Shown here: positions 1-64,000 of the stretch, one piece after another
How the letters are laid out: the number at the start of each line of letters is the position of its first letter
Position numbering within the stretch: position 1 is the first letter of the stretch
Notes under the pieces: model-generated
Databases searched by the model: none
What the model saw: only the letters and a program-made list of their open reading frames with translations
Told to the model about the DNA's origin: nothing
Translations under genes and position numbers: made by a program
DNA from: Stutzerimonas nosocomialis
GTDB lineage: Bacteria; Pseudomonadota; Gammaproteobacteria; Pseudomonadales; Pseudomonadaceae
Direction of reading: 5' to 3'
Length of the DNA: 64,000 nucleotides
Assembly: GCF_005876855.1 (NCBI RefSeq)
Contig: NZ_QLAE01000023.1
Location: forward strand, 1 to 64,000

Positions 1-294
1 GCATACCACCAGGTCGTTGACGCACATGGCGACCAGGTCCTGGCCGATGCTGTCGTGCTTGTTCAGGTTCAGCGCCAGGCGCAGCTTGGTACCCACGCCA
101 TCGGTGCCCGACACCAGCACCGGCTGACGGTAGCCGGCCGGGATCTCGCAGAGGGCGCCGAAGCCGCCGAGCCCGCCCATCACTTCCGGCCGCGCGGTCC
201 GTTTGGCCACGCCCTTGATGCGTTCGACCAGGGCTTCGCCGGCATCGATGTCGACGCCTGCGTCCTTGTAGCTGATGGAGGGTTGCTTGCTCAT
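1..294 (-). CDS. purM: Phosphoribosylformylglycinamidine cyclo-ligase, N-terminal part
   Basis: PurM catalyses the ATP-dependent closure of FGAM to AIR, the fifth step of de novo purine synthesis, in the cytosol. The 98 codons present read on the minus strand from ATG at 294-292 ([19 protein letters not shown]). They contain the family hallmarks [18 protein letters not shown] and [15 protein letters not shown], followed by [17 protein letters not shown]. The rest of the protein lies beyond the left edge. It is divergent from the DUF2066 gene at 586, with 291 bases between; purM beside a DUF2066 gene is the usual Pseudomonas arrangement. Very high confidence. Confidence 0.96.
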
Positions 295-585
295 AGAGTC
301 CGGGCCTGTCAGAGGAGGTGCGGGAGAATCGACCGGGCCGGAAACGCTGTTCGGTGCGCTTCGCAAAGCGCCGGAGCCGGTCTGCGGAAAAGCCCGCGAT
401 TTTATCAGGCTTGCCGCACAGCGACCATCCCGCGCGGCGCCCGCTGCTCGCCGGGCAATGACCTTTGCCGGCGCCGTCGCGCTGCGTCTACGGTGCGGTT
501 GCTCGCGCTGTGGCGGCTGTTTAAGGTAATAGGCCCTTTCCAATTCGCCCGCGTGCCGGCACGCGGCGCTTCTCGAGACTGACCC

Positions 586-1704
586 ATGCACATGATTTCC
601 CGCGTACTGCTGCTGTGCCTCGTGTCGTTGGCCCTGCCCGGCCATGCCGAGCAGACCCGCGGACTGTTCCAGGTGCGCGAGCCGGTCGAGAGCCAGCAGT
701 CGGGCGAGCAGGAGCAGGCCCTGCAGCGTGCCTTCGATACGCTGGTGCTGCGCCTGACCGGCGACGAGCAGGCCGCCAGGAGCGAGGCGGTCGCCGCGCT
801 GCGTGACGATCCCCAACAGCTCGTACGCCAGTACAGCTATGACGGCAACAGCCTGGTCGTCGACTTCGACCAGACGACCGTCGAGCGCAGCCTGCGCCAG
901 GCCGGCCTGCCCCTGTGGGGCGCCAATCGGCCCGGTGTGCTCGTCTGGTGGCTCTACGAAACGGTCGACGGCAGCCAGCTGGTCGGCGACAACCAGAGCA
1001 GTGCGGCGCTGCTGCGCGAAGCCGGACGCCACCGCGGTCTGCCGCTGCACCTGCCGCTGGCGGACCTGAGCGAGCAGCTCGAAGCCACGCCCGAGGCGGT
1101 CAGGGCGAGCAGCGGCGATGCCCTGCGGATGCTGTCCGAGCGCTACGACGCCGATGTGATGCTGGCGGTTTACGCCCGTGAAGCCGATGGCGCCTGGCAG
1201 GCCGACTGGCAGCTCTGGCACGGCGAGGAGCGCGGCCACGGCAAGGCCGATGGCGACAGCCGCGAGGCGCTCGCCGATGCGGTCATGCGCGCGGCCGGCC
1301 AGTTCCTGGCGCCGCGTTTCGTGGTGGCGCCTGGCGCCGTCTCGGAGATCACCCTGGAGATCGTCGGCGCCGACATCAGCCGCTTCGCGGAACTGGACAA
1401 GCTGGTCGCGCCCTTCGGTGGCACGCTGCTGCGCATCGACGACGACATGCTGGTCTACCGCCTCAATGCCAGCCCCGAACAGCTGCGCAGCCAGCTGGCC
1501 CTGGCGCGTCTGCGGGAGGTCGAAATCCCGCCAGAGCCGGTCGCCGTACCGGACGATGCGCTGCAGATCGATGCCGATGCCGGTGTCGATGTCGACGGCG
1601 CTACGCAGGGGCTTCCCGCCGATGGCGAGCCCGTAGCCGATCAGCCTCCCGCAGCAGCGCCCGCCGCAGCGGATCGCGGCACGGTGATGCGCTTCAGCTG
1701 GTAA
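586..1704 (+). CDS. DUF2066 domain-containing exported protein
   Basis: A 372-residue protein of unknown function. The N-terminus carries a signal peptide (hydrophobic [18 protein letters not shown], cleavage likely after GHA near residue 21). The mature region begins with the DUF2066 pattern, an amphipathic stretch with [12 protein letters not shown] followed by the LVRQYSYD segment. The last 60 residues are rich in Pro, Ala, Asp and Val and look disordered. A second in-frame ATG at 592 could also be the start. It is divergent from purM and upstream of the AI-2E permease and hda on the same strand, an order conserved in pseudomonads. Periplasmic location is inferred. Confidence 0.85.
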
Positions 1705-1760
1705 CCGCCTCGCGCGGGCCCGGTATGCCGGGTCCGCGCCCCGCAGCGCAAAGGACTGCC

Positions 1761-1883
1761 ATGCATCCCCTCAACACCCTTCCTGAGACCGGCCTGCCCG
1801 CCGCCCACGGGGCGACCCGCCTGGGCTCTGCCCGGCGAGTCGCGTCCGGACCCTTCAACCTGTCGAAACGAGGCATCGAATGA
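1761..1883 (+). CDS. Possible 40-residue ORF coupled to the AI-2E permease gene
   Basis: A short ORF ([20 protein letters not shown]...) begins at ATG 1761 behind AAGGACTGCC, a good ribosome binding site. It ends at TGA 1881-1883, which overlaps the ATG of the permease at 1880 (ATGA). The arrangement is typical of translational coupling. The peptide has no recognisable domain, signal or membrane segment. It may be a real small protein, a leader ORF that sets permease translation, or chance in GC-rich DNA. Evidence is limited to the site and the overlap. Confidence 0.35.
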
Positions 1884-2965
1884 ACAACCGCTGGCTGTGG
1901 CTGGCCGGACTGCTGCTGTGCGGCTGGCTGGTGTACCTGTTGAAGCCGATCCTCACGCCCTTTCTGATCGGCATCCTGCTGGCGTACCTGGGCGATCCGC
2001 TGGTCGATCGGCTCGAGCGCCTGAAGCTGTCCCGCACCTGGGGCGTGGTGGTGGTCTTCGGGCTGTTCAGCCTGGTCTGCGTGGTGCTGCTGGTGGTGCT
2101 GGTGCCGATGCTCGGACGCCAGCTGATGCACCTGTACCAGCTGACGCCGGTGGCGCTGGACTGGTTGCAGCAGGTGGCCCTGCCGTGGGCCCAGGCGCGC
2201 TTCGGGCTGGAGGAGGGCTTCTGGCGCTTCGATCAGCTCAAGGCCGCCTTCGCCGGGCAGCTGGGCGGCACCACCGATGTACTGGCGCAGCTGTTCAGCC
2301 GGGCGACGGCGTCGAGCCTGGCCTTGCTCGCCTGGGTGGCCAACCTGCTGCTGATCCCGGTGGTCAGCTTCTATCTGCTGCGCGACTGGGACCTGATCGT
2401 CGCCCGGCTGCGGGACCTGTTGCCACGGCGCCGCGAGTCGCTGGTGGTGGAACTGATGGGCGAATGCCACGAGGTGATCGGCGCGTTCCTGCGCGGCCAG
2501 TTGCTGGTGATGCTGGCGCTGGCGGTGGTCTATGCCGGTGGCCTGATGCTGCTCGGCCTGCAGCTGGGCCTGCTGATCGGCGTGCTGGCCGGGCTGGCCA
2601 GCCTGGTGCCCTACATGGGCTTCGTGGTCGGCATCGGCGCGGCGCTGATTGCGGCGTTGTTCCAGTTCGGCCTCGAGCCGTATCCGCTGCTGGGCGTCGT
2701 GGCGGTGTTCACCATCGGCCAGTTGCTCGAAGGCATGCTGCTGACGCCGCTGCTGGTGGGCGACCGCATCGGCCTGCACCCGGTGGCGGTAATCTTCGCC
2801 GTGCTGGCCGGCGGGCAGTTGTTCGGGTTCACCGGCGTGTTGCTGGCCTTGCCGGTGGCCGCGGTGATCATGGTGCTGCTGCGCCACATGCACGATGTCT
2901 ATAAACTCTCCGGCCTTTACGCCGATCCGGCCATGGATCCGGCCGAACAACCCAGGCTGCCATGA
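1880..2965 (+). CDS. AI-2E family transporter (PerM-like permease)
   Basis: A 361-residue inner-membrane protein of the AI-2E/PerM family, with about eight hydrophobic segments. The N-terminal pair (WLWLAGLLLCGWLVYLL and PFLIGILLAYLGDPLVDRL) is typical, followed by a central soluble loop. The C-terminal block carries the family signatures LVPYMGFVVG, GQLLEGMLLTPLLVGDRIGLHPVAVIFAVLAGG and LPVAAVIMVLLRH. Substrate is unknown; the family name comes from one proposed autoinducer-2 exporter, and others act as Na+/H+ antiporters. Its stop overlaps the hda start by ATGA at 2962-2965, so the two are co-translated. Confidence 0.92.
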   Translation: MNNRWLWLAGLLLCGWLVYLLKPILTPFLIGILLAYLGDPLVDRLERLKLSRTWGVVVVFGLFSLVCVVLLVVLVPMLGRQLMHLYQLTPVALDWLQQVALPWAQARFGLEEGFWRFDQLKAAFAGQLGGTTDVLAQLFSRATASSLALLAWVANLLLIPVVSFYLLRDWDLIVARLRDLLPRRRESLVVELMGECHEVIGAFLRGQLLVMLALAVVYAGGLMLLGLQLGLLIGVLAGLASLVPYMGFVVGIGAALIAALFQFGLEPYPLLGVVAVFTIGQLLEGMLLTPLLVGDRIGLHPVAVIFAVLAGGQLFGFTGVLLALPVAAVIMVLLRHMHDVYKLSGLYADPAMDPAEQPRLP

Positions 2966-3666
2966 AACCCATCCAGCTCCCGCTCGGCGTCCGCCTTCGC
3001 GACGACGCCACCTTCGCCAACTTCTATCCCGGCGCCAATGCCGCGGCGCTGGGCTATGTCGAGCGCCTCTGTTCGCCGCAGGCCGGCTGGTCGGACGAGC
3101 TGATCTACCTGTGGGGCCCCGCCGGGGTGGGGCGCAGCCACCTGTTGCAGGCGGCCTGCCTGTGGCTGCAGCAGCGCGGCGAGTCGGCGGTCTACCTGCC
3201 GCTCGGCGAGGTGGCCGAATACGGCACTGCGCTGCTGGACGATCTGGAGCAGAGCGAGCTGGTCTGCCTGGACGATCTGGATGCGGTCGCCGGCGATCCG
3301 GTCTGGGAAGAGGCGCTGTTCCACCTGTTCAATCGCCTGCGCGACGGCGGCCGGCGTCTGCTGCTGGCGGCCAATAGCGCGCCACGCGAATTGCCGGTGC
3401 AACTGGCGGACCTCAAGTCGCGCCTGAGCCTGTCGCTGGTGTTCATGCTCCAGCCGCTGTCGGACGAGGACAAGCTGCGCGCGTTGCAGCTGCGAGCGTC
3501 CCGTCGTGGACTCAACCTGCCGGACGACGTCGGCCGGTTCATCCTGACCCGTGGCTCGCGCAACATGAACGCGTTGTTCGATCTGCTCGATCAGCTCGAT
3601 CAGGCCTCGCTGCAGGCCCAGCGCAAGCTGACGATCCCTTTTCTCAAGGAAACCCTCGGCTGGTAG
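2962..3666 (+). CDS. hda: DnaA regulatory inactivator Hda
   Basis: Hda binds the DNA-loaded beta clamp and stimulates hydrolysis of DnaA-bound ATP, preventing re-initiation of replication. The 234-residue protein has the N-terminal clamp-binding motif QLPLGV (residues 5-10). The AAA+ core has a Walker A variant GPAGVGRSHLL, with Arg in place of Lys as is common in Hda. It also has Walker B LVCLDDLDAV, sensor 1 LLLAANSAP and the region DLKSRLSLSL. The C-terminal lid contains TRGSRNMNALFDLLDQLD. The length matches the family. It is the last gene of the DUF2066-permease-hda unit. Confidence 0.95.
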   Translation: MKPIQLPLGVRLRDDATFANFYPGANAAALGYVERLCSPQAGWSDELIYLWGPAGVGRSHLLQAACLWLQQRGESAVYLPLGEVAEYGTALLDDLEQSELVCLDDLDAVAGDPVWEEALFHLFNRLRDGGRRLLLAANSAPRELPVQLADLKSRLSLSLVFMLQPLSDEDKLRALQLRASRRGLNLPDDVGRFILTRGSRNMNALFDLLDQLDQASLQAQRKLTIPFLKETLGW

Positions 3667-3676
3667 CGAGGGTGTC

Positions 3677-3702
3677 CGCCGGCCCGGTCGGGCGGGCCGG
3701 CG
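3677..3702. terminator. Candidate hairpin between hda and the DUF1330 gene
   Basis: CGCCGGCCC at 3677-3685 pairs exactly with GGGCCGGCG at 3694-3702 around an 8-base loop, lying between two convergent genes. No run of T follows on either strand, so it may act as a stem that blocks readthrough rather than a classical intrinsic terminator. Confidence 0.45.
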
Positions 3703-3708
3703 AGCGTC

Positions 3709-3996
3709 TCACTCCACGCCCTGGATGATGAAGGTGCGGTAGGTGGCGCCGCGGAAGCGATGCACCACCGCTTCCTGGTAGGCGGGGCTGTCGTACCAGG
3801 CTTCGGCGTCCTCGAAGGTGGGGAACTGCAGGATCACCGCGCCTTCCATCGGCTCACCTTCGGTCATGCGGAACGGGCCGTAGAAGGCCAGGGGCGTCAG
3901 CGCATCGGTGCGCGCCTGCGCCGCCTTCTCGCTGTAGGTCTTGAGTTCTTCGGCGTCCTGGGTCGATTCGCGGATGGCAACGAAATAGGCGGGCAT
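3709..3996 (-). CDS. DUF1330 domain-containing protein
   Basis: A 95-residue protein (MPAYFVAIRESTQDAEELK...) of the DUF1330 family, with a ferredoxin-like dimeric alpha-beta barrel fold. The typical features are the opening AYFVA strand, the YGPF segment, the EGAVILQFPTFEDAEAWYDSPAYQEA core and the final RTFIIQGV strand. The start at 3996-3994 gives the normal length. Function is unknown. It is convergent with hda and divergent from the LOV kinase at 4243, so the 246 bases between may hold both promoters. Confidence 0.9.
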   Translation of the reverse strand: MPAYFVAIRESTQDAEELKTYSEKAAQARTDALTPLAFYGPFRMTEGEPMEGAVILQFPTFEDAEAWYDSPAYQEAVVHRFRGATYRTFIIQGVE

Positions 3997-4242
3997 CGGT
4001 GTCGCTCCTGCTGGATTGGGTTGGGGCGGATCGCCCTCCCTGGTGCAGGGCCGGTCCGCAACGAACAGGACGTTACGCCATCGGGGCGACTCTGCCCAAG
4101 CCCCTTGGCGTTCGTCCGGCGGCCATCCGGCGTTCGTCTCGCACGAGACGCTGAACTCCCGGCGCCCTCTTGCCATCGAAGCAGATGAGTCGACCGGTTT
4201 TGCTCGCTGCGGCGGTGGGCGGGTCAGAGCGTGGAGAAGTGA

Positions 4243-5949
4243 ATGACCCAAGACAGTCGCTACCCAGGCGATGAAGACAAACGACCCGTCGACCTCGAGG
4301 GCGGAGGGCAGAGCGGCGGGCTGCCCGCCAACGGCGAGCTCGAGGGCAACAGCCAGGACCCGCTGGGCGACAACCCTGGCCTCCGGCACTGGCAGGCCAG
4401 CTACATCACCCGGCCGGGTCTGGACGATCGCAGCAGTGTCTTCTTCGCGGCCGTCGAGATGACCCGCATGCCGATGGTGATCACCGATCCGCGCCAGCAC
4501 GACAACCCTGTCGTCTTCATCAACAAGGCCTTTCTCGACCTCACCGGCTACGAAGAGCACCAGGTGGTGGGCCGCAACTGCCGGTTCCTGCAGGGCGAGC
4601 AGACCGATCCGGAGTCGGTCGCGGAAGTTCGCAAGGCCCTGGAAGAGCACCGCGGCGTGGCGCTGGACCTGCTCAATTACAAGGCCGACGGCACGCCGTT
4701 CTGGAACGCGCTGTTCATCGGGCCGATCTTCGACGAACGCGGCGAGCTGCTGTACTTCTTCGCCTCCCAGCTCGACGTCACCCAGCGCCGGGTCTCCGAG
4801 CAGTCGTTTCGCCATGCGCAGAAGATGGAGGCGATCGGCCAGCTGACCGCGGGGCTGGCCCATGATTTCAACAACCTGCTCCAAGTCATAACCGGTAATC
4901 TGGAGGTGGCGCAGCAGAGCGTCGCCGACAATTCGGCGCTTTCCATGGCCATCGAGCATGCGCAGGCGGCGGCCGAACGCGGCGGCAAGCTCACGCAGCA
5001 ACTGCTCGCCTTCGCCCGAAAGCAGCGTCTGGAACCGCAACGGCTGAACCTCAATACGCTGGTGGTGGAGTTCAGCGAAATGGCGGTCCGCGCCCTGGGC
5101 GAGCATGTCGACCTGCGGCTGGACCTCAAACCGGGCCTGCCGTCCTGCGCCCTCGACCCGACGCACATGGAAATGGCGCTGCTCAACGTGCTGATGAACG
5201 CCCGCGATGCCATGCCCAGCGGGGGTCGGGTCACCGTCGGCACCGCGACCTTGCAGAACCCCGAGCGCAGCGCGGCGCACAATCTTCCTTCGGGCAACTA
5301 CGTGGTCCTCTGCGTCATCGACGAGGGCGAAGGGATGGCGCCCGACGTGCTGCGCCGCGCCTCGGAGCCGTTCTTCAGCACCAAGGGCCCGGGGACGGGC
5401 CTGGGGCTGGCGATGGTCCATGGCTTCGTCCAGCAATCCCACGGCCGGCTCGAGATCGAGAGCGAGGTGGGCAAGGGCACCACGGTGCGGATGATCTTCC
5501 CGGTCGCCGGGGAGCGTGCGTCGCATCCGGAGGAGGGCCCGCTCGGCGATCCGCCCCCGGCCGTCGTCGGTCAGCAGACGATTCTGCTGGTGGAAGACAG
5601 CAGCGACGTCCGTGAAGTGACCCTGGCCCACCTGGTTTCCCTCGGCTACCGGGTACTGGCCGCGGACAGCGGCGAGATGGCTATGCAGATCGTCGACGAA
5701 AGCGACGGCGACATCGATCTGCTGTTTACCGACGTGATCATGCCGGGCGGCATCAATGGCCTGGTGCTGGCCGAACGGGCGCGCGAGCGTATCCCGGGGT
5801 TGCCGGTGCTGCTGACCACCGGCTACGCCGACGACCTGGCGGGCCGGGGCGTCGACGCCTCCGCGCTGAACATCCTCAACAAGCCCTACAAACAGCGCGA
5901 GCTGGCCGAATACCTGGACGCGCTGCTCGGCCGAAGGCAGCCGGCATGA
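4243..5949 (+). CDS. LOV-domain blue-light hybrid histidine kinase
   Basis: A 568-residue cytosolic photoreceptor kinase with no membrane segment. Residues 65-180 form a LOV-type PAS domain with the flavin motif GRNCRFLQG; Cys113 is the residue that would form the light-driven flavin adduct. A HisKA region follows, with phospho-acceptor His207 in AGLAHDFNNLLQ. The HATPase domain spans about 300-420 (N box NVLMNARDAM, G boxes DEGEGM and GTGLGLAMV). A C-terminal receiver domain covers 445-565, with Asp497 and Lys547. This order matches the LOV-HK-REC kinases of plant-associated pseudomonads. Its stop overlaps the start of the next response regulator (ATGA at 5946-5949), which is probably a partner. 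Confidence 0.93.
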   Translation: MTQDSRYPGDEDKRPVDLEGGGQSGGLPANGELEGNSQDPLGDNPGLRHWQASYITRPGLDDRSSVFFAAVEMTRMPMVITDPRQHDNPVVFINKAFLDLTGYEEHQVVGRNCRFLQGEQTDPESVAEVRKALEEHRGVALDLLNYKADGTPFWNALFIGPIFDERGELLYFFASQLDVTQRRVSEQSFRHAQKMEAIGQLTAGLAHDFNNLLQVITGNLEVAQQSVADNSALSMAIEHAQAAAERGGKLTQQLLAFARKQRLEPQRLNLNTLVVEFSEMAVRALGEHVDLRLDLKPGLPSCALDPTHMEMALLNVLMNARDAMPSGGRVTVGTATLQNPERSAAHNLPSGNYVVLCVIDEGEGMAPDVLRRASEPFFSTKGPGTGLGLAMVHGFVQQSHGRLEIESEVGKGTTVRMIFPVAGERASHPEEGPLGDPPPAVVGQQTILLVEDSSDVREVTLAHLVSLGYRVLAADSGEMAMQIVDESDGDIDLLFTDVIMPGGINGLVLAERARERIPGLPVLLTTGYADDLAGRGVDASALNILNKPYKQRELAEYLDALLGRRQPA

Positions 5950-6302
5950 GCGCGCTCCATGTCCTGGTGGTAGACGACGAAGTGGAGATCGCGGGTCTGT
6001 TCCAGGCATTTCTGGAGCTCGATGGCTACCGGGTCTCCATGGCCTACGGTGGCGAAGCCGCGTTGCGTCTCGACGAGGCCGATCCGGTCGATGTCCTGGT
6101 GACCGACCTGGCGATGCCGGGCATGGACGGCCGAGAACTGGTGGAGCGCCTTCGCCAGCGGCGCCCCGAGCTGCCCGTGCTGGTCGTTTCCGGCTACCCG
6201 AGCGATGCGTTCGTCGGCGTGGCCCGTACCCGTGTGCTGAACAAGCCCGTGGGGCTGGCGCCGCTCACCCGTTGCCTGCGCGAGTTGCTCGAATCCTGCT
6301 GA
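5946..6302 (+). CDS. Single-domain response regulator
   Basis: A 118-residue stand-alone receiver domain without an output domain. The acidic pair is Asp10-Asp11, the phospho-acceptor is Asp54 (LVTDLAMPGMDG), the switch residue is Ser82 (VVSGYPSD) and the conserved lysine is Lys100 (LNKP). Its first codon overlaps the stop of the LOV kinase, so it is almost certainly co-translated and may take phosphate from it or act as a phosphate sink. No DNA-binding domain is present, so the output must pass through another protein. It is convergent with the large kinase ending at 6313. Confidence 0.9.
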   Translation: MSALHVLVVDDEVEIAGLFQAFLELDGYRVSMAYGGEAALRLDEADPVDVLVTDLAMPGMDGRELVERLRQRRPELPVLVVSGYPSDAFVGVARTRVLNKPVGLAPLTRCLRELLESC

Positions 6303-6312
6303 GGTGGATCTG

Positions 6313-9300
6313 TCAGCCGGCGCCGGGGGCCAGGTCAATGGCGGCCAGCAGCTCGCCGAGGTCGACGGGCTTGGTCAGGTGGCAATCGAAGCCGGCCGCC
6401 AGCGAGGCCTCCTTGTCCTTGGGCTGCCCCCATCCGGTGATCGCCACCAGCACCACCTCCCGGCCATCGGGCAGCGCGCGGATGGCGCGTGCCACTTCGT
6501 CGCCGCGCAGGCCCGGCATGCCGATGTCGAGCAAGGCGACCTGCGGTCGGATGCGCTGGAAGACGTCGAGCGCTTCTATCCCGTCGAACGCCAGGTGCAC
6601 CTGATGCCCCTCCAGGCGCAGCAGTTCGGCCATGGTCTCGGCGATGTCGTGGTTGTCGTCGGCTACCAGGATGCTTCGCCCAGCGCTGCCCAGGGCCTGT
6701 GCCTTACGTTCCGGCGGACGCGGCGCCTGCCGTTCCAGCACCGGCAGGTGCACGGTGAATTGCGAACCCTGGCCGAGCCCCTCGCTGCTGGCTTCGATAT
6801 CGCCGCCATGAAGCTGCGCGAGCCCCCGGGCCAGCGCCAGACCGATACCCAGCCCGGTGCTCTGGTGCGTGGGGGCCACCTGGGCGAATTTCTCGAAGAT
6901 CAGCCCCAGGTGTTCGGCGTCGATGCCAAGTCCGTCGTCGCTGACGCGCACCCATGCCCGGCCGGCTTCGTGACGCAGTTCGACGCGGATATGGCCGCCT
7001 TCGGCGGTGAACTTGGCCGCGTTGGTCAGCAGGTTGGTGACCAGCTGTTCGAGGCGTAGCGCGTCGCCGTTGACCATCACCGGCGCGTCGGGCAGCTGCA
7101 CCGTCACCTGATGGTGCTTGGCCTCGAGCTTGGCCCCGGCGGTTTCCAGGGCGGCCTCGACCACCTTGCACAGGTCGACCGGCTCCCTGCGCAGCATCAG
7201 CTTGCCCAGGGTGATGCGGGAGATGTCCATCAGGTCGTCGAGCAGCAGGGCCATGTGCCTGACCTGGCGTTCGATGACCTGCTGGCTGCGCTGCTTCTGC
7301 GCCTCGCTCGCGGTGGGCGTGCCGAATACGCTGGCGGCCAGCCGAATCGGCGCCAGCGGATTGCGCAGCTCGTGGGCGAGGGTGGCGAGGAATTCGTCCT
7401 TGCGGCGGTCGGCCTCGAGGATGATCTGTTCCTGGCGCTTGCGATCGCTGAAGTCCGCGAACCAGACCGCCACGCTCGAGCGAAACGGCGTGGCGATGAC
7501 ATGGAACCAGCGTTCCTGCTCGTGGAAGGTCGAGCGCAACTCGAATTCTTCGGAGCGCCCGCTGGTGACCACCTCGACCAGGGTAGCGAACAGCCGCGAG
7601 TCGCCCCAGTCCGGGAGCAGGTCGCGGACCTGGGTGCCGGTCAGTTTCCTGACCGGATAGGCGAGGATGGTGGCGGCTCTGGGGTTGACGAAGTCACAGC
7701 GAAAATCCCGGATCACGCCGCTGTCGTCGTGCAGCGGGGAAATCACGGTGAAGGGCACGGCGGACGAATCGAGCGCGACCTGCAGGCGCTGTTCCAGTGC
7801 GCCGGCCCGGGTGCGCGCGCGGTCGCGGTCGATGAACACCGAGGCCAGGTCGGCGGTGAGATCGGCCAGGCGGATCTCCCGCTCGCTCGGTTCGCGGGGC
7901 GTGGACAGCAGGATGGTGAGGGCGCCCATCACCGTGCCATCGCTGTGCTTGATCGGCGTGATGTGCGTCGCGCGGAAACCCTCCTGGCGCGCCTGCGTCA
8001 CGAAGGGCGCGAAACAGGGATCGGTCTCCACCGCCACTATCCGCTGGCCACTGAGTACGGCGCCGCCACAGATGTCCGGGCCGGGCTGGAGGTCATCGAG
8101 CCATTCCAGCGCCGCCTGCGACAGGCCGCGCGCGCAATGCAGGCGCGGCTGGGAGCCGTTCTCGCTGAGGGACAGGAGCCCCTGGCTGGCGCCATGCAGG
8201 TCGCACAGCACCTCGAGGATGCTGGCGAGCTGCTCGTCGAGCGACGGCAGTTGCAGCAGGCGGCTGCTCAGCGCCTGCAAGCGCTCCAGGTCGGAGACCT
8301 GCTGGGTGAGTTCGCGCTGGGCCTGTTCGAGCCGCGAGACCACCTGGTCGCGTTCATGCTCGCTCAGGTCGCGCGCCTGGGCGGCGATTTCCAGCGCATG
8401 GCCCACTTCGCGGATTTCGTCGATCTCGCTGGCCGGCGCCTGCACCGCCTGGCGTTTTCCGATGGCGCTGGCGGCGCGGCGCAGCTGGCGCATCGGCACG
8501 TTGATGCGCCGCGAGGCGAACAGCGCCGCGGCCACCGCGAGGGCGAGGGACATGGCGAGCCCGCCGCCGTACAGCAGGAGCGACTGCATTGTCCCGGCCG
8601 CCACGGTGCTGCGGGGAATCCCGGTGGCGATGCTCCAGCCGAGCTCTTCGAGTCTCACGAAGGCGGTGAACATCGACTCGCCTTCGACGGTATCGGACAC
8701 GCCGATGCCCTCGGGGGCCGGGTTGTGCGCAAGCAGCTCGTGGAGGGTGGGAGTAGGCGAGCTGCCCAGGGTCTCCTCGTGATGCAGGGTGCGCGCGATG
8801 CGTTTTTCGTTGCGATCGAGCACCGTCGTCACCCAGCCGTCGGGCAGGCGCCGGTTGTTGATGACGTTGAGGATGGCCTGGGGCTGCAGCACGGCCGTCA
8901 GCACATAGCGGATCTGCCCGCCGCGCACCACCGGCACGCGCAAGGGGATGCCCCATTGGCCGCGGGGCCCGAGGGCCATGTCGCCGACCCGGGCGTTGCC
9001 GGTGCGCAGCACTTCGGCAAAGCTCGCATGGTCGGCCAGCGCGCCATCGGCGGTGGGTGTTTCGCGGGCGACGCGCTGCACCACCCGGCCGTCGCGATCG
9101 ATCAGCAGTATCGACTGCCAGCCCGGCATGAACGGCAGCATGCGGCGACCCAGGTCGCCGTAGGCGCGGATGTCGCCTTCGGTGAGCGGGTCGGACTGGG
9201 CCAGCGCCCGCAGGACGTCCATCGAGCGCTGCACCTCCACCTCGATCGCGGTGGCGGCCAGGCGGGTCACTTCCAGGCCGCGCAACTCGGTCTGGTGCCG

Positions 9301-9432
9301 CTGTTCGTGGATGATCGCGAGCAGCCCGAGGCCCGCGGCCAGCGCGAGCGGAACGATGCCGGCCAGTGCGATGGTCAGCAGGCGACGTCGCAGCCGAACG
9401 GTCCGCAGTGGCGTGTGTGCGTTCTGATCCAT
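6313..9432 (-). CDS. Membrane-bound hybrid sensor histidine kinase (Cache-GAF-PAS-HK-REC)
   Basis: A 1039-residue sensor kinase. The start chosen is MDQNAHTPLR at 9432, behind AGGAAACCCC; an ATG four codons upstream is possible. TM1 is about 17-42, followed by a large periplasmic region (about 45-310) that resembles a double Cache domain, then TM2 (about 310-330) and a HAMP-like segment. A GAF domain (about 425-570) and a PAS domain (about 580-690) follow. The HisKA domain has LATLAHELRNPLAPI. The HATPase has TNLLTNAAKF, DDGLGI and GLGIGLALARGL. A C-terminal receiver has SILVADDNHD, LLDIGMPG and TKPV. The signal is unknown. It is convergent with the LOV kinase unit. Confidence 0.9.
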   Translation of the reverse strand: MDQNAHTPLRTVRLRRRLLTIALAGIVPLALAAGLGLLAIIHEQRHQTELRGLEVTRLAATAIEVEVQRSMDVLRALAQSDPLTEGDIRAYGDLGRRMLPFMPGWQSILLIDRDGRVVQRVARETPTADGALADHASFAEVLRTGNARVGDMALGPRGQWGIPLRVPVVRGGQIRYVLTAVLQPQAILNVINNRRLPDGWVTTVLDRNEKRIARTLHHEETLGSSPTPTLHELLAHNPAPEGIGVSDTVEGESMFTAFVRLEELGWSIATGIPRSTVAAGTMQSLLLYGGGLAMSLALAVAAALFASRRINVPMRQLRRAASAIGKRQAVQAPASEIDEIREVGHALEIAAQARDLSEHERDQVVSRLEQAQRELTQQVSDLERLQALSSRLLQLPSLDEQLASILEVLCDLHGASQGLLSLSENGSQPRLHCARGLSQAALEWLDDLQPGPDICGGAVLSGQRIVAVETDPCFAPFVTQARQEGFRATHITPIKHSDGTVMGALTILLSTPREPSEREIRLADLTADLASVFIDRDRARTRAGALEQRLQVALDSSAVPFTVISPLHDDSGVIRDFRCDFVNPRAATILAYPVRKLTGTQVRDLLPDWGDSRLFATLVEVVTSGRSEEFELRSTFHEQERWFHVIATPFRSSVAVWFADFSDRKRQEQIILEADRRKDEFLATLAHELRNPLAPIRLAASVFGTPTASEAQKQRSQQVIERQVRHMALLLDDLMDISRITLGKLMLRREPVDLCKVVEAALETAGAKLEAKHHQVTVQLPDAPVMVNGDALRLEQLVTNLLTNAAKFTAEGGHIRVELRHEAGRAWVRVSDDGLGIDAEHLGLIFEKFAQVAPTHQSTGLGIGLALARGLAQLHGGDIEASSEGLGQGSQFTVHLPVLERQAPRPPERKAQALGSAGRSILVADDNHDIAETMAELLRLEGHQVHLAFDGIEALDVFQRIRPQVALLDIGMPGLRGDEVARAIRALPDGREVVLVAITGWGQPKDKEASLAAGFDCHLTKPVDLGELLAAIDLAPGAG

Positions 9433-9642
9433 GGGGTTTCCTGCCATTGCATCCCGGTGGGCGTAGCGCCATGGGCGGTCGGAGTGAGTGCCGGGCGGGC
9501 ACCCGGCGAACCGCCGATGATCGGAGTGTAATCGCGCCGCCAGTCGAGCGCAGCGGCAAATATTCACCTGCCGACGCGCGCTGTGGAACCTCGCTCCGGT
9601 GTCGGGGCTCTAGAGCCTGGAGACTACGACGAGGAGACGGGC

Positions 9643-9867
9643 GTGCAGAACTATCATGTGAAACAGGTCGGCGCGGGCTGGGCCTTGCTGGAAGAGGGCG
9701 GTACGCGCGCGGTACTCGAAGCGCCGACCAAGGAGGAACTGGTGCGCCAGGTGCCCGGCTACATGGCGGGCAAGGAAGGATCGGTGAAGATCCATCGCGC
9801 GGATGGCACGTTCGAGGAAGAGCGCACCTATCCGCGGGCGGCGGACCCGGCCCGGTCGCCGGGCTGA
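9643..9867 (+). CDS. DUF2188 domain-containing small protein
   Basis: About 74 residues from a GTG start at 9643 (MQNYHVKQVGAGWALLEEG...), preceded by GAGGAG at 9631-9636. An upstream in-frame ATG at 9583 would add 20 residues without family similarity and is less likely. The sequence fits DUF2188: an opening HV strand, GWALLEEG, TKEELVRQ and the closing GSVKIHRADGTFEEERTYPR. Function is unknown. It lies 60 bases upstream of cioA on the same strand. Confidence 0.75.
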   Translation: MQNYHVKQVGAGWALLEEGGTRAVLEAPTKEELVRQVPGYMAGKEGSVKIHRADGTFEEERTYPRAADPARSPG

Positions 9868-9927
9868 TGCGCCACCGTCGCCGCATCCCGGTGAGCCGAG
9901 CGACCTGAGCGAGCGGAGCCTCAGCGC

Positions 9928-11301
9928 ATGGACGTCGACGATCCGGCCTTGCTGGCCGCCCGCATCCAGTTCGGGCTCACCATCAGTTTCCACATCGTGC
10001 TGGCGGCCTTTTCCATTGGCCTTGCCAACTTCCTGATGGTGCTCGAAGGCCTCTGGCTGCGCACCCGCGACGAACTCTATCTGGACCTCTACAAGTTCTG
10101 GCTGAAGATATTTGCGCTCAACGTGACGGTGGGCGTGGTGTCCGGGATCGTCATGGAGTTCGAATTCGGCACCAACTGGGGGCGGCTGGCGACGCTGGCC
10201 GGCGCGGTGATCGGTCCGCTGATGTTCTACGAGGTGCTGGTCGCGTTCTTTCTCGAAGCCGGCTTTCTCGGGATCATGCTGTTCGGCATGCGCAAGGTCG
10301 GACCGAAGCTGCACTTCTTCACCACCTGCATGGTGGCCCTCGGCTCGCTGTTCAGCGCGTTCTGGATACTTTCGGCCAATTCCTGGATGCACACGCCGGC
10401 CGGCTTCGTGATCGGCCCCGATGGCCGTTTCGAGGCGCAGGACTGGCTGGCGATCATCTTCAACCCCTCGTTTCCCTATCGCTTCACCCACATGACCCTC
10501 GCGGCGTTCCTGGCCACCGCGCTGATGGTGGCGGCCACCGGTGCCTGGCACCTGTTGCGCGACCGGGGCAACCGGGGCGCGCGGGTGATGTTTTCCATGG
10601 CCCTGTGGGTCATCGCGGTGCTCGCGCCGCTGCAGATCCTGGTAGGCGATCTGCACGGGGAAAACACCCTCGAACACCAGCCGCAGAAGGTCGCGGCGAT
10701 AGAGGGCGCGTGGGATCGGCCGCCGCCGGGGCAGGGCGAGCCGATGAGGCTGTTCGCGATTCCCGACATGCAGGCGCGGCGCAATCACTTCGAGCTGGCG
10801 GTCCCGAACGTGGGCTCCCTGTACCTGCGCCACAACCTGAGCGGCACCATCAGGAGCCTCAACGAATTCCCGCCCGAAGACATTCCGCCGGTGCCGATCG
10901 TGTTCTTCGCCTTCCGCATCATGGTGGGACTGGGCCTGCTGATGGCCGGGATCGGAGCGGCCAGCCTGGTACTGCGCTGGCGTGGCCGGCTGTATGAGGC
11001 GCGCTGGCTGCAACGGGCGTCGGTGTGGATGGCGCCGGCGGGGTTCGTCGCGATGCTTTGCGGCTGGGTGGTCACCGAGGTCGGGCGCCAGCCGTTCACC
11101 GTCTATGGCCTGCTGCGTACCGCGGACAGCCGCTCGCCGGTCTCGCTGTCGTTCGTGACCAGCTCGACGCTGAGCATCCTGGCGGTCTACCTGCTGGTGT
11201 TCGGCTTGGGCCTGGCCTATCTGCTGCGCGCGCTGCGCCGGCCTCCCGAGCAGGGCGAGCGCGAACCTGAACCCGGGCTGCGAAGCCCGCCTGTCGACTG
11301 A
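9928..11301 (+). CDS. cioA: Cytochrome bd-type ubiquinol oxidase subunit I (CioA-like)
   Basis: This subunit oxidises ubiquinol and carries the haems of a bd-type terminal oxidase in the inner membrane. The 457-residue protein opens with ARIQFGLTISFHIVLAAFSIGLA, the family start with its haem-ligand histidine. It continues with the conserved VGVVSGIVMEFEFGTNW and ends with GRQPFTVYGLLRTADSRSPVS. The region between these lacks the long Q-loop of E. coli CydA, which suggests the short-loop, cyanide-insensitive type. It is followed 18 bases later by the subunit II gene. No CydX-like small ORF was seen after cioB. Confidence 0.94.
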   Translation: MDVDDPALLAARIQFGLTISFHIVLAAFSIGLANFLMVLEGLWLRTRDELYLDLYKFWLKIFALNVTVGVVSGIVMEFEFGTNWGRLATLAGAVIGPLMFYEVLVAFFLEAGFLGIMLFGMRKVGPKLHFFTTCMVALGSLFSAFWILSANSWMHTPAGFVIGPDGRFEAQDWLAIIFNPSFPYRFTHMTLAAFLATALMVAATGAWHLLRDRGNRGARVMFSMALWVIAVLAPLQILVGDLHGENTLEHQPQKVAAIEGAWDRPPPGQGEPMRLFAIPDMQARRNHFELAVPNVGSLYLRHNLSGTIRSLNEFPPEDIPPVPIVFFAFRIMVGLGLLMAGIGAASLVLRWRGRLYEARWLQRASVWMAPAGFVAMLCGWVVTEVGRQPFTVYGLLRTADSRSPVSLSFVTSSTLSILAVYLLVFGLGLAYLLRALRRPPEQGEREPEPGLRSPPVD

Positions 11302-11319
11302 CGCCACGCGAGGTGAATC

Positions 11320-12333
11320 ATGCCCCTGGATTCGCTGCTACCCCTGCTGGCTGCCGGCGCGCTTGCCTTCAGCGTGCTCACGTACGTGGTGCTCGATGGC
11401 ACCGATCTGGGCGTCGGCATCCTGTTCATGGCCAACCCGGGCGAGGAGGCGCGTCACGTCATGGCGTTTTCCATCCTGCCGATCTGGGACGGTAACGAGA
11501 CCTGGCTGGTGCTGGGCGGCGGTGGGCTGATCGCGATGTTTCCGGCGGTCTACAGCATCTTCTTCACGGCCACCTACATCCCGCTGTTCGTGATGCTGCT
11601 GGCGCTGATCCTGCGTGGCGTGGCGCTGGAGTATCGCGACGGCGCACGAAACGCGCGCCGGCGACGTGCCTACGACCTGGCCTTCATCCTGGGCTCGACG
11701 CTGGCGACCTTCGCCCAGGGCGTGCTGGCCGGCGCGCTGCTGCAGGGCATTCCCCACGACGGCAGCCAGTACAGCGGTGATGGCTGGGATTGGCTGAGCG
11801 GCTTTTCGCTGTTCTGCGGCCTGGCGCTGGTGGCCGGTTATGCGCTGCTCGGCGCGTGCTGGCTGGTCTGGAGGACCGACGGCGAGCTGCAGGCCAAGGC
11901 GCGGCGACAGGCGAGGGTGCTCGGGCTGCTGACGCTGCTGGTGGCCGGCGCCGCCATCGGGTGGAGCGGGCTGGTGCAGCCGAGCCTGCGTGATCGCTGG
12001 GACGATCTCCCCCTGCTGGCGACCTGGCTGGGGCTGCTCGCGGCCCTGGCGCTCGGTTTCTGGACGGTGCTCGGCAGCCGGCACGATTTCCTGCCGCTGT
12101 TCATGGTGCTCGGTGCGGTCGTGGTGCTGTTCGCCGGCCTGCTCGCAAGCCTCCATCCGACCCTCATTCCGCCGTCGCTGACCCTGGAGCAGGGCGCGTC
12201 GCCGCGCTCGAGCCTGGGGTTCATGCTGATCGGCTTCGCCGGGCTGATTCCCTTCACCCTGGCCTACAGTACCTATGGCTTCTGGGTGTTTCGCGGCAAG
12301 GTACGGCCGCGCGGGGAACGTTCGCCCGACTGA
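11320..12333 (+). CDS. cioB: Cytochrome bd-type ubiquinol oxidase subunit II (CioB-like)
   Basis: A 337-residue polytopic membrane protein with eight or nine hydrophobic segments that pairs with CioA. Family features include the first-helix block LTYVVLDGTDLGVGILF, the WDGNETWLVLGGGGLIAMFPAVYS motif and ALEYRDGARN. The last helix is followed by TYGFWVFRGKV. It starts at ATG 11320 behind GAGGTGAATC. cioA and cioB form one operon giving oxygen reduction to water without proton pumping. Confidence 0.94.
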   Translation: MPLDSLLPLLAAGALAFSVLTYVVLDGTDLGVGILFMANPGEEARHVMAFSILPIWDGNETWLVLGGGGLIAMFPAVYSIFFTATYIPLFVMLLALILRGVALEYRDGARNARRRRAYDLAFILGSTLATFAQGVLAGALLQGIPHDGSQYSGDGWDWLSGFSLFCGLALVAGYALLGACWLVWRTDGELQAKARRQARVLGLLTLLVAGAAIGWSGLVQPSLRDRWDDLPLLATWLGLLAALALGFWTVLGSRHDFLPLFMVLGAVVVLFAGLLASLHPTLIPPSLTLEQGASPRSSLGFMLIGFAGLIPFTLAYSTYGFWVFRGKVRPRGERSPD

Positions 12334-12405
12334 GCCGGCGTCATCGCTGGCAGCCAGGCTTTTAGCGCGTTAACGTTATGCCCTGATCAACCGGAGCCCG
12401 ACCCC

Positions 12406-12849
12406 ATGGCCGAATCCTGCGATGAGCTGCTGCTGGACAACCAGCTGTGCTTCGCCCTCTATTCCACCTCGCTGATGATGACCAAGGTCTACAAGCCGCT
12501 GCTGCAAAAGGTCGGGCTGACCTATCCGCAATACCTGGCGATGCTGGTGCTCTGGGAAAGCGACGGGATCACCGTCGGCGAGCTCAGCGCCCGACTGCTC
12601 ACCGACCCGGGTTCGGTGACTCCGCTGCTCAAGCGTCTCGAGGCCATGGAGCTGATCACCCGCACCCGCAGCAGCAACGACGAGCGTGTCGTCCAGCTGC
12701 GGGTGACCGACGCGGGCTGGGAGGTGCAGAAGGAGGCCAAGGCGTTTCCCCAATGCATCCTCTCGTCCAGCGGCATGACGCCCGCCGCACTCGCCGCACT
12801 CAAGCACGAGCTGGTGGAGCTGCGCCGGCACCTGCATACCTCGCTGTAG
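12406..12849 (+). CDS. ohrR: Organic-peroxide-sensing MarR regulator OhrR
   Basis: OhrR is a dimeric repressor that releases DNA when its reactive cysteine is oxidised by organic hydroperoxides. The 147-residue protein has Cys15 in CFALYS, the family's sensing position. A second cysteine, Cys117 in FPQCILSS, matches the two-Cys class. The winged helix spans about 45-100 (TVGELSARLLTDPGSVTPLLKRLEAMELITRTRS, then the wing SNDERVVQL). It precedes ohr on the same strand with 540 bases between. Confidence 0.93.
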   Translation: MAESCDELLLDNQLCFALYSTSLMMTKVYKPLLQKVGLTYPQYLAMLVLWESDGITVGELSARLLTDPGSVTPLLKRLEAMELITRTRSSNDERVVQLRVTDAGWEVQKEAKAFPQCILSSSGMTPAALAALKHELVELRRHLHTSL

Positions 12850-12865
12850 TTTCCTCGGCGCTCGT

Positions 12866-12895
12866 GGCCTACGCCTGAGGTGTCAGGCGTAGGCC
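12866..12895. terminator. Perfect 13-bp hairpin after ohrR
   Basis: GGCCTACGCCTGA (12866-12878) and its exact complement at 12883-12895 flank a 4-base loop GGTG, 16 bases after the ohrR stop. The T and A just outside extend it to 14 bp. There is no clear T tract, but its strength and position favour transcription termination of ohrR. Confidence 0.6.
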
Positions 12896-12911
12896 AGCCA
12901 AAAAGCTCGTG

Positions 12912-12973
12912 GTCGAGACCGCTCCCACAATCGCGCAGACCGTGGGGAGGAGGGCCTGATCTTGGTCGCGAAA
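12912..12973. repeat. Pseudomonas-type extragenic palindrome, degenerate inverted pair
   Basis: GGTCGAGACCGCTCCCAC at 12912-12929 is the complement of the common repeat GTGGGAGCGGTCTTGACC. A decayed forward copy follows, ending in TTGGTCGCGAA near 12963-12973. The inverted pair CAGGCCCT/AGGGCCTG at 12952-12960 and 12992-13000 adds a second stem. The rest of 12896-13060 shows no gene. Confidence 0.6.
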
Positions 12974-13059
12974 AGGACGTCGCGAGGACGTCAGGCCCTC
13001 TGTAGCCCTCGGAAGCCGGGGCTTATGCCATTTCCTCCCAGCTGTGAAAGCCAAAGGTT

Positions 13060-13105
13060 CTAACAAATAGTTTGCGTACAAAATTAATGCGTACTAATGT
13101 TTGCT
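13060..13105 (+). promoter_or_regulatory. Candidate ohr promoter and operator
   Basis: This is the most AT-rich stretch of the ohrR-ohr gap. The heptamer TGCGTAC occurs twice in direct orientation, at 13073-13079 and 13088-13094, separated by ACAAAATTA-type sequence. TTGCGT at 13072 and TAATGT at 13095 are 17 bases apart and could be -35 and -10 elements. OhrR boxes are AT-rich dyads in ohr promoters, so this is the natural place for one, but the exact operator is not certain. Confidence 0.4.
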
Positions 13106-13213
13106 TCAAGGAACAGGTTAGTGCGCAAGTAGTTATCGAGATAATCAAAGGCAGCGCCTGCTTCCTCCCTGACGGCACCTGCCGACAGTCACCACCATGA
13201 AGAGGAAAGACAG

Positions 13214-13345
13214 ATGAAACGCATCACTCCATGGGTTCTCGCCATTGCCGTTGTCTCCAGCGCAGCCGTGCACGCCAGCCCTGACGAAAGCGGCCGTCGG
13301 CTGCAGGCGCCTTACCCCACCTGGCTGACGACCCACCAGGGCTGA
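13214..13345 (+). CDS. 43-residue secreted peptide upstream of ohr
   Basis: A short ORF starts at ATG 13214 behind AGAGGAAAGACAG, a strong ribosome binding site. It has a textbook signal peptide: MKR, then [18 protein letters not shown], with cleavage after VHA. Only about 22 residues would remain ([22 protein letters not shown]), without cysteines. It sits 46 bases before ohr on the same strand, inside the likely ohr transcript. It is unrecognised. It could be a mature secreted peptide or the surviving 5' end of a larger exported protein. Confidence 0.6.
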
Positions 13346-13391
13346 GAGCCCCGGAACGAACCTGACCCACACGGAAAAAAGGAACCTCACC

Positions 13392-13817
13392 ATGACCATC
13401 GAAAACGTTCTCTACCGCGCCTCCGCTGAAGCGACCGGCGGCCGTGACGGCCGTGCCATCTCCTCCGACGGCGTGCTCGACGTGCGCCTGACCACGCCCA
13501 GGGAACTGGGCGGCGCGGGCGGGCAGGGCACCAACCCCGAACAGCTGTTCGCCGCCGGTTACTCGGCCTGTTTTCTCGGCGCACTGAAATTCGTCGCCGC
13601 CCGCGACAAGCACAAACTGTCGCCCGAGACCTGGGTCGAAGGCTTCGTCGGCATCGGCGCCATACCCACCGGCTTCGGCATCGAGGTCGAGCTGAAGATC
13701 ACCCTCCCGGACATGGACCGCGAAGAAGCGCGCCAGCTGGTCGAGAAGGCGCACATCGTCTGCCCTTACTCGAACGCCACTCGCGGCAACATCGACGTCA
13801 CCCTGACCCTGGCCTGA
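13392..13817 (+). CDS. ohr: Organic hydroperoxide resistance peroxidase Ohr
   Basis: Ohr is a cytosolic dimeric thiol peroxidase that reduces organic and fatty acid hydroperoxides using lipoylated partners. The 141-residue protein has peroxidatic Cys60 in [12 protein letters not shown] and resolving Cys124 in [13 protein letters not shown]. The conserved Arg18 (GGRDGR) and Glu50 ([12 protein letters not shown]) are also present. The length is standard. It is preceded by the 43-residue peptide and followed 24 bases later by an esterase, so the three probably share one OhrR-controlled transcript. Confidence 0.96.
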
Positions 13818-13841
13818 GCGGCCCGACAGAGGAGCAACCCC

Positions 13842-14852
13842 ATGAACATCAAGCAGACCCTTTCTCTCGCCATCCTCTCGCTGTCGGCCGGCGCCGCGCT
13901 CGCCGCCGGCAGCCCCGGCGTCGAACGCCAGACCCAGGCCTTTCTCGAGGCGCTGGAAAAAGGCGGCGGCAAGCCGATCGAGCAGTTGTCGCCCAAGGAC
14001 GCCCGCGCCGTTCTGAGCGGAGCCCAGGCCGGTGCCGAGCTGCCCGAGGCGGATGTCAGCGAACGCACCATCGAGGTGGACGGCGAGTCGATCCGGCTGA
14101 ACATCGTTCGCCCCGTCGGCGCCAAGGGCGAGTTGCCGGTCTTCATGTTCTTCCATGGCGGCGGCTGGGTGCTGGGCGATTTCCCGACCCACGAACGGCT
14201 GATCCGCGACCTGGTGGTGGCGTCCGGCGCGGCGGCGGTCTATGTGGACTACACGCCTTCGCCCGAGGCGAAGTACCCGACCGCGATCAACCAGGCCTAC
14301 GCCGCGACGCGCTGGGTAGCCGAGCATGGCCGGGAGATTCAGGTCGACGGCAAGCGCCTGGCGGTCGCCGGCAACAGCGTCGGCGGCAACATGGCGGCCG
14401 TGGTCAGCCTGATGGCCAAGGACAAGGGCGCCCCGGCGATCCGCTTCCAGGCGCTGCTCTGGCCGGTGACCGACGCGAGCTTCGAGACCGCCTCGTACAG
14501 GCAGTACGCCGAGGGCCACTTCCTGACGCGCAACATGATGGGCTGGTTCTGGGACAACTACACCACCGACCCGAAGCAGCGCGCCGAGGTCTACGCCTCG
14601 CCGCTGCGGGCGGATGTCGAGCGGTTGCGCGGCCTGCCGCCGGCCCTGGTGCAGACGGCGGAGTTCGACGTGCTGCGTGACGAGGGCGAGGCCTATGCGC
14701 GCAAGCTCGATGCCGCCGGCGTCCCGGTGGTGGCGACCCGTTACAACGGGATGATCCACGACTTCGGGCTGCTCAACGCCCTCGGCCAGCTGCCCGGCAC
14801 GCGGGCCGCCGTCGAGCAGGCCGGCAACGCGCTGAAGACCCACCTGCAGTAA
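13842..14852 (+). CDS. Exported HSL-family alpha/beta hydrolase (esterase)
   Basis: A 336-residue esterase with a signal peptide (MNIKQTLSLAILSLSAGAALAAG). The hormone-sensitive-lipase family signature HGGGW at 105-109 supplies the oxyanion hole. The nucleophile is Ser179 in GNSVGGN, with Asp276 (AEFDVLRDEGEAYA) and His306 (MIHDF) completing the triad. It starts at ATG 13842 behind GAGGAGCAACCCC and follows ohr by 24 bases. Alpha/beta hydrolases of this type often sit beside ohr in proteobacteria, suggesting a role with peroxidised esters, but the substrate is unknown. Confidence 0.9.
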   Translation: MNIKQTLSLAILSLSAGAALAAGSPGVERQTQAFLEALEKGGGKPIEQLSPKDARAVLSGAQAGAELPEADVSERTIEVDGESIRLNIVRPVGAKGELPVFMFFHGGGWVLGDFPTHERLIRDLVVASGAAAVYVDYTPSPEAKYPTAINQAYAATRWVAEHGREIQVDGKRLAVAGNSVGGNMAAVVSLMAKDKGAPAIRFQALLWPVTDASFETASYRQYAEGHFLTRNMMGWFWDNYTTDPKQRAEVYASPLRADVERLRGLPPALVQTAEFDVLRDEGEAYARKLDAAGVPVVATRYNGMIHDFGLLNALGQLPGTRAAVEQAGNALKTHLQ

Positions 14853-14870
14853 CCCTGTGCAACGCACCGA

Positions 14871-14898
14871 CCCCGACCGCCTCAGGCGGCCGGGGTTT
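14871..14898 (+). terminator. Candidate intrinsic terminator after the esterase
   Basis: CCCCG and ACCGC at 14871-14881 pair with GGCGG and CGGGG at 14885-14895 around loop TCA, with one A-C mismatch in the stem, followed by TTT. It lies 19 bases after the esterase stop. Confidence 0.55.
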
Positions 14899-14973
14899 GT
14901 GCACAAATGTTCCAGAAGCTGCGCCAGGTGCTGGGTATGATGCCCTGTCAGGCGCATCACTCATGGAGCCATC

Positions 14974-15813
14974 ATGGGCAGCCACCGCTGGATCACGTTC
15001 AACCAGGATGCCGAAACCGGCATCGAGACGATCCGTGCCCATTTCCAGGGCCACGCCTACGATCCCCACTGGCACGACAGCTACCTGATCGGCTTCACCG
15101 AGCAGGGCGTCCAGCAGTTTCACTGCCGCAAGGTGCTGCACAGTTCAACGCCGGGGCAGGTCTTTCTGCTCGAACCCGGCGAGCTGCACGACGGGCATGC
15201 GCCGACGGAAGAGGGCTTCACCTATTCGATGCTCTATCTCGACGCCCACTGGCTGGAGCGCGAGCTGCGCAGCCTGCATGAGGACGCGCCGGGCGACTGC
15301 CAGCCCCGGTTCGCCGCCACCCTGGCCGAGGAGCCCGAGCTGATCGCTCGCATCGCCGGCGCCTACCGGGTGCTGCAGGGCAGCGAAATGCGCATCGTCC
15401 GCCAGGCCGCGCTCGACGGTCTGCTCGGCAAGCTCGCGGCGCACCTGCAGTGGCGCCCGCGCATCGACCATGATCCGCGCCTGCCGCTGGTGGCGCTGCG
15501 CGCCCGCGATTACCTGCATGCGCACCTGGAACAGGACATCGGCCTGGACCATCTGGCGCAGGCCTGCGGGGTCGATCGCTTTCGTCTGTCGCGGGCGTTC
15601 AAGGCCGCCTTCGGTCTGGCGCCGCACGCCTACCTGGTGCAGCTGCGCCTGTCCCGCGCACGGCAGTTGCTGGCCCTGGGATTGACACCGGCCAGCGTCG
15701 CGACCTCGCTCGGTTTCGCCGACCAGAGCCATCTGGGGCGCTGGTTCCGGCGCGCCTATGGCCTGACCCCGGCTCACTACCGCACGCGCTGCTCGAATCT
15801 TCCAGACGCCTGA
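14974..15813 (+). CDS. AraC-family transcriptional regulator
   Basis: A 279-residue regulator with an N-terminal cupin-like sensing domain (HAYDPHWHDSYLIGFTEQGVQQFHCR and LLEPGELHDGHAP, residues about 25-75). The C-terminal AraC DNA-binding domain has two helix-turn-helix motifs: LDHLAQACGVDRFRLSRAFKAAFG, and PASVATSLGFADQSHLGRWFRRAYGLTP. Start at ATG 14974 is preceded by TGGAGCC. It lies 82 bases upstream of a LysE exporter on the same strand, a frequent pairing in which the regulator controls amino acid export. Confidence 0.9.
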   Translation: MGSHRWITFNQDAETGIETIRAHFQGHAYDPHWHDSYLIGFTEQGVQQFHCRKVLHSSTPGQVFLLEPGELHDGHAPTEEGFTYSMLYLDAHWLERELRSLHEDAPGDCQPRFAATLAEEPELIARIAGAYRVLQGSEMRIVRQAALDGLLGKLAAHLQWRPRIDHDPRLPLVALRARDYLHAHLEQDIGLDHLAQACGVDRFRLSRAFKAAFGLAPHAYLVQLRLSRARQLLALGLTPASVATSLGFADQSHLGRWFRRAYGLTPAHYRTRCSNLPDA

Positions 15814-15863
15814 GCACGACCGCTCGACAATCGGCTCCCGACCCTTTCTTTTCCGGAGCCACC

Positions 15864-15899
15864 ATGTCCACGTCTTCATCGTCACGGCGGCCGCGATGA
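15864..15899 (+). CDS. Possible 11-residue leader peptide before the LysE exporter
   Basis: A mini-ORF encodes MSTSSSSRRPR. It begins at ATG 15864 behind TTCCGGAGCC and ends at TGA 15897-15899, overlapping the exporter's ATG at 15896. It could couple or attenuate exporter translation through its serine run. There is no protein-level evidence. Confidence 0.3.
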   Translation: MSTSSSSRRPR

Positions 15900-16495
15900 G
15901 CCAGTTGCTGCCGTTCGTCCTCTTCGCCTTCGTCGCTTCCATCACCCCGGGGCCGACCAACCTGCTGGTGCTCAGCAACAGCGCGCGCTACGGGTTGTGG
16001 CGTGCCTTGCCGATCGTGCTGGGGGCCTGTGCCGGCGCGGCGGGCATCGTCCTGCTGGTCGGCCTGGGGATCGGCCAGTGGCTGCTCGGCCATCCCGGCC
16101 TGCAGCGCGCCATGGCCTGGCTCGGGGTGGCCTGGCTCAGCTACCTGGCCTGGCAGATCTTTCGCAGCGAGGCGCAGCCGATCGAGAAGGACGGCCAGGC
16201 CCCGGTGCGGCGTCTGGGGCTGGCCGGCGGCGCGGGCTTGCAGCTGGTCAATCCCAAGACCTGGATGATGGCCATGGCGGTGGTGAGCCTGTTCGCCGGG
16301 GCCGATGCCAGCGCCGCGCGTTATGCCCTGTTCGCCCTGGTGTTCTTCCTGGTGGCGCTGCCTTGCCTGGGCGTCTGGGCGCTGCTGGGCATCGGTGCGA
16401 CCCGGCTGCTGCGCTCGGCGCGCGCGCTCAGGCGCTTCAACCAGCTGATGGCATTGCTGCTGCTCGGGTCGGCCTGGGCCAGCCTGCTCGGCTGA
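15896..16495 (+). CDS. LysE family amino acid exporter
   Basis: A 199-residue inner-membrane protein with about six hydrophobic segments. The family signature near the start is FVASITPGPTNLLVLSNSARYG, followed by GLGIGQWLL, the WLGVAWLSYLAWQIFRS loop and GLQLVNPKTWMMAMAVVSLFAG. LysE/RhtB proteins export amino acids or derivatives by proton exchange. The AraC gene just upstream probably regulates it. Substrate cannot be told from sequence. Confidence 0.92.
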   Translation: MSQLLPFVLFAFVASITPGPTNLLVLSNSARYGLWRALPIVLGACAGAAGIVLLVGLGIGQWLLGHPGLQRAMAWLGVAWLSYLAWQIFRSEAQPIEKDGQAPVRRLGLAGGAGLQLVNPKTWMMAMAVVSLFAGADASAARYALFALVFFLVALPCLGVWALLGIGATRLLRSARALRRFNQLMALLLLGSAWASLLG

Positions 16496-16557
16496 ACGGC
16501 TGTCGCCCGCCTGGGATTCTCGTAGAATGCCGCTCCGACTTGCGGCTGGCATCGATC

Positions 16558-17442
16558 ATGGTTCAGCGTCCCGTCCTCAGTTTGCAGCTGTTTCTGCCGG
16601 TCACCTTCGTGGTGCTCTGGAGCACTGGTTTCATCGGCGCCAAGTTCGGCTTGCCCTATGTCGAGCCGCTGACCTTCAACGTGGTGCGGTTCATCCTCGT
16701 CGTACTGCTGATGACGCCCATCGCGCTGCTGACCCGCGCGCCCTGGCCGGCGACGCCGCGCGCGGCAATGCATATCGCGGTCACCGGCCTGCTGGTGCAC
16801 GGCGGCTATCTGGGCGGCGTGTTCACCGCCATCGACCGTGGCCTGCCGGCCGGGCCGACGGCGCTGGTGGTCGGCCTGCAGCCGCTGCTCACCGCGCTGC
16901 TGGCCGGGTTGCTGCTGGGCGAGCAGGTCACGCGCCGGCAGTGGCTCGGCCTGGGGCTGGGGCTGGGCGGGGTGCTGCTGGTGCTGGGCAGCAAGCTCGA
17001 ACTCGACGGCGTCACCCTGGAGGTGCTGCTGCACTGGGTCTGGCCGGCGTTGTTCGCGCTGTGCAGCATCACCCTGGGCACGCTCTACCAGAAGCGTTTC
17101 TGCCCGGCGTTCGACCTGCGCAGCGGCTCGGTGATCCAGTTCCTGCCGTGCGTGCTGGTGCTCGGTGCGGTGGCCTTGGTCACCGAGACCCGCGAGATCC
17201 AGTGGAACGGCGAGTTCGTCTTCGCGCTGCTGTGGCTGGTGCTGGTGCTGTCGATCGGGGCCATTACGCTGCTCAACAAGATGATCAGCCAGGGCAGCGC
17301 GGTGAAGGTGGCCAGCCTGTTCTACCTGACGCCGCCGACCACCGCGCTGATCGCCTGGCTGTTGTTCGGCGAGGTGCTGGCGCCCCTGGCCGTCGTCGGC
17401 ATGCTGCTCTCGGCGACGGGGGTGTGGCTGGCGCGGCGCTGA
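16558..17442 (+). CDS. EamA/DMT-family transporter
   Basis: A 294-residue drug/metabolite transporter with ten predicted membrane helices in two EamA repeats. The first repeat has VLWSTGFIGAKFGLPYVEPLTFNVVRF and GLPAGPTALVVGLQPLLTALLAGLLLGE. The second has LFALCSITLGTLYQKRF and KVASLFYLTPPTTALIAWLLFGEVL. The start is ATG 16558, where the hydrophobic protein begins (MVQRPVLSLQLF); earlier in-frame codons overlap lysE. Substrate unknown. Confidence 0.88.
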   Translation: MVQRPVLSLQLFLPVTFVVLWSTGFIGAKFGLPYVEPLTFNVVRFILVVLLMTPIALLTRAPWPATPRAAMHIAVTGLLVHGGYLGGVFTAIDRGLPAGPTALVVGLQPLLTALLAGLLLGEQVTRRQWLGLGLGLGGVLLVLGSKLELDGVTLEVLLHWVWPALFALCSITLGTLYQKRFCPAFDLRSGSVIQFLPCVLVLGAVALVTETREIQWNGEFVFALLWLVLVLSIGAITLLNKMISQGSAVKVASLFYLTPPTTALIAWLLFGEVLAPLAVVGMLLSATGVWLARR

Positions 17443-17452
17443 GGCTGCGAGC

Positions 17453-17749
17453 CTAGCCGTTCGGTGCGTCTACCAGGTCGCGCCACTCGGGGTGCCGTTC
17501 GACGTAGGCCTTGACGAAGGCGCAGAGCGGCACCAGCCGCTTTCCGGAGCGGCGCACGTCTTCCAGCGCCTCTTTCACCAGCCGGGCGCCGAGGCCCCGG
17601 CCTTCGAGGTCCCGGTCCACTTCGGTGTGGGTGAACAGGCGCCGCTCGCCCTGTTCGGTGTAGTCGGCGTGGCCGCGCACCGCGCCGTCCACTTCGAGCA
17701 CGTAGCGGCTCTGCCCGGGGTCGTGTCTGACTTTCACGTCTTCGCTCAT
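17453..17749 (-). CDS. GNAT-like N-acetyltransferase domain protein
   Basis: A 98-residue protein of the short YjdJ-like GNAT group. It reads MSEDVKVRHDPGQSRYVLEVDG, then FTHTEVDRDLEGRGLGARLVKEALEDVR, the acetyl-CoA pyrophosphate loop (Q/R-x-x-G-x-G/A variant), then GKRLVPLCAFVKAYVERHPEW. The start at 17749 is behind GGAGCCTGCG; another ATG lies four codons upstream. It is convergent with the EamA gene. Substrate unknown. Confidence 0.88.
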   Translation of the reverse strand: MSEDVKVRHDPGQSRYVLEVDGAVRGHADYTEQGERRLFTHTEVDRDLEGRGLGARLVKEALEDVRRSGKRLVPLCAFVKAYVERHPEWRDLVDAPNG

Positions 17750-17826
17750 CGCAGGCTCCATCGAGGTGACCGTCACTGTTAGGAGTCGCAAGCGACCGGC
17801 GGGTTCGGCCGCCGCGCGCAGCGGGG

Positions 17827-19236
17827 TCAGAACGACTTGATCATGCGTCCGAGCAGCGCCATGGCGTTCTCGCTGCGCTGATCCCAGGCGTGCCCGTGGT
17901 TGAGCCGGGCGCAATTGCGAAAGCGCTGCGTGGCCGAGAAGATCGGCCCGGGGGCGAGGCTGATGCCCTGGGCCAGGGCCAGATGCAGCAGTTGCAGCGA
18001 GTCCACCGGCTCGGGGAATTCGAACCAGAGGAAATAGCCGCCGCCCGGTCGGGTCACGCGGGTGCTGGCCGGAAAATGCCGGGCGGCGGAGGCGAGCATC
18101 GCGCCCTGCTGCATTTCCAGCGTGTGGCGCAGCTTGCGCAGGTGGCGATCGTAACCGCCGTGCTGCAGGTAGTCGGCGATGGCCGCCTGGGCCGGGACCG
18201 ACGGGGAGATGGTGGTCATCAGCTTCAGCCGACTGACCTGCTCGGCGAAGCGTCCGGCCGCCACCCAGCCGACGCGATACCCGGGCGCCAGGCTCTTGGA
18301 AAAGGAGCCGCAGTGCATCACCAGCCCCTGGCGGTCCCGGCTCTTGACCGGCTTGGGCGGCTCCCGGGTGAAGTACAGCTCGGCGTAGACGTCGTCTTCG
18401 ATCAGCGGCACCTGATGTTGCTCGATCAGCGCGTAGAGCGCGTCCTTCTTCGCCTCGCCCATGCTGGCGCCGAGCGGGTTCTGCAGGCTGCTCATGAACC
18501 AGCAGGCCTTGATCGGCAGGCGCCGCAGGCTGTCGGCCAGCACGTCGAGGTCGATGCCTTCGCGCGGATGCACCGGAATTTCCACGGCCTTGAGCTTGAG
18601 CCGTTCGAGGACCTGCAGCGTGGCGTAGAAGGCGGGTGCCTCGATCGCCACCAGGTCGCCCGGCTCGGTGACGGCCTGCAGGCAGAGGTTGAGCGCCTCC
18701 ATGGCGCCGTTGGTGATGACCAGTTCCTCCAGCGGCAGCATCACGCCGCTGACCATGTAGCGCAGGGCGATCTGCCGGCGCAGGTCGGGATTGCCCGCGG
18801 TCATCTCCGCGATCACCGCGCCGGCCGGCATGTCGCGCACCGCGTGGGCCATGGAGCGGGCCAGGCGGGGCAGGGGGAACAGGCCCGGGCTGGGAAACGC
18901 CGAGCCGAAGGGCACGGTCTGCGGGTCCCGCAGCGAGGCCAGGACCGAAAACACCAGCTCGCTGACGCCGACCTCGGTGGTTTCGCCGGCGCGGGCGCTG
19001 ATGTCGGGCTCGTTGAGCGGGCGCTTGGCATGCTCGCGCACGAAGTAGCCGGAGCGGGCCCGGGCCTGGATCAGGCCGCGGTCTTCGAGCAGGTAATAGG
19101 CCTGGAAGACGGTCGAGGGGCTGACGCCGTAGGTCCTGCTGGCGTGCCGCACCGAGGGGATTCTCTCGCCGCCCTTGAGGACGCCGCTGCGGATCAGCTC
19201 GGCGATTTCATCCGCGAATCTTTCGTAGCGCTTCAT
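17827..19236 (-). CDS. MocR-type GntR regulator with aminotransferase domain
   Basis: A 469-residue regulator fusing an N-terminal GntR winged helix (about 1-75: MKRYERFADEIAELIRSGVLKGGERIPSVRHASRTYGVSPSTVFQAYYLLEDRGLIQARARSGYFV begins this way) to a class I aminotransferase-like domain. The PLP lysine lies in CGSFSKSLAPGYRVGW. Start MKRYER at 19236 follows AGGACAGG; the family usually begins there. MocR proteins bind PLP and control neighbouring metabolic genes. The nearest genes are ccoG upstream and the GNAT gene downstream, neither an obvious target. Confidence 0.9.
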   Translation of the reverse strand: MKRYERFADEIAELIRSGVLKGGERIPSVRHASRTYGVSPSTVFQAYYLLEDRGLIQARARSGYFVREHAKRPLNEPDISARAGETTEVGVSELVFSVLASLRDPQTVPFGSAFPSPGLFPLPRLARSMAHAVRDMPAGAVIAEMTAGNPDLRRQIALRYMVSGVMLPLEELVITNGAMEALNLCLQAVTEPGDLVAIEAPAFYATLQVLERLKLKAVEIPVHPREGIDLDVLADSLRRLPIKACWFMSSLQNPLGASMGEAKKDALYALIEQHQVPLIEDDVYAELYFTREPPKPVKSRDRQGLVMHCGSFSKSLAPGYRVGWVAAGRFAEQVSRLKLMTTISPSVPAQAAIADYLQHGGYDRHLRKLRHTLEMQQGAMLASAARHFPASTRVTRPGGGYFLWFEFPEPVDSLQLLHLALAQGISLAPGPIFSATQRFRNCARLNHGHAWDQRSENAMALLGRMIKSF

Positions 19237-19344
19237 CCTGTCCTGGCCTGGCATGTAGGGCGCCGGACAGTCTACTGATCCCGTCATCACAAAGGCACTT
19301 TCCGGGTGTGTGGCGCAACGGCCGCCCTGTCGGCGGCCGTGCGC

Positions 19345-20754
19345 TCAGCGGTTGGCGGGCGCCACGAAGGTGCTCGGGCTGCTGGTGCGGCTGGCCGGGT
19401 CGTGCAGGTCTTCGAGGTTGAACCGGATGCGGCTGGCGGTCTGGCCGGTTTCCCGCAGGCGCGCCACGCTGACGGGCAGGTCGACGATCTCGCCGGGCGC
19501 CAGGGCGATTTCCTGCCGGCCCCTGAGGGCGTAGTCCTCGCCCGAGACCGACACGCGGTACTGGCGCGGCTGCTGCGTCTTGTTGATGAGCTTGAGGCTG
19601 TACATGTTCTCGATCTGGCCGGCGGTGTTTTCCCGGAACAGCGTGCGATCGCGGGTGACGTCCAGCGACAGCAGCGGCCGCGCCTCGAGCGCCCAGGCGA
19701 AGGCGCCTAGCATCACCAGCAGGGCCATGGCATAGCCCACCAGGCGCGGGCGCCACAGGCGGGTCTTGCCGCCTTCGAGCGCCCGTTCGGAGGTGTAGCG
19801 CACCAGGCCACGGGCGTAGCCCATCCAGTCCATCACCGAGTCGCAGGCATCGATGCAGGCGCCGCAGCTCAGGCAGTCGAGTTGCAGGCCGTCGCGGATG
19901 TCGATGCCGGTGGGGCAGACCTGCACGCAGATGCTGCAGTCGATGCAGTCGCCGAGCCCCTGGGCGGCCGGGTCGCTGTCCTTGCGCCGCGGCCCGCGGT
20001 TCTCGCCGCGCGTCGCGTCGTAGGAAATGATCAGCGTGTCGGCGTCGAACATCACGCTCTGGAAGCGCGAGTAGGGGCACATGTGTACGCAGACCTTCTC
20101 GCGCAGCCAGCCGGCGTTGAGGTAGGTCGCGGCGGTGAAGAAGAACAGCCAGAACGCGGTTTGCCCATCGAGGCTGAGGCTGAACAGGTCGACTACCAGC
20201 GCCCGCACGGGGGTGAAATAGCCGACGAAGGCGATCGCGGTTGCCAGGCTCACCGCGAGCCAGAGCCCGTGCTTGGCCGAGCGGCGCAACAGCTTGCCGA
20301 GGCTCCAGGGCGCGGCGTCGAGCCTGATCCGCCTGAGCCGGTCGCCTTCGGTGACCTTTTCGGCCCACATGAAGATCCAGGTCCAGGTGCTCTGCGGGCA
20401 GGCGTAGCCGCACCAGACGCGGCCGGCCAGCACGGTGATGAAGAACAGGCCGAACGCGGCGATGATCAGCAGCGCCGAGAGCAGGATGAAATCCTGCGGC
20501 CAGAAGGTTGCGCCAAAGATGTGGAACTGCCGCTTGCCCAGGTCCCAGAGCACCGCCTGGCGGCCGTCGACGTTCAGCCAGGCGGTGCCGAAGAACAACA
20601 GGAACAGCAGGGCGCCGGTGACGAGGCGAAGGGTGCGGATCGTGCCGGTGAAGCTGCGGGTATGGATCGGACCACCGCTGCGAGCGGGCGTCAGGCGTAC
20701 GGGCCGGCCAGGGTCGAGGGTGTCGATGAGGGTGGCGGGAATTCGTTCGGTCAT
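19345..20754 (-). CDS. ccoG: Cytochrome c oxidase accessory protein CcoG (FixG/RdxA)
   Basis: CcoG is a membrane iron-sulfur protein that reduces Cu(II) for assembly of the cbb3 cytochrome oxidase. The 469-residue protein starts MTERIPATLID at 20754. It has about five membrane helices with VWCGYACPQSTWTW and CVHMCPYSRFQ. Two ferredoxin-type clusters follow, CIDCSICVQVCPTG and CLSCGACIDACDS. An Ig-like C-terminal domain ends the protein. No ccoNOPQ or ccoHIS genes are in this window, so this copy is separated from its usual operon or is a second copy. Confidence 0.93.
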   Translation of the reverse strand: MTERIPATLIDTLDPGRPVRLTPARSGGPIHTRSFTGTIRTLRLVTGALLFLLFFGTAWLNVDGRQAVLWDLGKRQFHIFGATFWPQDFILLSALLIIAAFGLFFITVLAGRVWCGYACPQSTWTWIFMWAEKVTEGDRLRRIRLDAAPWSLGKLLRRSAKHGLWLAVSLATAIAFVGYFTPVRALVVDLFSLSLDGQTAFWLFFFTAATYLNAGWLREKVCVHMCPYSRFQSVMFDADTLIISYDATRGENRGPRRKDSDPAAQGLGDCIDCSICVQVCPTGIDIRDGLQLDCLSCGACIDACDSVMDWMGYARGLVRYTSERALEGGKTRLWRPRLVGYAMALLVMLGAFAWALEARPLLSLDVTRDRTLFRENTAGQIENMYSLKLINKTQQPRQYRVSVSGEDYALRGRQEIALAPGEIVDLPVSVARLRETGQTASRIRFNLEDLHDPASRTSSPSTFVAPANR

Positions 20755-20891
20755 GGCGCGCGGCCCCTTGGACTGTTCAGGCCGGCGCATGATCCCCGCC
20801 GATCTGTGTGGATAACAGCCTCAGCTGAACGATAAAAAAGCGGATCAGAAGGGTGGCGCGGTGCGGCTATCAGAACAGGCCTGAAGCAGCC

Positions 20892-20905
20892 TTGATCCAG
20901 GTCAG
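20892..20905 (-). promoter_or_regulatory. Anr/FNR-like box upstream of ccoG
   Basis: TTGATCCAGGTCAG matches the FNR/Anr consensus TTGAT-N4-ATCAA at eight of ten positions. It lies 137 bases upstream of the ccoG ATG and 200 bases upstream of the divergent cidA-like gene. Oxygen-responsive control of ccoG would make sense; the imperfect right half lowers confidence. The remainder of the 351-base gap (20755-21105) shows no gene. Confidence 0.45.
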
Positions 20906-21105
20906 CCCGACAGAGGTGGCACGCCTTCTGATATGGTTTTGCGCATCACATCTGCGTCTGTTTCAGTGTGGCGCACCTGGGCGATAGTCCTTTGCTTGGT
21001 GCGCGCGTCGCGGGATGCGTCGAAGACGCCTGGCCACGACCGGTGGTATATGGTCGCTCGGCCGACGCACCGCGCCCCGTTCCGAATGATGTCTGGAGAC
21101 CCCTG

Positions 21106-21474
21106 ATGATCTTGAAAGGCCTGACCTGGCTGGTCCTGCTGCAGCTTCTGGGCAGCGTGCTGAACCTGTTGCTGCTGCCGGCGCTGCCCGGGCCGATCAT
21201 CGGCATGGCCCTGCTGTTCGGCTGGCTGCTGCTGCGCCGTGGCATTCCACAGCCGCTGGAGCAGGCGGCGGGCGTCCTGTTGCAGTACCTGCCGCTGCTG
21301 CTGGTGGTCCCGGCGACCGGGATCATGGTCAGCGGCGAGGCGTTGCTCGGCGATCTGCCGGCGATCGCGGCGGGGCTGGTGGTCTCGCTGCTGGTCACCG
21401 TGCCGTTCTGCGGATGGCTGATGCAGCGTCTGGCGCAGCGCATGGATGCGGCCGGAACGGAGAAGGACGCATGA
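21106..21474 (+). CDS. CidA/LrgA family holin-like protein
   Basis: A 122-residue membrane protein with four hydrophobic segments. It begins MILKGLTWLVLLQLLGSVLNLLLLPALPGPIIGMALLFGWLLL in the family pattern, with LLQYLPLLLVVPATGIMV after it. Start ATG 21106 is preceded by CTGGAGACCC; the longer in-frame extension upstream is not family-like. CidA/LrgA proteins are proposed to affect murein hydrolase export or carbon overflow transport. Its stop overlaps the lrgB-like start (ATGA, 21471-21474). Confidence 0.9.
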   Translation: MILKGLTWLVLLQLLGSVLNLLLLPALPGPIIGMALLFGWLLLRRGIPQPLEQAAGVLLQYLPLLLVVPATGIMVSGEALLGDLPAIAAGLVVSLLVTVPFCGWLMQRLAQRMDAAGTEKDA

Positions 21475-22178
21475 GCGGGTTCGACTGGCACGCCCTGTGG
21501 GTCATGGTGCGCGAGCACCCGATGTTTCCGGTCGGCCTGACGCTGGTCGCCTTCCAGCTGGCGCTGCTGGTCTACCGGCGCAGCGGCTGGCTGGTGCTGC
21601 AGCCGGTGCTGGTGGCGATGCTGCTGGTGGTCGCCGCGCTGCACCTCGGTGGGCTGGACTACGCACGCTACCGCGAAGGCGCCTCGCCGATCGCGCTGCT
21701 GCTCGGGCCGGCCACGGTGGCGCTGGCCGTACCCCTGTATCGCCACCTCAAGCGCATCCGCCAGCTGTTCTGGCCGATCCTGCTGACGCTCGTCGCCGGC
21801 GGCGTGCTGGGGGTGGCGATCACCCTCGGCGTCGCCTGGCTGCTGGGCGCCGAACTGACCGTGCTGATGAGCCTGGCGCCGAAGTCGGCCACCATGCCGA
21901 TCGCCATGCTGGTGGCCGAGCAGCTGGGTGGCATCGCGGCGCTGGCGGCGGTGTTCGTGATGCTGACCGGGGTGATCGGAACCGCGCTCGGCCCGCTGCT
22001 GCTGCGCTGGGCCGGCGTCGACAACCCCGCCGCGCGCGGCTTGAGCTATGGCATCAACGCCCACGCCATCGGCACCGCGCGGGCGCTGGAGGAAGGGGAC
22101 GAGTGCGGCGCCTTCGCCGCCCTCGGCATGAGCCTGCTGGGCGTGATGATCGCCCTGACTCTGCCGCTGATGCTCTGA
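21471..22178 (+). CDS. LrgB/CidB family membrane protein
   Basis: A 235-residue membrane protein, co-translated with the CidA-like gene. It carries the LrgB signatures FQLALLVYRRSGWLVLQPVL, LLLGPATVALAVPLYRHLKRI, MSLAPKSATMPIAMLVAEQLGG and GINAHAIGTARALEEGDECGAFAALGMSL. The pair acts together; the modern view includes pyruvate or glycolate transport as well as lysis control. No adjacent LysR regulator is seen. Confidence 0.92.
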   Translation: MSGFDWHALWVMVREHPMFPVGLTLVAFQLALLVYRRSGWLVLQPVLVAMLLVVAALHLGGLDYARYREGASPIALLLGPATVALAVPLYRHLKRIRQLFWPILLTLVAGGVLGVAITLGVAWLLGAELTVLMSLAPKSATMPIAMLVAEQLGGIAALAAVFVMLTGVIGTALGPLLLRWAGVDNPAARGLSYGINAHAIGTARALEEGDECGAFAALGMSLLGVMIALTLPLML

Positions 22179-22230
22179 GCCCTCGGCGAATGGCCAGGTT
22201 CCTGGCTAGCCGGATCAGGTTGCTGCAAGG

Positions 22231-22476
22231 TCAGCGCGAGGCCTCGAGCAGATCGAGCGCCTCGCCCAGCACCTGCACGGATTGGGCGTGGTCGCCGGCT
22301 TCATGAAACGCCTCGCCCTGGGCGCGCAGCTGCTGCACCTGCTCCAGGGTCGCCGGGTCGCTGGGCGGGTTGGCCTCGAGCTGCTGGTCGATCTCGGCCA
22401 TGTCGCTCGGGCAGTGCATCGCCCACAACGGAGCGCTGAGGAGGGTGGCGGCAATGAAGGCGATCGTGCGGCGCAT
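22231..22476 (-). CDS. Small periplasmic protein with helical repeat
   Basis: An 81-residue protein starting at 22476 behind GGGAGACACC. The signal peptide is MRRTIAFIAATLLSAPLWA, with cleavage before MHCPSDM. The remaining 60 residues are helical, and QAQGEAFHEAGDHAQSVQVLGEALDLL-like spacing resembles a single TPR unit. Function unknown. It is convergent with lrgB and divergent from the TauE/SafE gene. Confidence 0.75.
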   Translation of the reverse strand: MRRTIAFIAATLLSAPLWAMHCPSDMAEIDQQLEANPPSDPATLEQVQQLRAQGEAFHEAGDHAQSVQVLGEALDLLEASR

Positions 22477-22648
22477 GGCGGTGTCTCCCTGGGTGGTCCA
22501 GCGAGTATAGAAAGCATCGGACGGGTTGCCCGTCATGTGATGCCTTCCGGCCCGATGGGGCGGGGACGCTGACGAACGGCGCGTCGCGATACCGGTCTTG
22601 CGCCGATTCAGGCACAGTTGCGCACCAGGAAAATCATGGAGCGGGTCG

Positions 22649-23380
22649 ATGGAGCTGGCGTTCTGTATCGCGGTGTTCGTGCTGGCCGGGGTGGTCAAGG
22701 GCGTGGTGGGCATGGGCCTGCCCACGGTGGCCATCGGCATGCTGGCGGTGGTGATGAGCCCGGCGCAGGCGTCGGCCCTGCTGCTGGCGCCGTCGATGGC
22801 GACCAACCTCTGGCAGCTGTGGGCCGGACCCGCGCTGCGACCCTTGCTGATACGGCTGTGGCCGATGATGGTCGCGGTAACCCTCGGTACGCTGATCACC
22901 ACGCGCTGGATGGTCGGCTCGGGCAGCCCCTGGGTGTCCGCGGCCCTGGGCGCGACCCTGATTCTCTATGCCGTCATCGGGCTGAAGTCGGTCCGCCTCA
23001 GGGTGCCGTCACGCGGCGAGCGGGGCGTCTCGATCCTGGTCGGCTTCGTCACCGGGCTGGTCACCGGCCTGACCGGTGTGTTCGTCATTCCGGCGGTGCC
23101 CTACCTGCAGGCCCTCGGGCTGGACAAGGAGAGCCTGATCCAGGCGCTCGGCCTCTCGTTCACCGTCTCGACCCTGGCGCTGGGCCTCGGCCTGCTGCTG
23201 CACGGCGGTACCCAGGCGATCGACTTCGGCGCATCGGCCATGCTGGTACTGCCCGCGCTGCTCGGGCTCGGGTTGGGGCAGTGGGTTCGCCAGCGGCTGA
23301 GCGAGGCGGTGTTCCGCAAGGCGTTCTTCATCGGCTTGCTGTTGCTCGGCATCCAGGCGCTGGTGCGGGCATTTCTCTGA
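22649..23380 (+). CDS. TauE/SafE (TSUP) family transporter
   Basis: A 243-residue membrane protein with about seven or eight helices. The two characteristic half-repeats are visible: ELAFCIAVFVLAGVVKGVVGMGLPTVAIGML, and VSILVGFVTGLVTGLTGVFVIPAVPYLQALGL. Start ATG 22649 follows GGAGCGGGTCG. Family members export sulfite, sulfoacetate or other organosulfur anions; nothing nearby fixes the substrate. Its stop lies 5 bases from the convergent phosphatase gene. Confidence 0.9.
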   Translation: MELAFCIAVFVLAGVVKGVVGMGLPTVAIGMLAVVMSPAQASALLLAPSMATNLWQLWAGPALRPLLIRLWPMMVAVTLGTLITTRWMVGSGSPWVSAALGATLILYAVIGLKSVRLRVPSRGERGVSILVGFVTGLVTGLTGVFVIPAVPYLQALGLDKESLIQALGLSFTVSTLALGLGLLLHGGTQAIDFGASAMLVLPALLGLGLGQWVRQRLSEAVFRKAFFIGLLLLGIQALVRAFL

Positions 23381-23385
23381 ACGGG

Positions 23386-23952
23386 TCAGTCGCCTGGCTT
23401 GCGGTAGGTGCTCGGGTGCCAGTAATCGCGCAGAAATAGTAACTGCGGGCCTTTCCAGCCCTGCGCGCGCAGATGCCGGGCGATCAGGATGTTCATGATC
23501 CCGTGCCCCATCAGCAGCACGCTTCCGTGCTCCTGGGCCAGGGCGATCAACCGCTCGGCCGCCTGCCTTGCGCGTTCGCTGGACTGGCCGATCGACTCGG
23601 TATGGCGCGAGAAGCCGAGGAACCAGGCGCCGCGGAACAGGGTTCGCCAGACCCTGACCGGCAGCCGCGGGAAGTCGAGGTCGGGGTAGGGCAGGTGGGC
23701 CTCGGCGAATAGCCGGTCGTTGACGCACTGCGGCTCGCCCACCAGGTGATGGGTCGATTGCTGGCATCTCGACAATGAACTGCTGACGACGGCTCCGGCT
23801 TCGTCGGCGAGCTGCTGCAGGGCTGCCGGAAGCGGTTTCTCGATGATGTCGGCCTGGTTGTAGCCCTCGATCCAGGTCTTCATCTCGCGTGGCGTGCACC
23901 AGCGAGCCCCGTTGTGATCGGGCTCGCCGTGGCGTACCAGGGTGATCTGCAT
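23386..23952 (-). CDS. Histidine phosphatase family protein
   Basis: A 188-residue protein with the phosphoglycerate-mutase-like fold. The catalytic motif LVRHGEPDHNG (nucleophile His8) is at the N-terminus. The second conserved histidine is in LLMGHGIMNILIARHL. Length and simple architecture fit SixA/CobC-like phosphatases, but the substrate is not evident. It starts at 23952. Confidence 0.85.
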   Translation of the reverse strand: MQITLVRHGEPDHNGARWCTPREMKTWIEGYNQADIIEKPLPAALQQLADEAGAVVSSSLSRCQQSTHHLVGEPQCVNDRLFAEAHLPYPDLDFPRLPVRVWRTLFRGAWFLGFSRHTESIGQSSERARQAAERLIALAQEHGSVLLMGHGIMNILIARHLRAQGWKGPQLLFLRDYWHPSTYRKPGD

Positions 23953-24055
23953 GAACGCACTCCGATTGCGAAAGGGCCGCCCGGAAGGGGACGGCCCGGC
24001 AATCGATAGGACCTTGCCGGTCGCCGGTGGTGCGCCATGCGCGTGGTGAAGGCGC

Positions 24056-24217
24056 TCAGCGCTCCTGGGCCAGCGGCCGCTGTCCGGCACTGCGCCGCCC
24101 CTGCAACGCCTCGCCGGCATCGAGTCCGCTCGGGCGAGCCTGGCGCCAGGCGTCGAGCCCCCTGGGTTCCGGGGCGTTGCGGGCGCACTGGGCGATCAAT
24201 CGTTGCAATCTGCTCAT
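24056..24217 (-). CDS. Hypothetical 53-residue protein with strong ribosome binding site
   Basis: A short ORF begins at 24217 immediately behind AGGAGGCTGTG, an ideal Shine-Dalgarno sequence. The peptide (MSRLQRLIAQCARNAPEPRG...) is basic, rich in Arg, Gln and Ala, and has no signal peptide or membrane segment. No domain was recognised. The near-perfect ribosome binding site is the main reason to list it. Confidence 0.45.
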   Translation of the reverse strand: MSRLQRLIAQCARNAPEPRGLDAWRQARPSGLDAGEALQGRRSAGQRPLAQER

Positions 24218-24360
24218 CACAGCCTCCTGTTCGCCGCGGTTCGGCAGCAACAGGCTAAGCGCATGGACATGACCAAAGCGTGTCAGCGCCGGGACGGGCG
24301 ACGAGTGGGAGCCTCTTCGTGATGGAGGATGGGGCGCAGGAAGGGCTGGGTCCTCATGCG

Positions 24361-24933
24361 TTACGGTTGGCTCATGATCTCCTGGTAGCGGGTCTGGAAC
24401 TGCTCGTAACTCAGGTTCTCCTGGCGCAGTTCATACAGTTGCTGCGCCTTGGTCGGGGAGCCGTCCTCACGCAACGCCGGCATGGCTCCTTGACCGAGCC
24501 CGGTCGCCCCGTTCGGAAAGAGCTGGTCGGTGAGTTCGGCGATCTTGGTTTCGGCGTCGATGAACTTGTCCAGCCGGCCGCCCCCGGAGCGCGAGTCATA
24601 CAGCGCCTGACCAACCTGCCGACCCTTGTTGAAGACCCGGATATCGGCGTACTTCATGTACAGGGCCATGTCCCAGCCCCACTGGCCGATATAGGTGGTG
24701 GACAGATCGCAGGTGCGAGGGCTGGTGTTGGGCTTGAGTTCGCGCACCGTGAAGCCCTTGCTCTGCAGCAGCGACTTGTAGGTGGTGTTGAAACCCTGGC
24801 GCAGCCCCTCGGCGGGGATCGCACAGATTTCGGTGGGCAGATCGGCGGTCAATTCGGCCGGGGTCACGGTCTGCTTGATGCTGCATCCGCTGAGGAGCAC
24901 GGCTGCGGTCAGAAATGCTGTCGCTTTGTACAT
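24361..24933 (-). CDS. Putative lipoprotein (Sbal_3080-like)
   Basis: A 190-residue predicted lipoprotein. The signal ends in the lipobox LSGC (MYKATAFLTAAVLLSGCSIKQ). The mature protein contains LPTEICAIPAEGLRQGF, CDLSTTYIGQWGWDMALYMKYADIRVFNKG and a GGGRLDKFIDAETKIAELTDQLFP helix. These resemble the Sbal_3080 lipoprotein family. Function is unknown. The 505 bases upstream (24934-25438) hold no gene I can support. Confidence 0.8.
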   Translation of the reverse strand: MYKATAFLTAAVLLSGCSIKQTVTPAELTADLPTEICAIPAEGLRQGFNTTYKSLLQSKGFTVRELKPNTSPRTCDLSTTYIGQWGWDMALYMKYADIRVFNKGRQVGQALYDSRSGGGRLDKFIDAETKIAELTDQLFPNGATGLGQGAMPALREDGSPTKAQQLYELRQENLSYEQFQTRYQEIMSQP

Positions 24934-25438
24934 CGGAACGGTCCCTGTCGTTGAGGCGGTCTGCTGGAGGGGCGGCAGGCGGGTGAATGTGCCGTTCGGG
25001 CGGAGCCGAACGGTCGGGGACGCAACCATAGCGCATGATTGCATAGGGCCACTAGTCGTCGTTTGCCTGCCCTCGAAGCTCGACTGAATCACATCTGGCG
25101 GGTGTCGGCGGGCCGAGCGCCAGGCGGTGCGCGAACACCGGGGCGCCCCGGATGTCCATCAGGTAGTGCCGGTCCGCCCAATGCCAAGGCGTTCCATTCG
25201 AGGATGCGAATCCTTCCGGTCGTGGCGCTCCGATCCTGGCCCAGCGCTGTTCGCCCTCACGGTCCGAGGGCCCGAGCTGGCAGGCCTGCGGTCGACGGGT
25301 GAGGGATGTGCCGATCCGGCCCCGGTGGGCGTCAACCGGGCCGGCAGCAACATCCGCATTGGTTGGGCTGCTGCAGCGCGGGGCGTGCCCTGGCGCTGGA
25401 ACTCTTCGACACGGGCCGCCATGCGGCAGGACAGTGAA

Positions 25439-26428
25439 ATGACGCAGATTGAAGGCATACCCGCAGGGCTGAATCCGGCCGACATGGGCGAGCGCGAGTT
25501 TCGTGAGCTCGCCGACAACGCCCCAGTGATGATCTGGCGTTCGCGGCCGGACAAGCTGTGCGACTGGTTCAACAGGCCGTGGCAGGCGTTCGCCGGCAAG
25601 AGCCAGGCGCAGCTGTTCGGCTACGGGTGGGCCGAAGACGTGCATCCGGACGACTTCGAGCGCTGCGTCTCCATCTACCAGACCGCCTTCGATGCGCGCG
25701 AACCCTTCACCATGCCGTATCGCCTCAAGCGCCACGACGGCGTGTATCGCTGGCTGCTCGACAACGGCGCGCCGTACTACCGCAACGGCGCCTTTGCCGG
25801 CTACTTCGGCAGCTGCATCGACATCACCGAGCAGCGCGATCTGGAGGAGCACCAGCGGGTGCTGCTGGCCGAGCTCAATCACCGGGTCAAGAACAACCTG
25901 CAACTGATCATCGCCTTCCTCCAGCTGTCCCGGAACCAGGCCTCGGGCGAGGAGGCGAAAGCCCTGCTGCAGGCCGCCATCAGCCGTGTGCACGGCATCG
26001 GTGCGGTGCAGGAAGAGCTGCACCGCAGCAGCAGCGGCACGGTGGACCTGGGTGACTACCTGCCGAACCTGGTGCGCGCCATCCTCAACGCCGAAAGCGG
26101 CGGGACGGCGATGCTGACCGCGCAGACCCAGTCGGTGCCGGTCTCGTTCCAGCTGGCCTCGACCCTGGGGCTGATCGTCAACGAACTGGTCATCAGCGCG
26201 GCGCGGCAAGGCCACGTCGGCGAAGTGGGCCTGCGGGTGCGCCGGGTGGGCGAGGCCAGCGCCGAAGTCTCGCTGAGCGATGCCGGCTGCGGTTTCGGCG
26301 AAGCGCTGGCAGAGGAGGGCAATCCGGGCCAGGGGCTGATGGAGGCGCTCGCCCACCGCTGCGGCGCCCGACTCGCGCGCGAAGGCGGCGACGGTAGCCG
26401 CGTCGCCCTGACCTTCGCCATCGCCTAG
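25439..26428 (+). CDS. PAS-domain HisKA_2 sensor kinase with altered N box
   Basis: A 329-residue cytosolic kinase. A PAS domain at about 18-132 (NAPVMIWRSRPDKLCDWFNRPW, DDFERCVSIYQTAF, GVYRWLLDNGAPYY) is followed by the HisKA_2 motif LAELNHRVKNNLQLI with His148. The ATPase domain has DAGCGFGE and GQGLMEALAHRCGARL. In this family the N box reads NELxTNA; here it is NELVISA, so the asparagine that normally holds Mg is Ser253. Start at 25439 is behind AGGACAGTGAA; an ATG at 25421 is an alternative. No response regulator is adjacent. Confidence 0.85.
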   Translation: MTQIEGIPAGLNPADMGEREFRELADNAPVMIWRSRPDKLCDWFNRPWQAFAGKSQAQLFGYGWAEDVHPDDFERCVSIYQTAFDAREPFTMPYRLKRHDGVYRWLLDNGAPYYRNGAFAGYFGSCIDITEQRDLEEHQRVLLAELNHRVKNNLQLIIAFLQLSRNQASGEEAKALLQAAISRVHGIGAVQEELHRSSSGTVDLGDYLPNLVRAILNAESGGTAMLTAQTQSVPVSFQLASTLGLIVNELVISAARQGHVGEVGLRVRRVGEASAEVSLSDAGCGFGEALAEEGNPGQGLMEALAHRCGARLAREGGDGSRVALTFAIA

Positions 26429-27111
26429 CGGCGGCGCCGTTCGGCAATCCAGATGGTGTGGCGGGTGCCCTTGTTGCCATGGGCGTAGACCTGCACGTCG
26501 CGGGCCGCGAAGCCAGCCTTGGCGAGCCGCTCGGTGAAGGCGCGGTCGGCGCTGGCCGACCACACCGCCAGTACGCCGCCGGGCCGCAGTGCCGCCGCGC
26601 AGCCGTTCAGGCCCGCCAGCGAATAGAGCCAGCTGTTGCGCTTCTGGGTCAGCCCCTCAGGGCCATTGTCGACATCCAGCATGATCGCGTCGAAGCCGCC
26701 TTTCTCACGCTGCAACAGTGCGGCGACATCCTCGTTGACGATCCGGGTACGCGGGTCCAGCACTGGCCTGCCGGCCTTCTCGCCCAGCGGGCCGTGGTTC
26801 CAGTCGATCACGCCCGGCACCAGTTCGGCCACCACCACTTCGGCATCGTCGCCCAGCTCCGCGAGCGCCGCGGCCAGGGTGAAGCCCATTCCCAGGCCGC
26901 CGATCAGCACCCGGGCGCCGGGGCGCTTGGCGATCTGGCTGCAGGGAATCCGCGCCAGCGCATCCTCCGAGCCGTGCATGCGGGTGTTCATCAGCTGGTT
27001 GCCGTCGCCTCCGCGGATCTTGATCACGAAGTCCTCGCCGTACTCGAACAGGCACAGGGCGCCGTCGGTCTCGGGGATCGGGGCGGTGTCGAGCAATACG
27101 AAGCGTTTCAT
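26425..27111 (-). CDS. Spermidine-synthase-like SAM-dependent methyltransferase
   Basis: A 228-residue protein with a Rossmann methyltransferase core: VLIGGLGMGFTLAAALAEL (motif I), EVVVAELVPGVIDW, and FDAIMLDVDNGPEGL. The layout resembles spermidine synthase, but the N-terminal tetramerisation domain is short. It ends tail to tail with the sensor kinase, the stop codons overlapping by three bases. Substrate unknown. Confidence 0.85.
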   Translation of the reverse strand: MKRFVLLDTAPIPETDGALCLFEYGEDFVIKIRGGDGNQLMNTRMHGSEDALARIPCSQIAKRPGARVLIGGLGMGFTLAAALAELGDDAEVVVAELVPGVIDWNHGPLGEKAGRPVLDPRTRIVNEDVAALLQREKGGFDAIMLDVDNGPEGLTQKRNSWLYSLAGLNGCAAALRPGGVLAVWSASADRAFTERLAKAGFAARDVQVYAHGNKGTRHTIWIAERRRR

Positions 27112-27219
27112 CGGCGGGACTCGGGGCGGGTTGGAGGACGACCGCATTGTAGGGCCATTGCGTGCCCGAGGGATTGTCGCCACGCTAGCGCCCTCGTTTC
27201 TCGGAGGTAAGCGACATCC

Positions 27220-27837
27220 ATGTACCACGGCGAAAAACTCAACGCCTGGACTCACTTGGTCGGTGCCGCGCTGGCGTTCTTCGGCGCGGTCTGGCTGCTG
27301 GTCCTCGCCGCTCTGGACGGCTCGCCCTGGAAGATCGTCAGCGTGGCGATCTACGGCGTGACGCTGGTTACGCTCTACACCGTGTCGACCGTCTACCACA
27401 GCGTGCGCGGCCGGGCGAAACGCATCATGCAGAAGGTCGACCACCTGTCGATCTACCTGATGATCGCCGGCAGTTACACCCCGTTCTGCCTGGTCACCCT
27501 GCGCGGCCCCTGGGGCTGGTGGCTGTTCGGGATCGTCTGGGGGCTGGCGCTGGTGGGCATGCTGCAGGAAATCAAACCCCGTTCCGAAGCCCGGGTGCTC
27601 TCGGTGGTCATCTACGCGGTGATGGGATGGATCGTCCTGGTCGCGGTCGAGCCGCTGCTGGCCGCGCTCGGCGCCACCGGCTTCGCCTGGCTGGTGGGTG
27701 GCGGCGTGCTCTACACCCTGGGCATCGTCTTCTTCGCCTTCGACCAGCGTTTTCGCCACTGGCACGGCATCTGGCACCTGTTCGTCATCGGCGGCAGCCT
27801 GCTGCACTACGTGGCGATCGCGTTCTACGTGCTCTGA
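27220..27837 (+). CDS. Hemolysin III / YqfA family membrane protein
   Basis: A 205-residue protein of the PAQR-like hemolysin III family with seven membrane helices. It opens GEKLNAWTHLVGAALAFFG, with the conserved histidine, and continues with STVYHSVRGRAKRIMQKVDHLSIYLMIAGSYTPFCL and RHWHGIWHLFVIGGSLLHYVAI. The family has a predicted metal site formed by these histidines. Despite the name, chromosomal copies are not shown to be toxins; some bind fatty acids or modulate membrane homeostasis. Confidence 0.92.
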   Translation: MYHGEKLNAWTHLVGAALAFFGAVWLLVLAALDGSPWKIVSVAIYGVTLVTLYTVSTVYHSVRGRAKRIMQKVDHLSIYLMIAGSYTPFCLVTLRGPWGWWLFGIVWGLALVGMLQEIKPRSEARVLSVVIYAVMGWIVLVAVEPLLAALGATGFAWLVGGGVLYTLGIVFFAFDQRFRHWHGIWHLFVIGGSLLHYVAIAFYVL

Positions 27838-27876
27838 GCGTCCCGACGCGAACCCGCAGGCCTCCAGCGCACCTCT

Positions 27877-27964
27877 GTGGGAGAGGTCTTGACCGCGCGA
27901 AAGGCGTTGGCGGTTGGGCAGAAATATCGGTGGCGTACCCTTCGCGGGCGAGTCCCGCTCCCAC
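27877..27964. repeat. Inverted pair of Pseudomonas extragenic palindromes
   Basis: GTGGGAGAGGTCTTGACCGC starts at 27877. A reverse-oriented relative, TTCGCGGGCGAGTCCCGC followed by TCCCAC, lies at 27941-27964. They form an inverted pair of related palindromes downstream of the hemolysin III gene. The rest of 27838-28100 shows no gene. Confidence 0.65.
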
Positions 27965-28100
27965 GGGAATCGCATCCGTGAACGACCTCGCGGTTTCGGA
28001 TGCGTGAACGAAACGTCCGGGGCCCGGCACGATCACAAGGGTATCGCTGCGGTCGGTTGTGCCCATCGGGTGCAGTGGCGACCAGACGGGAGGACGTGCC

Positions 28101-29159
28101 ATGCGATTGAAGCAGACGCCACGCGGGTTCATCCCGCCCTACATTCTCAGCCACATCATCGAGCACGGCTCGGAGCGGCAGCGCTCCTGCGCGCTGGGGA
28201 CGCTCAGCCATGTCCAGGCCCTGCAGCGCAACCCCGGCCCGCCCCTGCATCGGCCGATGCAGACCGCATTGCCGGAGCGCTCCCAGCCGGGCCAGCCCAG
28301 GCGCAGCATCCACGACGCCGAGAACCAGATGCGGCTGCCCGGCCGGCTCAGCCGCATCGAGGGGCAGGGCGCTACCGGCGATGCGGCGGTGGACGAGGCC
28401 TACGACGCGCTGGGCGCGACCTACGAATTCTTCTGGCAGGTGTACGCCCGCCACTCGATCGATGGCCGCGGGTTTCCGTTGATCGGCACGGTGCACTATG
28501 GCGAGCGCTACGAGAATGCGTTCTGGAACGGCGAGCAGATGGTCTTCGGCGATGGCGACGGCGAGGTGTTCCAGCGTTTCACCCGTTCGCTGGACGTGAT
28601 CGCCCACGAACTCGCCCATGGTGTCATCGAGGCCGAGGCCGGGCTGGTGTACTACAACCAGTCCGGCGCGTTGAACGAGTCGGTGTCCGATGTCTTCGGG
28701 GTGCTGACCAAGCAGTACGTGCTCCGCCAGACCGCGGCCGAAGCCGACTGGCTGGTGGGGGCCGATCTGCTCACCGAGCGCATCCAGGGGCGTGCGTTGC
28801 GCTCGATGGCGGAACCGGGCAGCGCCTATGACGATCCGCTGCTGGGCAAGGACCCGCAGCCGGGGCACATGCGCGACTTCATCGACACCCGCGACGACAA
28901 CGGCGGCGTGCACCTCAACTCCGGCATTCCCAACCGCGCGTTCTACCTGGCGGCCAGCGCCATCGGCGGTTACGCCTGGGAGACCGCCGGGCAGGTCTGG
29001 TACGACACCCTGTGCGACCGCGCCCTTGGCAACGATGCGGATTTCGGCGCCTTCGCTGCGTTGACCGTGGCCCACGCCGAGCGACGCTTCGGCGCACAAT
29101 CGGGCCAGGCGCGGTCAATTGCGCAGGCCTGGTCCGATGTCGGCGTAGCCACGGGATGA
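28101..29159 (+). CDS. Protealysin-like M4 (thermolysin family) metalloprotease
   Basis: A 352-residue zinc metallopeptidase without a signal peptide. Near the N-terminus PRGFIPPYILSHI (residues 8-20) matches the short propeptide motif of protealysin-type enzymes rather than the long thermolysin prosequence. The catalytic site is His169-Glu170-Leu-Ala-His173, with the third zinc ligand Glu193 in GALNESVSD and the catalytic His271 in DNGGVHLNSGIPNRAFY. Start at ATG 28101 is behind GGGAGGAC. Such enzymes are synthesised as inactive precursors and are found in the cytosol or released in an unconventional way. The next gene encodes an emfourin-type inhibitor of this protease family. Confidence 0.92.
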   Translation: MRLKQTPRGFIPPYILSHIIEHGSERQRSCALGTLSHVQALQRNPGPPLHRPMQTALPERSQPGQPRRSIHDAENQMRLPGRLSRIEGQGATGDAAVDEAYDALGATYEFFWQVYARHSIDGRGFPLIGTVHYGERYENAFWNGEQMVFGDGDGEVFQRFTRSLDVIAHELAHGVIEAEAGLVYYNQSGALNESVSDVFGVLTKQYVLRQTAAEADWLVGADLLTERIQGRALRSMAEPGSAYDDPLLGKDPQPGHMRDFIDTRDDNGGVHLNSGIPNRAFYLAASAIGGYAWETAGQVWYDTLCDRALGNDADFGAFAALTVAHAERRFGAQSGQARSIAQAWSDVGVATG

Positions 29160-29169
29160 AGGAGGAACG

Positions 29170-29496
29170 ATGAAACGACTGCCAGAGCTGGGACAGGACA
29201 CCGTGGTGCGGCTTTCGCGCCAGGGTGGTTTCGCCGCGATGTCGATGCTCAGCCGCCCGCGGGAAATCGACTTCGCCCAGTGCGATCCGGGCCAGCGCGG
29301 GCAGATCTGCTCGCTGCTCGAAGGCTGTCTGCCGCTGTCCACGCCCCAGGCCGGGCAGGGCGACCAGCGCTACTACAAGGTGGAGCTGCGCTACCGGCGC
29401 GAGGACGCCGACGACGAGCTGGTGCTGCGGATTCCCGAGGAGCGCGCACCGGGAGATCTGGTGCGCCTTTGGGACAAGGGGCAGCTGGACATATAG
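29170..29496 (+). CDS. Emfourin-type inhibitor of the M4 protease
   Basis: A 108-residue protein starting 10 bases after the protease stop behind AAGGAGGAACG. It has the emfourin pattern: an early strand VVRLSRQGGFAAMSM, a helix around DPGQRGQICSLLEGC, and C-terminal strands YYKVELRYRR and ELVLRIPEE. Emfourin was described in Serratia as the operon partner of protealysin and inhibits it by binding the active-site cleft. No signal peptide is present, fitting an intracellular inhibitor that protects the host cell. The assignment rests on pattern and gene order. Confidence 0.85.
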   Translation: MKRLPELGQDTVVRLSRQGGFAAMSMLSRPREIDFAQCDPGQRGQICSLLEGCLPLSTPQAGQGDQRYYKVELRYRREDADDELVLRIPEERAPGDLVRLWDKGQLDI

Positions 29497-29499
29497 CGC

Positions 29500-29713
29500 C
29501 GCTGCCCCTTGGGCGTTTGCCTGCGACGAGGCCGAAGCCGAGCTGACGGCCGTGCTGCGTATACGCAGTGGTGCCCTGGCGACCGTGCTCGATGAACTCG
29601 CCCGCTCCATCAACCGCCCGCAGAGAGAGCCGGTGCCGGCACGGGTACGGTTGATCTACGACTATCTGCTCGAGCGCTTCGCCGATCCGGCATCCTTTCC
29701 CACGCAGCGCTGA
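29500..29713 (+). pseudogene. Probable remnant of a LysR-type regulator C-terminus
   Basis: The open frame ending at TGA 29711-29713 reads like the end of a LysR effector domain: RSGALATVLDELA, then PVPARVRLIYDYLLERFADP, the usual closing region where R-R-F/L-D-F-L appears. There is no start codon, ribosome binding site or helix-turn-helix upstream, because emfourin ends at 29496. It is probably a decayed fragment left by deletion or by insertion of the protease-inhibitor unit. The similarity is short, so another origin is possible. Confidence 0.4.
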
Positions 29714-29797
29714 GGGCACGTTCGCGGCGCAACGGCGGTCGGAATAGGACCGGGCCGGCCGACGCCGCACCCGACTCGCACCCGACGAGGCCAAGCC

Positions 29798-30595
29798 GTG
29801 GAAAAACTGAAAATCGCGACCTTCAACATCAACGGAATCCGCTCGCGGCTGCCCGCGCTGCTGCAATGGCTCGAGCGCGAGGCGCCCGACGTGGCCTGCC
29901 TGCAGGAACTCAAGACGCAGGACGCCTCCTTTCCCATCGACGAGATCCGCGGCGCGGGCTACGGCGCGATCTGGCACGGGCAGAAATCCTGGAATGGCGT
30001 GGCCATCCTGGCCAAAGGCATGGACCCCCTGGAAATTCGCCGCGGCCTGCCGGGCATGGAAGCCGACAGCCACAGCCGCTACCTGGAGGCAGCCGCCCAT
30101 GGGGTTATCGTCGGCTGCCTGTACCTGCCCAACGGCAACCCGCAGCCGGGGCCGAAGTTCGACTACAAGCTGCAGTGGTTCGAGCACTTCATCGCCCATG
30201 CCCAGGGGCTGTTCGACAGCGGTCACCCGGTGGTGCTGGCCGGCGACTACAACGTGGTGCCCACCGACGAGGACATCTACAACCCGCGCTCCTGGCGCAA
30301 GGATGCGTTGCTGCAGCCGGAAAGCCGTGAGTGCTTCCAGCGCCTGCTGGCGCAGGGCTGGATCGATGCCCTGCGTGCGCGTTACCCCGACGAGCGCCTC
30401 TACACCTTCTGGGATTATTTCCGCCAGCACTGGCAGAAGAACTCGGGTCTGCGCATCGATCACCTGCTGCTCAACGCCGAACTCGCCCCGCGCTTGCACG
30501 ACGCGGGGGTCGATCGCTGGGTGCGCGACCAGCCCAAGGCGAGCGACCACGCACCCACCTGGATCGAGTTGAAGGGCGTTCCGAACGGGGGATGA
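29798..30595 (+). CDS. xthA: Exodeoxyribonuclease III
   Basis: A 265-residue AP endonuclease and 3'-5' exonuclease of base excision repair. It begins at GTG 29798 behind GACGAGG (MEKLKIATFNINGIRSRLPALLQWLE). Conserved metal and catalytic sites are LQELKTQD, GVAILAKG, LAGDYNVVPTDEDIYNP, RIDHLLLNAEL and SDHAPTW. The length is normal. It removes oxidised sugar fragments and AP sites, matching the peroxide-defence genes around it, such as the Mn-catalase downstream. Confidence 0.95.
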   Translation: MEKLKIATFNINGIRSRLPALLQWLEREAPDVACLQELKTQDASFPIDEIRGAGYGAIWHGQKSWNGVAILAKGMDPLEIRRGLPGMEADSHSRYLEAAAHGVIVGCLYLPNGNPQPGPKFDYKLQWFEHFIAHAQGLFDSGHPVVLAGDYNVVPTDEDIYNPRSWRKDALLQPESRECFQRLLAQGWIDALRARYPDERLYTFWDYFRQHWQKNSGLRIDHLLLNAELAPRLHDAGVDRWVRDQPKASDHAPTWIELKGVPNGG

Positions 30596-30869
30596 ACGGC
30601 AGGGCGGACGACCGTTCGGCGGGCGGCTGCGGCGCCGTCCATCGGGCGGTGCCGGCAAACCCGCGCCAATGCTGGACCCGGTTCGCGGCGATAGAGAAAA
30701 GCTTTCGGCCAGATAGACGCAGGCTCTGAACTAAAGACGTGGGCCGATTCTCCATTTCATACGTTTGGTCGCAATTGTCGTCGATCAGGCCTGAAACCGT
30801 TGCGGTTTCTCATCAATGGAAAATGAACGCTGAAAGGACGCTGTTTAAATTTCCCCTCAGGAGAACAGC

Positions 30870-31757
30870 ATGTTTGTCCATAACAAGCGACTGCAATATA
30901 CCGTGCGAGTGGCTCAGCCAAACCCTGGCCTGGCCAACCTGATGCTCGAACAGTTCGGGGGCCCGCAAGGCGAGCTCGCCGCTGCGATGCGCTATTTCAC
31001 TCAGGGGGTGACCGAGGAGGACCCAGGCCGCAAAGACATGCTGATCGATATCGCCACCGAGGAGCTCAGCCACCTCGAAGTGATCGGCTCGATCATCGCC
31101 ATGCTCAACAAAGGTGCCCGCGGCGAACTTGCCGAAGGCATCGAGCAGGAGGCCGAGATGTACCGTTCGCTGACGGGAGCGGGCAACGACTCCCATGTGA
31201 CCCAGGTGCTCTACGGCGGCGGCACTCCGTTGATCAATTCGGCGGGCGTGCCCTGGACCGCGGCCTACGTCGATACCATCGGCGAACCGACCGCCGACCT
31301 GCGCTCGAACATCGCGGCCGAGGCGCGGGCCAAGATCGTCTACGAGCGGCTGATCAACGTCACTGACGATCCGGGTATCCAGGATGCGCTGAAGTTCCTG
31401 ATGACCCGTGAAATCGCCCACCAGAAATCCTTCGAGAAGGCGCTGCACTCGCTGCAACCCAACTTCCCGCAAGGCAAGCTGGCGCCGGTGCCGGAGTTCG
31501 AGAGCGTGTACTTCAACCTGTCCCAGGGTCAGGGCGATACGCGCGGTCCGTGGAACCAGGGGCCGGAATGGGAATACATCGAAAGCCCGGAACCGGCGGT
31601 CGACGGCGGCGATGGCATGGCGACGGTGAATCTCTCGGAAAAAGAGATGAAGGCGACCACCCAGATGGTCAAGCGTACGGCGTCCAACCCGTCGCTGGAC
31701 CCGATCACCGGTGCCGACCTCGGCTCGGGCATGGCCATCCAGAAGAAGAAAAAGTGA
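30870..31757 (+). CDS. Manganese catalase
   Basis: A 295-residue non-haem catalase that dismutates hydrogen peroxide with a dimanganese centre. The family opening MFVHNKRLQYTVRV is followed by the ligand helices with Glu in QGELAAAMRYF and TEELSHLEVIGS, and later AAEARAKIVYERLI and TREIAHQKSFEKAL. The lysine-rich C-terminus GSGMAIQKKKK is also typical. Start at ATG 30870 follows CAGGAGAACAGC. It is a single-gene unit ended by a strong terminator at 31802. GAACTA at 30728 and TCTCC at 30749 only faintly resemble a stress sigma factor promoter. Confidence 0.95.
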   Translation: MFVHNKRLQYTVRVAQPNPGLANLMLEQFGGPQGELAAAMRYFTQGVTEEDPGRKDMLIDIATEELSHLEVIGSIIAMLNKGARGELAEGIEQEAEMYRSLTGAGNDSHVTQVLYGGGTPLINSAGVPWTAAYVDTIGEPTADLRSNIAAEARAKIVYERLINVTDDPGIQDALKFLMTREIAHQKSFEKALHSLQPNFPQGKLAPVPEFESVYFNLSQGQGDTRGPWNQGPEWEYIESPEPAVDGGDGMATVNLSEKEMKATTQMVKRTASNPSLDPITGADLGSGMAIQKKKK

Positions 31758-31801
31758 GGCCGCACGCTCGTCCGTGGTCAGGTAGCGGGCGGGCAGGCAA
31801 C

Positions 31802-31838
31802 AAAAAACCCATGGGGCTCATCGCTCCATGGGTTTTTT
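31802..31838. terminator. Strong bidirectional terminator
   Basis: AAAAAACCCATGG (31802-31814) and CCATGGGTTTTTT (31826-31838) form a perfect 13-bp stem with an 11-base loop. The A and T runs make it work in both directions, between Mn-catalase and the convergent repeat-protein gene. Confidence 0.9.
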
Positions 31839-31871
31839 GATTGCGGCGCCCGGACTCAGGCCGGCACGGGT

Positions 31872-32123
31872 TCAACTGTGGCGCTCGATCAGCCGGTCGC
31901 TGCCGCCTTCGGCCAGCAGGCGGCCCAGCGGGGTGCGGTCGAAACCGTCATCGGCGAGCTGCAGGCCCAGCGGGGTGCGCTCGAAGCCGCCTTCGGCGAC
32001 GGTGGTGTCGGTCTGCTCGTGAGAGGGCTGGGCTTCCAGCAGCAGTCGTTGCGGCTCGGCCGGGATGGCGAATACGGCTCCGCTCAGGCTGGCCAGGATC
32101 AGGCTGGCGATTAGCTTTTTCAT
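31872..32123 (-). CDS. Small exported protein with 14-residue tandem repeats
   Basis: An 83-residue protein with signal peptide MKKLIASLILASLSGAVFA. The C-terminal half is three copies of a 14-residue unit: AEGGFERTPLGLQL, ADDGFDRTPLGRLL and AEGGSDRLIERHS. At DNA level the first two copies repeat with a 42-base period (from 31922 and 31964). Small proteins with GGFDRT-type repeats occur in pseudomonads, but I know no established function. It starts at 32123 behind GAGGAAGCCATC. Confidence 0.8.
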   Translation of the reverse strand: MKKLIASLILASLSGAVFAIPAEPQRLLLEAQPSHEQTDTTVAEGGFERTPLGLQLADDGFDRTPLGRLLAEGGSDRLIERHS

Positions 32124-32371
32124 GATGGCTTCCTCGTGGGAATGGGGGTACGGAGAAAAGGCTACCGAGCCCGGGCCGATGTCCAAAGACGGACGCGGCG
32201 ATAGTGATCATTACCTCGGTTGATGCCCTGTCTGTCATTCCCGCCTCGAGCGTCGCCCGCTCGATTCCAGCGCGACCGACACGCCCGGTTACCCCTTGCC
32301 CTGGCCTGCGACTTGCACCGCAGGGGATCGAGCCGGCCCAATGTGTCGGTTGTCTTTCACAGGTGAGCCAT

Positions 32372-33244
32372 ATGGCGAGAAGGCGTTTTCCCCGCTGGCC
32401 GGGGTTGTTGCTGTTGATGGCGCTGGTGGTGGGCTTGCCGGTGGGTTGCTCGATGCTCGAGCAGAAGGAGCGCGAGCTGGTGTTCCGGGTCGAGCAGGGC
32501 AACGCCAGCTGGTACGGCGGATTGCCCGAGGGCGTCGAGGAGATGGTGCTGCGCGGCCCGAACTTCGGCGAAAGCCAGAGCATTTCGGCCTGGTGGTGGC
32601 CCGCCGCGAGCGAGGATGCGCCGGCGGTGCTTTATCTCCACGGCGCACGCTGGAACCTCACCGGGCACCTGTTTCGCCTCGAACAGCTGCGCGCGCTGGG
32701 CTTCTCGGTGTTCGCCATCGACTACCGCGGTTTCGGCCAGAGCCTCGGCGATCCGCCTTCGGAAGCCACGGTCTACGAGGATGCGCGCATCGCCTGGGAG
32801 CGGATGAAGACGCTGCAGCCCGACGCCGGCAAGCGCCTGATCTACGGGCATTCCCTGGGCGGCGCGGTGGCGGTCGACCTGGCCGCCGAGCTGGGGCGCG
32901 AGGCGCGCAGCGCCGATGGCGAGGTGCAGGCGCGGGGGCTGATCATCGAATCCACCTTCACCACGCTCGCCGATATCGCCACCGTCCTGGCCGATACCTC
33001 CCTCCCGGTGCGCTGGCTGCTGTCGCAGCGCTTCGACTCGATCGACAAGATCGACCAGATCGGCATGCCGCTGCTGGTGGTGCATGGCACCCAGGACCAG
33101 TACGTGCCGGCTCGTTTCAGTGAGGAACTGTACGAGGCGGCGCTCGAGCCCAAGCGGCTGTTGCTGGTGGAAGGCGCCACCCACAACAACAGCATGCGGG
33201 TCGGACGACAGGCCTACCGGGAAGCGATCCAGGCGCTTTTCTGA
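32372..33244 (+). CDS. Membrane-anchored alpha/beta hydrolase
   Basis: A 290-residue hydrolase with one N-terminal hydrophobic segment (GLLLLMALVVGLPVGCSML); the cysteine in PVGC might be a lipid anchor, but the lipobox is weak. The fold features are VLYLHGARWNL, DYRGFGQS, the nucleophile elbow YGHSLGGAVA, the acid in VVHGTQDQYVP and the histidine in EGATHNNS. It resembles the ABHD13/BEM46-like group of serine hydrolases. Start ATG 32372 is preceded by AGGTGAG. Substrate unknown. Confidence 0.85.
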   Translation: MARRRFPRWPGLLLLMALVVGLPVGCSMLEQKERELVFRVEQGNASWYGGLPEGVEEMVLRGPNFGESQSISAWWWPAASEDAPAVLYLHGARWNLTGHLFRLEQLRALGFSVFAIDYRGFGQSLGDPPSEATVYEDARIAWERMKTLQPDAGKRLIYGHSLGGAVAVDLAAELGREARSADGEVQARGLIIESTFTTLADIATVLADTSLPVRWLLSQRFDSIDKIDQIGMPLLVVHGTQDQYVPARFSEELYEAALEPKRLLLVEGATHNNSMRVGRQAYREAIQALF

Positions 33245-33516
33245 TGCAGGCCAGCGCCGCGCCACGAAGCCCGACGCGGCGTTGCGCCTGACCGACGAAT
33301 GGCCGGGAGCTTTTTCGCCTGCACAGCCGCGGCCCAGGCGGGGGTTAATCCGGTCGGCCATGACGGCCGCTGCTTTTTACACCGTTAAGCCGATTCACCT
33401 CGCTCGTCGCGCTGGCGAACAATCCGGACGCTGTGCCGTACAGGGAGGCCGGTCGGGGACCTCGGATGTCACCCAACCGGCCTGTGCCGACGCACTCGTT
33501 ACAGGAGCTATTGCGC

Positions 33517-34563
33517 ATGTTCACACCCAAACCCCTGGCTGTTGCCATTCTGTTTGCCTTCAGCCTCAACGCCGCCGCTGCCAACCAGGTCGATCAGAGC
33601 CAGACCGGAAACGACAACGAGGTCTTCGCCGAGCAATCCAATGGCGAAGGCAACCAGATCGTCCAGTACCAGGACGGCGACCGGCATAGCTCGACGGTCA
33701 TCCAGGCCGGCGGCTCGAACCTCGCCGAAACCATCCAGGTTGGCCTGGAACATACCGCCTCGATCGATCAGAACGGGCAGGCCAACAACGCCAGCATCTA
33801 TCAGGAAGGCGAGCGACAGAACGCGGCCATCAACCAGGTCGGCGAAGGCAACTATTCGGTGGTCTGGCAGGAAGAAGCGGACAACCAGGTCGTCTCGTCG
33901 CAGCAGGGGAATGGCAACCTGCACGTGATCGAACAGAGCTGGCGGCTGAACGAGGCCGATGTGTCGTCGATAGGCAACGACAACGCCACCACCCTCACTC
34001 AACTGGGCAGCGGGACCACCGTCAGCCAGCAGGTCGGGGACGGCAACGTGCTGTCCATTCGCCAGGCCGTCGTGGCTTACGGCGGCACCATCGAAGTCGC
34101 CCAGGTAGGCAACGACAACAATGCGGAGGTGGACCAGTATTCCAGCCGCTACAACGCCGGGCTGGTTCGGCTGGAGCAGAAGGGGGATGCCAACACGGCC
34201 CAGGTCTCCCAATCGGGCGGCCACAACCTCATCGATCTCGTGCAGGAAGGGTACGGCAACGACCTGGTGATGGATCAGGACGGTCGCAGCAGCGAAATCA
34301 CCGGCGTGTCGATCGGCGACTCCAATGCGGTGGAGGTGCAGCAAGGCGCCGATTTCAATACCACCACCTTCTCCCAGCAAGGCTCGGAAAACCTTATCAG
34401 CGTGACCCAGTACGGCTACAACCTGGACGCCGCGGTCAGCCAGGTCGGCGATGCCAACCAGGCGCGGATCACCCAGGGCAGCATCGCGCTGACGAGCGAA
34501 AACCTCAGCGCCACCGTGATGCAGAACGGTACCGGCAACGTCGCGACCGTGATCCAGCGCTGA
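33517..34563 (+). CDS. Curlin-repeat protein (putative amyloid subunit)
   Basis: A 348-residue exported protein with signal peptide MFTPKPLAVAILFAFSLNAAAA. The mature part consists of about 14 units with the curlin pattern Q-x-G-x-x-N-x-(hydrophobic)-x-x-x-Q, for example QSQTGNDNEVFAEQ, INQVGEGNYSVVWQ, VAQVGNDNNAEVDQ and VSQVGDANQARITQ. That is about twice the length of E. coli CsgA. Curlin units stack as beta-solenoids and can form extracellular amyloid. Start ATG 33517 is behind ACAGGAGC. No csgB, C, D, E, F or G gene is in the window, so its export partner is not visible. A strong terminator follows. Confidence 0.85.
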   Translation: MFTPKPLAVAILFAFSLNAAAANQVDQSQTGNDNEVFAEQSNGEGNQIVQYQDGDRHSSTVIQAGGSNLAETIQVGLEHTASIDQNGQANNASIYQEGERQNAAINQVGEGNYSVVWQEEADNQVVSSQQGNGNLHVIEQSWRLNEADVSSIGNDNATTLTQLGSGTTVSQQVGDGNVLSIRQAVVAYGGTIEVAQVGNDNNAEVDQYSSRYNAGLVRLEQKGDANTAQVSQSGGHNLIDLVQEGYGNDLVMDQDGRSSEITGVSIGDSNAVEVQQGADFNTTTFSQQGSENLISVTQYGYNLDAAVSQVGDANQARITQGSIALTSENLSATVMQNGTGNVATVIQR

Positions 34564-34566
34564 CAG

Positions 34567-34598
34567 AAGGGCGTCGCCGCGCGGCGACGCCCTTTTTT
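34567..34598 (+). terminator. Intrinsic terminator of the curlin-repeat gene
   Basis: AAGGGCGTCGCC (34567-34578) pairs perfectly with GGCGACGCCCTT (34583-34594) around loop GCGC, followed by TTTT. It begins four bases after the stop codon. Confidence 0.92.
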
Positions 34599-34716
34599 CT
34601 CCCTCCCGCCTGCCACTGCGGTTTCTTTTCTGGAAATCGCGCATCATCTCGGTTCATCCCCGGGCACCCGGAACGCCCCAGGCGTCCGACCCTGTTGTTC
34701 CTGCCGAGAGACCGCG

Positions 34717-35826
34717 ATGCGTTCACGATTGATGATTCTGCTGGTACTGGCCGGCCTGCACCTGTTCGTCGGCGTCACCCTGATTCCCGACCTGGCATTG
34801 GGCCCGGTGGGGACGGGCGCGGCCTGGCTCTACCTGGTGATCTCCTGCCTGCTGCTGCCCATGGGCGTCCAGCGCCAGGGCCGGGCGTGGCTCGCCTGGA
34901 CCGCGCTGCTGGTGATGGGCGTGTTCTCGAGCCTGGCGGTGCTCGCGCTGCTGCGCGCTCTGGTGCTCGCCATACTGTCGCTGACCGGCCTGGACTGGCC
35001 CGGCTTCGCCCATGGCTCGGCGCTGGCGGTGCTCGGGCTGGTGGTCGCGCTGACGCTGTTCGGCCTGTTCAATGCACGCCGGGTGGCGCGCGTGGTCGAG
35101 CGGGAAATCGCCCTGGATGGCCTGCCCGCGTCGCTGCACGGCTTCACCATCGTCCAGCTCAGCGACATCCACGTCGGGCCGACCATCAAGCGTGGCTACC
35201 TGGATGGCATCGTCACCCGGACCAATGCCCTGTCGGCGGACCTGATCGCCATCACCGGCGACCTGGTGGACGGCAGCGTCGAGGGCCTGCGCGACGACAT
35301 CGCACCGCTTGCCGACCTCAACGCCAGGCACGGCACGCTGGTGGTGACCGGCAATCACGAGTACTACTCCGGCGCCAAGGCCTGGGTCGCCGAGTTCGAG
35401 CGACTCGGCCTGCGGGTGCTGCTCAACCAGCACGTGCGGCTCGCCCACGAGGGGGGCGAGCTGGTGGTCGCGGGCGTCACCGATTATTCGGCCGGCCATT
35501 TCCATCCCGACCACCGCAGCGACCCCCAGGCCGCACTGGCCGGTGCGCCGGCCGAGGCGCCGAAGATCCTGCTGGCGCATCAGCCGCGTTCAGCCACCGC
35601 CGCCCGCGAGGCGGGGTATGACCTGCAACTGTCAGGGCATACCCACGGCGGCCAGTTCTGGCCCTGGATGCACTTCGTGCGCTGGCAGCAGCCCTGGGTG
35701 GCCGGACTGCAGCGGGCGGGGCGGCTGCAGGTCTACATCAGCCGCGGCACCGGTTACTGGGGCCCGCCGCTACGTTTCGGCGCGCCTTCGGAAATCACCC
35801 GGATTCGCCTGGTGCCGGCGCGCTGA
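34717..35826 (+). CDS. Membrane metallophosphoesterase
   Basis: A 369-residue protein with about four N-terminal membrane helices (to about residue 125) and a C-terminal calcineurin-like phosphoesterase domain. The metal-binding motifs are in order: QLSDIHVGP, ITGDLVDGS, VTGNHEYYSG, LLAHQPR and LSGHTHGGQFWPW. This matches the YkuE/YaeI-like subgroup, some members of which hydrolyse lipid-linked phosphates. Substrate not determined here. Confidence 0.92.
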   Translation: MRSRLMILLVLAGLHLFVGVTLIPDLALGPVGTGAAWLYLVISCLLLPMGVQRQGRAWLAWTALLVMGVFSSLAVLALLRALVLAILSLTGLDWPGFAHGSALAVLGLVVALTLFGLFNARRVARVVEREIALDGLPASLHGFTIVQLSDIHVGPTIKRGYLDGIVTRTNALSADLIAITGDLVDGSVEGLRDDIAPLADLNARHGTLVVTGNHEYYSGAKAWVAEFERLGLRVLLNQHVRLAHEGGELVVAGVTDYSAGHFHPDHRSDPQAALAGAPAEAPKILLAHQPRSATAAREAGYDLQLSGHTHGGQFWPWMHFVRWQQPWVAGLQRAGRLQVYISRGTGYWGPPLRFGAPSEITRIRLVPAR

Positions 35827-35973
35827 TGCGGCTGCCGGGCCGCCTTGCCCAGGCCAGGGGCTCCGGCAGTCGGCGACGATGAACTCCCGACGGCGGCCTC
35901 GGGACCAACCCTGAGGCATCACGCCTCTGCACTCGGCGCGCTGCCGAGCGGCCAACCCTGCAGGAGAGAACCG

Positions 35974-36897
35974 ATGAAAGCCATGATCTACGAGCGCTAC
36001 GGCGACCCTGACGTGCTGAAACTCGGCGAGCGGCCCGCACCGAAGGTGGCGCCCGGCGAAGTGCTGATCCGCGTGCGCCGCGCGGCGGTGAACCCGGTGG
36101 ACTGGAAGCTCATGTCCGGCGCCCTCGATGGCGCGATGCAGACGTTTTTCCCGGTGACGCCGGGCTGGGACGTCGCCGGCGTCGTCGAGGCGGTCGGCTT
36201 CGACGTTCCGGAGTTCTCACCCGGCGACGAAGTGATGGCCTACGCGCGCAAGGATTTCGTCCACGACGGCACCTACGCCGAGCTGGCGACGGTTCCGGCA
36301 CGCTCGGTGACCCGCAAGCCGGCCAGCCTGGATTGGGACCAGGCGGCCGCCATTCCCCTGGCGGGCCTGACCGCCTACCAGCTGCTGACGCGGCTGCACA
36401 CCGGCGAGAAGGACCTGGTGCTGGTGCATGCGGCCGCGGGCGGGGTGGGCATCCAGGCGGTGCAGATCGCGCGCTACCTCGGCGCGAGGGTGATCGGTAC
36501 CGCGTCGGAAAAGAACCATGCGTTCCTCCGCTCGCTGGGCGTCGAGCCGGTGGCCTACGGCGAGGGCCTGGTCGAGCGCGTCCGGGCGCTGGCGCCCGAA
36601 GGTGTCGACGTGGTCGTGGACTTCGTCGGTGGCGTGCTGGAGCAGACCCGGGCGGTTCTGCGTGAAGGTGGCCGTCACGGCTCGATCGTCGACGACTCGG
36701 TGTCATCCGCCGGCGGGCTTTGGGCCTGGGTGCGCCCAAGCGGCGCCGACCTGCGCGTGCTGGCCGACATGGCTGCCGAAGGCCGTCTGATCGTCCCCAT
36801 CGCCAAAACCTTCCCACTGGAGCAGGCCGCCGACGCCATGCGCCTGAGCCAGACAGGGCATGTGCGCGGCAAGATCGTCATTCACGTGAGCGACTGA
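35974..36897 (+). CDS. NADP-dependent medium-chain oxidoreductase (quinone reductase-like)
   Basis: A 307-residue member of the medium-chain dehydrogenase family without structural zinc cysteines. The GroES-like N-terminal domain has MKAMIYERYGDPDVLKLGERPAP and NPVDWKLMSG. The cofactor-binding domain has VHAAAGGVGIQAVQIARYLGARVIGTAS. This pattern is typical of quinone or enone reductases. Start ATG 35974 is behind CAGGAGAGAACCG. Monocistronic by position. Confidence 0.9.
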   Translation: MKAMIYERYGDPDVLKLGERPAPKVAPGEVLIRVRRAAVNPVDWKLMSGALDGAMQTFFPVTPGWDVAGVVEAVGFDVPEFSPGDEVMAYARKDFVHDGTYAELATVPARSVTRKPASLDWDQAAAIPLAGLTAYQLLTRLHTGEKDLVLVHAAAGGVGIQAVQIARYLGARVIGTASEKNHAFLRSLGVEPVAYGEGLVERVRALAPEGVDVVVDFVGGVLEQTRAVLREGGRHGSIVDDSVSSAGGLWAWVRPSGADLRVLADMAAEGRLIVPIAKTFPLEQAADAMRLSQTGHVRGKIVIHVSD

Positions 36898-36977
36898 GCC
36901 ACGGTGGCACGCACGCCTGGGCGATGCGCCACTCGGGAGAGGCCTGATACGGGGCCTGGCGTTGTGGCTTCGCTTGC

Positions 36978-37056
36978 TTCGCGGTCAAGACCAGACGTCC
37001 CGACCACTCCCACGGGCCGGACCGCCGTATTCCGTGGGAGCGGTCTCGACCGCGAA
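36978..37056. repeat. Inverted pair of extragenic palindromes
   Basis: TTCGCGGTCAAGACC at 36978-36992, interrupted by about 13 extra bases before ACTCCCAC (37006-37013), faces a second copy, GTGGGAGCGGTCTCGACC, beginning at 37034 and extending to CGCGAA at 37056. This is the same repeat family as at 12912, 27877 and 39979. Nothing else was found in 36898-37163. Confidence 0.75.
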
Positions 37057-37163
37057 GAACCCACCACGATCCATCGCCCTGCGCCCCCGACACCCTCGTC
37101 CCATGCAATGAACGCGACGCTCACGCTGTCGAACCCTTCATCAGCCACTGCAGGAGCTGCCTC

Positions 37164-37481
37164 ATGAATGGCCCGTATTCGCCCCAGGCCCCGTCGCGTG
37201 AAGAAGTCGATGCGCTCGACGGAGAGACCGTCATCGAGTTCGGCACCGACTGGTGCGGCCACTGTCGCGCCGCCCAGCCGCTGATCGAGCAGACCCTCGC
37301 CACGCGTCCCGGCATCCGCCACATCAAGGTCGAGGATGGCAAGGGCCGGGTGCTGGGCCGCACCTTCCGCGTCAAGCTCTGGCCGACGCTGATCTTCATG
37401 CGCCAGGGGCAGGAAGTCGCCCGGGTGGTACGGCCGACCGATGTCAGTGAAATCAGCCAGGCGCTGGCACGTCTGAACTGA
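37164..37481 (+). CDS. Thioredoxin family protein
   Basis: A 105-residue thioredoxin-fold protein with the active site WCGHC (Cys31, Cys34), His replacing the usual Pro. The cis-proline region is KLWPTLIFMRQGQEVARVV. It lacks a signal peptide, so it should act in the cytosol. Its 3' end overlaps the convergent MocR gene by 29 bases. Such small CGHC proteins are common in pseudomonads with unknown partners. Confidence 0.9.
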   Translation: MNGPYSPQAPSREEVDALDGETVIEFGTDWCGHCRAAQPLIEQTLATRPGIRHIKVEDGKGRVLGRTFRVKLWPTLIFMRQGQEVARVVRPTDVSEISQALARLN

Positions 37482-38916
37482 TCGCCGGCGCCGGCGGCTC
37501 CGATTCGCTCAGCAACTGTGCCGCGGTTTCACCGATACGGCGCACCGCGGCCTCCAGTTCGGGGCAGGGGCGGGCCGCATAGTTCAGGCGCAGGCAGTTC
37601 CGGTATTTGCCGGCTGCGGAAAAGATGCAACCCGGCGCGATCTGGATGCCCTGTTCGAGCAGGCGCCTGTTGAGTTCGAGGCTGTCGAACTGCTCGGCCA
37701 GCTCGACCCACAGCATGAAACCGCCCAGCGGCTGGCTGATGCGCGTCCCGGCGGGGAAATAGCGGCCGACCCAGGCGCTCATCTGATCGCGGTTGCGCTG
37801 GTACTGGCTGCGCATCCGGCGAAGGTGCGGTGGGTAGTGCCCCTCGGCAATGAACTGGGCGATGGCCATCTGCGGTTGGGTGGCCGTCGCGCCCGAGCCG
37901 ATGTACTTCATGTGCAGGATTCGCTGCAGATAGCGCCCCGGCGCGATCCAGCCGACCCGCAGCCCCGGTGCGAGCGACTTGGAGAAGGAGCTGCAGAGCA
38001 GCACCCGCCCGTCGATATCGAACGACTTGAGGGTACGCGGGCGCGGGTAGCGGTAGGCCAGGTCGCCGTGGACGTCATCCTCGATGACCGCGACGTCGAA
38101 CTGCTGAGCCAGGCGCAGCAGGGCGCGCTTGTTGGCCTCCGGCATGACGTAGCCGAACGGGTTGTTGCAGGTCGGGGTGATCTGGATCGCCTTGATAGGC
38201 CACTGTTCGAGGGCCAGCTCCAGCGCCTCCAGGCTGATGCCCGTGAGCGGGTCGGTCGGAATCTCCAGCGCCTTCATGCCCACGCCCTTGAGCGTCTGCA
38301 TGGCGCCATGAAAACTCGGCGAGTCCACCGCAACGATGTCGCCCGGCTCGCAGATCGCGCGGACCGCGGTGGTCAGCGCCTCGATGCAGCCGTTGGTGAT
38401 CACCAGATCCTCGGCGCCGAACTGGCAGCCGGAATCGAGCGCCAGGCGTGCCACCTGCTCGCGCAATGCGCGCAACCCCTGGATGTCGCCGTAGTACAGG
38501 CCGGGCACGTCGGTGCGTCTGCTCAGGCGCGCGAGGTTCGCCAGCAGCGGCTTGAGCGTCGGCGAGACGACATCGGGCATGCCGCGGCCGAACTGCATCA
38601 GCTCCGGTGCCGGGCGGCTGCGCATCAGCTCGAGGATGTCTTCCCACTGGGATATGTCCACCGGCCGTTGCGCCAGCCGAGCGACCCGGGGCAGCTCGGG
38701 CAGGCGCCGCTCGTCCGGCACGAAGTAGCCGGACTTCGGGCGTGGCGTCGCCAGGCCGGCCTCTTCGAGCACGCGGTAGGCCTGTTGCACCGTCGTCAGG
38801 CTGACGCCGTGCTCAAGGCTCAGCGAACGCACGGAAGGCAAGCGCTCGCCCGCGCGGTAAAGGCCTTGTTCGATGCGCTGGCCGAGGGATTCGGCAAGTT
38901 CGAGGTAGAGGGTCAT
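37453..38916 (-). CDS. MocR-type GntR regulator with aminotransferase domain
   Basis: A 487-residue regulator: GntR winged helix at the N-terminus (MTLYLELAESLGQRIEQGLYRAGERLPSVRSLSLEHGVSLTTVQQAYRVLEEAGL begins the domain), then a class I aminotransferase-like domain with the PLP lysine in CSSFSKSLAPGLRVGW. Start MTLYLEL at 38916. It is divergent from a DUF1127 gene at 39090; MocR regulators are often paired with a divergent DUF1127 gene in pseudomonads, so this is its likely target. The 173 bases between hold repeated CAGAT-containing sites. Confidence 0.91.
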   Translation of the reverse strand: MTLYLELAESLGQRIEQGLYRAGERLPSVRSLSLEHGVSLTTVQQAYRVLEEAGLATPRPKSGYFVPDERRLPELPRVARLAQRPVDISQWEDILELMRSRPAPELMQFGRGMPDVVSPTLKPLLANLARLSRRTDVPGLYYGDIQGLRALREQVARLALDSGCQFGAEDLVITNGCIEALTTAVRAICEPGDIVAVDSPSFHGAMQTLKGVGMKALEIPTDPLTGISLEALELALEQWPIKAIQITPTCNNPFGYVMPEANKRALLRLAQQFDVAVIEDDVHGDLAYRYPRPRTLKSFDIDGRVLLCSSFSKSLAPGLRVGWIAPGRYLQRILHMKYIGSGATATQPQMAIAQFIAEGHYPPHLRRMRSQYQRNRDQMSAWVGRYFPAGTRISQPLGGFMLWVELAEQFDSLELNRRLLEQGIQIAPGCIFSAAGKYRNCLRLNYAARPCPELEAAVRRIGETAAQLLSESEPPAPAISSDVPAPG

Positions 38917-38953
38917 GACCAGCACGATACCCGAGCCGTCCGGGCTCGTCACA

Positions 38954-39044
38954 ATACAGATAGGCCCGTTTTCGGGGATTCAGATGCGGCATAGCTCATT
39001 CTGTACTGCATCTGATTCATGGTTTCTGGATCTGCCATACAGAT
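38954..39044. promoter_or_regulatory. Repeated CAGAT sites, candidate MocR operator
   Basis: The octamer ATACAGAT occurs at 38954-38961 and 39037-39044, ATTCAGAT at 38978-38985, and an inverted CATCTGAT at 39009-39016. ATCTG at 39030-39034 with CAGAT at 39040-39044 also forms a dyad. Four related sites in the gap between a MocR gene and its divergent DUF1127 neighbour are a good candidate for direct-repeat binding by the regulator. Confidence 0.55.
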
Positions 39045-39089
39045 GGCGCACCGAGGATCATGGCGTTACCCCTTTGCAGGAGCGCCGAC

Positions 39090-39305
39090 ATGAAAGCCAC
39101 CCTCACGCCATCCGGAATCACCGTCCGCAATGCCGAACTCCTGCCGCGCGCCTCGCTCGGCTGTCTCTGGGCCCGCTTCCGGCTACGTCAGCAAACGCGC
39201 CGCGCGCTGCTGCGGATGACCGACGAGCAACTCAAGGACGTCGGCCTGACGCGTCGGCAGGCCGAGCGGGAGGCGAGGTTGCCGTTGTGGCAGCTGCTGC
39301 GCTGA
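39090..39305 (+). CDS. DUF1127 domain-containing small protein
   Basis: A 71-residue basic protein. Its C-terminal half is the DUF1127 motif: RRALLRMTDEQLKDVGLTRRQAEREA. Start ATG 39090 follows CAGGAGCGCCGAC. DUF1127 proteins are small, Arg-rich and in some bacteria act in phosphate or RNA-related regulation. It is divergent from the MocR regulator. Its last 74 bases overlap the 3' end of the convergent MFS gene. Confidence 0.88.
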   Translation: MKATLTPSGITVRNAELLPRASLGCLWARFRLRQQTRRALLRMTDEQLKDVGLTRRQAEREARLPLWQLLR

Positions 39306-40650
39306 ACTCGGCACTATCGACACGTCGGCCCAGAGCCAAGCTGATCATGGCCAAACTTTGAATCAGCGCGGCCATGGCCAGCACGGCCGCGCCATTCCAG
39401 CCTGCCGGCGATGCTTCGCGTAACAGCCCGAACAGCGCCGGGCCGAAGGCGTAGCAGGCTTGCGACAGGGCAACGATCAGCGAAACGGCGCGCTGCGCAT
39501 CGACGAATTCTGTCTGGGCGATCAACGGGGGCAGGGAGGTCGCGTTGCCTATACCCGATCCGAACAGAACCACCCCGAGCCACAACAACGCGGGCTGACC
39601 ATCGGCGGCGAGCAGCACCAGCGAGCCGAGAATCTGCAGGGCATAGGCGCAGCAGGCGACCCCGCGCCGGTCGCTGCCAGGGTTTAGATAGCGGCCTACC
39701 AGGAGTCGTCCGCCTATGGCGGCGAGTGTCGCAACGCCCATCGCGATACCCGCCCACTGTCCGCCAAGGCGTGGTACCAGCAGGCTGAACAGATGGGTGA
39801 TCAGCCCGATCTGGGCGAACAGGCCCAGCGACATGCCCAGCGCCAGGGTGACGAATTGCCGATTTCGCCAGAGCGCACGTCCCGGCAGGTGCATTGGCCT
39901 CCTCGTCACGGCTGCAGCCGTGGGGGTGTGCTCGAACTCGCGAGACCGGACCTGAGCGCGAGCGGGGTGGCGCAGAGGTTCGCGATCAAGACCACTCCCA
40001 CCCGGACACCGCGGCCCATCGTGGGAGCGGTCTTGACCGCGAAAAGACCCACCATCCGGACATTGCCCGAGCGATTCGGGACTATGGACGAATATGCTGC
40101 GGGCCAGTGCGCCGATCACGGCGACCATCGACAGGCCGACCGCCAGCACCGCGCCGTCGAAACCCAGGGTCGCGATCAACACTACCCACAACGGTGAGAA
40201 CAGCACGCCGCCCAGACTCGCGCCGTTGTAGGCCATGCCCAGTGCAGCGGGGCGGGTGGTGACGAACCACGGCGCGATGAGCGCATTGACTGCTGCCGCG
40301 CCGAGCGTGACCCAGCCCATGCCGCTGAACAACGCTGCCAGCAGCAGCTGCCAGGGTGTTGCGGCGACAGCCCAGCCGCCAATTCCGAGCGCGAGGACCA
40401 GCGAACCGCTGAAGGTCACACGGGCAATGCCGAAACGGGCGTAGATCCGTGGCAAGTTGGCCACCACTAGCGTGCCGGCGAGAAAGTGCAGCGTGACCGC
40501 TCCTGACACCAGCGACAGCGGCCAGCCGGTGCGCTGCATCACGGCATGGAGAAATATCGGCGGCCCGTAAAAGCCGACACCCCAGCCGAACATCGCCATC
40601 GTGAACGCCGCCCACATCACGTTGCGCCCAAAGAAACCCGGTCGTTGCAT
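39232..40650 (-). CDS. MFS transporter carrying an in-frame palindrome pair
   Basis: A 472-residue transporter with about twelve membrane helices, starting MQRPGFFGRNVMWAAFTMAMFGWGV at 40650 behind CAGGAGATAGCCGC. The N-terminal six helices end near residue 195 (VLAVGLSMVAVIGALARSIFV). The C-terminal six begin with RALWRNRQFVTLALGMSLGLFAQ. Residues about 203-225 of the central loop are encoded by an extragenic palindrome pair at 39979-40043, read through in frame. The last 25 residues (SAAAATTATSPPARP...) overlap the DUF1127 gene and are probably not conserved. It is divergent from an ArsR-type gene that may regulate it. Substrate unknown. Confidence 0.85.
   Translation of the reverse strand: MQRPGFFGRNVMWAAFTMAMFGWGVGFYGPPIFLHAVMQRTGWPLSLVSGAVTLHFLAGTLVVANLPRIYARFGIARVTFSGSLVLALGIGGWAVAATPWQLLLAALFSGMGWVTLGAAAVNALIAPWFVTTRPAALGMAYNGASLGGVLFSPLWVVLIATLGFDGAVLAVGLSMVAVIGALARSIFVHSPESLGQCPDGGSFRGQDRSHDGPRCPGGSGLDREPLRHPARAQVRSREFEHTPTAAAVTRRPMHLPGRALWRNRQFVTLALGMSLGLFAQIGLITHLFSLLVPRLGGQWAGIAMGVATLAAIGGRLLVGRYLNPGSDRRGVACCAYALQILGSLVLLAADGQPALLWLGVVLFGSGIGNATSLPPLIAQTEFVDAQRAVSLIVALSQACYAFGPALFGLLREASPAGWNGAAVLAMAALIQSLAMISLALGRRVDSAEFSAAAATTATSPPARPADASGRRP
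39979..40043. repeat. Palindrome pair inside the MFS coding sequence
   Basis: One copy starts TTCGCGATCAAGACCACTCC (39979-40001). The inverted copy GTGGGAGCGGTCTTGACC runs 40021-40043 with CGCGAA at its end; 19 bases lie between. These belong to the same family as the extragenic copies at 12912, 27877 and 36978. On the minus strand the 65 bases are read in frame as FRGQDRSHDGPRCPGGSGLD and two more residues. Confidence 0.85.
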
Positions 40651-40726
40651 GCGGCTATCTCCTGCGAAGGGAATAGCGACGCAGTATGCTGCCGGCTGTA
40701 TCCAATACTTCGGGATGAGCCGAACC

Positions 40727-41434
40727 ATGAATGCAGACCAGACGGACCTCCATTTGGCCGACATCGCGGGTGCGATCGCCGATCGCGCGCGGGCACGCAT
40801 GCTCTGCAGCCTGCTCGACGGCCATGCGCGTACCGCAACGGAGCTGGCTGCGTTGGCCGATATCGGCAGCTCCACGGCCAGCGGACATTTCCGGCGCCTG
40901 TGCGATCAAGGGCTGGTGGCGATGTCGTCCCAGGGTAAGCACCGCTACTTCCGTCTGGCCAACGCCGACGTGGCGGCTGCGCTGGAGGCCTTGCTGACCG
41001 TCGCCGGCGTGGCGCGTACGCCGTTCCGACCGAGCACGCCGTCACCGCTGCGCCATGCGCGTACCTGCTACGACCACTGCGCGGGAGAGGTGGCGGTCAA
41101 GCTTCACGACGCTCTGCTGGCGCAGGCCTGGATCGTGCCTGAGCAGGACGGTTATGGGCTCACCGATCGAGGCCGGGAAGCGCTAGTGGCGCTGGGCGTC
41201 GATGTGGAGCAGGCACGCGGTCGTCGTCGGCGCTTTGCCTATCCTTGCCTGGATTGGAGCGAGCGGCGCCCGCACCTGGGAGGCAGCCTCGCCGCCGCGT
41301 TGCTCGACCTGATGAGTAGCCGGGGGTGGGTAGTGAAGGACCTCGACTCGCGTGTCTTGCGAGTCACCGCCAAGGGCAGCCGTCAATGCCGCAAGCATTT
41401 CGGCTTCGATATCGCGGCCCAGGCCGGTCTTTAA
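40727..41434 (+). CDS. ArsR-type winged-helix transcriptional regulator
   Basis: A 235-residue regulator starting MNADQTDLHLADIAGAIADRARARMLCSLLDG. The ArsR helix-turn-helix is at about 33-75: TELAALADIGSSTASGHFRRLCDQGLVAMSSQGKHRYFRL begins there. A C-terminal region of about 130 residues follows, with Cys and His residues (ARTCYDHCAGEVAVKLHD, CLDWSERRPHLGG). The RTCYDHCAGEVAV block is typical of the longer ArsR regulators that sit beside transporters. It is divergent from the MFS transporter. An ATG at 40715 is an alternative start. Confidence 0.88.
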   Translation: MNADQTDLHLADIAGAIADRARARMLCSLLDGHARTATELAALADIGSSTASGHFRRLCDQGLVAMSSQGKHRYFRLANADVAAALEALLTVAGVARTPFRPSTPSPLRHARTCYDHCAGEVAVKLHDALLAQAWIVPEQDGYGLTDRGREALVALGVDVEQARGRRRRFAYPCLDWSERRPHLGGSLAAALLDLMSSRGWVVKDLDSRVLRVTAKGSRQCRKHFGFDIAAQAGL

Positions 41435-41847
41435 AACTGCCGAACAGGTGGGTAGGGCGTCACGCGAAACTGCCCGTCGGGCTCGAGCACCACGCGGTGC
41501 AGTTCATCGAAGCCTTCGTCCAGGCTCGGTCGTTGCAGGCGCTTGAGGGTGCCGAACAGGCCGGCGGGCGGTACCTGTCGGGCGCGGGCCTTGTTGCGTT
41601 GCTCGCAGCCCCGAGAGGCGGCTCGAAGAAATAGCCGGTCACCCGGAAGCCGGCGCGTTCGGCGAGGGTCGGGTTGCTCCACCACCAGCCGTTGCTGCGT
41701 CGCGAGGCAGGTCTGCAGCACGCTCCGCTCGCAATGACGCGTGCGCAGCATGTCGAGATCGAGGCGCAGGTGGGTGTCGAAGAACCGTCGGGTATAGAAC
41801 GTGGATTTACCCGCGGCCTGGATGCCGATGAAGAGAATCAATTCCAT
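41431..41847 (-). pseudogene. P-loop kinase with two compensating frameshifts
   Basis: A 138-residue ORF of the AAA_33-like P-loop kinase family. The N-terminus is normal: MELILFIGIQAAGKSTFYTRRFF, with Walker A residues 8-16 and LRLDLDMLRTR. From about residue 57 to 80 (41679-41608) the reading frame does not fit the family. The neighbouring frame there reads NPTLAERAGFRVTGYFFE, the expected continuation. After CEQRNKARARQVPPAG the original frame fits again, through GTLKRLQRPSLDEGFD. Two opposite frameshifts therefore bracket a scrambled stretch, and the region also looks shortened. It is either a decayed gene or an assembly error. Confidence 0.65.
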
Positions 41848-41980
41848 GCGAGGACGCCAACCGATACGCTGCGCGAGCGGTAAACCTGAGACCTTCGGGG
41901 CGGGGCATTGTATTCAGCACGCCGCCACCCCGAGGCCTACCTCACCCTGACGCCGACCGCCACTTCCCGGAGACCGCTCG

Positions 41981-43282
41981 ATGACCGTTGCGCCAGCCCA
42001 GCCCGGCGACGATGAACTGCGCCGCCTGTATCGCACCATCACCTGGCGGCTGATCCCGTTCCTCTGCTTCTGCTACCTCGCCGCCTATCTCGACCGGATC
42101 AACGTCGGCTTCGCCAAGCTGCAGATGGCCGAGCAGTTGCAATTCAGCGAGGCGGCGTTCGGGCTCGGGGCCGGGCTGTTCTTCGTCGGCTACATCCTCT
42201 TCGAGGTGCCGAGCAACCTGGTGCTCAGGCGCGTCGGGGCGCGGATCTGGATCGCACGGATCATGATCACCTGGGGCGCGCTGTCGGCCTGTACGCTGTT
42301 CGTGCAGACGCCGGGGCAGTTCTACCTCATCCGCTTCCTGCTCGGTGCGGCCGAGGCGGGCTTTCTGCCCGGCGTGCTCTATTACCTGACGCTCTGGTTC
42401 CCGAGCTGGCGCCGCGGGCGGATCATCGCCCTGTTCATGATCGGCCTGCCGCTGTCGAGCCTGGTCGGCGGGCCGCTGTCGGGCTGGATCATGGGGCGTT
42501 TCGACCAGGTCGGCGGGATGCACGGCTGGCAGTGGCTGTTCCTGCTCGAAGGCCTGCCCAGCGTGCTGCTCGGCGTGCTGGCGTTCCGGCTGTTGCCGAA
42601 CGGCCCGGAGCAGGCCCGCTGGCTGACGGCCTCGCAGGCGCAGGCCATCGCCGCGCAGCTTGCCCTCGACGAGCAGCAGAGCCCCGGCAGCGGGCAGAGC
42701 TTTCGCGAAGGCTTCTTCAACCTGAAGGTCTGGATGCTCGGCGGGATCGATTTCTCGATCCTGCTCAGCGCCTATGCCATGGGGTTCTGGATGCCGACCT
42801 TCCTGCGCAACGCCGGCGTGGCCGATCCGCTGACCATCGGCTGGCTCACCGCGATCCCGAGCCTGGCCGCGCTGATCGGCATGCTGGCGCTGGGCGCGAG
42901 TTCGGACCGCTTCCGCGAGCGGCGCTGGCACATCATCGTGCCGTTCTGGATCGGTGCGCTGGCGATGGCCGCCAGCACCTGGTTCAGCCATAGCGCGACA
43001 GGCACGGTGATTCTCTTCGCCATCGCCCAGGCGACCATCATCGGCGCGGTACCCGTGTTCTTCAGCCTGCCGGCGACCTTTCTCAGCGGGACCGCCGCGG
43101 CCACCGGCTTCGCGCTGGCCTGCTCGCTGGCCAACATCGCCGGGCTGGTGAGCAACTCGCTGGTCGGGCTGGCGCTCGACCTCACCGGTTCGAGCACCGG
43201 TGCGATGTGGTTCTTCGCCGGCTGCCTGCTGCTCAGCTCGCTGCTGGTGGTGGCGCTGCCGGCGAAGGTGGTCAACCGCTAG
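41981..43282 (+). CDS. MFS transporter, anion:cation symporter type
   Basis: A 433-residue transporter with twelve membrane helices. The ACS-family signature is clear: RLIPFLCFCYLAAYLDRINVGFAKLQM, then SEAAFGLGAGLFFVGYILFEVPSNLVLRRVGAR, and AAEAGFLPGVLYYLTLWFP. Relatives move organic anions such as tartrate, phthalate, nicotinate or glucarate with protons. No catabolic gene lies next to it, so the substrate is open. Confidence 0.92.
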   Translation: MTVAPAQPGDDELRRLYRTITWRLIPFLCFCYLAAYLDRINVGFAKLQMAEQLQFSEAAFGLGAGLFFVGYILFEVPSNLVLRRVGARIWIARIMITWGALSACTLFVQTPGQFYLIRFLLGAAEAGFLPGVLYYLTLWFPSWRRGRIIALFMIGLPLSSLVGGPLSGWIMGRFDQVGGMHGWQWLFLLEGLPSVLLGVLAFRLLPNGPEQARWLTASQAQAIAAQLALDEQQSPGSGQSFREGFFNLKVWMLGGIDFSILLSAYAMGFWMPTFLRNAGVADPLTIGWLTAIPSLAALIGMLALGASSDRFRERRWHIIVPFWIGALAMAASTWFSHSATGTVILFAIAQATIIGAVPVFFSLPATFLSGTAAATGFALACSLANIAGLVSNSLVGLALDLTGSSTGAMWFFAGCLLLSSLLVVALPAKVVNR

Positions 43283-43292
43283 CCGGGGCTGC

Positions 43293-43745
43293 CTACGGCT
43301 CGGGCCTGAGCATCACGTAGGCTTCGCCGCCGTTGCGGTCGTGGGTGAAGATGAACGTCTGGTCGCCGACGCTGACCTTCACCGGCACCTGGCGGCCGGG
43401 CGGGGTTCCGGTGACCTCGGCGATCATCGCCAGGAACCGCCGCGTGAGCTGATCATCCGCCTGGCTGGGCGTGGTCACCGCGCATTCGCTGTTGTCCTTG
43501 ACCTGCACGCCCATGGATTTGTCGGCCGTCATGCCCAGCCTGACGAAGCCCATGTCGGTGAGCCCGATGCCGAGCTGGCGGGCCGCCGCCGAAGCGCCGG
43601 CGAAGCTTGGCGCGGTTTCCAGACAGATGCTGCGAAAGGCGGCGATGGCGGGGTCGGGCGCGGGGTGCGAGGGATCGTTGCCGGGCGGGGTGGCGCTGCA
43701 GGCCGACAGCGCGAGCAGCAGGGGCGCAAGGCGCAATGGGGTCAT
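43293..43745 (-). CDS. Putative lipoprotein
   Basis: A 150-residue protein starting at 43745. The lipobox is LSAC (MTPLRLAPLLLALSACSATPPG). The mature part has one more cysteine-containing helix (AIAAFRSICLETAPSFAG) and ends in two short strands. No family was recognised. It is convergent with the MFS gene (10 bases apart) and follows the chemoreceptor gene on the same strand by 64 bases. Confidence 0.75.
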   Translation of the reverse strand: MTPLRLAPLLLALSACSATPPGNDPSHPAPDPAIAAFRSICLETAPSFAGASAAARQLGIGLTDMGFVRLGMTADKSMGVQVKDNSECAVTTPSQADDQLTRRFLAMIAEVTGTPPGRQVPVKVSVGDQTFIFTHDRNGGEAYVMLRPEP

Positions 43746-43809
43746 CGAGGCTTCCTCGTTTCGGGCGAAGGTGCCCGCAGCCGGAAGGTGTCCGGCTGCG
43801 GGCATCTGC

Positions 43810-45750
43810 TTAGAGCCTGAAACGCGCGACCTGTTGCTGCAGCTCGTTACCCAGGCGTGCCAGCTCGGTGCTCGAGGCGGCGGTCTCCTCGCTTGAGCTG
43901 GCCGACTGCTCGGCCACTTCGCGCACGTTGACCACGCTGCGGTTGATCTCGTCGGCGACGCTGCTCTGCTGCTCGGCAGCCGCGGCGATCTGCAGATTCA
44001 TGTTCTGGATCTGCGAGACGGTCTGGGTGATGGTGGCCAGGGCGAGGCCTGCTTCGCGGGTCAGGTCGACGGTCGAGGCGGTCAGCGAGCGGCTGTCGTG
44101 CATCGTCGCCATGGCCTGCTGCGCGCCTTGTTGCAGCCCGGCGATCAGGGCCTCGATTTCGGAGGTCGACTGCTGCGTGCGCTTGGCCAGGCCGCGCACC
44201 TCGTCGGCCACCACCGCGAAACCACGCCCGGCTTCGCCGGCCCGGGCTGCCTCGATGGCGGCGTTGAGCGCCAGCAGGTTGGTCTGCTCGGCGACCGACT
44301 TGATCACGTCCAGCACGCTGCCGATCCGCTCGCTTTCGGCCTTGAGCCGTTCCATGGCCTCGGCCGAACGCTCGACGCCCCGGGCCAGCTGCTCGATCCC
44401 GTCGATCGCGGTGCTGACCACCTTGTCACCCTGCTTGGCCTGCTGGTCGGCCAGACGCGCGGCCTGGGACGCCTCTTCGGCGTTGCGCGCGACTTCCTGC
44501 ACCGTGGCGACCATTTCCTGCATGGCGGTGGCCACCTGGTCGGTCTCCACCTTCTGGCTGTTGACGCCGGCGCTGGTCTGCTCGGTGATGGTCGACAGGG
44601 ATTCGGCCGAGTGGGTGATCCGCGATACGCCGCTGCCGATGCGGCCCACCAGGTCCCGCAGGCTGCCGGCCATTTCCGCCATCGCGTTCTGCAACTGCCC
44701 GAGTTCGTCGCGGCGTCCGGTGGTCGCCTGGGCGCTGAGGTCTCCCTGGGCGATGCGGCCGGCGAGGCCGAGCGTGTGGCGCAGCGGGCGGATGACCTGG
44801 CTGCCGATGGCCAATGCCGCCAGCAAGCCGAGCACCAGGGCGGCGGCGGCCACCAGGACGACCTGCCGGATCGCCTGCCGGGTGGCCTCGGCCAGAGCGG
44901 CCTGGCGATCGTCCAGCAGGGCCTTGGCGTTCGTGCGCAGCGAGTCGGCCAGTTTTACCAGGCCCGCGTCCACGTCTCGTCCGCTGGAAAGGCTCTCGCC
45001 AAAGGCGCCGACCGAGGCCTGGTAGGTGCGCAGGGCTTCGAGGGTGCTGGCAAGGTCGGCGGCGACCGGCGCCGGGAGCCGGTTGCGGCTGGCCTCGGCC
45101 GCCTTGAACAGCTGGTCCAGCGCGTCGCTGGCCAGCTGCTGCGATTGCGGCGTCTGCTGGAAGATGAAGCCGCGCACCAGGTAGCGGATGTTGAGCACCT
45201 GCTTGTTCAGCGCCTCGGTCTCGCGTACCTGATCGATCAGGCCGGACGCGTAGGGATCGTTCCTGAGGCTCGTGTACAGGCGCTCCTGCAGGGCGTTGAA
45301 GCCGGCCAGGGTCTGCTCGGCGCTCTTGACCAACACGCCACGGATCTGTTCGCGGCCGGTGCGGATCTCGACCATCCGCTGCAGGGCGTTGCGATAGGCC
45401 GGGATGGTGTTCTGCAACTCGCGGGCGATGGCCAGGCTGCTCGGCGAATCGAGCGTGCCCACGAAGGACTCGAGCCGCGCCTGCATCTCCTCGGTCAGCT
45501 CGATGACCTTTTCGGCATGCGCCTTTTCACCGGCGATGCCGAACAGGATGCGCTCGCTGCGGGCCTGCAGGACCAGTTGTTGCAGCTCCTCGACCATCAG
45601 CAGGTTTCGATTGCCTTCGGCAACCTGGTCGAGACTTCGCACGCTGAGCGCGGCCACCAGGCACGTCAGGAGCAGCACCAGGCCGAAGCCCACGATGAGC
45701 TTGTTGGCAACCGACAGATCAGCCAGCCGCTTTTCACTCCATTGATACAT
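43810..45750 (-). CDS. Methyl-accepting chemotaxis protein, HBM-like sensor domain
   Basis: A 646-residue chemoreceptor starting [17 protein letters not shown] at 45750 behind GGGGAACAAG. TM1 is about 17-38. The all-helical periplasmic region of about 265 residues (to TM2 near 305-330) has the length and helical content of a helical bimodular (HBM) domain, as in the organic-acid receptors of pseudomonads. A HAMP domain and the long signalling coiled coil follow. Its conserved tip is [38 protein letters not shown] in part. No CheR-binding pentapeptide is at the C-terminus. A perfect Anr box lies 134 bases upstream, so expression may rise under low oxygen. Confidence 0.94.
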
Positions 45751-45883
45751 CTTGTTCCCCAGTTCGTTTAGGCCTGTCCGGCAGGACACCGGATTTGTGG
45801 AATCAGGCCTTCGGCCAGATCCTCGACAGCTTTAATGGCATTTTGACGCCATTGAGACGTCGTCGAGAAAATCGCAGCGGCGC

Positions 45884-45897
45884 TTGATCCAGATCAA
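45884..45897 (-). promoter_or_regulatory. Perfect Anr/FNR box upstream of the chemoreceptor
   Basis: TTGATCCAGATCAA matches the consensus TTGAT-N4-ATCAA exactly. It lies 134 bases before the chemoreceptor ATG. The only other nearby gene (mdaB, ending at 46031) is transcribed toward it, so the chemoreceptor is the sole likely target. Confidence 0.75.
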
Positions 45898-45975
45898 CGT
45901 TCTGCGTGCCGGTCGGGAGGAGCGGGGCGGCATGGCTTGTGTCTGGATGGGGAAGCAGGACGCGTTGGCCTGGCG

Positions 45976-46000
45976 CCTGTGCTCCGTTGCGGAGCACAGG
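45976..46000 (-). terminator. Hairpin after mdaB
   Basis: CCTGTGCTCCG (45976-45986) and CGGAGCACAGG (45990-46000) form a perfect 11-bp stem with loop TTG, 30 bases past the mdaB stop. A further palindrome CGACAC-GT-GTGTCG lies at 46004-46017. No T run follows on the minus strand. Confidence 0.5.
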
Positions 46001-46030
46001 GCGCGACACGTGTGTCGCCAGGGTGCGCGA

Positions 46031-46618
46031 TCAGCCGCGAGGGCCGAAGACCTCGCGCAGGTGCGCCTTGTAGGCCGCGATGTCGCCTTCGATGTCCGGG
46101 GCCTTGATCACGTCGGTGGCGAGGAAGGTCGGCAGGGCCTGCAGGCCCAGGAATTCCTGGGACTTATGGAAGGGGAAGTAGACGGCATCGACGCCGCGCC
46201 CTTCGAAGAAGTTGCCCGGCTCGTCGAACGCGGCCTGGGGAGCGTTCCAGGTCAGCGAGAGCATGTAGCGGCGACCCTGCAGCAGTCCGCCGCTGCCGTA
46301 GTGGCGGCTCGGATCGTTGCGGCTGCGGCCGTCGCTGGCGTAGAGCGTGCCGTGGCCGGCGGTGAAGACTTCGTCGATGTACTTCTTGATGATCCAGGGC
46401 GCGCCCATCCACCAGCCGGGCATCTGGTAGACGATCACGTCGGCCCAGACGAACTTGGCCACCTCGGCCTCGATGTCGTAGCCGGCGTCGACCTGGGTCT
46501 CCTGAACCTCGTGGCCCAGCTCGGCGAGTTCGCCGCGCGCGAGGTCATGCAGGGTGTGGTTGTAGCGCCCCGCCGAATGGGCGAATTCCTTGGCGCCGTT
46601 GATCAGCAGAATCTTCAT
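46031..46618 (-). CDS. mdaB: NAD(P)H:quinone reductase MdaB-like flavodoxin-fold protein
   Basis: A 195-residue flavoprotein of the MdaB family, reducing quinones by two electrons to limit redox cycling. The family start MKILLINGAKEFAHSAGRYNHTLHDLA carries the flavin phosphate loop. Further features are VWADVIVYQMPGWWMGAPWIIKKYIDEVFTAGHG (flavin-binding) and YMLSLTWNAPQAAFD. Start at 46618. It is divergent from the acetyltransferase gene at 46782. Confidence 0.9.
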   Translation of the reverse strand: MKILLINGAKEFAHSAGRYNHTLHDLARGELAELGHEVQETQVDAGYDIEAEVAKFVWADVIVYQMPGWWMGAPWIIKKYIDEVFTAGHGTLYASDGRSRNDPSRHYGSGGLLQGRRYMLSLTWNAPQAAFDEPGNFFEGRGVDAVYFPFHKSQEFLGLQALPTFLATDVIKAPDIEGDIAAYKAHLREVFGPRG

Positions 46619-46781
46619 GAAACCTCCAGAACGAGCCATGCGCCTGAACAGGCGCTATAAAAAGTGGAGGGATTATCTCCGGCAGGACTGTTGCGATTAA
46701 GACGCAGCACTGAAATTGACCGTTGCCTGCAGCGCAAGGATGTCCGGGCAGCGACACGCTGATCCACTCATCGGAGGGGCC

Positions 46782-47339
46782 ATGACCCTGAGCGAGAAAC
46801 AGAAAATGCTGGCCGGCGAGCTCTACCGGGCCGGGGATGCGGAAATACAGGCCGACCAGGCGGCGGCCAAGGCCTGGATGGTGCGCTACAACGCCGCCCT
46901 CGCGGCGGAGCCTGCCGAGCGCCGCACGCTGCTGGAGCAACGGCTCGGTTCGGTCGGGCGCGGCGCGGTGATCCGGCCGCCGTTCCATTGCGACTACGGC
47001 TACAACATCCACCTCGAAGACGGCGTGTTCCTGAACTTCAACTGCGTCATTCTCGACGTGGTCGAGGTGCATATCGGCGCCGACACCCAGATCGGCCCGG
47101 CGGTGCAGATCTACACCGCCGACCATCCGCGCGATGCCGAGCAGCGGCGCGCCGGGCTGGAGTTCGGCCGGCCGGTGCGCATTGGTCGCAATGTCTGGAT
47201 CGGCGGTGGGGCGATCATCCTTCCCGGCGTCCGGATCGGCGACGATGCGGTGATCGGGGCGGGCAGCGTGGTGACCCGCGACGTGCCGGCCGGCGCCACC
47301 GTGATGGGCAATCCCGCCCGGCTGCGCGCGGGCGCTTGA
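46782..47339 (+). CDS. Sugar O-acetyltransferase (maltose/galactoside type)
   Basis: A 185-residue hexapeptide-repeat acetyltransferase. It begins MTLSEKQKMLAGELYRAGDAEI, the Mac domain, then a left-handed beta-helix with GYNIHLEDGVFLNFNCVILD, TADHPRDAEQRRAGLEFGRPV (catalytic His in TADHP) and IGRNVWIGGGAIILPGV. Start ATG 46782 follows CGGAGGGGCC. It acetylates sugars with acetyl-CoA, probably as a detoxification step; the substrate is not known. Confidence 0.92.
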   Translation: MTLSEKQKMLAGELYRAGDAEIQADQAAAKAWMVRYNAALAAEPAERRTLLEQRLGSVGRGAVIRPPFHCDYGYNIHLEDGVFLNFNCVILDVVEVHIGADTQIGPAVQIYTADHPRDAEQRRAGLEFGRPVRIGRNVWIGGGAIILPGVRIGDDAVIGAGSVVTRDVPAGATVMGNPARLRAGA

Positions 47340-47445
47340 GTCACTGCCCGGGCGTCTTGTCGGCGGATTTATGCGAGCGTTTGGCTGCTGCGCCGGTCAC
47401 ACAGGCATGGCGCCTGGCTCGGCGCCCGCAACCCAAGGAGCGCGC

Positions 47446-47889
47446 ATGTCCCATTTCACCAAGCACACCACGGCGACCCTCATTCCCTGCCTGCGCTACC
47501 GCGATGTCGGCGCAGCGCTCGACTGGCTGGAGCGCGCCTTCGGTTTCGACCAGCAGCATGTGGTCGAGGACGAGCAGGTCGGCATCATTCATGCGCAGGT
47601 CTCGTTCGGCAACGGCATGCTGATGATCGGCCCGGTGGCGGACAACGAATATGGCCGTCAGTTGCGACAGCCCGACGAGGTGGGCGCCGCCACCCAGGGC
47701 ATCTACGTCATCGTCAACAGCGCCGATGCGCTCTATGCCCAGGCCAAGGCGGCCGGCGCCGAGATCGTCGTGGACCTCAAGGACCAGGACTACGGCGGCC
47801 GCGGCTTCAGCTGCCGGGACCTGGAGGGCCATCTGTGGAGCTTCGGCACCTATGACCCCTGGCAGGAAGACGTCGGGGAGGACGCCTGA
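47446..47889 (+). CDS. VOC (glyoxalase-like) family protein
   Basis: A 147-residue protein of the vicinal oxygen chelate fold, of the PhnB-like group: TATLIPCLRYRDVGAALDWLERAFGF, then SFGNGMLMIGP and YGGRGFSCRDLEGHLWSFGTY. Start ATG 47446 is behind AAGGAGCGCGC. Its stop overlaps the ATG of the aldo/keto reductase (TGATG, 47887-47891), so the two are co-translated. Specific reaction unknown. Confidence 0.9.
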   Translation: MSHFTKHTTATLIPCLRYRDVGAALDWLERAFGFDQQHVVEDEQVGIIHAQVSFGNGMLMIGPVADNEYGRQLRQPDEVGAATQGIYVIVNSADALYAQAKAAGAEIVVDLKDQDYGGRGFSCRDLEGHLWSFGTYDPWQEDVGEDA

Positions 47890-48716
47890 TGTGCACGCTG
47901 GAACTGGCCGACGGGACCTGTGTGCCGGTGATCGGCCAGGGCACCTGGCATATGGGCGAGCGCGCCGGCGAGCGTGACCGTGAGGTGGCGGCGCTGCGCC
48001 TGGGCATCGAGCTGGGCATGACCCTGATCGACACCGCCGAGATGTACGGCGAAGGCGGCGCCGAGCGCGTGGTCGGCGAGGCGATCGCCGGACGTCGCGA
48101 GCGGGTGTTCCTGGTCAGCAAGGTGTACCCGCACAACGCCAGCCGCGACGGCGTCGTCGAGGCCTGCGAACGCAGCCTGCAGCGCTTGGGCTGCGATTAC
48201 CTCGATCTGTACCTGCTGCACTGGCGCGGCCGCTACCCGCTGGCCGAGACGGTGGAAGGCTTCGAACGGTTGAAGGCCGCCGGCAAGATCCGGCGCTGGG
48301 GCGTCTCCAATCTGGACCTGGAGGACATGCTCGATCTGCCCCGGGTAGAGCGTTGTGCGACCAACCAGGTGCTCTACAACCCGGCCGAGCGCGGTATCGA
48401 GTTCGACCTGTTGCCCTGGTGCCAGCAGCGGCGGATTCCGGTGATGGCCTACTGTCCGGTCGGCCAGGGCGGCGCGCTGCTGCGTCATCCGGCGTTGCTC
48501 GAGGTGGCGCGTCGGCAGGGTGTGGGGCCTGCGGCGGTGGCCCTGGCCTGGGTGCTGCGCCAGCCTGGCGTGATCGCCATTCCCAAGGCGGTGACGCCCG
48601 AGCATCTGCGCGCCAATGCGGCGGCGGCCGCGCTGCAGCTGAGCGAGGAAGAACTGGCGATCATCGACGATGCCTTCGAGCCGCCCACCCGCAAGCAGTC
48701 GCTGAACATGGTCTGA
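47889..48716 (+). CDS. Aldo/keto reductase
   Basis: A 275-residue NADPH-dependent oxidoreductase with the (alpha/beta)8 barrel. Motifs include VIGQGTWHMGE, LIDTAEMYGEGGAERVVGEAI (catalytic Asp and Tyr), FLVSKVYPHNA (catalytic Lys), LLHWRGRYPL (catalytic His) and IPKAVTPEHLRAN (cofactor binding). It is translationally coupled to the VOC gene and 107 bases upstream of the SDR gene; the three may handle reactive carbonyls together, which is inference. Confidence 0.93.
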   Translation: MCTLELADGTCVPVIGQGTWHMGERAGERDREVAALRLGIELGMTLIDTAEMYGEGGAERVVGEAIAGRRERVFLVSKVYPHNASRDGVVEACERSLQRLGCDYLDLYLLHWRGRYPLAETVEGFERLKAAGKIRRWGVSNLDLEDMLDLPRVERCATNQVLYNPAERGIEFDLLPWCQQRRIPVMAYCPVGQGGALLRHPALLEVARRQGVGPAAVALAWVLRQPGVIAIPKAVTPEHLRANAAAAALQLSEEELAIIDDAFEPPTRKQSLNMV

Positions 48717-48822
48717 CTGGCGCCGGGCGGGGTTCGATCGTCCGGGGTACCGGACGGTCGGACGGAATGTTTGCCGTGCCGGGGCTGTCAGCTGAACAGA
48801 CGGCAACGGAACCGGAGGAACG

Positions 48823-49797
48823 ATGAGCCTGCGAAATCTCCTTGGCGCGGTGGTGGTGATCACCGGCGCCTCCAGTGGAATCGGACGCGCCGCGGCCCAG
48901 TGCTTCGCCCGTCACGGCGCGCGGCTGGTGCTGGCCGCGCGCGACGAGCAAGCCCTTAACGACGCCGTGGGCGAATGCGAGCGGCTCGGCGCCGAGGCGA
49001 TCGCCGTGCCCACCGACGTCACGTCCAGCGATTCGATGGAGGCGCTCGGCAGCGCCGCCGCGGCGTTCGGGCAGGGCCGCATCGATGTCTGGGTGAACAA
49101 TGCCGGTGTCGGTGCGGTCGGCGCGTTCGACGAGACGCCCCTCGATGCCCACGAACAGGTGGTGCAGACCGACCTGCTCGGTTACCTGCGCGGTGCCCAC
49201 GTGGTGCTGCCGTATTTCAAGCAGCAGAACTCCGGGGTGCTGATCAATACGCTGTCGGTGGGCAGCTGGGTGGCGCAGCCTTACGCGGTGGCCTACTCGG
49301 CGGCCAAGTACGGCCTGCGCGGCTTCTCCGAGGCCCTGCGCGGGGAGCTGGCGAAGTGGCCCGACATCCACGTGTGCGATGTGTATCCGGCGGTGGTCGA
49401 CACGCCCGGCTTCCGCGACGGCGGCAACTATGCCGGACGTTCGCTGCAGCCGCCGCCACCCTTGTACGACCCACGGCGCGTCGCGGCGGCGATGGTCGAG
49501 CTGGCGATGCGTCCGCGCCGCACCACCACGGTGGGGGCTACGGCCACGCTGTTGCGGCTGGCGCATTTCGTTACCCCGGGCTTCGACCGCATCAGCGGCC
49601 TGCTGACCGGGATGGCGTTGAACCGCGCCGACCGGCTGCCGACCTCGTCGGGCAACCTGTTCCATCCGCCCTCGGGGCAGCGCCGGGTCCATGGCGGCTG
49701 GCGAGGCGGCGAAGAGGGCGATCGCAAGATGCTGCTGGCCGGCGGCATCGCGGTGGGCCTGTTCGGGCTGTTCCTCTGCTGCCGGCGCAAGGACTGA
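48823..49797 (+). CDS. SDR family oxidoreductase with C-terminal membrane anchor
   Basis: A 324-residue classical short-chain dehydrogenase. It has the cofactor loop VVITGASSGIGRAAAQCFARHGA, the NNAGVGAVG motif, and Ser and Tyr-x-x-x-Lys in NTLSVGSWVAQPYAVAYSAAKYGLRGFSEALRGEL. The C-terminus ends in a hydrophobic segment, LLAGGIAVGLFGLFLCC followed by RRKD, a probable tail anchor in the inner membrane. Start ATG 48823 is behind GGAGGAACG. Substrate unknown. Confidence 0.92.
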   Translation: MSLRNLLGAVVVITGASSGIGRAAAQCFARHGARLVLAARDEQALNDAVGECERLGAEAIAVPTDVTSSDSMEALGSAAAAFGQGRIDVWVNNAGVGAVGAFDETPLDAHEQVVQTDLLGYLRGAHVVLPYFKQQNSGVLINTLSVGSWVAQPYAVAYSAAKYGLRGFSEALRGELAKWPDIHVCDVYPAVVDTPGFRDGGNYAGRSLQPPPPLYDPRRVAAAMVELAMRPRRTTTVGATATLLRLAHFVTPGFDRISGLLTGMALNRADRLPTSSGNLFHPPSGQRRVHGGWRGGEEGDRKMLLAGGIAVGLFGLFLCCRRKD

Positions 49798-49801
49798 AGG
49801 G

Positions 49802-50731
49802 TTAGCGGCTCGCCTTCGGCGCGGCGCTGACGCCTTCGAGGGTGGCGAAGGAGGTGTCCTTGGCGGTGAGCAGGAAGTCGCGCATGAACGGTGAGTCGAG
49901 CATGTCGGCGCGGATGCCCGCGTAGAGCGTGGCGAACAGGCCCTTCTCGCCGAGCCGCTTGGCGGTCACGTAGCCGCGCGCGCTGTATTCGTGCAGCGCC
50001 CAGTTGGGCAGGCAGCAGACCCCGCGCCCGGAGGCCACCAGTTGCATCATCATCACCGTCAGCTCCGAGGTCCGCACCTGCGCCGGCTCGACGTCGGCCG
50101 GCTCGAGGAAACGGGTGAAGATGTCCAGCCGGTCGCGTTCGACCGGGTAGGTGATGAGGATCTCGCCGGCCAGGTCTTCCGGCCTGACGCAGGGGCGGGT
50201 GGCGAGCGGATGCTGGTTGGCCACCGCCAGCAGCGCTTCGTAGGTGAACAGCGGGACGTAGGTGATGCCGGGCAGCTCGACCGGATCGGAGGTCACCACC
50301 AGGTCCAGATCGCCGCGGGCCAGCGCCGGCAGCGGGGCGAAGGAAAAGCCCGAGGCCAGGTCCAGCTCCACCTCGGGCCAGGCGTCACGGAACTGGTCGA
50401 TGGTCGGCATCAGCCACTGGAAGCAGCTGTGGCATTCGATCGCCATGTGCAGGCGTCCCGCCGTTCCCCCGGCCAGCCGGGCCAGGTCCCGCTCGGCGCC
50501 GCGCAGTTGCGGCAACACCGAATCGGCCAGTTGCAGAAGCCGCAGGCCGGCGCTGGTGAAGCGCACCGGGCGGGTCTTGCGCACGAACAACTGCACCCCG
50601 AGCCGCTCCTCGAGTTCCTTGAACTGGTGGGAAAGCGCTGACTGGGTGAGGTGCAGCCGTTCGGCCGCCTCGACCAGGCTGTCGGTTTCACGCAGGGCGT
50701 GCAGTGTCTTGAGGTGGCGTATTTCCAGCAT
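49802..50731 (-). CDS. metR: LysR-type methionine regulator MetR
   Basis: A 309-residue LysR regulator that activates methionine biosynthesis genes with homocysteine as coactivator. The opening MLEIRHLKTLHALRETDSLVEAAERLHLTQSALSHQFKELEERLG is the family helix-turn-helix region, followed by FVRKTRPVRFTSAG. The central AIECHSCFQWLMPTIDQFR and ELTVMMMQLVASGRGVCCLPNWALHEY are typical of MetR. Two dyads resembling MetR boxes lie just upstream (50764-50775 and 50796-50808), suggesting autoregulation. Confidence 0.92.
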   Translation of the reverse strand: MLEIRHLKTLHALRETDSLVEAAERLHLTQSALSHQFKELEERLGVQLFVRKTRPVRFTSAGLRLLQLADSVLPQLRGAERDLARLAGGTAGRLHMAIECHSCFQWLMPTIDQFRDAWPEVELDLASGFSFAPLPALARGDLDLVVTSDPVELPGITYVPLFTYEALLAVANQHPLATRPCVRPEDLAGEILITYPVERDRLDIFTRFLEPADVEPAQVRTSELTVMMMQLVASGRGVCCLPNWALHEYSARGYVTAKRLGEKGLFATLYAGIRADMLDSPFMRDFLLTAKDTSFATLEGVSAAPKASR

Positions 50732-50763
50732 GGGTGTCTCCGGGCCGTCCTTGAACCGCTAGA

Positions 50764-50808
50764 TGAAACGTTTCAATAGCGCTGATCGCTGTCCATGAAC
50801 CAGGTTCA
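50764..50808 (-). promoter_or_regulatory. Candidate MetR boxes
   Basis: TGAACCAGGTTCA at 50796-50808 fits the MetR consensus TGAA-N5-TTCA exactly. TGAAACGTTTCA at 50764-50775 is a perfect palindrome with four spacer bases instead of five. Both lie 33-77 bases upstream of the metR ATG. Confidence 0.65.
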
Positions 50809-50847
50809 TCGCGAAAGTGTGTCCCAGCCACCCATGACTGTCGAGTC

Positions 50848-51435
50848 TCAAAACAGAACCCGGATGAAAAGAAATAGCAGAATGCCATAAAGGCCCAGCG
50901 CCGCCAGCGTCATGGCCCCGTCGCGCGCCATCAAGCCCAGGCCGAGCAGGGTGAGGATCGCGCCGGCCAGGGAGTTGGCGAAGGGCAGCAGTTCCAGCGG
51001 CGGCATGGTGATCGCGACCAGCACGCAGAGAATGGCGGTCAGGCGCACCGCGATGCCGGTGGTGAGCCACGCCAGGCGCGGCTGCAGAACGCGGTCCACG
51101 TGCTTGGCCAGGCGGTGCAGGAAACCCATCGCCTTGTCGTACTTGCTCCGCGAGGCGCTGCGCTGGAGCAGCCAGCGGGGCAGCCAGAAGTGGTGGCGCC
51201 CGATCAGCAGCTGGGTCGCCACCAGCACGATCATCACCGCGAAGAAGGTGGGTAGACCGGGGATGCCCGAAAGCGGCGAGAGCACCAGCAGCCCCGGCAC
51301 CAATAGCAACACGCCAAAGCTGCGCTGCCCGGTGGCCTCGAGCATGCTGCCGATCGACACCCGGTCCTCGCCGTCGGCGGCGCCGTCCAGTTTCTGCAAT
51401 ACGGATTCGAGGTTCTCGGGCTGCGGTTCGGTCAT
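50848..51435 (-). CDS. ExoD family exopolysaccharide-related membrane protein
   Basis: A 195-residue membrane protein of the ExoD family, with about four or five hydrophobic segments. The signature is SIGSMLEATGQRSFGVLLLVPGLLVLSPLSGIPGLPTFFAVMIVLVATQLLIGRHHFWLPRWL in part, followed by a basic loop. Family members are linked to exopolysaccharide production or alkali tolerance, but the biochemical role is not known. No polysaccharide genes are nearby. Confidence 0.9.
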   Translation of the reverse strand: MTEPQPENLESVLQKLDGAADGEDRVSIGSMLEATGQRSFGVLLLVPGLLVLSPLSGIPGLPTFFAVMIVLVATQLLIGRHHFWLPRWLLQRSASRSKYDKAMGFLHRLAKHVDRVLQPRLAWLTTGIAVRLTAILCVLVAITMPPLELLPFANSLAGAILTLLGLGLMARDGAMTLAALGLYGILLFLFIRVLF

Positions 51436-51520
51436 CGTTCGCTCTTCCGTCGGGGCTCAGGTTAGAAACCCGTCGGGGCGAACAATTCAAACAGAGCGAT
51501 GAGGCGCAGGCGCGCGCGGC

Positions 51521-53065
51521 TCAGGCCAGGCGCGACAGCTCGAACGGAGGCAGGGTGTCCAGCGGGCGTTCGTCCAGGTAGCGGGCCAGGGCGTTCTGCT
51601 CCTGGGGTTGCAGAAACAGGCCGAGCTTGGTGCGGCGCCAGAGGATGTCCTCGCTGCTCTGGGCCCATTCCTCGGCGACCAGGTAGTCGACTTCACGGGC
51701 GTGGAGATCCGCGCCGAAGCACTGTCCCAGGTCGTCCAGCGAGGTGGCGTCCTGCAGCACCACCCAGCTGCGGCTGCCGTAACTGCGCGCCCAGCGTCGC
51801 GCCAGCGGTTCGGGAAGCCAGGGGTGCGCGGCGCGCAGTTCGGCGACCAGCCCGTCGATGGAGGTCACCGCTTCGCCACCGGGCAGCGGAGCCCGTGCGG
51901 TCCAGGGCGATCGCATATGGGGGAACCAGGGCTGCAGCTGCGCCAGCGCGGTCTCGGCGAGCTTGCGATAGGTGGTCAGCTTGCCGCCGAACACCGAGAG
52001 CAGCGGCGCCTCGCCCGGGTAGGCACTGAGCGACAGGGTGTAGTCGCGGGTGATCACCGAAGGTTCGTCCGACTCGTCGTCGCACAGCGGCCGCACGCCC
52101 GAGTAGCTGTGGACGATGTCGCTGCGCTGCAGCTGGCGCTTGAAGTGGGCGTTGCAGATGTCCAGCAGGTAGTCCATTTCGTCCGCGCCGATGCGCACCA
52201 GCGCGGGGTCGCCGATGTATTCGCGATCGGTGGTGCCGATGAGGGTGAACTGCTCCAGATAGGGGATGGCGAACACGATCCGACGGTCGTCGTTCTGCAG
52301 GATGAAGGCGTTGTCGCCTTCGTACAGCCGCGGCACGATCAGATGGCTGCCCTGGATCAGGCGGACCCCGTATGGAGAAGTCTGCTTGAGGTCGTTGCGG
52401 ATGAAATCGGCGACCCAGGGCCCGGCTGCATTGACCAGGGCGCGTGCCCGCACCGAGTAGAGGCTGCCGTTGGTCCGCTCGAGGTGCAGGTGCCAGAGGC
52501 CCTTGCTGCGCCGGGCACTGACGCAACGGGTGCGGGTGTGCAGGTGCGCGCCCTTTTCCCGGGCGGCGATGGCGTTGATCACCACCAGCCGGGCGTCGTC
52601 GACCCAGCAATCGGAATATTCGAAACCGTAGTGGATTTCGGGCCTCAGCGGGCTGTCCTGGCCGAAGTGCAGGCCCCGCGAGGCCGGCAGTTTCCGGCGC
52701 CGACCGAGGTGGTCGTAGAGGAACAGCCCGGCGCGGATCATCCAGGCCGCGCGCAGGTGCGGGCGGTGTGGCAGGACGAACCGCAGCGGGGAGATGATGT
52801 GGGGTGCCTTGGCCAGCAGCACTTCGCGTTCGGCCAGGGCTTCGCGCACCAGCCGGAACTCGAAGTGTTCCAGGTAGCGCAATCCGCCATGGATGAGCTT
52901 GCTGCTGGCCGAGGAGGTATGTTGCGCCAGGTCCTCTGCCTCGCAGAGAAACACCGACAGGCCGCGACCGGCCGCGTCCGCCGCGATGCCCACGCCGTTG
53001 ATGCCGCCACCGACGACAGCCAGGTCGTAGACTTCCGCCAGCGGCGCATGGGGTGGCAAGGTCAT
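51521..53065 (-). CDS. glpD: Aerobic glycerol-3-phosphate dehydrogenase
   Basis: GlpD oxidises glycerol 3-phosphate to dihydroxyacetone phosphate and passes electrons to quinone at the inner membrane. The 514-residue flavoprotein starts at 53065. It has the FAD site VYDLAVVGGGINGVGIAADAAGRGL and LAQHTSSASSKLIHGGLRYLE. Further motifs are ARALVNAAGPWV, FAIPYLEQFTLIGTTDREY, and GVRPLCDDE with the C-terminal cap domain. It stands alone, away from glpFKR. A GlpR-like dyad lies 34 bases upstream. Confidence 0.95.
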   Translation of the reverse strand: MTLPPHAPLAEVYDLAVVGGGINGVGIAADAAGRGLSVFLCEAEDLAQHTSSASSKLIHGGLRYLEHFEFRLVREALAEREVLLAKAPHIISPLRFVLPHRPHLRAAWMIRAGLFLYDHLGRRRKLPASRGLHFGQDSPLRPEIHYGFEYSDCWVDDARLVVINAIAAREKGAHLHTRTRCVSARRSKGLWHLHLERTNGSLYSVRARALVNAAGPWVADFIRNDLKQTSPYGVRLIQGSHLIVPRLYEGDNAFILQNDDRRIVFAIPYLEQFTLIGTTDREYIGDPALVRIGADEMDYLLDICNAHFKRQLQRSDIVHSYSGVRPLCDDESDEPSVITRDYTLSLSAYPGEAPLLSVFGGKLTTYRKLAETALAQLQPWFPHMRSPWTARAPLPGGEAVTSIDGLVAELRAAHPWLPEPLARRWARSYGSRSWVVLQDATSLDDLGQCFGADLHAREVDYLVAEEWAQSSEDILWRRTKLGLFLQPQEQNALARYLDERPLDTLPPFELSRLA

Positions 53066-53098
53066 GGCTGCACCTGTCCTGTCGGCATGATTGTGGTT

Positions 53099-53110
53099 TT
53101 CGGGTTCGAA
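53099..53110 (-). promoter_or_regulatory. GlpR-like operator upstream of glpD
   Basis: TTCGGGTTCGAA fits the dyad TTCG-N4-CGAA seen in GlpR operators. It lies 34 bases before the glpD ATG, where a repressor would block transcription. No glpR gene is in the window. Confidence 0.5.
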
Positions 53111-53347
53111 CGAGCCCTGGCCGATCGCAGGGGCGGGCGCCCCCACGGCGTGGCATCGCCTGGGCAGGCTCATTCGAATTGGGCCGGGCTGCGCCAGTAA
53201 AGTTCGGCCGTACCGAAGAGGCGGCTGGCCCCGGCCGACGGAGGGGCAGCGCTCGATCCGTCGGGACGGACCGGCACCGGTAGCCTGGCTGGCGGGCGTA
53301 GGGCCGTTGGGCTACCGTAGAGGCCCCGTCCGCCTCTCATCTCCGAC

Positions 53348-53818
53348 ATGACGCCTGCCATCGATCTGCTGAAGAAGACCCGTGCCGAGCACTGGGTCCA
53401 CAGTTATACCCATGACCCGAAATCCCCGTCCTATGGCCTGGAAGCCGCCGAGAAGCTCGGCCTGGACCCGGCCCGGGTGTTCAAGACCCTGCTGGTCGCC
53501 AGCGAGAAGAACGAATTGCTGGTGGCGGTGGTGCCCGTGGTGGGCAATCTGGACCTCAAGGCCCTGGCCCAGGCGGCCGGCGTGAAGAAGGTCGACATGG
53601 CCGACCCGCAGGCGGCCCAGCGCGCGACCGGTTATCTGGTCGGCGGCATAAGCCCGCTGGGGCAGAAGAAGCGGCTGCGTACCTTCATCGACGAGTCGGC
53701 CAGGACGCATGCGACGATTTACGTGAGTGCTGGTCGGCGCGGTCTGGAGGTGGAGCTGCAGGCCGAGGTCCTGGCCGAGCGGAGTGGCGCGATCTTCGCC
53801 CCGATCGGGCGCTACTGA
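53348..53818 (+). CDS. ybaK: Cys-tRNA(Pro)/Cys-tRNA(Cys) deacylase YbaK
   Basis: A 156-residue trans-editing protein that hydrolyses Cys-tRNA(Pro). It opens [24 protein letters not shown] and carries the conserved [21 protein letters not shown] with catalytic lysine. Later motifs are [26 protein letters not shown] and [13 protein letters not shown]. The length is standard. Confidence 0.94.
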
Positions 53819-53827
53819 GGTCGCGCG

Positions 53828-55747
<1,920 letters not shown>

Positions 55748-56044
55748 ATGACTGACAGCCCCACCAAACCCTGGTTCGTCTACCTGGTGCGTGCCGCCAA
55801 CGGCGCGCTCTACTGCGGCATCAGCGACGATGCGCAGCGCCGCTTCGCCGAGCACCGGCGTGGGCGAGGGGCGCGTTTCTTCCATTCCAGCCCGGCCGTC
55901 GCGCTGGTGTATGTGGAGCCTTGCGCGAGCAAGGGCGATGCGCTGCGGCGCGAGCATGCGATCAAGCAGCTGCGCAAGTCGGCGAAGGAGGCGCTGGTGT
56001 CCGCCGCCGACCCCGTCCCGCTGAATGATCCGGTAATCGCCTGA
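55748..56044 (+). CDS. GIY-YIG nuclease family protein (YhbQ-like)
   Basis: A 98-residue stand-alone GIY-YIG domain. The motif halves are [11 protein letters not shown] and [20 protein letters not shown], and the later [29 protein letters not shown] carries the conserved Glu. Start ATG 55748. Length and architecture match YhbQ/UPF0213 proteins, which are housekeeping nucleases of unclear role rather than homing endonucleases. Confidence 0.92.
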
Positions 56045-56110
56045 GGCGATAGGCCAGGGCCCGCGGGACCGGTAAGCTGCCCGTCCAACAAGAAAATCGC
56101 GGAGCCCGTC

Positions 56111-57046
56111 ATGCACGACCTGATCCTGCACCACTATCCGACGTCGCCGTTCGCCGAAAAGGCCCGTCTCATGCTCGGTTTCAAGCAGCTGTCCTGGCGC
56201 TCGGTCACCATTCCTCCCGTAATGCCCAAGCCGGACCTGACGGCCTTGACCGGCGGCTATCGGCGGACCCCTGTCCTGCAGGTGGGTGCCGATATCTACT
56301 GCGACACGGCGATGATCGCGCGGCGCCTGGAAGCGGAGAAGGCCACCCCGGCGCTGTTCCCCGAAGGACAGGAGTTCGTCGTCGCGCAGCTGGCCCAGTG
56401 GGCCGATTCGACGCTCTTTCTCACGGCGGTCAGCCTGGTGTTCCAGCCCGAGTCGATGGCGGCGCGTTTCGCCAAGGCGCCGGCCGAGTTCGTGCAGGCC
56501 TTCAGCAAGGACCGTGCGGCGCTGTTCAGCGGCGGCAACGTCAGCAAGGTGCCGCTCGAGCAGGCCAGGCATCAGTGGCCGACCCTGATGGGCCGGCTCG
56601 AGCAGCAGCTGTCACGCAGCGCCGGTGAATTCCTGCTCGGTGCGCCATCGCTCGCCGATATCGCCGTGGCGCATTGCCTGTGGTTCCTCAAGGGCAACAG
56701 CGTGACTTCGCCGCTGGTCGACGACTATCCGCACATCGCGGCCTGGCTTGGACGGGTTTTGAGCGTCGGGCATGGCTCGTTCAGCGAGCTTTCGTCGGGC
56801 GAGGCGGTCGAGGTGGCGCGCGAGGCGACGCCCGCCGACCTGCCGGCCGGCGGGTTCCGTGACCCCAACGGCTTCGTCCCGGGGCAGGCGGTGTCCATCG
56901 CCGCGGTGGACTACGGGGTCGATCCGGTCGAGGGCGAACTGGTCTATGGCGACGCCGAAACCCTGGTGCTGCGCCGGGAAGACACGCGGGCGGGAACACT
57001 GCACGTGCACTTCCCGCGTAACGGCTACCGGATCGAAGCCCGGTGA
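56111..57046 (+). CDS. Glutathione S-transferase family protein with C-terminal extension
   Basis: A 311-residue protein. The thioredoxin-like N-terminal domain has HHYPTSPFAEKARLMLGFKQLSW and YRRTPVLQVGADIYCDTAMIARRLE. The all-helical GST C-domain extends to about residue 235, with FLLGAPSLADIAVAHCLWFL. The last 75 residues (PNGFVPGQAVSIAAVDYGVDPVEGEL, then strands to the end) form a further beta-rich domain not present in classical GSTs, which are 200-230 residues. Substrate unknown. Confidence 0.88.
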   Translation: MHDLILHHYPTSPFAEKARLMLGFKQLSWRSVTIPPVMPKPDLTALTGGYRRTPVLQVGADIYCDTAMIARRLEAEKATPALFPEGQEFVVAQLAQWADSTLFLTAVSLVFQPESMAARFAKAPAEFVQAFSKDRAALFSGGNVSKVPLEQARHQWPTLMGRLEQQLSRSAGEFLLGAPSLADIAVAHCLWFLKGNSVTSPLVDDYPHIAAWLGRVLSVGHGSFSELSSGEAVEVAREATPADLPAGGFRDPNGFVPGQAVSIAAVDYGVDPVEGELVYGDAETLVLRREDTRAGTLHVHFPRNGYRIEAR

Positions 57047-57083
57047 GCCGGAGGCGGGCCGCCGTTGTGCGGCCCGTCCGCCC

Positions 57084-57887
57084 TCAGAGCATGAGGGCGA
57101 TGACCAGCAGCACAACGCCCAGGACCAGCCGGTAGATCACGAACGGCAGCATGCCGAGCTTGTCCAGCGCGGCGAGGAACAGCTTGATGCAGAGGAACGC
57201 CGATACGAACGACAGGCCGGCGCCCCAGGCGACGTCTGCCCATTGGGCGTCGGTGCCGGTTTGCGCCAGTTCCACCGCCTTGAGACCGCCCGCGGCGAGG
57301 ATCAGGGGAATCGACAGCAGGAAGGAGAAGCGCGCCGCCGCCTGGCGGGTGAAGCCCAGCAGCAGCGCGGCGGTCATGGTGATGCCCGAGCGGGAGGTGC
57401 CGGGGATCAGCGCCAGGGCCTGGGCGATGCCGATCAGCAGCGCACGTTTCCAGGTCAGCTGGTCCAGTTCGACGACCCGCTTGCCGTGCACGTCCGCCCA
57501 CCAGAGCAGCAGGCCGAACACGATGGTGGTCGCCGCGATCACCAGCATCGAGCGGGTGTAGGTCTCGATGTAGTTCTCCAGCAGGGCGCCGGTCAGGCCC
57601 GCCGGGAGGGTGCCGATGATGATCGCCCAGCCGAGCCGGCTTTCGGGACTCGCCTGTTGCTTGAAGACGTGCCGGCACCAGCCGCGCGTGGTGGTGGCGA
57701 CCTCATGGCGGAACGCGATGAGCACCGCCAGCAGCGTGCCGACGTGTACCGCCACGTCGAAGGCCTGGCCCTGATCCGGCCAGCCGAGGACCTGGGAAGG
57801 CAGGATCAGATGAGCAGAAGAGGAGACCGGGATGAATTCGGTGATGCCCTGGAGCAGGGACAGAACCACGAGGTGAAGCCAATCCAT
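57084..57887 (-). CDS. uppP: Undecaprenyl-diphosphate phosphatase
   Basis: UppP (BacA) recycles undecaprenyl diphosphate to the monophosphate carrier used for cell-wall synthesis. The 267-residue membrane protein has the active-site motifs LLQGITEFIPVSSSAHLIL and LIPGTSRSGITMTAALLLGFTR, with eight or so helices. Start at 57887 follows AAGGATATTC. The leader contains strong stems (see 57899-57950). Confidence 0.95.
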   Translation of the reverse strand: MDWLHLVVLSLLQGITEFIPVSSSAHLILPSQVLGWPDQGQAFDVAVHVGTLLAVLIAFRHEVATTTRGWCRHVFKQQASPESRLGWAIIIGTLPAGLTGALLENYIETYTRSMLVIAATTIVFGLLLWWADVHGKRVVELDQLTWKRALLIGIAQALALIPGTSRSGITMTAALLLGFTRQAAARFSFLLSIPLILAAGGLKAVELAQTGTDAQWADVAWGAGLSFVSAFLCIKLFLAALDKLGMLPFVIYRLVLGVVLLVIALML

Positions 57888-57898
57888 TGAATATCCTT

Positions 57899-57950
57899 AC
57901 CGTTTTCGGGACGGGCCAGCCGGCGCCAGGCCATGTGACTTGAAAACGGT
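57899..57950 (-). promoter_or_regulatory. Structured leader before uppP
   Basis: ACCGTTTTC (57899-57907) pairs with GAAAACGGT (57942-57950), enclosing a second GC-rich dyad around GCCTGGCGCCGGCTGGC. On the minus strand the stem ends right beside the AAGGA ribosome binding site of uppP. It could be a translation-control structure or part of a yejK terminator. Confidence 0.35.
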
Positions 57951-58032
57951 TTCATTTATCCGTGCGAGCTTGCCTTTTTGCGCTCCGTTCAGCGATTCGA
58001 CAGCTCGCGTCGGGGTTCCGGCGCGCGTTTGG

Positions 58033-59040
58033 CTAGTCCTTGCGGCGCTTGAGCTGGTCGACGAGCTGGGTCGGCAGCTGGCGGATGATCAGCATGTCGC
58101 GCGCTTCGTCGTATTCGATCTTCGAGCCCAGCAGGTGCGCCTCGAAACTGATCGACAGGCCTTCGGCGCGGCCGGTGAAGCGGCGAAACTGGTTGAGCGT
58201 GCGCTTGTCCGGCGGAATCTCCGGGGACAGGCCGTAGTCCTTGTTGCGGATGTGCTCGTAGAACGCCCTCGGGCGCTCCTCGTCGATGACGCCGGAGAGT
58301 TCTTCGAGGGTCATGGGCTCGCCGAGCTTGGCCTGGGTGCTGGCGTAATCCATCAGCGCGGTGGTCTTCTTCCGCGCCTGTTCCTCGGGCAGGTCCTCGC
58401 TTTCGACGAAATCGCTGAAGGCCTTGAGCAGGGTCCGGGTTTCGCCGGGCGCGTCGACGCCTTCCTGACAGCCGATGAAATCGCGGAAGTACTCCGAGAC
58501 CTTCTTGCCGTTCTTGCCCTTGATGAAGGAAATGTACTGCTTGGACTGGCGGTTGTTCTGCCATTCGGAGAGGTTGATCCGTGCCGCCAGATGCAGCTGG
58601 CTCAGGTCCAGGTGCTTGGCCGGCGCCACCTCCAGGGATTCGGTGACCGTCACGCCCTCGCTGTGGTGCAGCAGGGCGATGGCCAGGTAGTCCGTCATGC
58701 CCTGCTGGTAGTGGGCGAACAGCACGTGGCCGCCGGTGGAGAGATTCGATTCCTCCATCAGCTTCTGCAGGTGCTCGACCGCCTGGCGGCTGAACGCGGT
58801 GAAATCCTGCGCGCCTTCGAGGTACTGGCCGAGCCAGCCACTGAACGGGTAGGCCCCCGACTCGCTGTGAAAATGGCCCCACGCCTTGCCCTGCTTGGCG
58901 TTGTAGCTCTCGTTGAGGTCCGCCAGCAGGTTTTCCATCGCCTGGGAGTCGTCCAGCTCGCTGTCGCGGGCATGCAGCACGGCGGGCGTGCCGTCGGGTT
59001 TCTTCTCGATCAGGTGGACGATGCAGTGGCGAATCGGCAT
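58033..59040 (-). CDS. yejK: Nucleoid-associated protein YejK (NdpA)
   Basis: A 335-residue nucleoid-associated protein. It begins [29 protein letters not shown], as in the family, and contains [71 protein letters not shown] in part and [18 protein letters not shown]. Length matches the 335-residue family norm. Its precise DNA-binding role is poorly known. Confidence 0.94.
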
Positions 59041-59494
59041 GGAATCTACTCGTATGGCAGGGCCGCCCGGGGCGGGTCGTCAAGCCGCGCAGTGTACCTC
59101 AGCGATCCCGTCGCTGGGGTGCGGGCGCTCGTCCGGGGGCGTGGAAAAGACAATCGGATGGACGGTGGTGCGGCGGGTCGGCCCGTGCCTTCAATCCGGC
59201 TGGAGGCCAGGTATCATGCGGCCTTCGGGATGTCGGAGCAGGCGCCTCGCGATGTCGGATTGCCATGCATGGCCGCCTTGGGGAAGGCCGGCTTCAGGGC
59301 CGTTTCGGCACGTCTGGCACGATTCGTGGAATCAAATCGCGCCGCTTCGCTCAAAGCTTCGAATGTCGGGTACTCATGGCCGGATCGCGGGTTAGGCGAT
59401 CGGCTGCTGCATGGGCGGCCCGAGTGTTGTCGCAGAACTGTCACCAATAACGAGTAAAACGCTGCCGCATGCAGTGTTTGGAGTAAGTCGAACC
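59041..59494. other. Gap of 454 bases without a recognised gene
   Basis: Between the divergent yejK and small-protein genes. TATCAT at 59213 with a weak TTCAAT 16 bases before it could be a promoter for the plus-strand gene. Nothing else is supported; codon content does not favour the small overlapping ORFs. Confidence 0.4.
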
Positions 59495-59686
59495 ATGTCC
59501 ACCCTCACCGAACTCGCCCAGCAAATCGCCAAGCTCTACCCGCTCAAGGACAAGACGGTCGGTAAGCGATACCGCGTCGTGGGCGAGCTGGCCGGTATGA
59601 CCGAACTCGAAGAGATCAACGGCGACCCGCGTTATATCCAGACGCTGGCCCTCAAGGACAAGCAGCTCTGGGACGTGGCGGTCTGA
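59495..59686 (+). CDS. Hypothetical 63-residue protein
   Basis: A small protein, MSTLTELAQQIAKLYPLKDK followed by TVGKRYRVVGELAGMTELEEINGDPRYIQTLALKDKQLWDVAV in part. Start ATG 59495 is behind GGAGTAAGTCGAACC. It has mixed helix and strand character, no signal peptide and no known domain. Clean codon usage and a good ribosome binding site support expression. It is convergent with rlmF, 13 bases apart. Confidence 0.75.
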   Translation: MSTLTELAQQIAKLYPLKDKTVGKRYRVVGELAGMTELEEINGDPRYIQTLALKDKQLWDVAV

Positions 59687-59699
59687 CCGCCGCGTCGTT

Positions 59700-60674
59700 C
59701 TAGTCCCGCCGCTGGCGCCAGGCGCTGCGACTTTCCCGGTCGAGGTAGGTCCAGGCGACGAAGCGGCTCTGCTTCTGGCCCTGGGCCATCGGCTGCACTT
59801 CGACGCGCTCGACGCCCAGTCGCTTCAGGCGCGCCAGCAGGGGCGGAACGTTGCCGCCTTTCGATACCAGCGTACTGAACCAGCACACCTGCCCGGCGAA
59901 GGCCTGGCTCTCCTGCGCCAGGCGCGCGATGAAGGCCGCCTCGCCGCCTTCGCACCAGAGTTCGGCCGCCTGCCCGCCGAAATTCAGCACCGGCAGCTTG
60001 CGCTTGGGGTCGAGCTTGCCCAGGTTGCGCCACTTGCGCTGGCTGCCCTGGGTCGCCTCCTGGGCCGAGGCGTGAAAGGGCGGGTTGCAGAGGCTGACGT
60101 CGAAGCGGTCGGTCTCGCGCACGATGCCCTCGAAGACCTTTCGTGGGTCCGTCTGCCGACGCAGGCCAATGGACTTTTCCAGGCCATTGGCCTTGATCAC
60201 GGTTTCGGCGGCGGCCAGGGCGACCGCATCGATGTCCGACCCGACGAAGCGCCAGCCGTATTCGTGCAGGCCGATCAGCGGATAGATGCAGTTGGCTCCG
60301 GTGCCCACGTCCAGGACCCTGACCGCGGTGCCGCGGGGAATCGTGTCCTCGTTGTCTCCGGCCAGCAGATCGGCCACGCCATGCAGGTAGTCGGCGCGGC
60401 CCGGCACCGGCGGGCAGAGGTAGCCCGGCGGAATGTCCCAGTGCTCGATGCCGTAGAACTGCTTGAGCAAGGCGCGATTGAACACCCGCACCGCGGCGGG
60501 ATCGGCGAAGTCGATGCTCTGCTTGCCGTACGGATTGATCACGACGAACTCGGCCAGCGCGGGGCAGCCTGCGATCAGCGCGGTGAAGTCGTAGCGCCCG
60601 CTGTGGCGGTTGCGCGGGTGCAGCGCCGGAGCGGGCGCGACCGAGGGCGAGTGGGGTTTCTGGTTGGAAGGCAT
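59700..60674 (-). CDS. rlmF: 23S rRNA (adenine-1618-N6)-methyltransferase
   Basis: RlmF methylates N6 of A1618 in 23S rRNA using SAM. The 324-residue protein begins [30 protein letters not shown]. It has [26 protein letters not shown], motif [17 protein letters not shown] and the N6-methylase motif CNPPFHAS. Start at 60674 follows the family pattern; an upstream ATG would add unlike sequence. Confidence 0.94.
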
Positions 60675-60736
60675 GGCGGGCAGGGCAGGTGGACCGGCGC
60701 CCATTGTCCCATAACTTCGGCGCGTGCGGCGGGCGC

Positions 60737-61048
60737 TCAGCGATACCCGAGCACGTCGCGGATGCGCGGCAGGTTGCGCTCGACCCAAGCGCGATCGATG
60801 GCGCCCCAGTCACGTATGCGGTAATGGCCGGCGTTGTGGCGCTCGCCGTCGTCCTGCTCGAAGACGCATTCGATATCCAGCTCGCCCAGCGCCGCGAGCG
60901 TGTCCTGGGCGGTACGTCGCGGCATGCCGGTGCTGGCCATCAGCGCCGGCACGCTGGTGGCGGTGCCGCTGTCGATCAGCCAGGCGAGGTAAAGGCGGCG
61001 GTAGAAGCTGGTTCGGGTCTTGCTCGCGTTCATCGTTTCGTCGCTCAT
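60737..61048 (-). CDS. Winged helix-turn-helix protein linked to nhaD
   Basis: A 103-residue protein of the winged-helix type: [51 protein letters not shown] is the DNA-binding segment in part, followed by [18 protein letters not shown]. It begins [10 protein letters not shown] at 61048, overlapping the nhaD stop by ATGA (61045-61048), so it is co-translated with the antiporter. The pairing suggests it controls or senses for nhaD; the ligand is unknown. Confidence 0.85.
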
Positions 61049-62424
61049 GACAGTGCCAGCATGCCCAGGTAGGTCGCCGCTCCGGCCGAATAGCCGAGGA
61101 ACGCCAGCAGGCTGACGCGCTTGATGTACCAGATGAAGCTGATCTTCTCCATGCCCATGGCGGCTACGCCTGCGGCCGAGCCGATGATCAGCGTGCTGCC
61201 ACCGGTGCCGGCGCAGTAGGCGAGCATTTCCCAGAAGGTGCCGTCGACCACGAACTGCGACAGCCAGCCGGTCTGCTCCGCGGCGGCGCCGTCGAGCATC
61301 GCCGGGCTCACCAGCGGGTACATCTTCATCGCGCCGGCCACCAGCGGCACGTTGTCGACCACCGCCGAGAGCAGCCCGATCGCGTAGTTGATCGCGTAGA
61401 TGTTGCCGAACGCCCATTCCAGGCCGCGGGCCACCTGGGTCAGGTGGCCCGCGGTGGCCAGCGCCGAGACGGCCAGCAGGATGCCGAGGAAGAACAGCAC
61501 GCTCGGCGTGTCGACCTTGCGCAGCACGCCGACGACCGACAGCGGATGCTTGTCCTCGTCGTTCTTGCCTCGATGGATGATCTCGGTGGCCAGCCACAGC
61601 ACGCCGAGGCCGAACAGGATGCCCATGTACGGCGGCAGGTGGGTCACCGTCTTGAACACCGGCACGAACATCAGCGCGCCGATGCCCAGCGTCAGCACGA
61701 GGTTGCGCTCGAAGGCCGTCGTCGGGCTGCGCTCTTCGGCCAGGTGTGCCCGTGGCCGTGGCCGGGGCGCTTCGCCATTGAGACGAAAGCTCAGTACCGT
61801 CAGCGGCACCAGCAGGCAGACCAGGCTTGGCAGGAACAGCGAGGTGATCACGCCGGTCGCGCTGATCTGGCTGCCGATCCAGAGCATGGTGGTGGTGACG
61901 TCGCCGATCGGCGACCAGGCGCCACCGGCATTCGCGGCGATCACCACGACGCCGACGTACAGCCAGCGTTCGGGCCGGCCGCGCACCAGTTTGCGCAGCA
62001 GCGACACCATCACGATGGTGGTGGTCAGGTTGTCCAGCGCCGCGGAAAGGAAGAACGTCAGGAAGCCGATGATCCACAGCAGGTGAACGCGCTTGCGTGT
62101 CTGGATGCGGTCGGTGATGGCCTTGAATCCCTCATGGGAATCGATCAGCTCGACGATGGTCATCGCGCCGAGCAGGAAGAACAGGATCTCGGAAATCTCG
62201 CCGAGATGGTGACGCAGCGCCTCGATCACCACGGCCGAGCCCTCATGCCCGCCATGCCCGTCCTGGGCCAGCAACGGCAGGATGTGGTCCGCGCCCAGGA
62301 CCAGGATGGTCCAGGTCAGCACGGCGGTGAGGATCGCCGAGGCGGCCTTGTCGATCTTGAGGGGGTGCTCCAGTGCGATGCACAGGTAGCCGATGACGAA
62401 CACCACAGCCATTAACAGGTACAT
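61045..62424 (-). CDS. nhaD: Na+/H+ antiporter NhaD
   Basis: A 459-residue inner-membrane antiporter of the NhaD family, exchanging Na+ or Li+ for protons. It opens MYLLMAVVFVIGYLCIALEHPLKIDKAASAIL. Further motifs are LFFLLGAMTIVELIDSHEGF, FFLSAALDNLTTTIVMVSLLRKLV, ANAGGAWSPIGDVTTTMLWI and LLSAVVDNVPLVAGAMKMYPL. The aspartates in ALDNLTT and GDVTTT are conserved. Start at 62424 behind GGAGCGCTTTG. It is co-translated with the winged-helix gene downstream. Confidence 0.95.
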   Translation of the reverse strand: MYLLMAVVFVIGYLCIALEHPLKIDKAASAILTAVLTWTILVLGADHILPLLAQDGHGGHEGSAVVIEALRHHLGEISEILFFLLGAMTIVELIDSHEGFKAITDRIQTRKRVHLLWIIGFLTFFLSAALDNLTTTIVMVSLLRKLVRGRPERWLYVGVVVIAANAGGAWSPIGDVTTTMLWIGSQISATGVITSLFLPSLVCLLVPLTVLSFRLNGEAPRPRPRAHLAEERSPTTAFERNLVLTLGIGALMFVPVFKTVTHLPPYMGILFGLGVLWLATEIIHRGKNDEDKHPLSVVGVLRKVDTPSVLFFLGILLAVSALATAGHLTQVARGLEWAFGNIYAINYAIGLLSAVVDNVPLVAGAMKMYPLVSPAMLDGAAAEQTGWLSQFVVDGTFWEMLAYCAGTGGSTLIIGSAAGVAAMGMEKISFIWYIKRVSLLAFLGYSAGAATYLGMLALS

Positions 62425-62611
62425 CAAAGCGCTCCATTCTTTTCGTGCCCGTCGGCCTGGCGAGGCAGGACAGCGTAGCGGGATCACGGCTGGCCATCAG
62501 CCGCAACCCCGCGCGCGTCGTGCCGCGCCGGGTCGTGGTGCCTGCATCGATGCGGCAGGTCGTAGTCAAGGTGCAGCACGGCCCGGGCGCGGGGTGCCCG
62601 GGCGTTCGGCG

Positions 62612-64000
62612 TTACAGCGTCGCCATGCGCTCGCGCTGTTCGCGCAGCTTGCCCAGCGCCAGTTCCGCCTCGGCGAGCTTGGCGCGTTCCTTCTCGATGA
62701 CGTCCGCCGGCGCCTTGGCGACGAAGCCCTGGTTGCCGAGCTTGCCGCCGACGCGCTTGACCTCGCCGTCCAGGCGGCCGATCTCCTTGTCCAGGCGCGC
62801 CAGTTCGGCGTCCTTGTCGATCAGGCCGGCCATCGGCACCAGCACTTCCATCTCGCCGACCAGCGCGGTGGCGGCCATGGGCGCTTCTTCCCCGGCAGCC
62901 AGTGCGCGCACCGATTCGAGCTTGGCGAGCTTCTTGAGCAACGGCTCGTTCTCGGTCAGGCGGCGCTGGTCTTCGGCGCTGGCATTGGCCAGCAGCACGT
63001 CGATGCGCTTGGCCATGGATATGTTCATCTCGCCGCGAATCTGCCGCAAACCGAGCATGAAGGTCTTGACCCAGCCGATGTCGGCCTCGGCCGCCGCATC
63101 GATACGGCTGTCGTCGGCCACCGGCCAGGGCTGCAGCATCAGGGTTTCGCCGTGCTTGCCGGCCTGGGCCTTGATGCGCTGCCAGATCTCTTCGGTGATG
63201 AAGGGCATGAACGGATGGGCCAGGCGCAGGGCGACCTCCAGCACGCGGATCAGCGTGCGGCGGGTGCCGCGCTGGCGTTCGACGGACGCGTTCTCGTCCC
63301 ACAGCACCGGCTTGACCAGCTCCAGATACCAGGCGCAGTACTCGTCCCAGACGAATTCGTAGAGGGCCTGGGCCGCCAGGTCGAAACGGAAGGCATCGAG
63401 ATGGCGGGTGACGTCGGCCTCGGTGCGCTGCAGCGCGGAGATGATCCAGCGATCGACCGAGGACAGCTCCACGGGCTCGTCGTTGACCCCGCAGTCCTTG
63501 CCGTCGGTGTTCTCCAGCACGAAGTTGGTGGCGTTCCACAGCTTGTTGCAGAAGTTGCGGTAGCCCTCGACGCGGCCCATGTCGAACTTGATGTCGCGGC
63601 CGGTGGAGGCCAGCGAGCAGAAGGTGAAGCGCAGGGCATCGGTGCCATAGCTGGCGATGCCTTCGGGGAATTCTGCCCGGGTCTGCTTGGCGATCTTCTC
63701 GGCGAGCTTGGGCTGCATCATGCCGCTGGTGCGTTTTTCCAGCAGCGCGTCGAGGGTGATGCCGTCGACGATGTCCAGCGGGTCGAGCACGTTGCCCTTG
63801 GACTTGGACATCTTCTGGCCCTGGCCGTCGCGCACCAGGCCGTGCACGTAGACGGTCTTGAACGGGATCTGCCCGGTCAGGTGAGTCGAGAGCATGATCA
63901 TCCGGGCGACCCAGAAGAAGATGATGTCGAAGCCGGTGACCAGCACGTCGGTGGGGTGGAAAGTCTTCAGCGCCTCGGTCTGCTCGGGCCAGCCGAGGGT
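62612..64000 (-). CDS. valS: Valine-tRNA ligase, C-terminal part
   Basis: The C-terminal 462 residues of ValS, which charges tRNA(Val). The right edge cuts off the N-terminus, including the HIGH motif and most of the editing domain. Present are [18 protein letters not shown], the KMSKS loop in [46 protein letters not shown], the anticodon-binding domain with [14 protein letters not shown], and the final coiled coil ([19 protein letters not shown] through [14 protein letters not shown]). A GC-rich stem follows the stop at about 62581-62607. Confidence 0.97.

What the first reader, a model, noticed from the sequence alone, without database searches (positions are those of the whole stretch)
28101..29496. 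Protealysin-like protease with an emfourin-type inhibitor in one unit
The M4 protease lacks a signal peptide, has a short propeptide with IPPYIL, and is followed 10 bases later by a 108-residue gene matching emfourin. In Serratia the pair is a protease with its dedicated intracellular inhibitor, linked to actin cleavage and host invasion. In a pseudomonad-like genome it may be a self-targeting, competition or stress-activated system. The inhibitor differs from the described one enough to merit study.
Basis: partly seen in the sequence, partly recalled or inferred. Interest (0 to 1): 0.72.

Follow-up and report, generated by a model that had tools for sequence, protein, structure and literature searches.

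The report
Intracellular protease with its own inhibitor
Two neighbouring genes of a Stutzerimonas bacterium encode a protease kept inside the cell and a small protein that most likely blocks it; the pair is of a known kind and common in this group, so it is an ordinary find.

Summary
Window 28101-29159 encodes a complete protealysin-like M4 metalloprotease. After 10 bases, 29170-29496 encodes a full-length emfourin-family protein. The closest solved structures are protealysin (2vqx, E 1e-145) and emfourin (6zyg, 44% identity). This is the protealysin operon known from Serratia, here in Stutzerimonas (nearest named relative S. azotifigens).

It is common. In 56 genomes of the genus both families occur in the same 47 and are missing from the same 9. 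In all 80 named emfourin loci kept by a capped scan the protease lies directly upstream. Both genes show purifying selection and co-diverge. The genome has one M4 match. A type VI secretion gene is equally frequent with and without the pair (36 of 47, 7 of 9). This favours a resident protease with a safety-catch inhibitor over a polymorphic toxin-immunity pair. Inhibition was not tested here, and the competition idea is in print (PMC9505478, passages).

A side finding is newer: in another family, a divergent emfourin gene directly follows a different, unclassified HET[GA]H metalloprotease-like gene in 22 of 29 genomes with that gene.

The parts
28088..28094 (+). Shine-Dalgarno-like GGGAGGA of the protease gene
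   Evidence: Sequence; conserved in S. azotifigens locus L183
28101..29159 (+). Protealysin-like M4 metalloprotease precursor, 352 aa (P0001)
   Evidence: Pfam PLN_propep, Peptidase_M4, Peptidase_M4_C; PDB 2vqx E 1e-145
28122..28244 (+). Protealysin-type propeptide match (residues 8-48) with IPPYIL at residues 11-16
   Evidence: PF16485; motif position
28605..28619 (+). HELAH zinc-binding and catalytic motif (residues 169-173); E193 and H271 are the further active-site residues by homology with thermolysin (roles recalled)
   Evidence: HExxH kept in 132 of 132 proteases compared, locus sets overlapping
29160..29166 (+). Shine-Dalgarno-like AGGAGGA in the 10-base gap between the genes
   Evidence: Sequence
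29170..29496 (+). Emfourin-family protease inhibitor, 108 aa (P0002)
   Evidence: PF20242 7.4e-23; PDB 6zyg E 2.8e-21, 44% identity; model pLDDT 88.8, best fold match 6zyg

Best explanation
A two-gene operon of the protealysin-emfourin kind. The protease is made in the cytoplasm without a signal peptide as a precursor held back by a short protealysin-type propeptide. The second gene, translated from the same message, makes a small inhibitor that binds the active-site region of any protease that matures too early, so the cell carries a stored but silenced protease. Activity appears when propeptide and inhibitor control are lost, most plausibly at cell lysis or in stationary phase. Shown here: gene content, intact catalytic residues, conserved adjacency, joint presence and absence, co-divergence, purifying selection, and that this is the only M4 match in the genome. 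Inferred from Serratia: inhibition, 1:1 binding, silent storage and lysis-time activation. Unknown: the physiological substrates in Stutzerimonas.
For: Families and full-length matches. Both families hit the same 47 of 56 genus genomes and miss the same 9. The two genes lie on one strand in 46 of 46 other genus loci and next to each other in 80 of 80 named loci, gene gap -4 to 27 bases. dN/dS medians 0.17 (protease) and 0.26 (inhibitor) over 273 of 1035 pairs; window against S. azotifigens 0.11 and 0.04; correlation of protease and inhibitor distances given rpoB 0.85 in 24 genomes. Single M4_C match in the own genome. Serratia: 1:1 complex at the active-site region; deletion of the inhibitor gene alone lowers FtsZ and brings an earlier fall in optical density (PMC9505478, passages); precursor stored inactive and processed after lysis (PMC6778150, passages).
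Against: No binding, inhibition or expression data for this pair. No complex could be modelled. The single-chain model matches 6zyg only moderately (TM 0.53, rmsd 8.7 A), though it is the only hit at E <= 0.001. No sigma-70-like promoter or operon terminator was found, so co-transcription is inferred from spacing. The residual dS of many pairs lies outside the usable range, and the correlation is not corrected for shared ancestry beyond rpoB.
Confidence: 0.75

Rival explanations
1. Antibacterial effector with immunity protein: the protease is delivered to neighbours (vesicles, lysis or a secretion system) and emfourin protects kin.
For: Proposed for Serratia, with cleavage of FtsZ and RecA (PMC9505478, passages). 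The own genome has a VipB (type VI sheath) match. Gene order enzyme then inhibitor.
Against: No orphan emfourin among 56 genus genomes. VipB present in 36 of 47 genomes with the pair and 7 of 9 without. Purifying selection, largest usable emfourin dN/dS 0.64. One plasmid record in 72,556 and no phage record in 50,697 match the inhibitor. Delivery by vesicles or lysis is not excluded.
Confidence: 0.12
2. Host-directed factor, such as protealysin and grimelysin are thought to be in Serratia, with emfourin as storage inhibitor.
For: Actin cleavage and invasion reported for the Serratia enzymes (PMC7311988, passages).
Against: Present in most genomes of a largely environmental genus and in many soil and plant pseudomonads; no host-interaction genes seen beside it, neighbours are HlyIII-family, exonuclease-like and Mn-catalase genes.
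Confidence: 0.06
3. Emfourin mainly guards against other M4 proteases (foreign or second own enzyme) and its place beside this protease is incidental.
For: Serratia emfourin also inhibits thermolysin (PMC9505478, passages).
Against: Only one M4_C match in the genome; joint presence and absence and adjacency throughout.
Confidence: 0.04

Closest known systems
Protealysin operon of Serratia proteamaculans (pln-m4in; protealysin 2vqx, emfourin 6zyg)
   Same: Gene order, short PLN propeptide, M4 catalytic domain, full-length Emfourin family, only a short gap between genes
   Different: Different genus; inhibitor 44% identical; neighbours not compared with those of Serratia
Protealysin-emfourin pairs of Pseudomonas and other Stutzerimonas
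   Same: Same two genes in the same order in 80 of 80 named loci kept
   Different: The window and S. azotifigens share a chromosomal site of their own, between HlyIII-family and exonuclease III-like genes
Secreted thermolysin-like proteases (thermolysin, bacillolysin, pseudolysin)
   Same: M4 catalytic fold
   Different: Those are exported with long propeptides (recalled); this one has a short PLN propeptide and no visible signal peptide

Membership tests
Protealysin-like protease (M4 subgroup) | M4 catalytic and alpha-helical domains over Pfam cut-off | tested here: met
   100.5 and 178.1 bits against cut-offs 22.4 and 24.4
Protealysin-like protease (M4 subgroup) | Short propeptide with the conserved PPL-type motif | tested here: met
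   PLN_propep 59.1 bits, cut-off 28.1; IPPYIL at 11-16; motif as criterion from PMC6778150 passages
Protealysin-like protease (M4 subgroup) | Intact HExxH and downstream zinc ligand | tested here: met
   HELAH 169-173, E193, H271
Protealysin-like protease (M4 subgroup) | Not constitutively secreted; no signal peptide | tested here: inconclusive
   By inspection of the N-terminus only; no predictor run
Emfourin | Match to PF20242 over cut-off along its length | tested here: met
   81.2 bits, cut-off 27, positions 1-91 of 91
Emfourin | Emfourin fold | tested here: met
   Best and only Foldseek match at E <= 0.001 is 6zyg, but TM 0.53 and rmsd 8.7 A
Emfourin | Next to a protealysin-like protease gene | tested here: met
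   Gap of 10 bases; conserved
Emfourin | 1:1 tight inhibition of the M4 protease | not testable with these tools
   Needs purified proteins or a two-chain structure prediction
Toxin-immunity pair of interbacterial competition | Orphan immunity genes, link to a delivery system, diversifying change | tested here: not met
   No orphan in 56 genus genomes; no excess of VipB with the pair; purifying selection. Delivery without a secretion system not tested

The most novel reading that the evidence does not exclude
Emfourin is not tied to protealysins but is a general cognate-inhibitor module for stored intracellular metalloproteases. A second lineage exists in which a divergent emfourin gene directly follows a different, unclassified HET[GA]H...GGLHE[SA]FGD protein. 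The window pair would be the classical branch of this wider safety-catch system.
Probability: 0.5. Interest if true: 0.5.

Novelty: new member of a known kind. Interest (0 to 1): 0.25.

Why it matters
For the window itself, little: it places a known protease-inhibitor operon in Stutzerimonas and shows that it is a regular part of that genus. It supplies comparative evidence on an open question in the protealysin literature, housekeeping safety catch or weapon, and so far that evidence leans to the former. If the second lineage holds, emfourins would serve a wider set of stored metalloproteases than the protealysins, which could be tested directly.

Tried and rejected
Protease-inhibitor fusion in G001: the emfourin frame there is 485 codons long, but the protease sits in its own frame of 371 and the two align as separate genes; rejected.

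LysR remnant downstream: the 58-codon stretch 29537-29710 looked to me like a LysR C-terminus, but the longer frame holding it has no Pfam hit and the PDB search gave only a chance-level match (E 1.4); not claimed.

Mobile element: emfourin was not found in the phage collection and in one plasmid record only; rejected. The four genus sites could mean relocation or separate acquisition. The protease tree puts the window branch outside clades A, B and D with support 0.97, whereas rpoB joins C and D with 0.975, so some transfer or loss is possible; left open. The operon tree with named Pseudomonas also nests a Pseudomonas group beside genus clade B, so the genus copies are not one clean clade.

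Promoter and terminator scan: no promoter found; one terminator-like site, inside the HlyIII-family gene, at chance level. Defence-system models: no match. The second aligner for folds was not available. Two key papers (PMC10124921 and 10.1016/j.ijbiomac.2020.12.170) are not held, so the published NMR and operon papers were not read. The identity of the protease to 2vqx was not computed.

Full report
What is there. Window 28101-29159 (+) encodes 352 residues and 29170-29496 (+) encodes 108 residues, with 10 bases between stop and start, including AGGAGGA. The first protein matches PLN_propep, Peptidase_M4 and Peptidase_M4_C, the second Emfourin PF20242 along all 91 positions, each far over the curated cut-off. 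NCBIfam gives only weak M4 relatives under their cut-offs and nothing for the inhibitor. Among solved structures the best match of the protease is protealysin 2vqx (E 1e-145) and the only match of the inhibitor is emfourin 6zyg (E 2.8e-21; 44% identity over 112 columns). IPPYIL lies at residues 11-16, HELAH at 169-173, the further zinc-ligand glutamate at 193 and the catalytic histidine at 271; the roles of the last two are recalled from thermolysin. All 132 proteases compared keep HExxH (the two locus sets overlap, so this is not 132 species).

Structure of the inhibitor. An AlphaFold2 model from 31 aligned emfourins has mean pLDDT 88.8, with a weak block at residues 21-30 (mean 61). Foldseek gives 6zyg as the only match at E <= 0.001 (E 1.8e-8), with a moderate TM-score of 0.53 and rmsd 8.7 A. 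The complex with the protease was not modelled, since the tool folds one chain.

Where it comes from. The genome has 4.76 Mb in 86 contigs. The nearest named locus is Stutzerimonas azotifigens 115A1, and further genus loci are Stutzerimonas. I take the window to be a Stutzerimonas close to S. azotifigens (inhibitor 96% identical, protease 95%). The own genome has one match to M4_C, this gene.

How common it is. Emfourin is found in 47 of 56 genomes of the genus and the protealysin propeptide in 47 of 56; comparing the two lists, they are the same 47, and both are absent from the same 9. In the 46 other loci the genes lie on the same strand. One of them, G012, has a protease frame that breaks near its end, cause unknown. 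A scan of named genomes found 236 relatives and kept the best 80; 80 of 80 have the protease upstream, with a gap of -4 to 27 bases, most often an overlap of 4 (39) or 1 (16). In a sample of 398 genomes of the phylum 25 have an emfourin match and 22 a propeptide match, 19 both. Of the 6 with emfourin only, G303, G155, G165 and G384 have a protealysin-like protein on the same strand in the fetched 10 kb (34-52% identity), G348 has another metalloprotease-like gene (below), and G221 is a sub-cut-off match inside an unrelated frame. Of the 3 with propeptide only, G269 and G290 are sub-cut-off matches, and G350 lies on a contig of 3240 bases with too little room left for the second gene (inference).

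Site and history. The genes beside the window operon (spermidine-synthase-like, HlyIII-family, exonuclease III-like, Mn catalase; Pfam, the exonuclease III name is recalled) are found beside the operon in one of 46 other genus loci, that of S. azotifigens; three others have only weak partial matches to the histidine kinase. Upstream flanks fall into groups of 22, 20, 2 (window and S. azotifigens) and 2 loci, plus one locus (L081) that joins the second group on its downstream side. The exonuclease gene itself is present in 52 of 56 genomes, so the site, not the neighbourhood genes, is particular. In the protease tree the window branch lies outside the other genus groups, and the tree is not fully congruent with rpoB. 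Relocation or transfer within Pseudomonadaceae is possible; I did not resolve it.

Regulator or weapon. A pair used against kin-less neighbours would be expected to leave orphan immunity genes, to go with a delivery system and to diversify. None of these is seen: no orphan emfourin in 56 genus genomes; the type VI sheath gene VipB in 36 of 47 genomes with the pair and 7 of 9 without; dN/dS medians of 0.17 (protease) and 0.26 (inhibitor) over the 273 of 1035 pairs with usable dS, after two incomplete loci and four distant outgroups were left out, with a largest inhibitor value of 0.64. Protease and inhibitor distances correlate at 0.88, and at 0.85 given rpoB, in 24 genomes. Only the inhibitor was searched in plasmids (1 record of 72,556) and phages (none of 50,697). 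These results fit a resident enzyme with a dedicated inhibitor. They do not exclude release by vesicles or lysis, as proposed for Serratia.

What the literature says. From passages of PMC9505478: the Serratia pair forms one operon, emfourin binds protealysin 1:1 at the active-site region, deletion of the inhibitor alone lowers FtsZ and brings an earlier fall of optical density, and the authors propose a role in interbacterial competition. From passages of PMC6778150: protealysin is stored as an inactive precursor and processed after lysis, and the PPL motif defines the subgroup. PMC7311988 passages cover actin cleavage and invasion. The word emfourin occurs in two papers of the library; the two primary papers are not held.

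A second emfourin lineage. In G348 an emfourin-family gene (37.9 bits, cut-off 27) follows a protein that has HETGH and GGLHESFGD, scores 19.9 bits against Peptidase_M4 (under the cut-off of 22.4) and has no NCBIfam or PADLOC hit and no meaningful PDB match, alone or as a four-sequence profile. In 145 genomes of that family 30 have a relative, 29 of them strong; in 22 of the 29 an Emfourin match over the cut-off lies on the same strand directly at the end of the protease match. Of the other seven, G539 and G546 end at a contig edge and G518, G573, G542, G561 and G527 have no emfourin match at E <= 0.001. Seven further genomes have emfourin without this protein; their neighbours were not examined. 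In 12 of 12 loci looked at the motif is HETGH (9) or HETAH (3). That this protein is a protease and that its neighbour inhibits it are inferences. One search of the paper library with the terms emfourin, gluzincin, HETGH, DUF4157 and 'M4 family peptidase inhibitor' (two of five needed) returned one unrelated-looking paper; that is a narrow search, not proof of novelty.

Verdict. Real, correctly located, and an ordinary member of a known kind.

Noticed in passing
L110:3283-5264 (G348); also L264-L275 and L282-L287: Divergent emfourin-family gene directly after a HET[GA]H...GGLHE[SA]FGD metalloprotease-like gene that has no Pfam family over its cut-off; 22 of 29 genomes with a strong relative.
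   Followed up: partly
window 28101-29496; L063-L108: The operon sits at about four chromosomal sites in the genus, each tied to a group of species; window and S. azotifigens share one.
   Followed up: partly
window 27941-27964: REP-like palindromic element (name recalled) between the HlyIII-family gene and the operon; the exact 24-base sequence occurs once in the window at up to 3 mismatches and is kept in S. azotifigens.
   Followed up: no
window 29517-29548: S. azotifigens has about 1.6 kb of other DNA at this point just downstream of the inhibitor gene; its content was not identified.
   Followed up: partly
window 29537-29710 (+): Open stretch of 58 codons that by eye resembles the end of a LysR-type regulator; searches did not confirm it.
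   Followed up: partly
L092 (G012): Protease frame breaks near its C-terminal end and the inhibitor start is displaced; mutation or assembly error not told apart.
   Followed up: no
L087, L117, L226, L248, L250, L251, L253, L254: HELVH in place of HELAH or HELTH in the zinc motif of these proteases.
   Followed up: no
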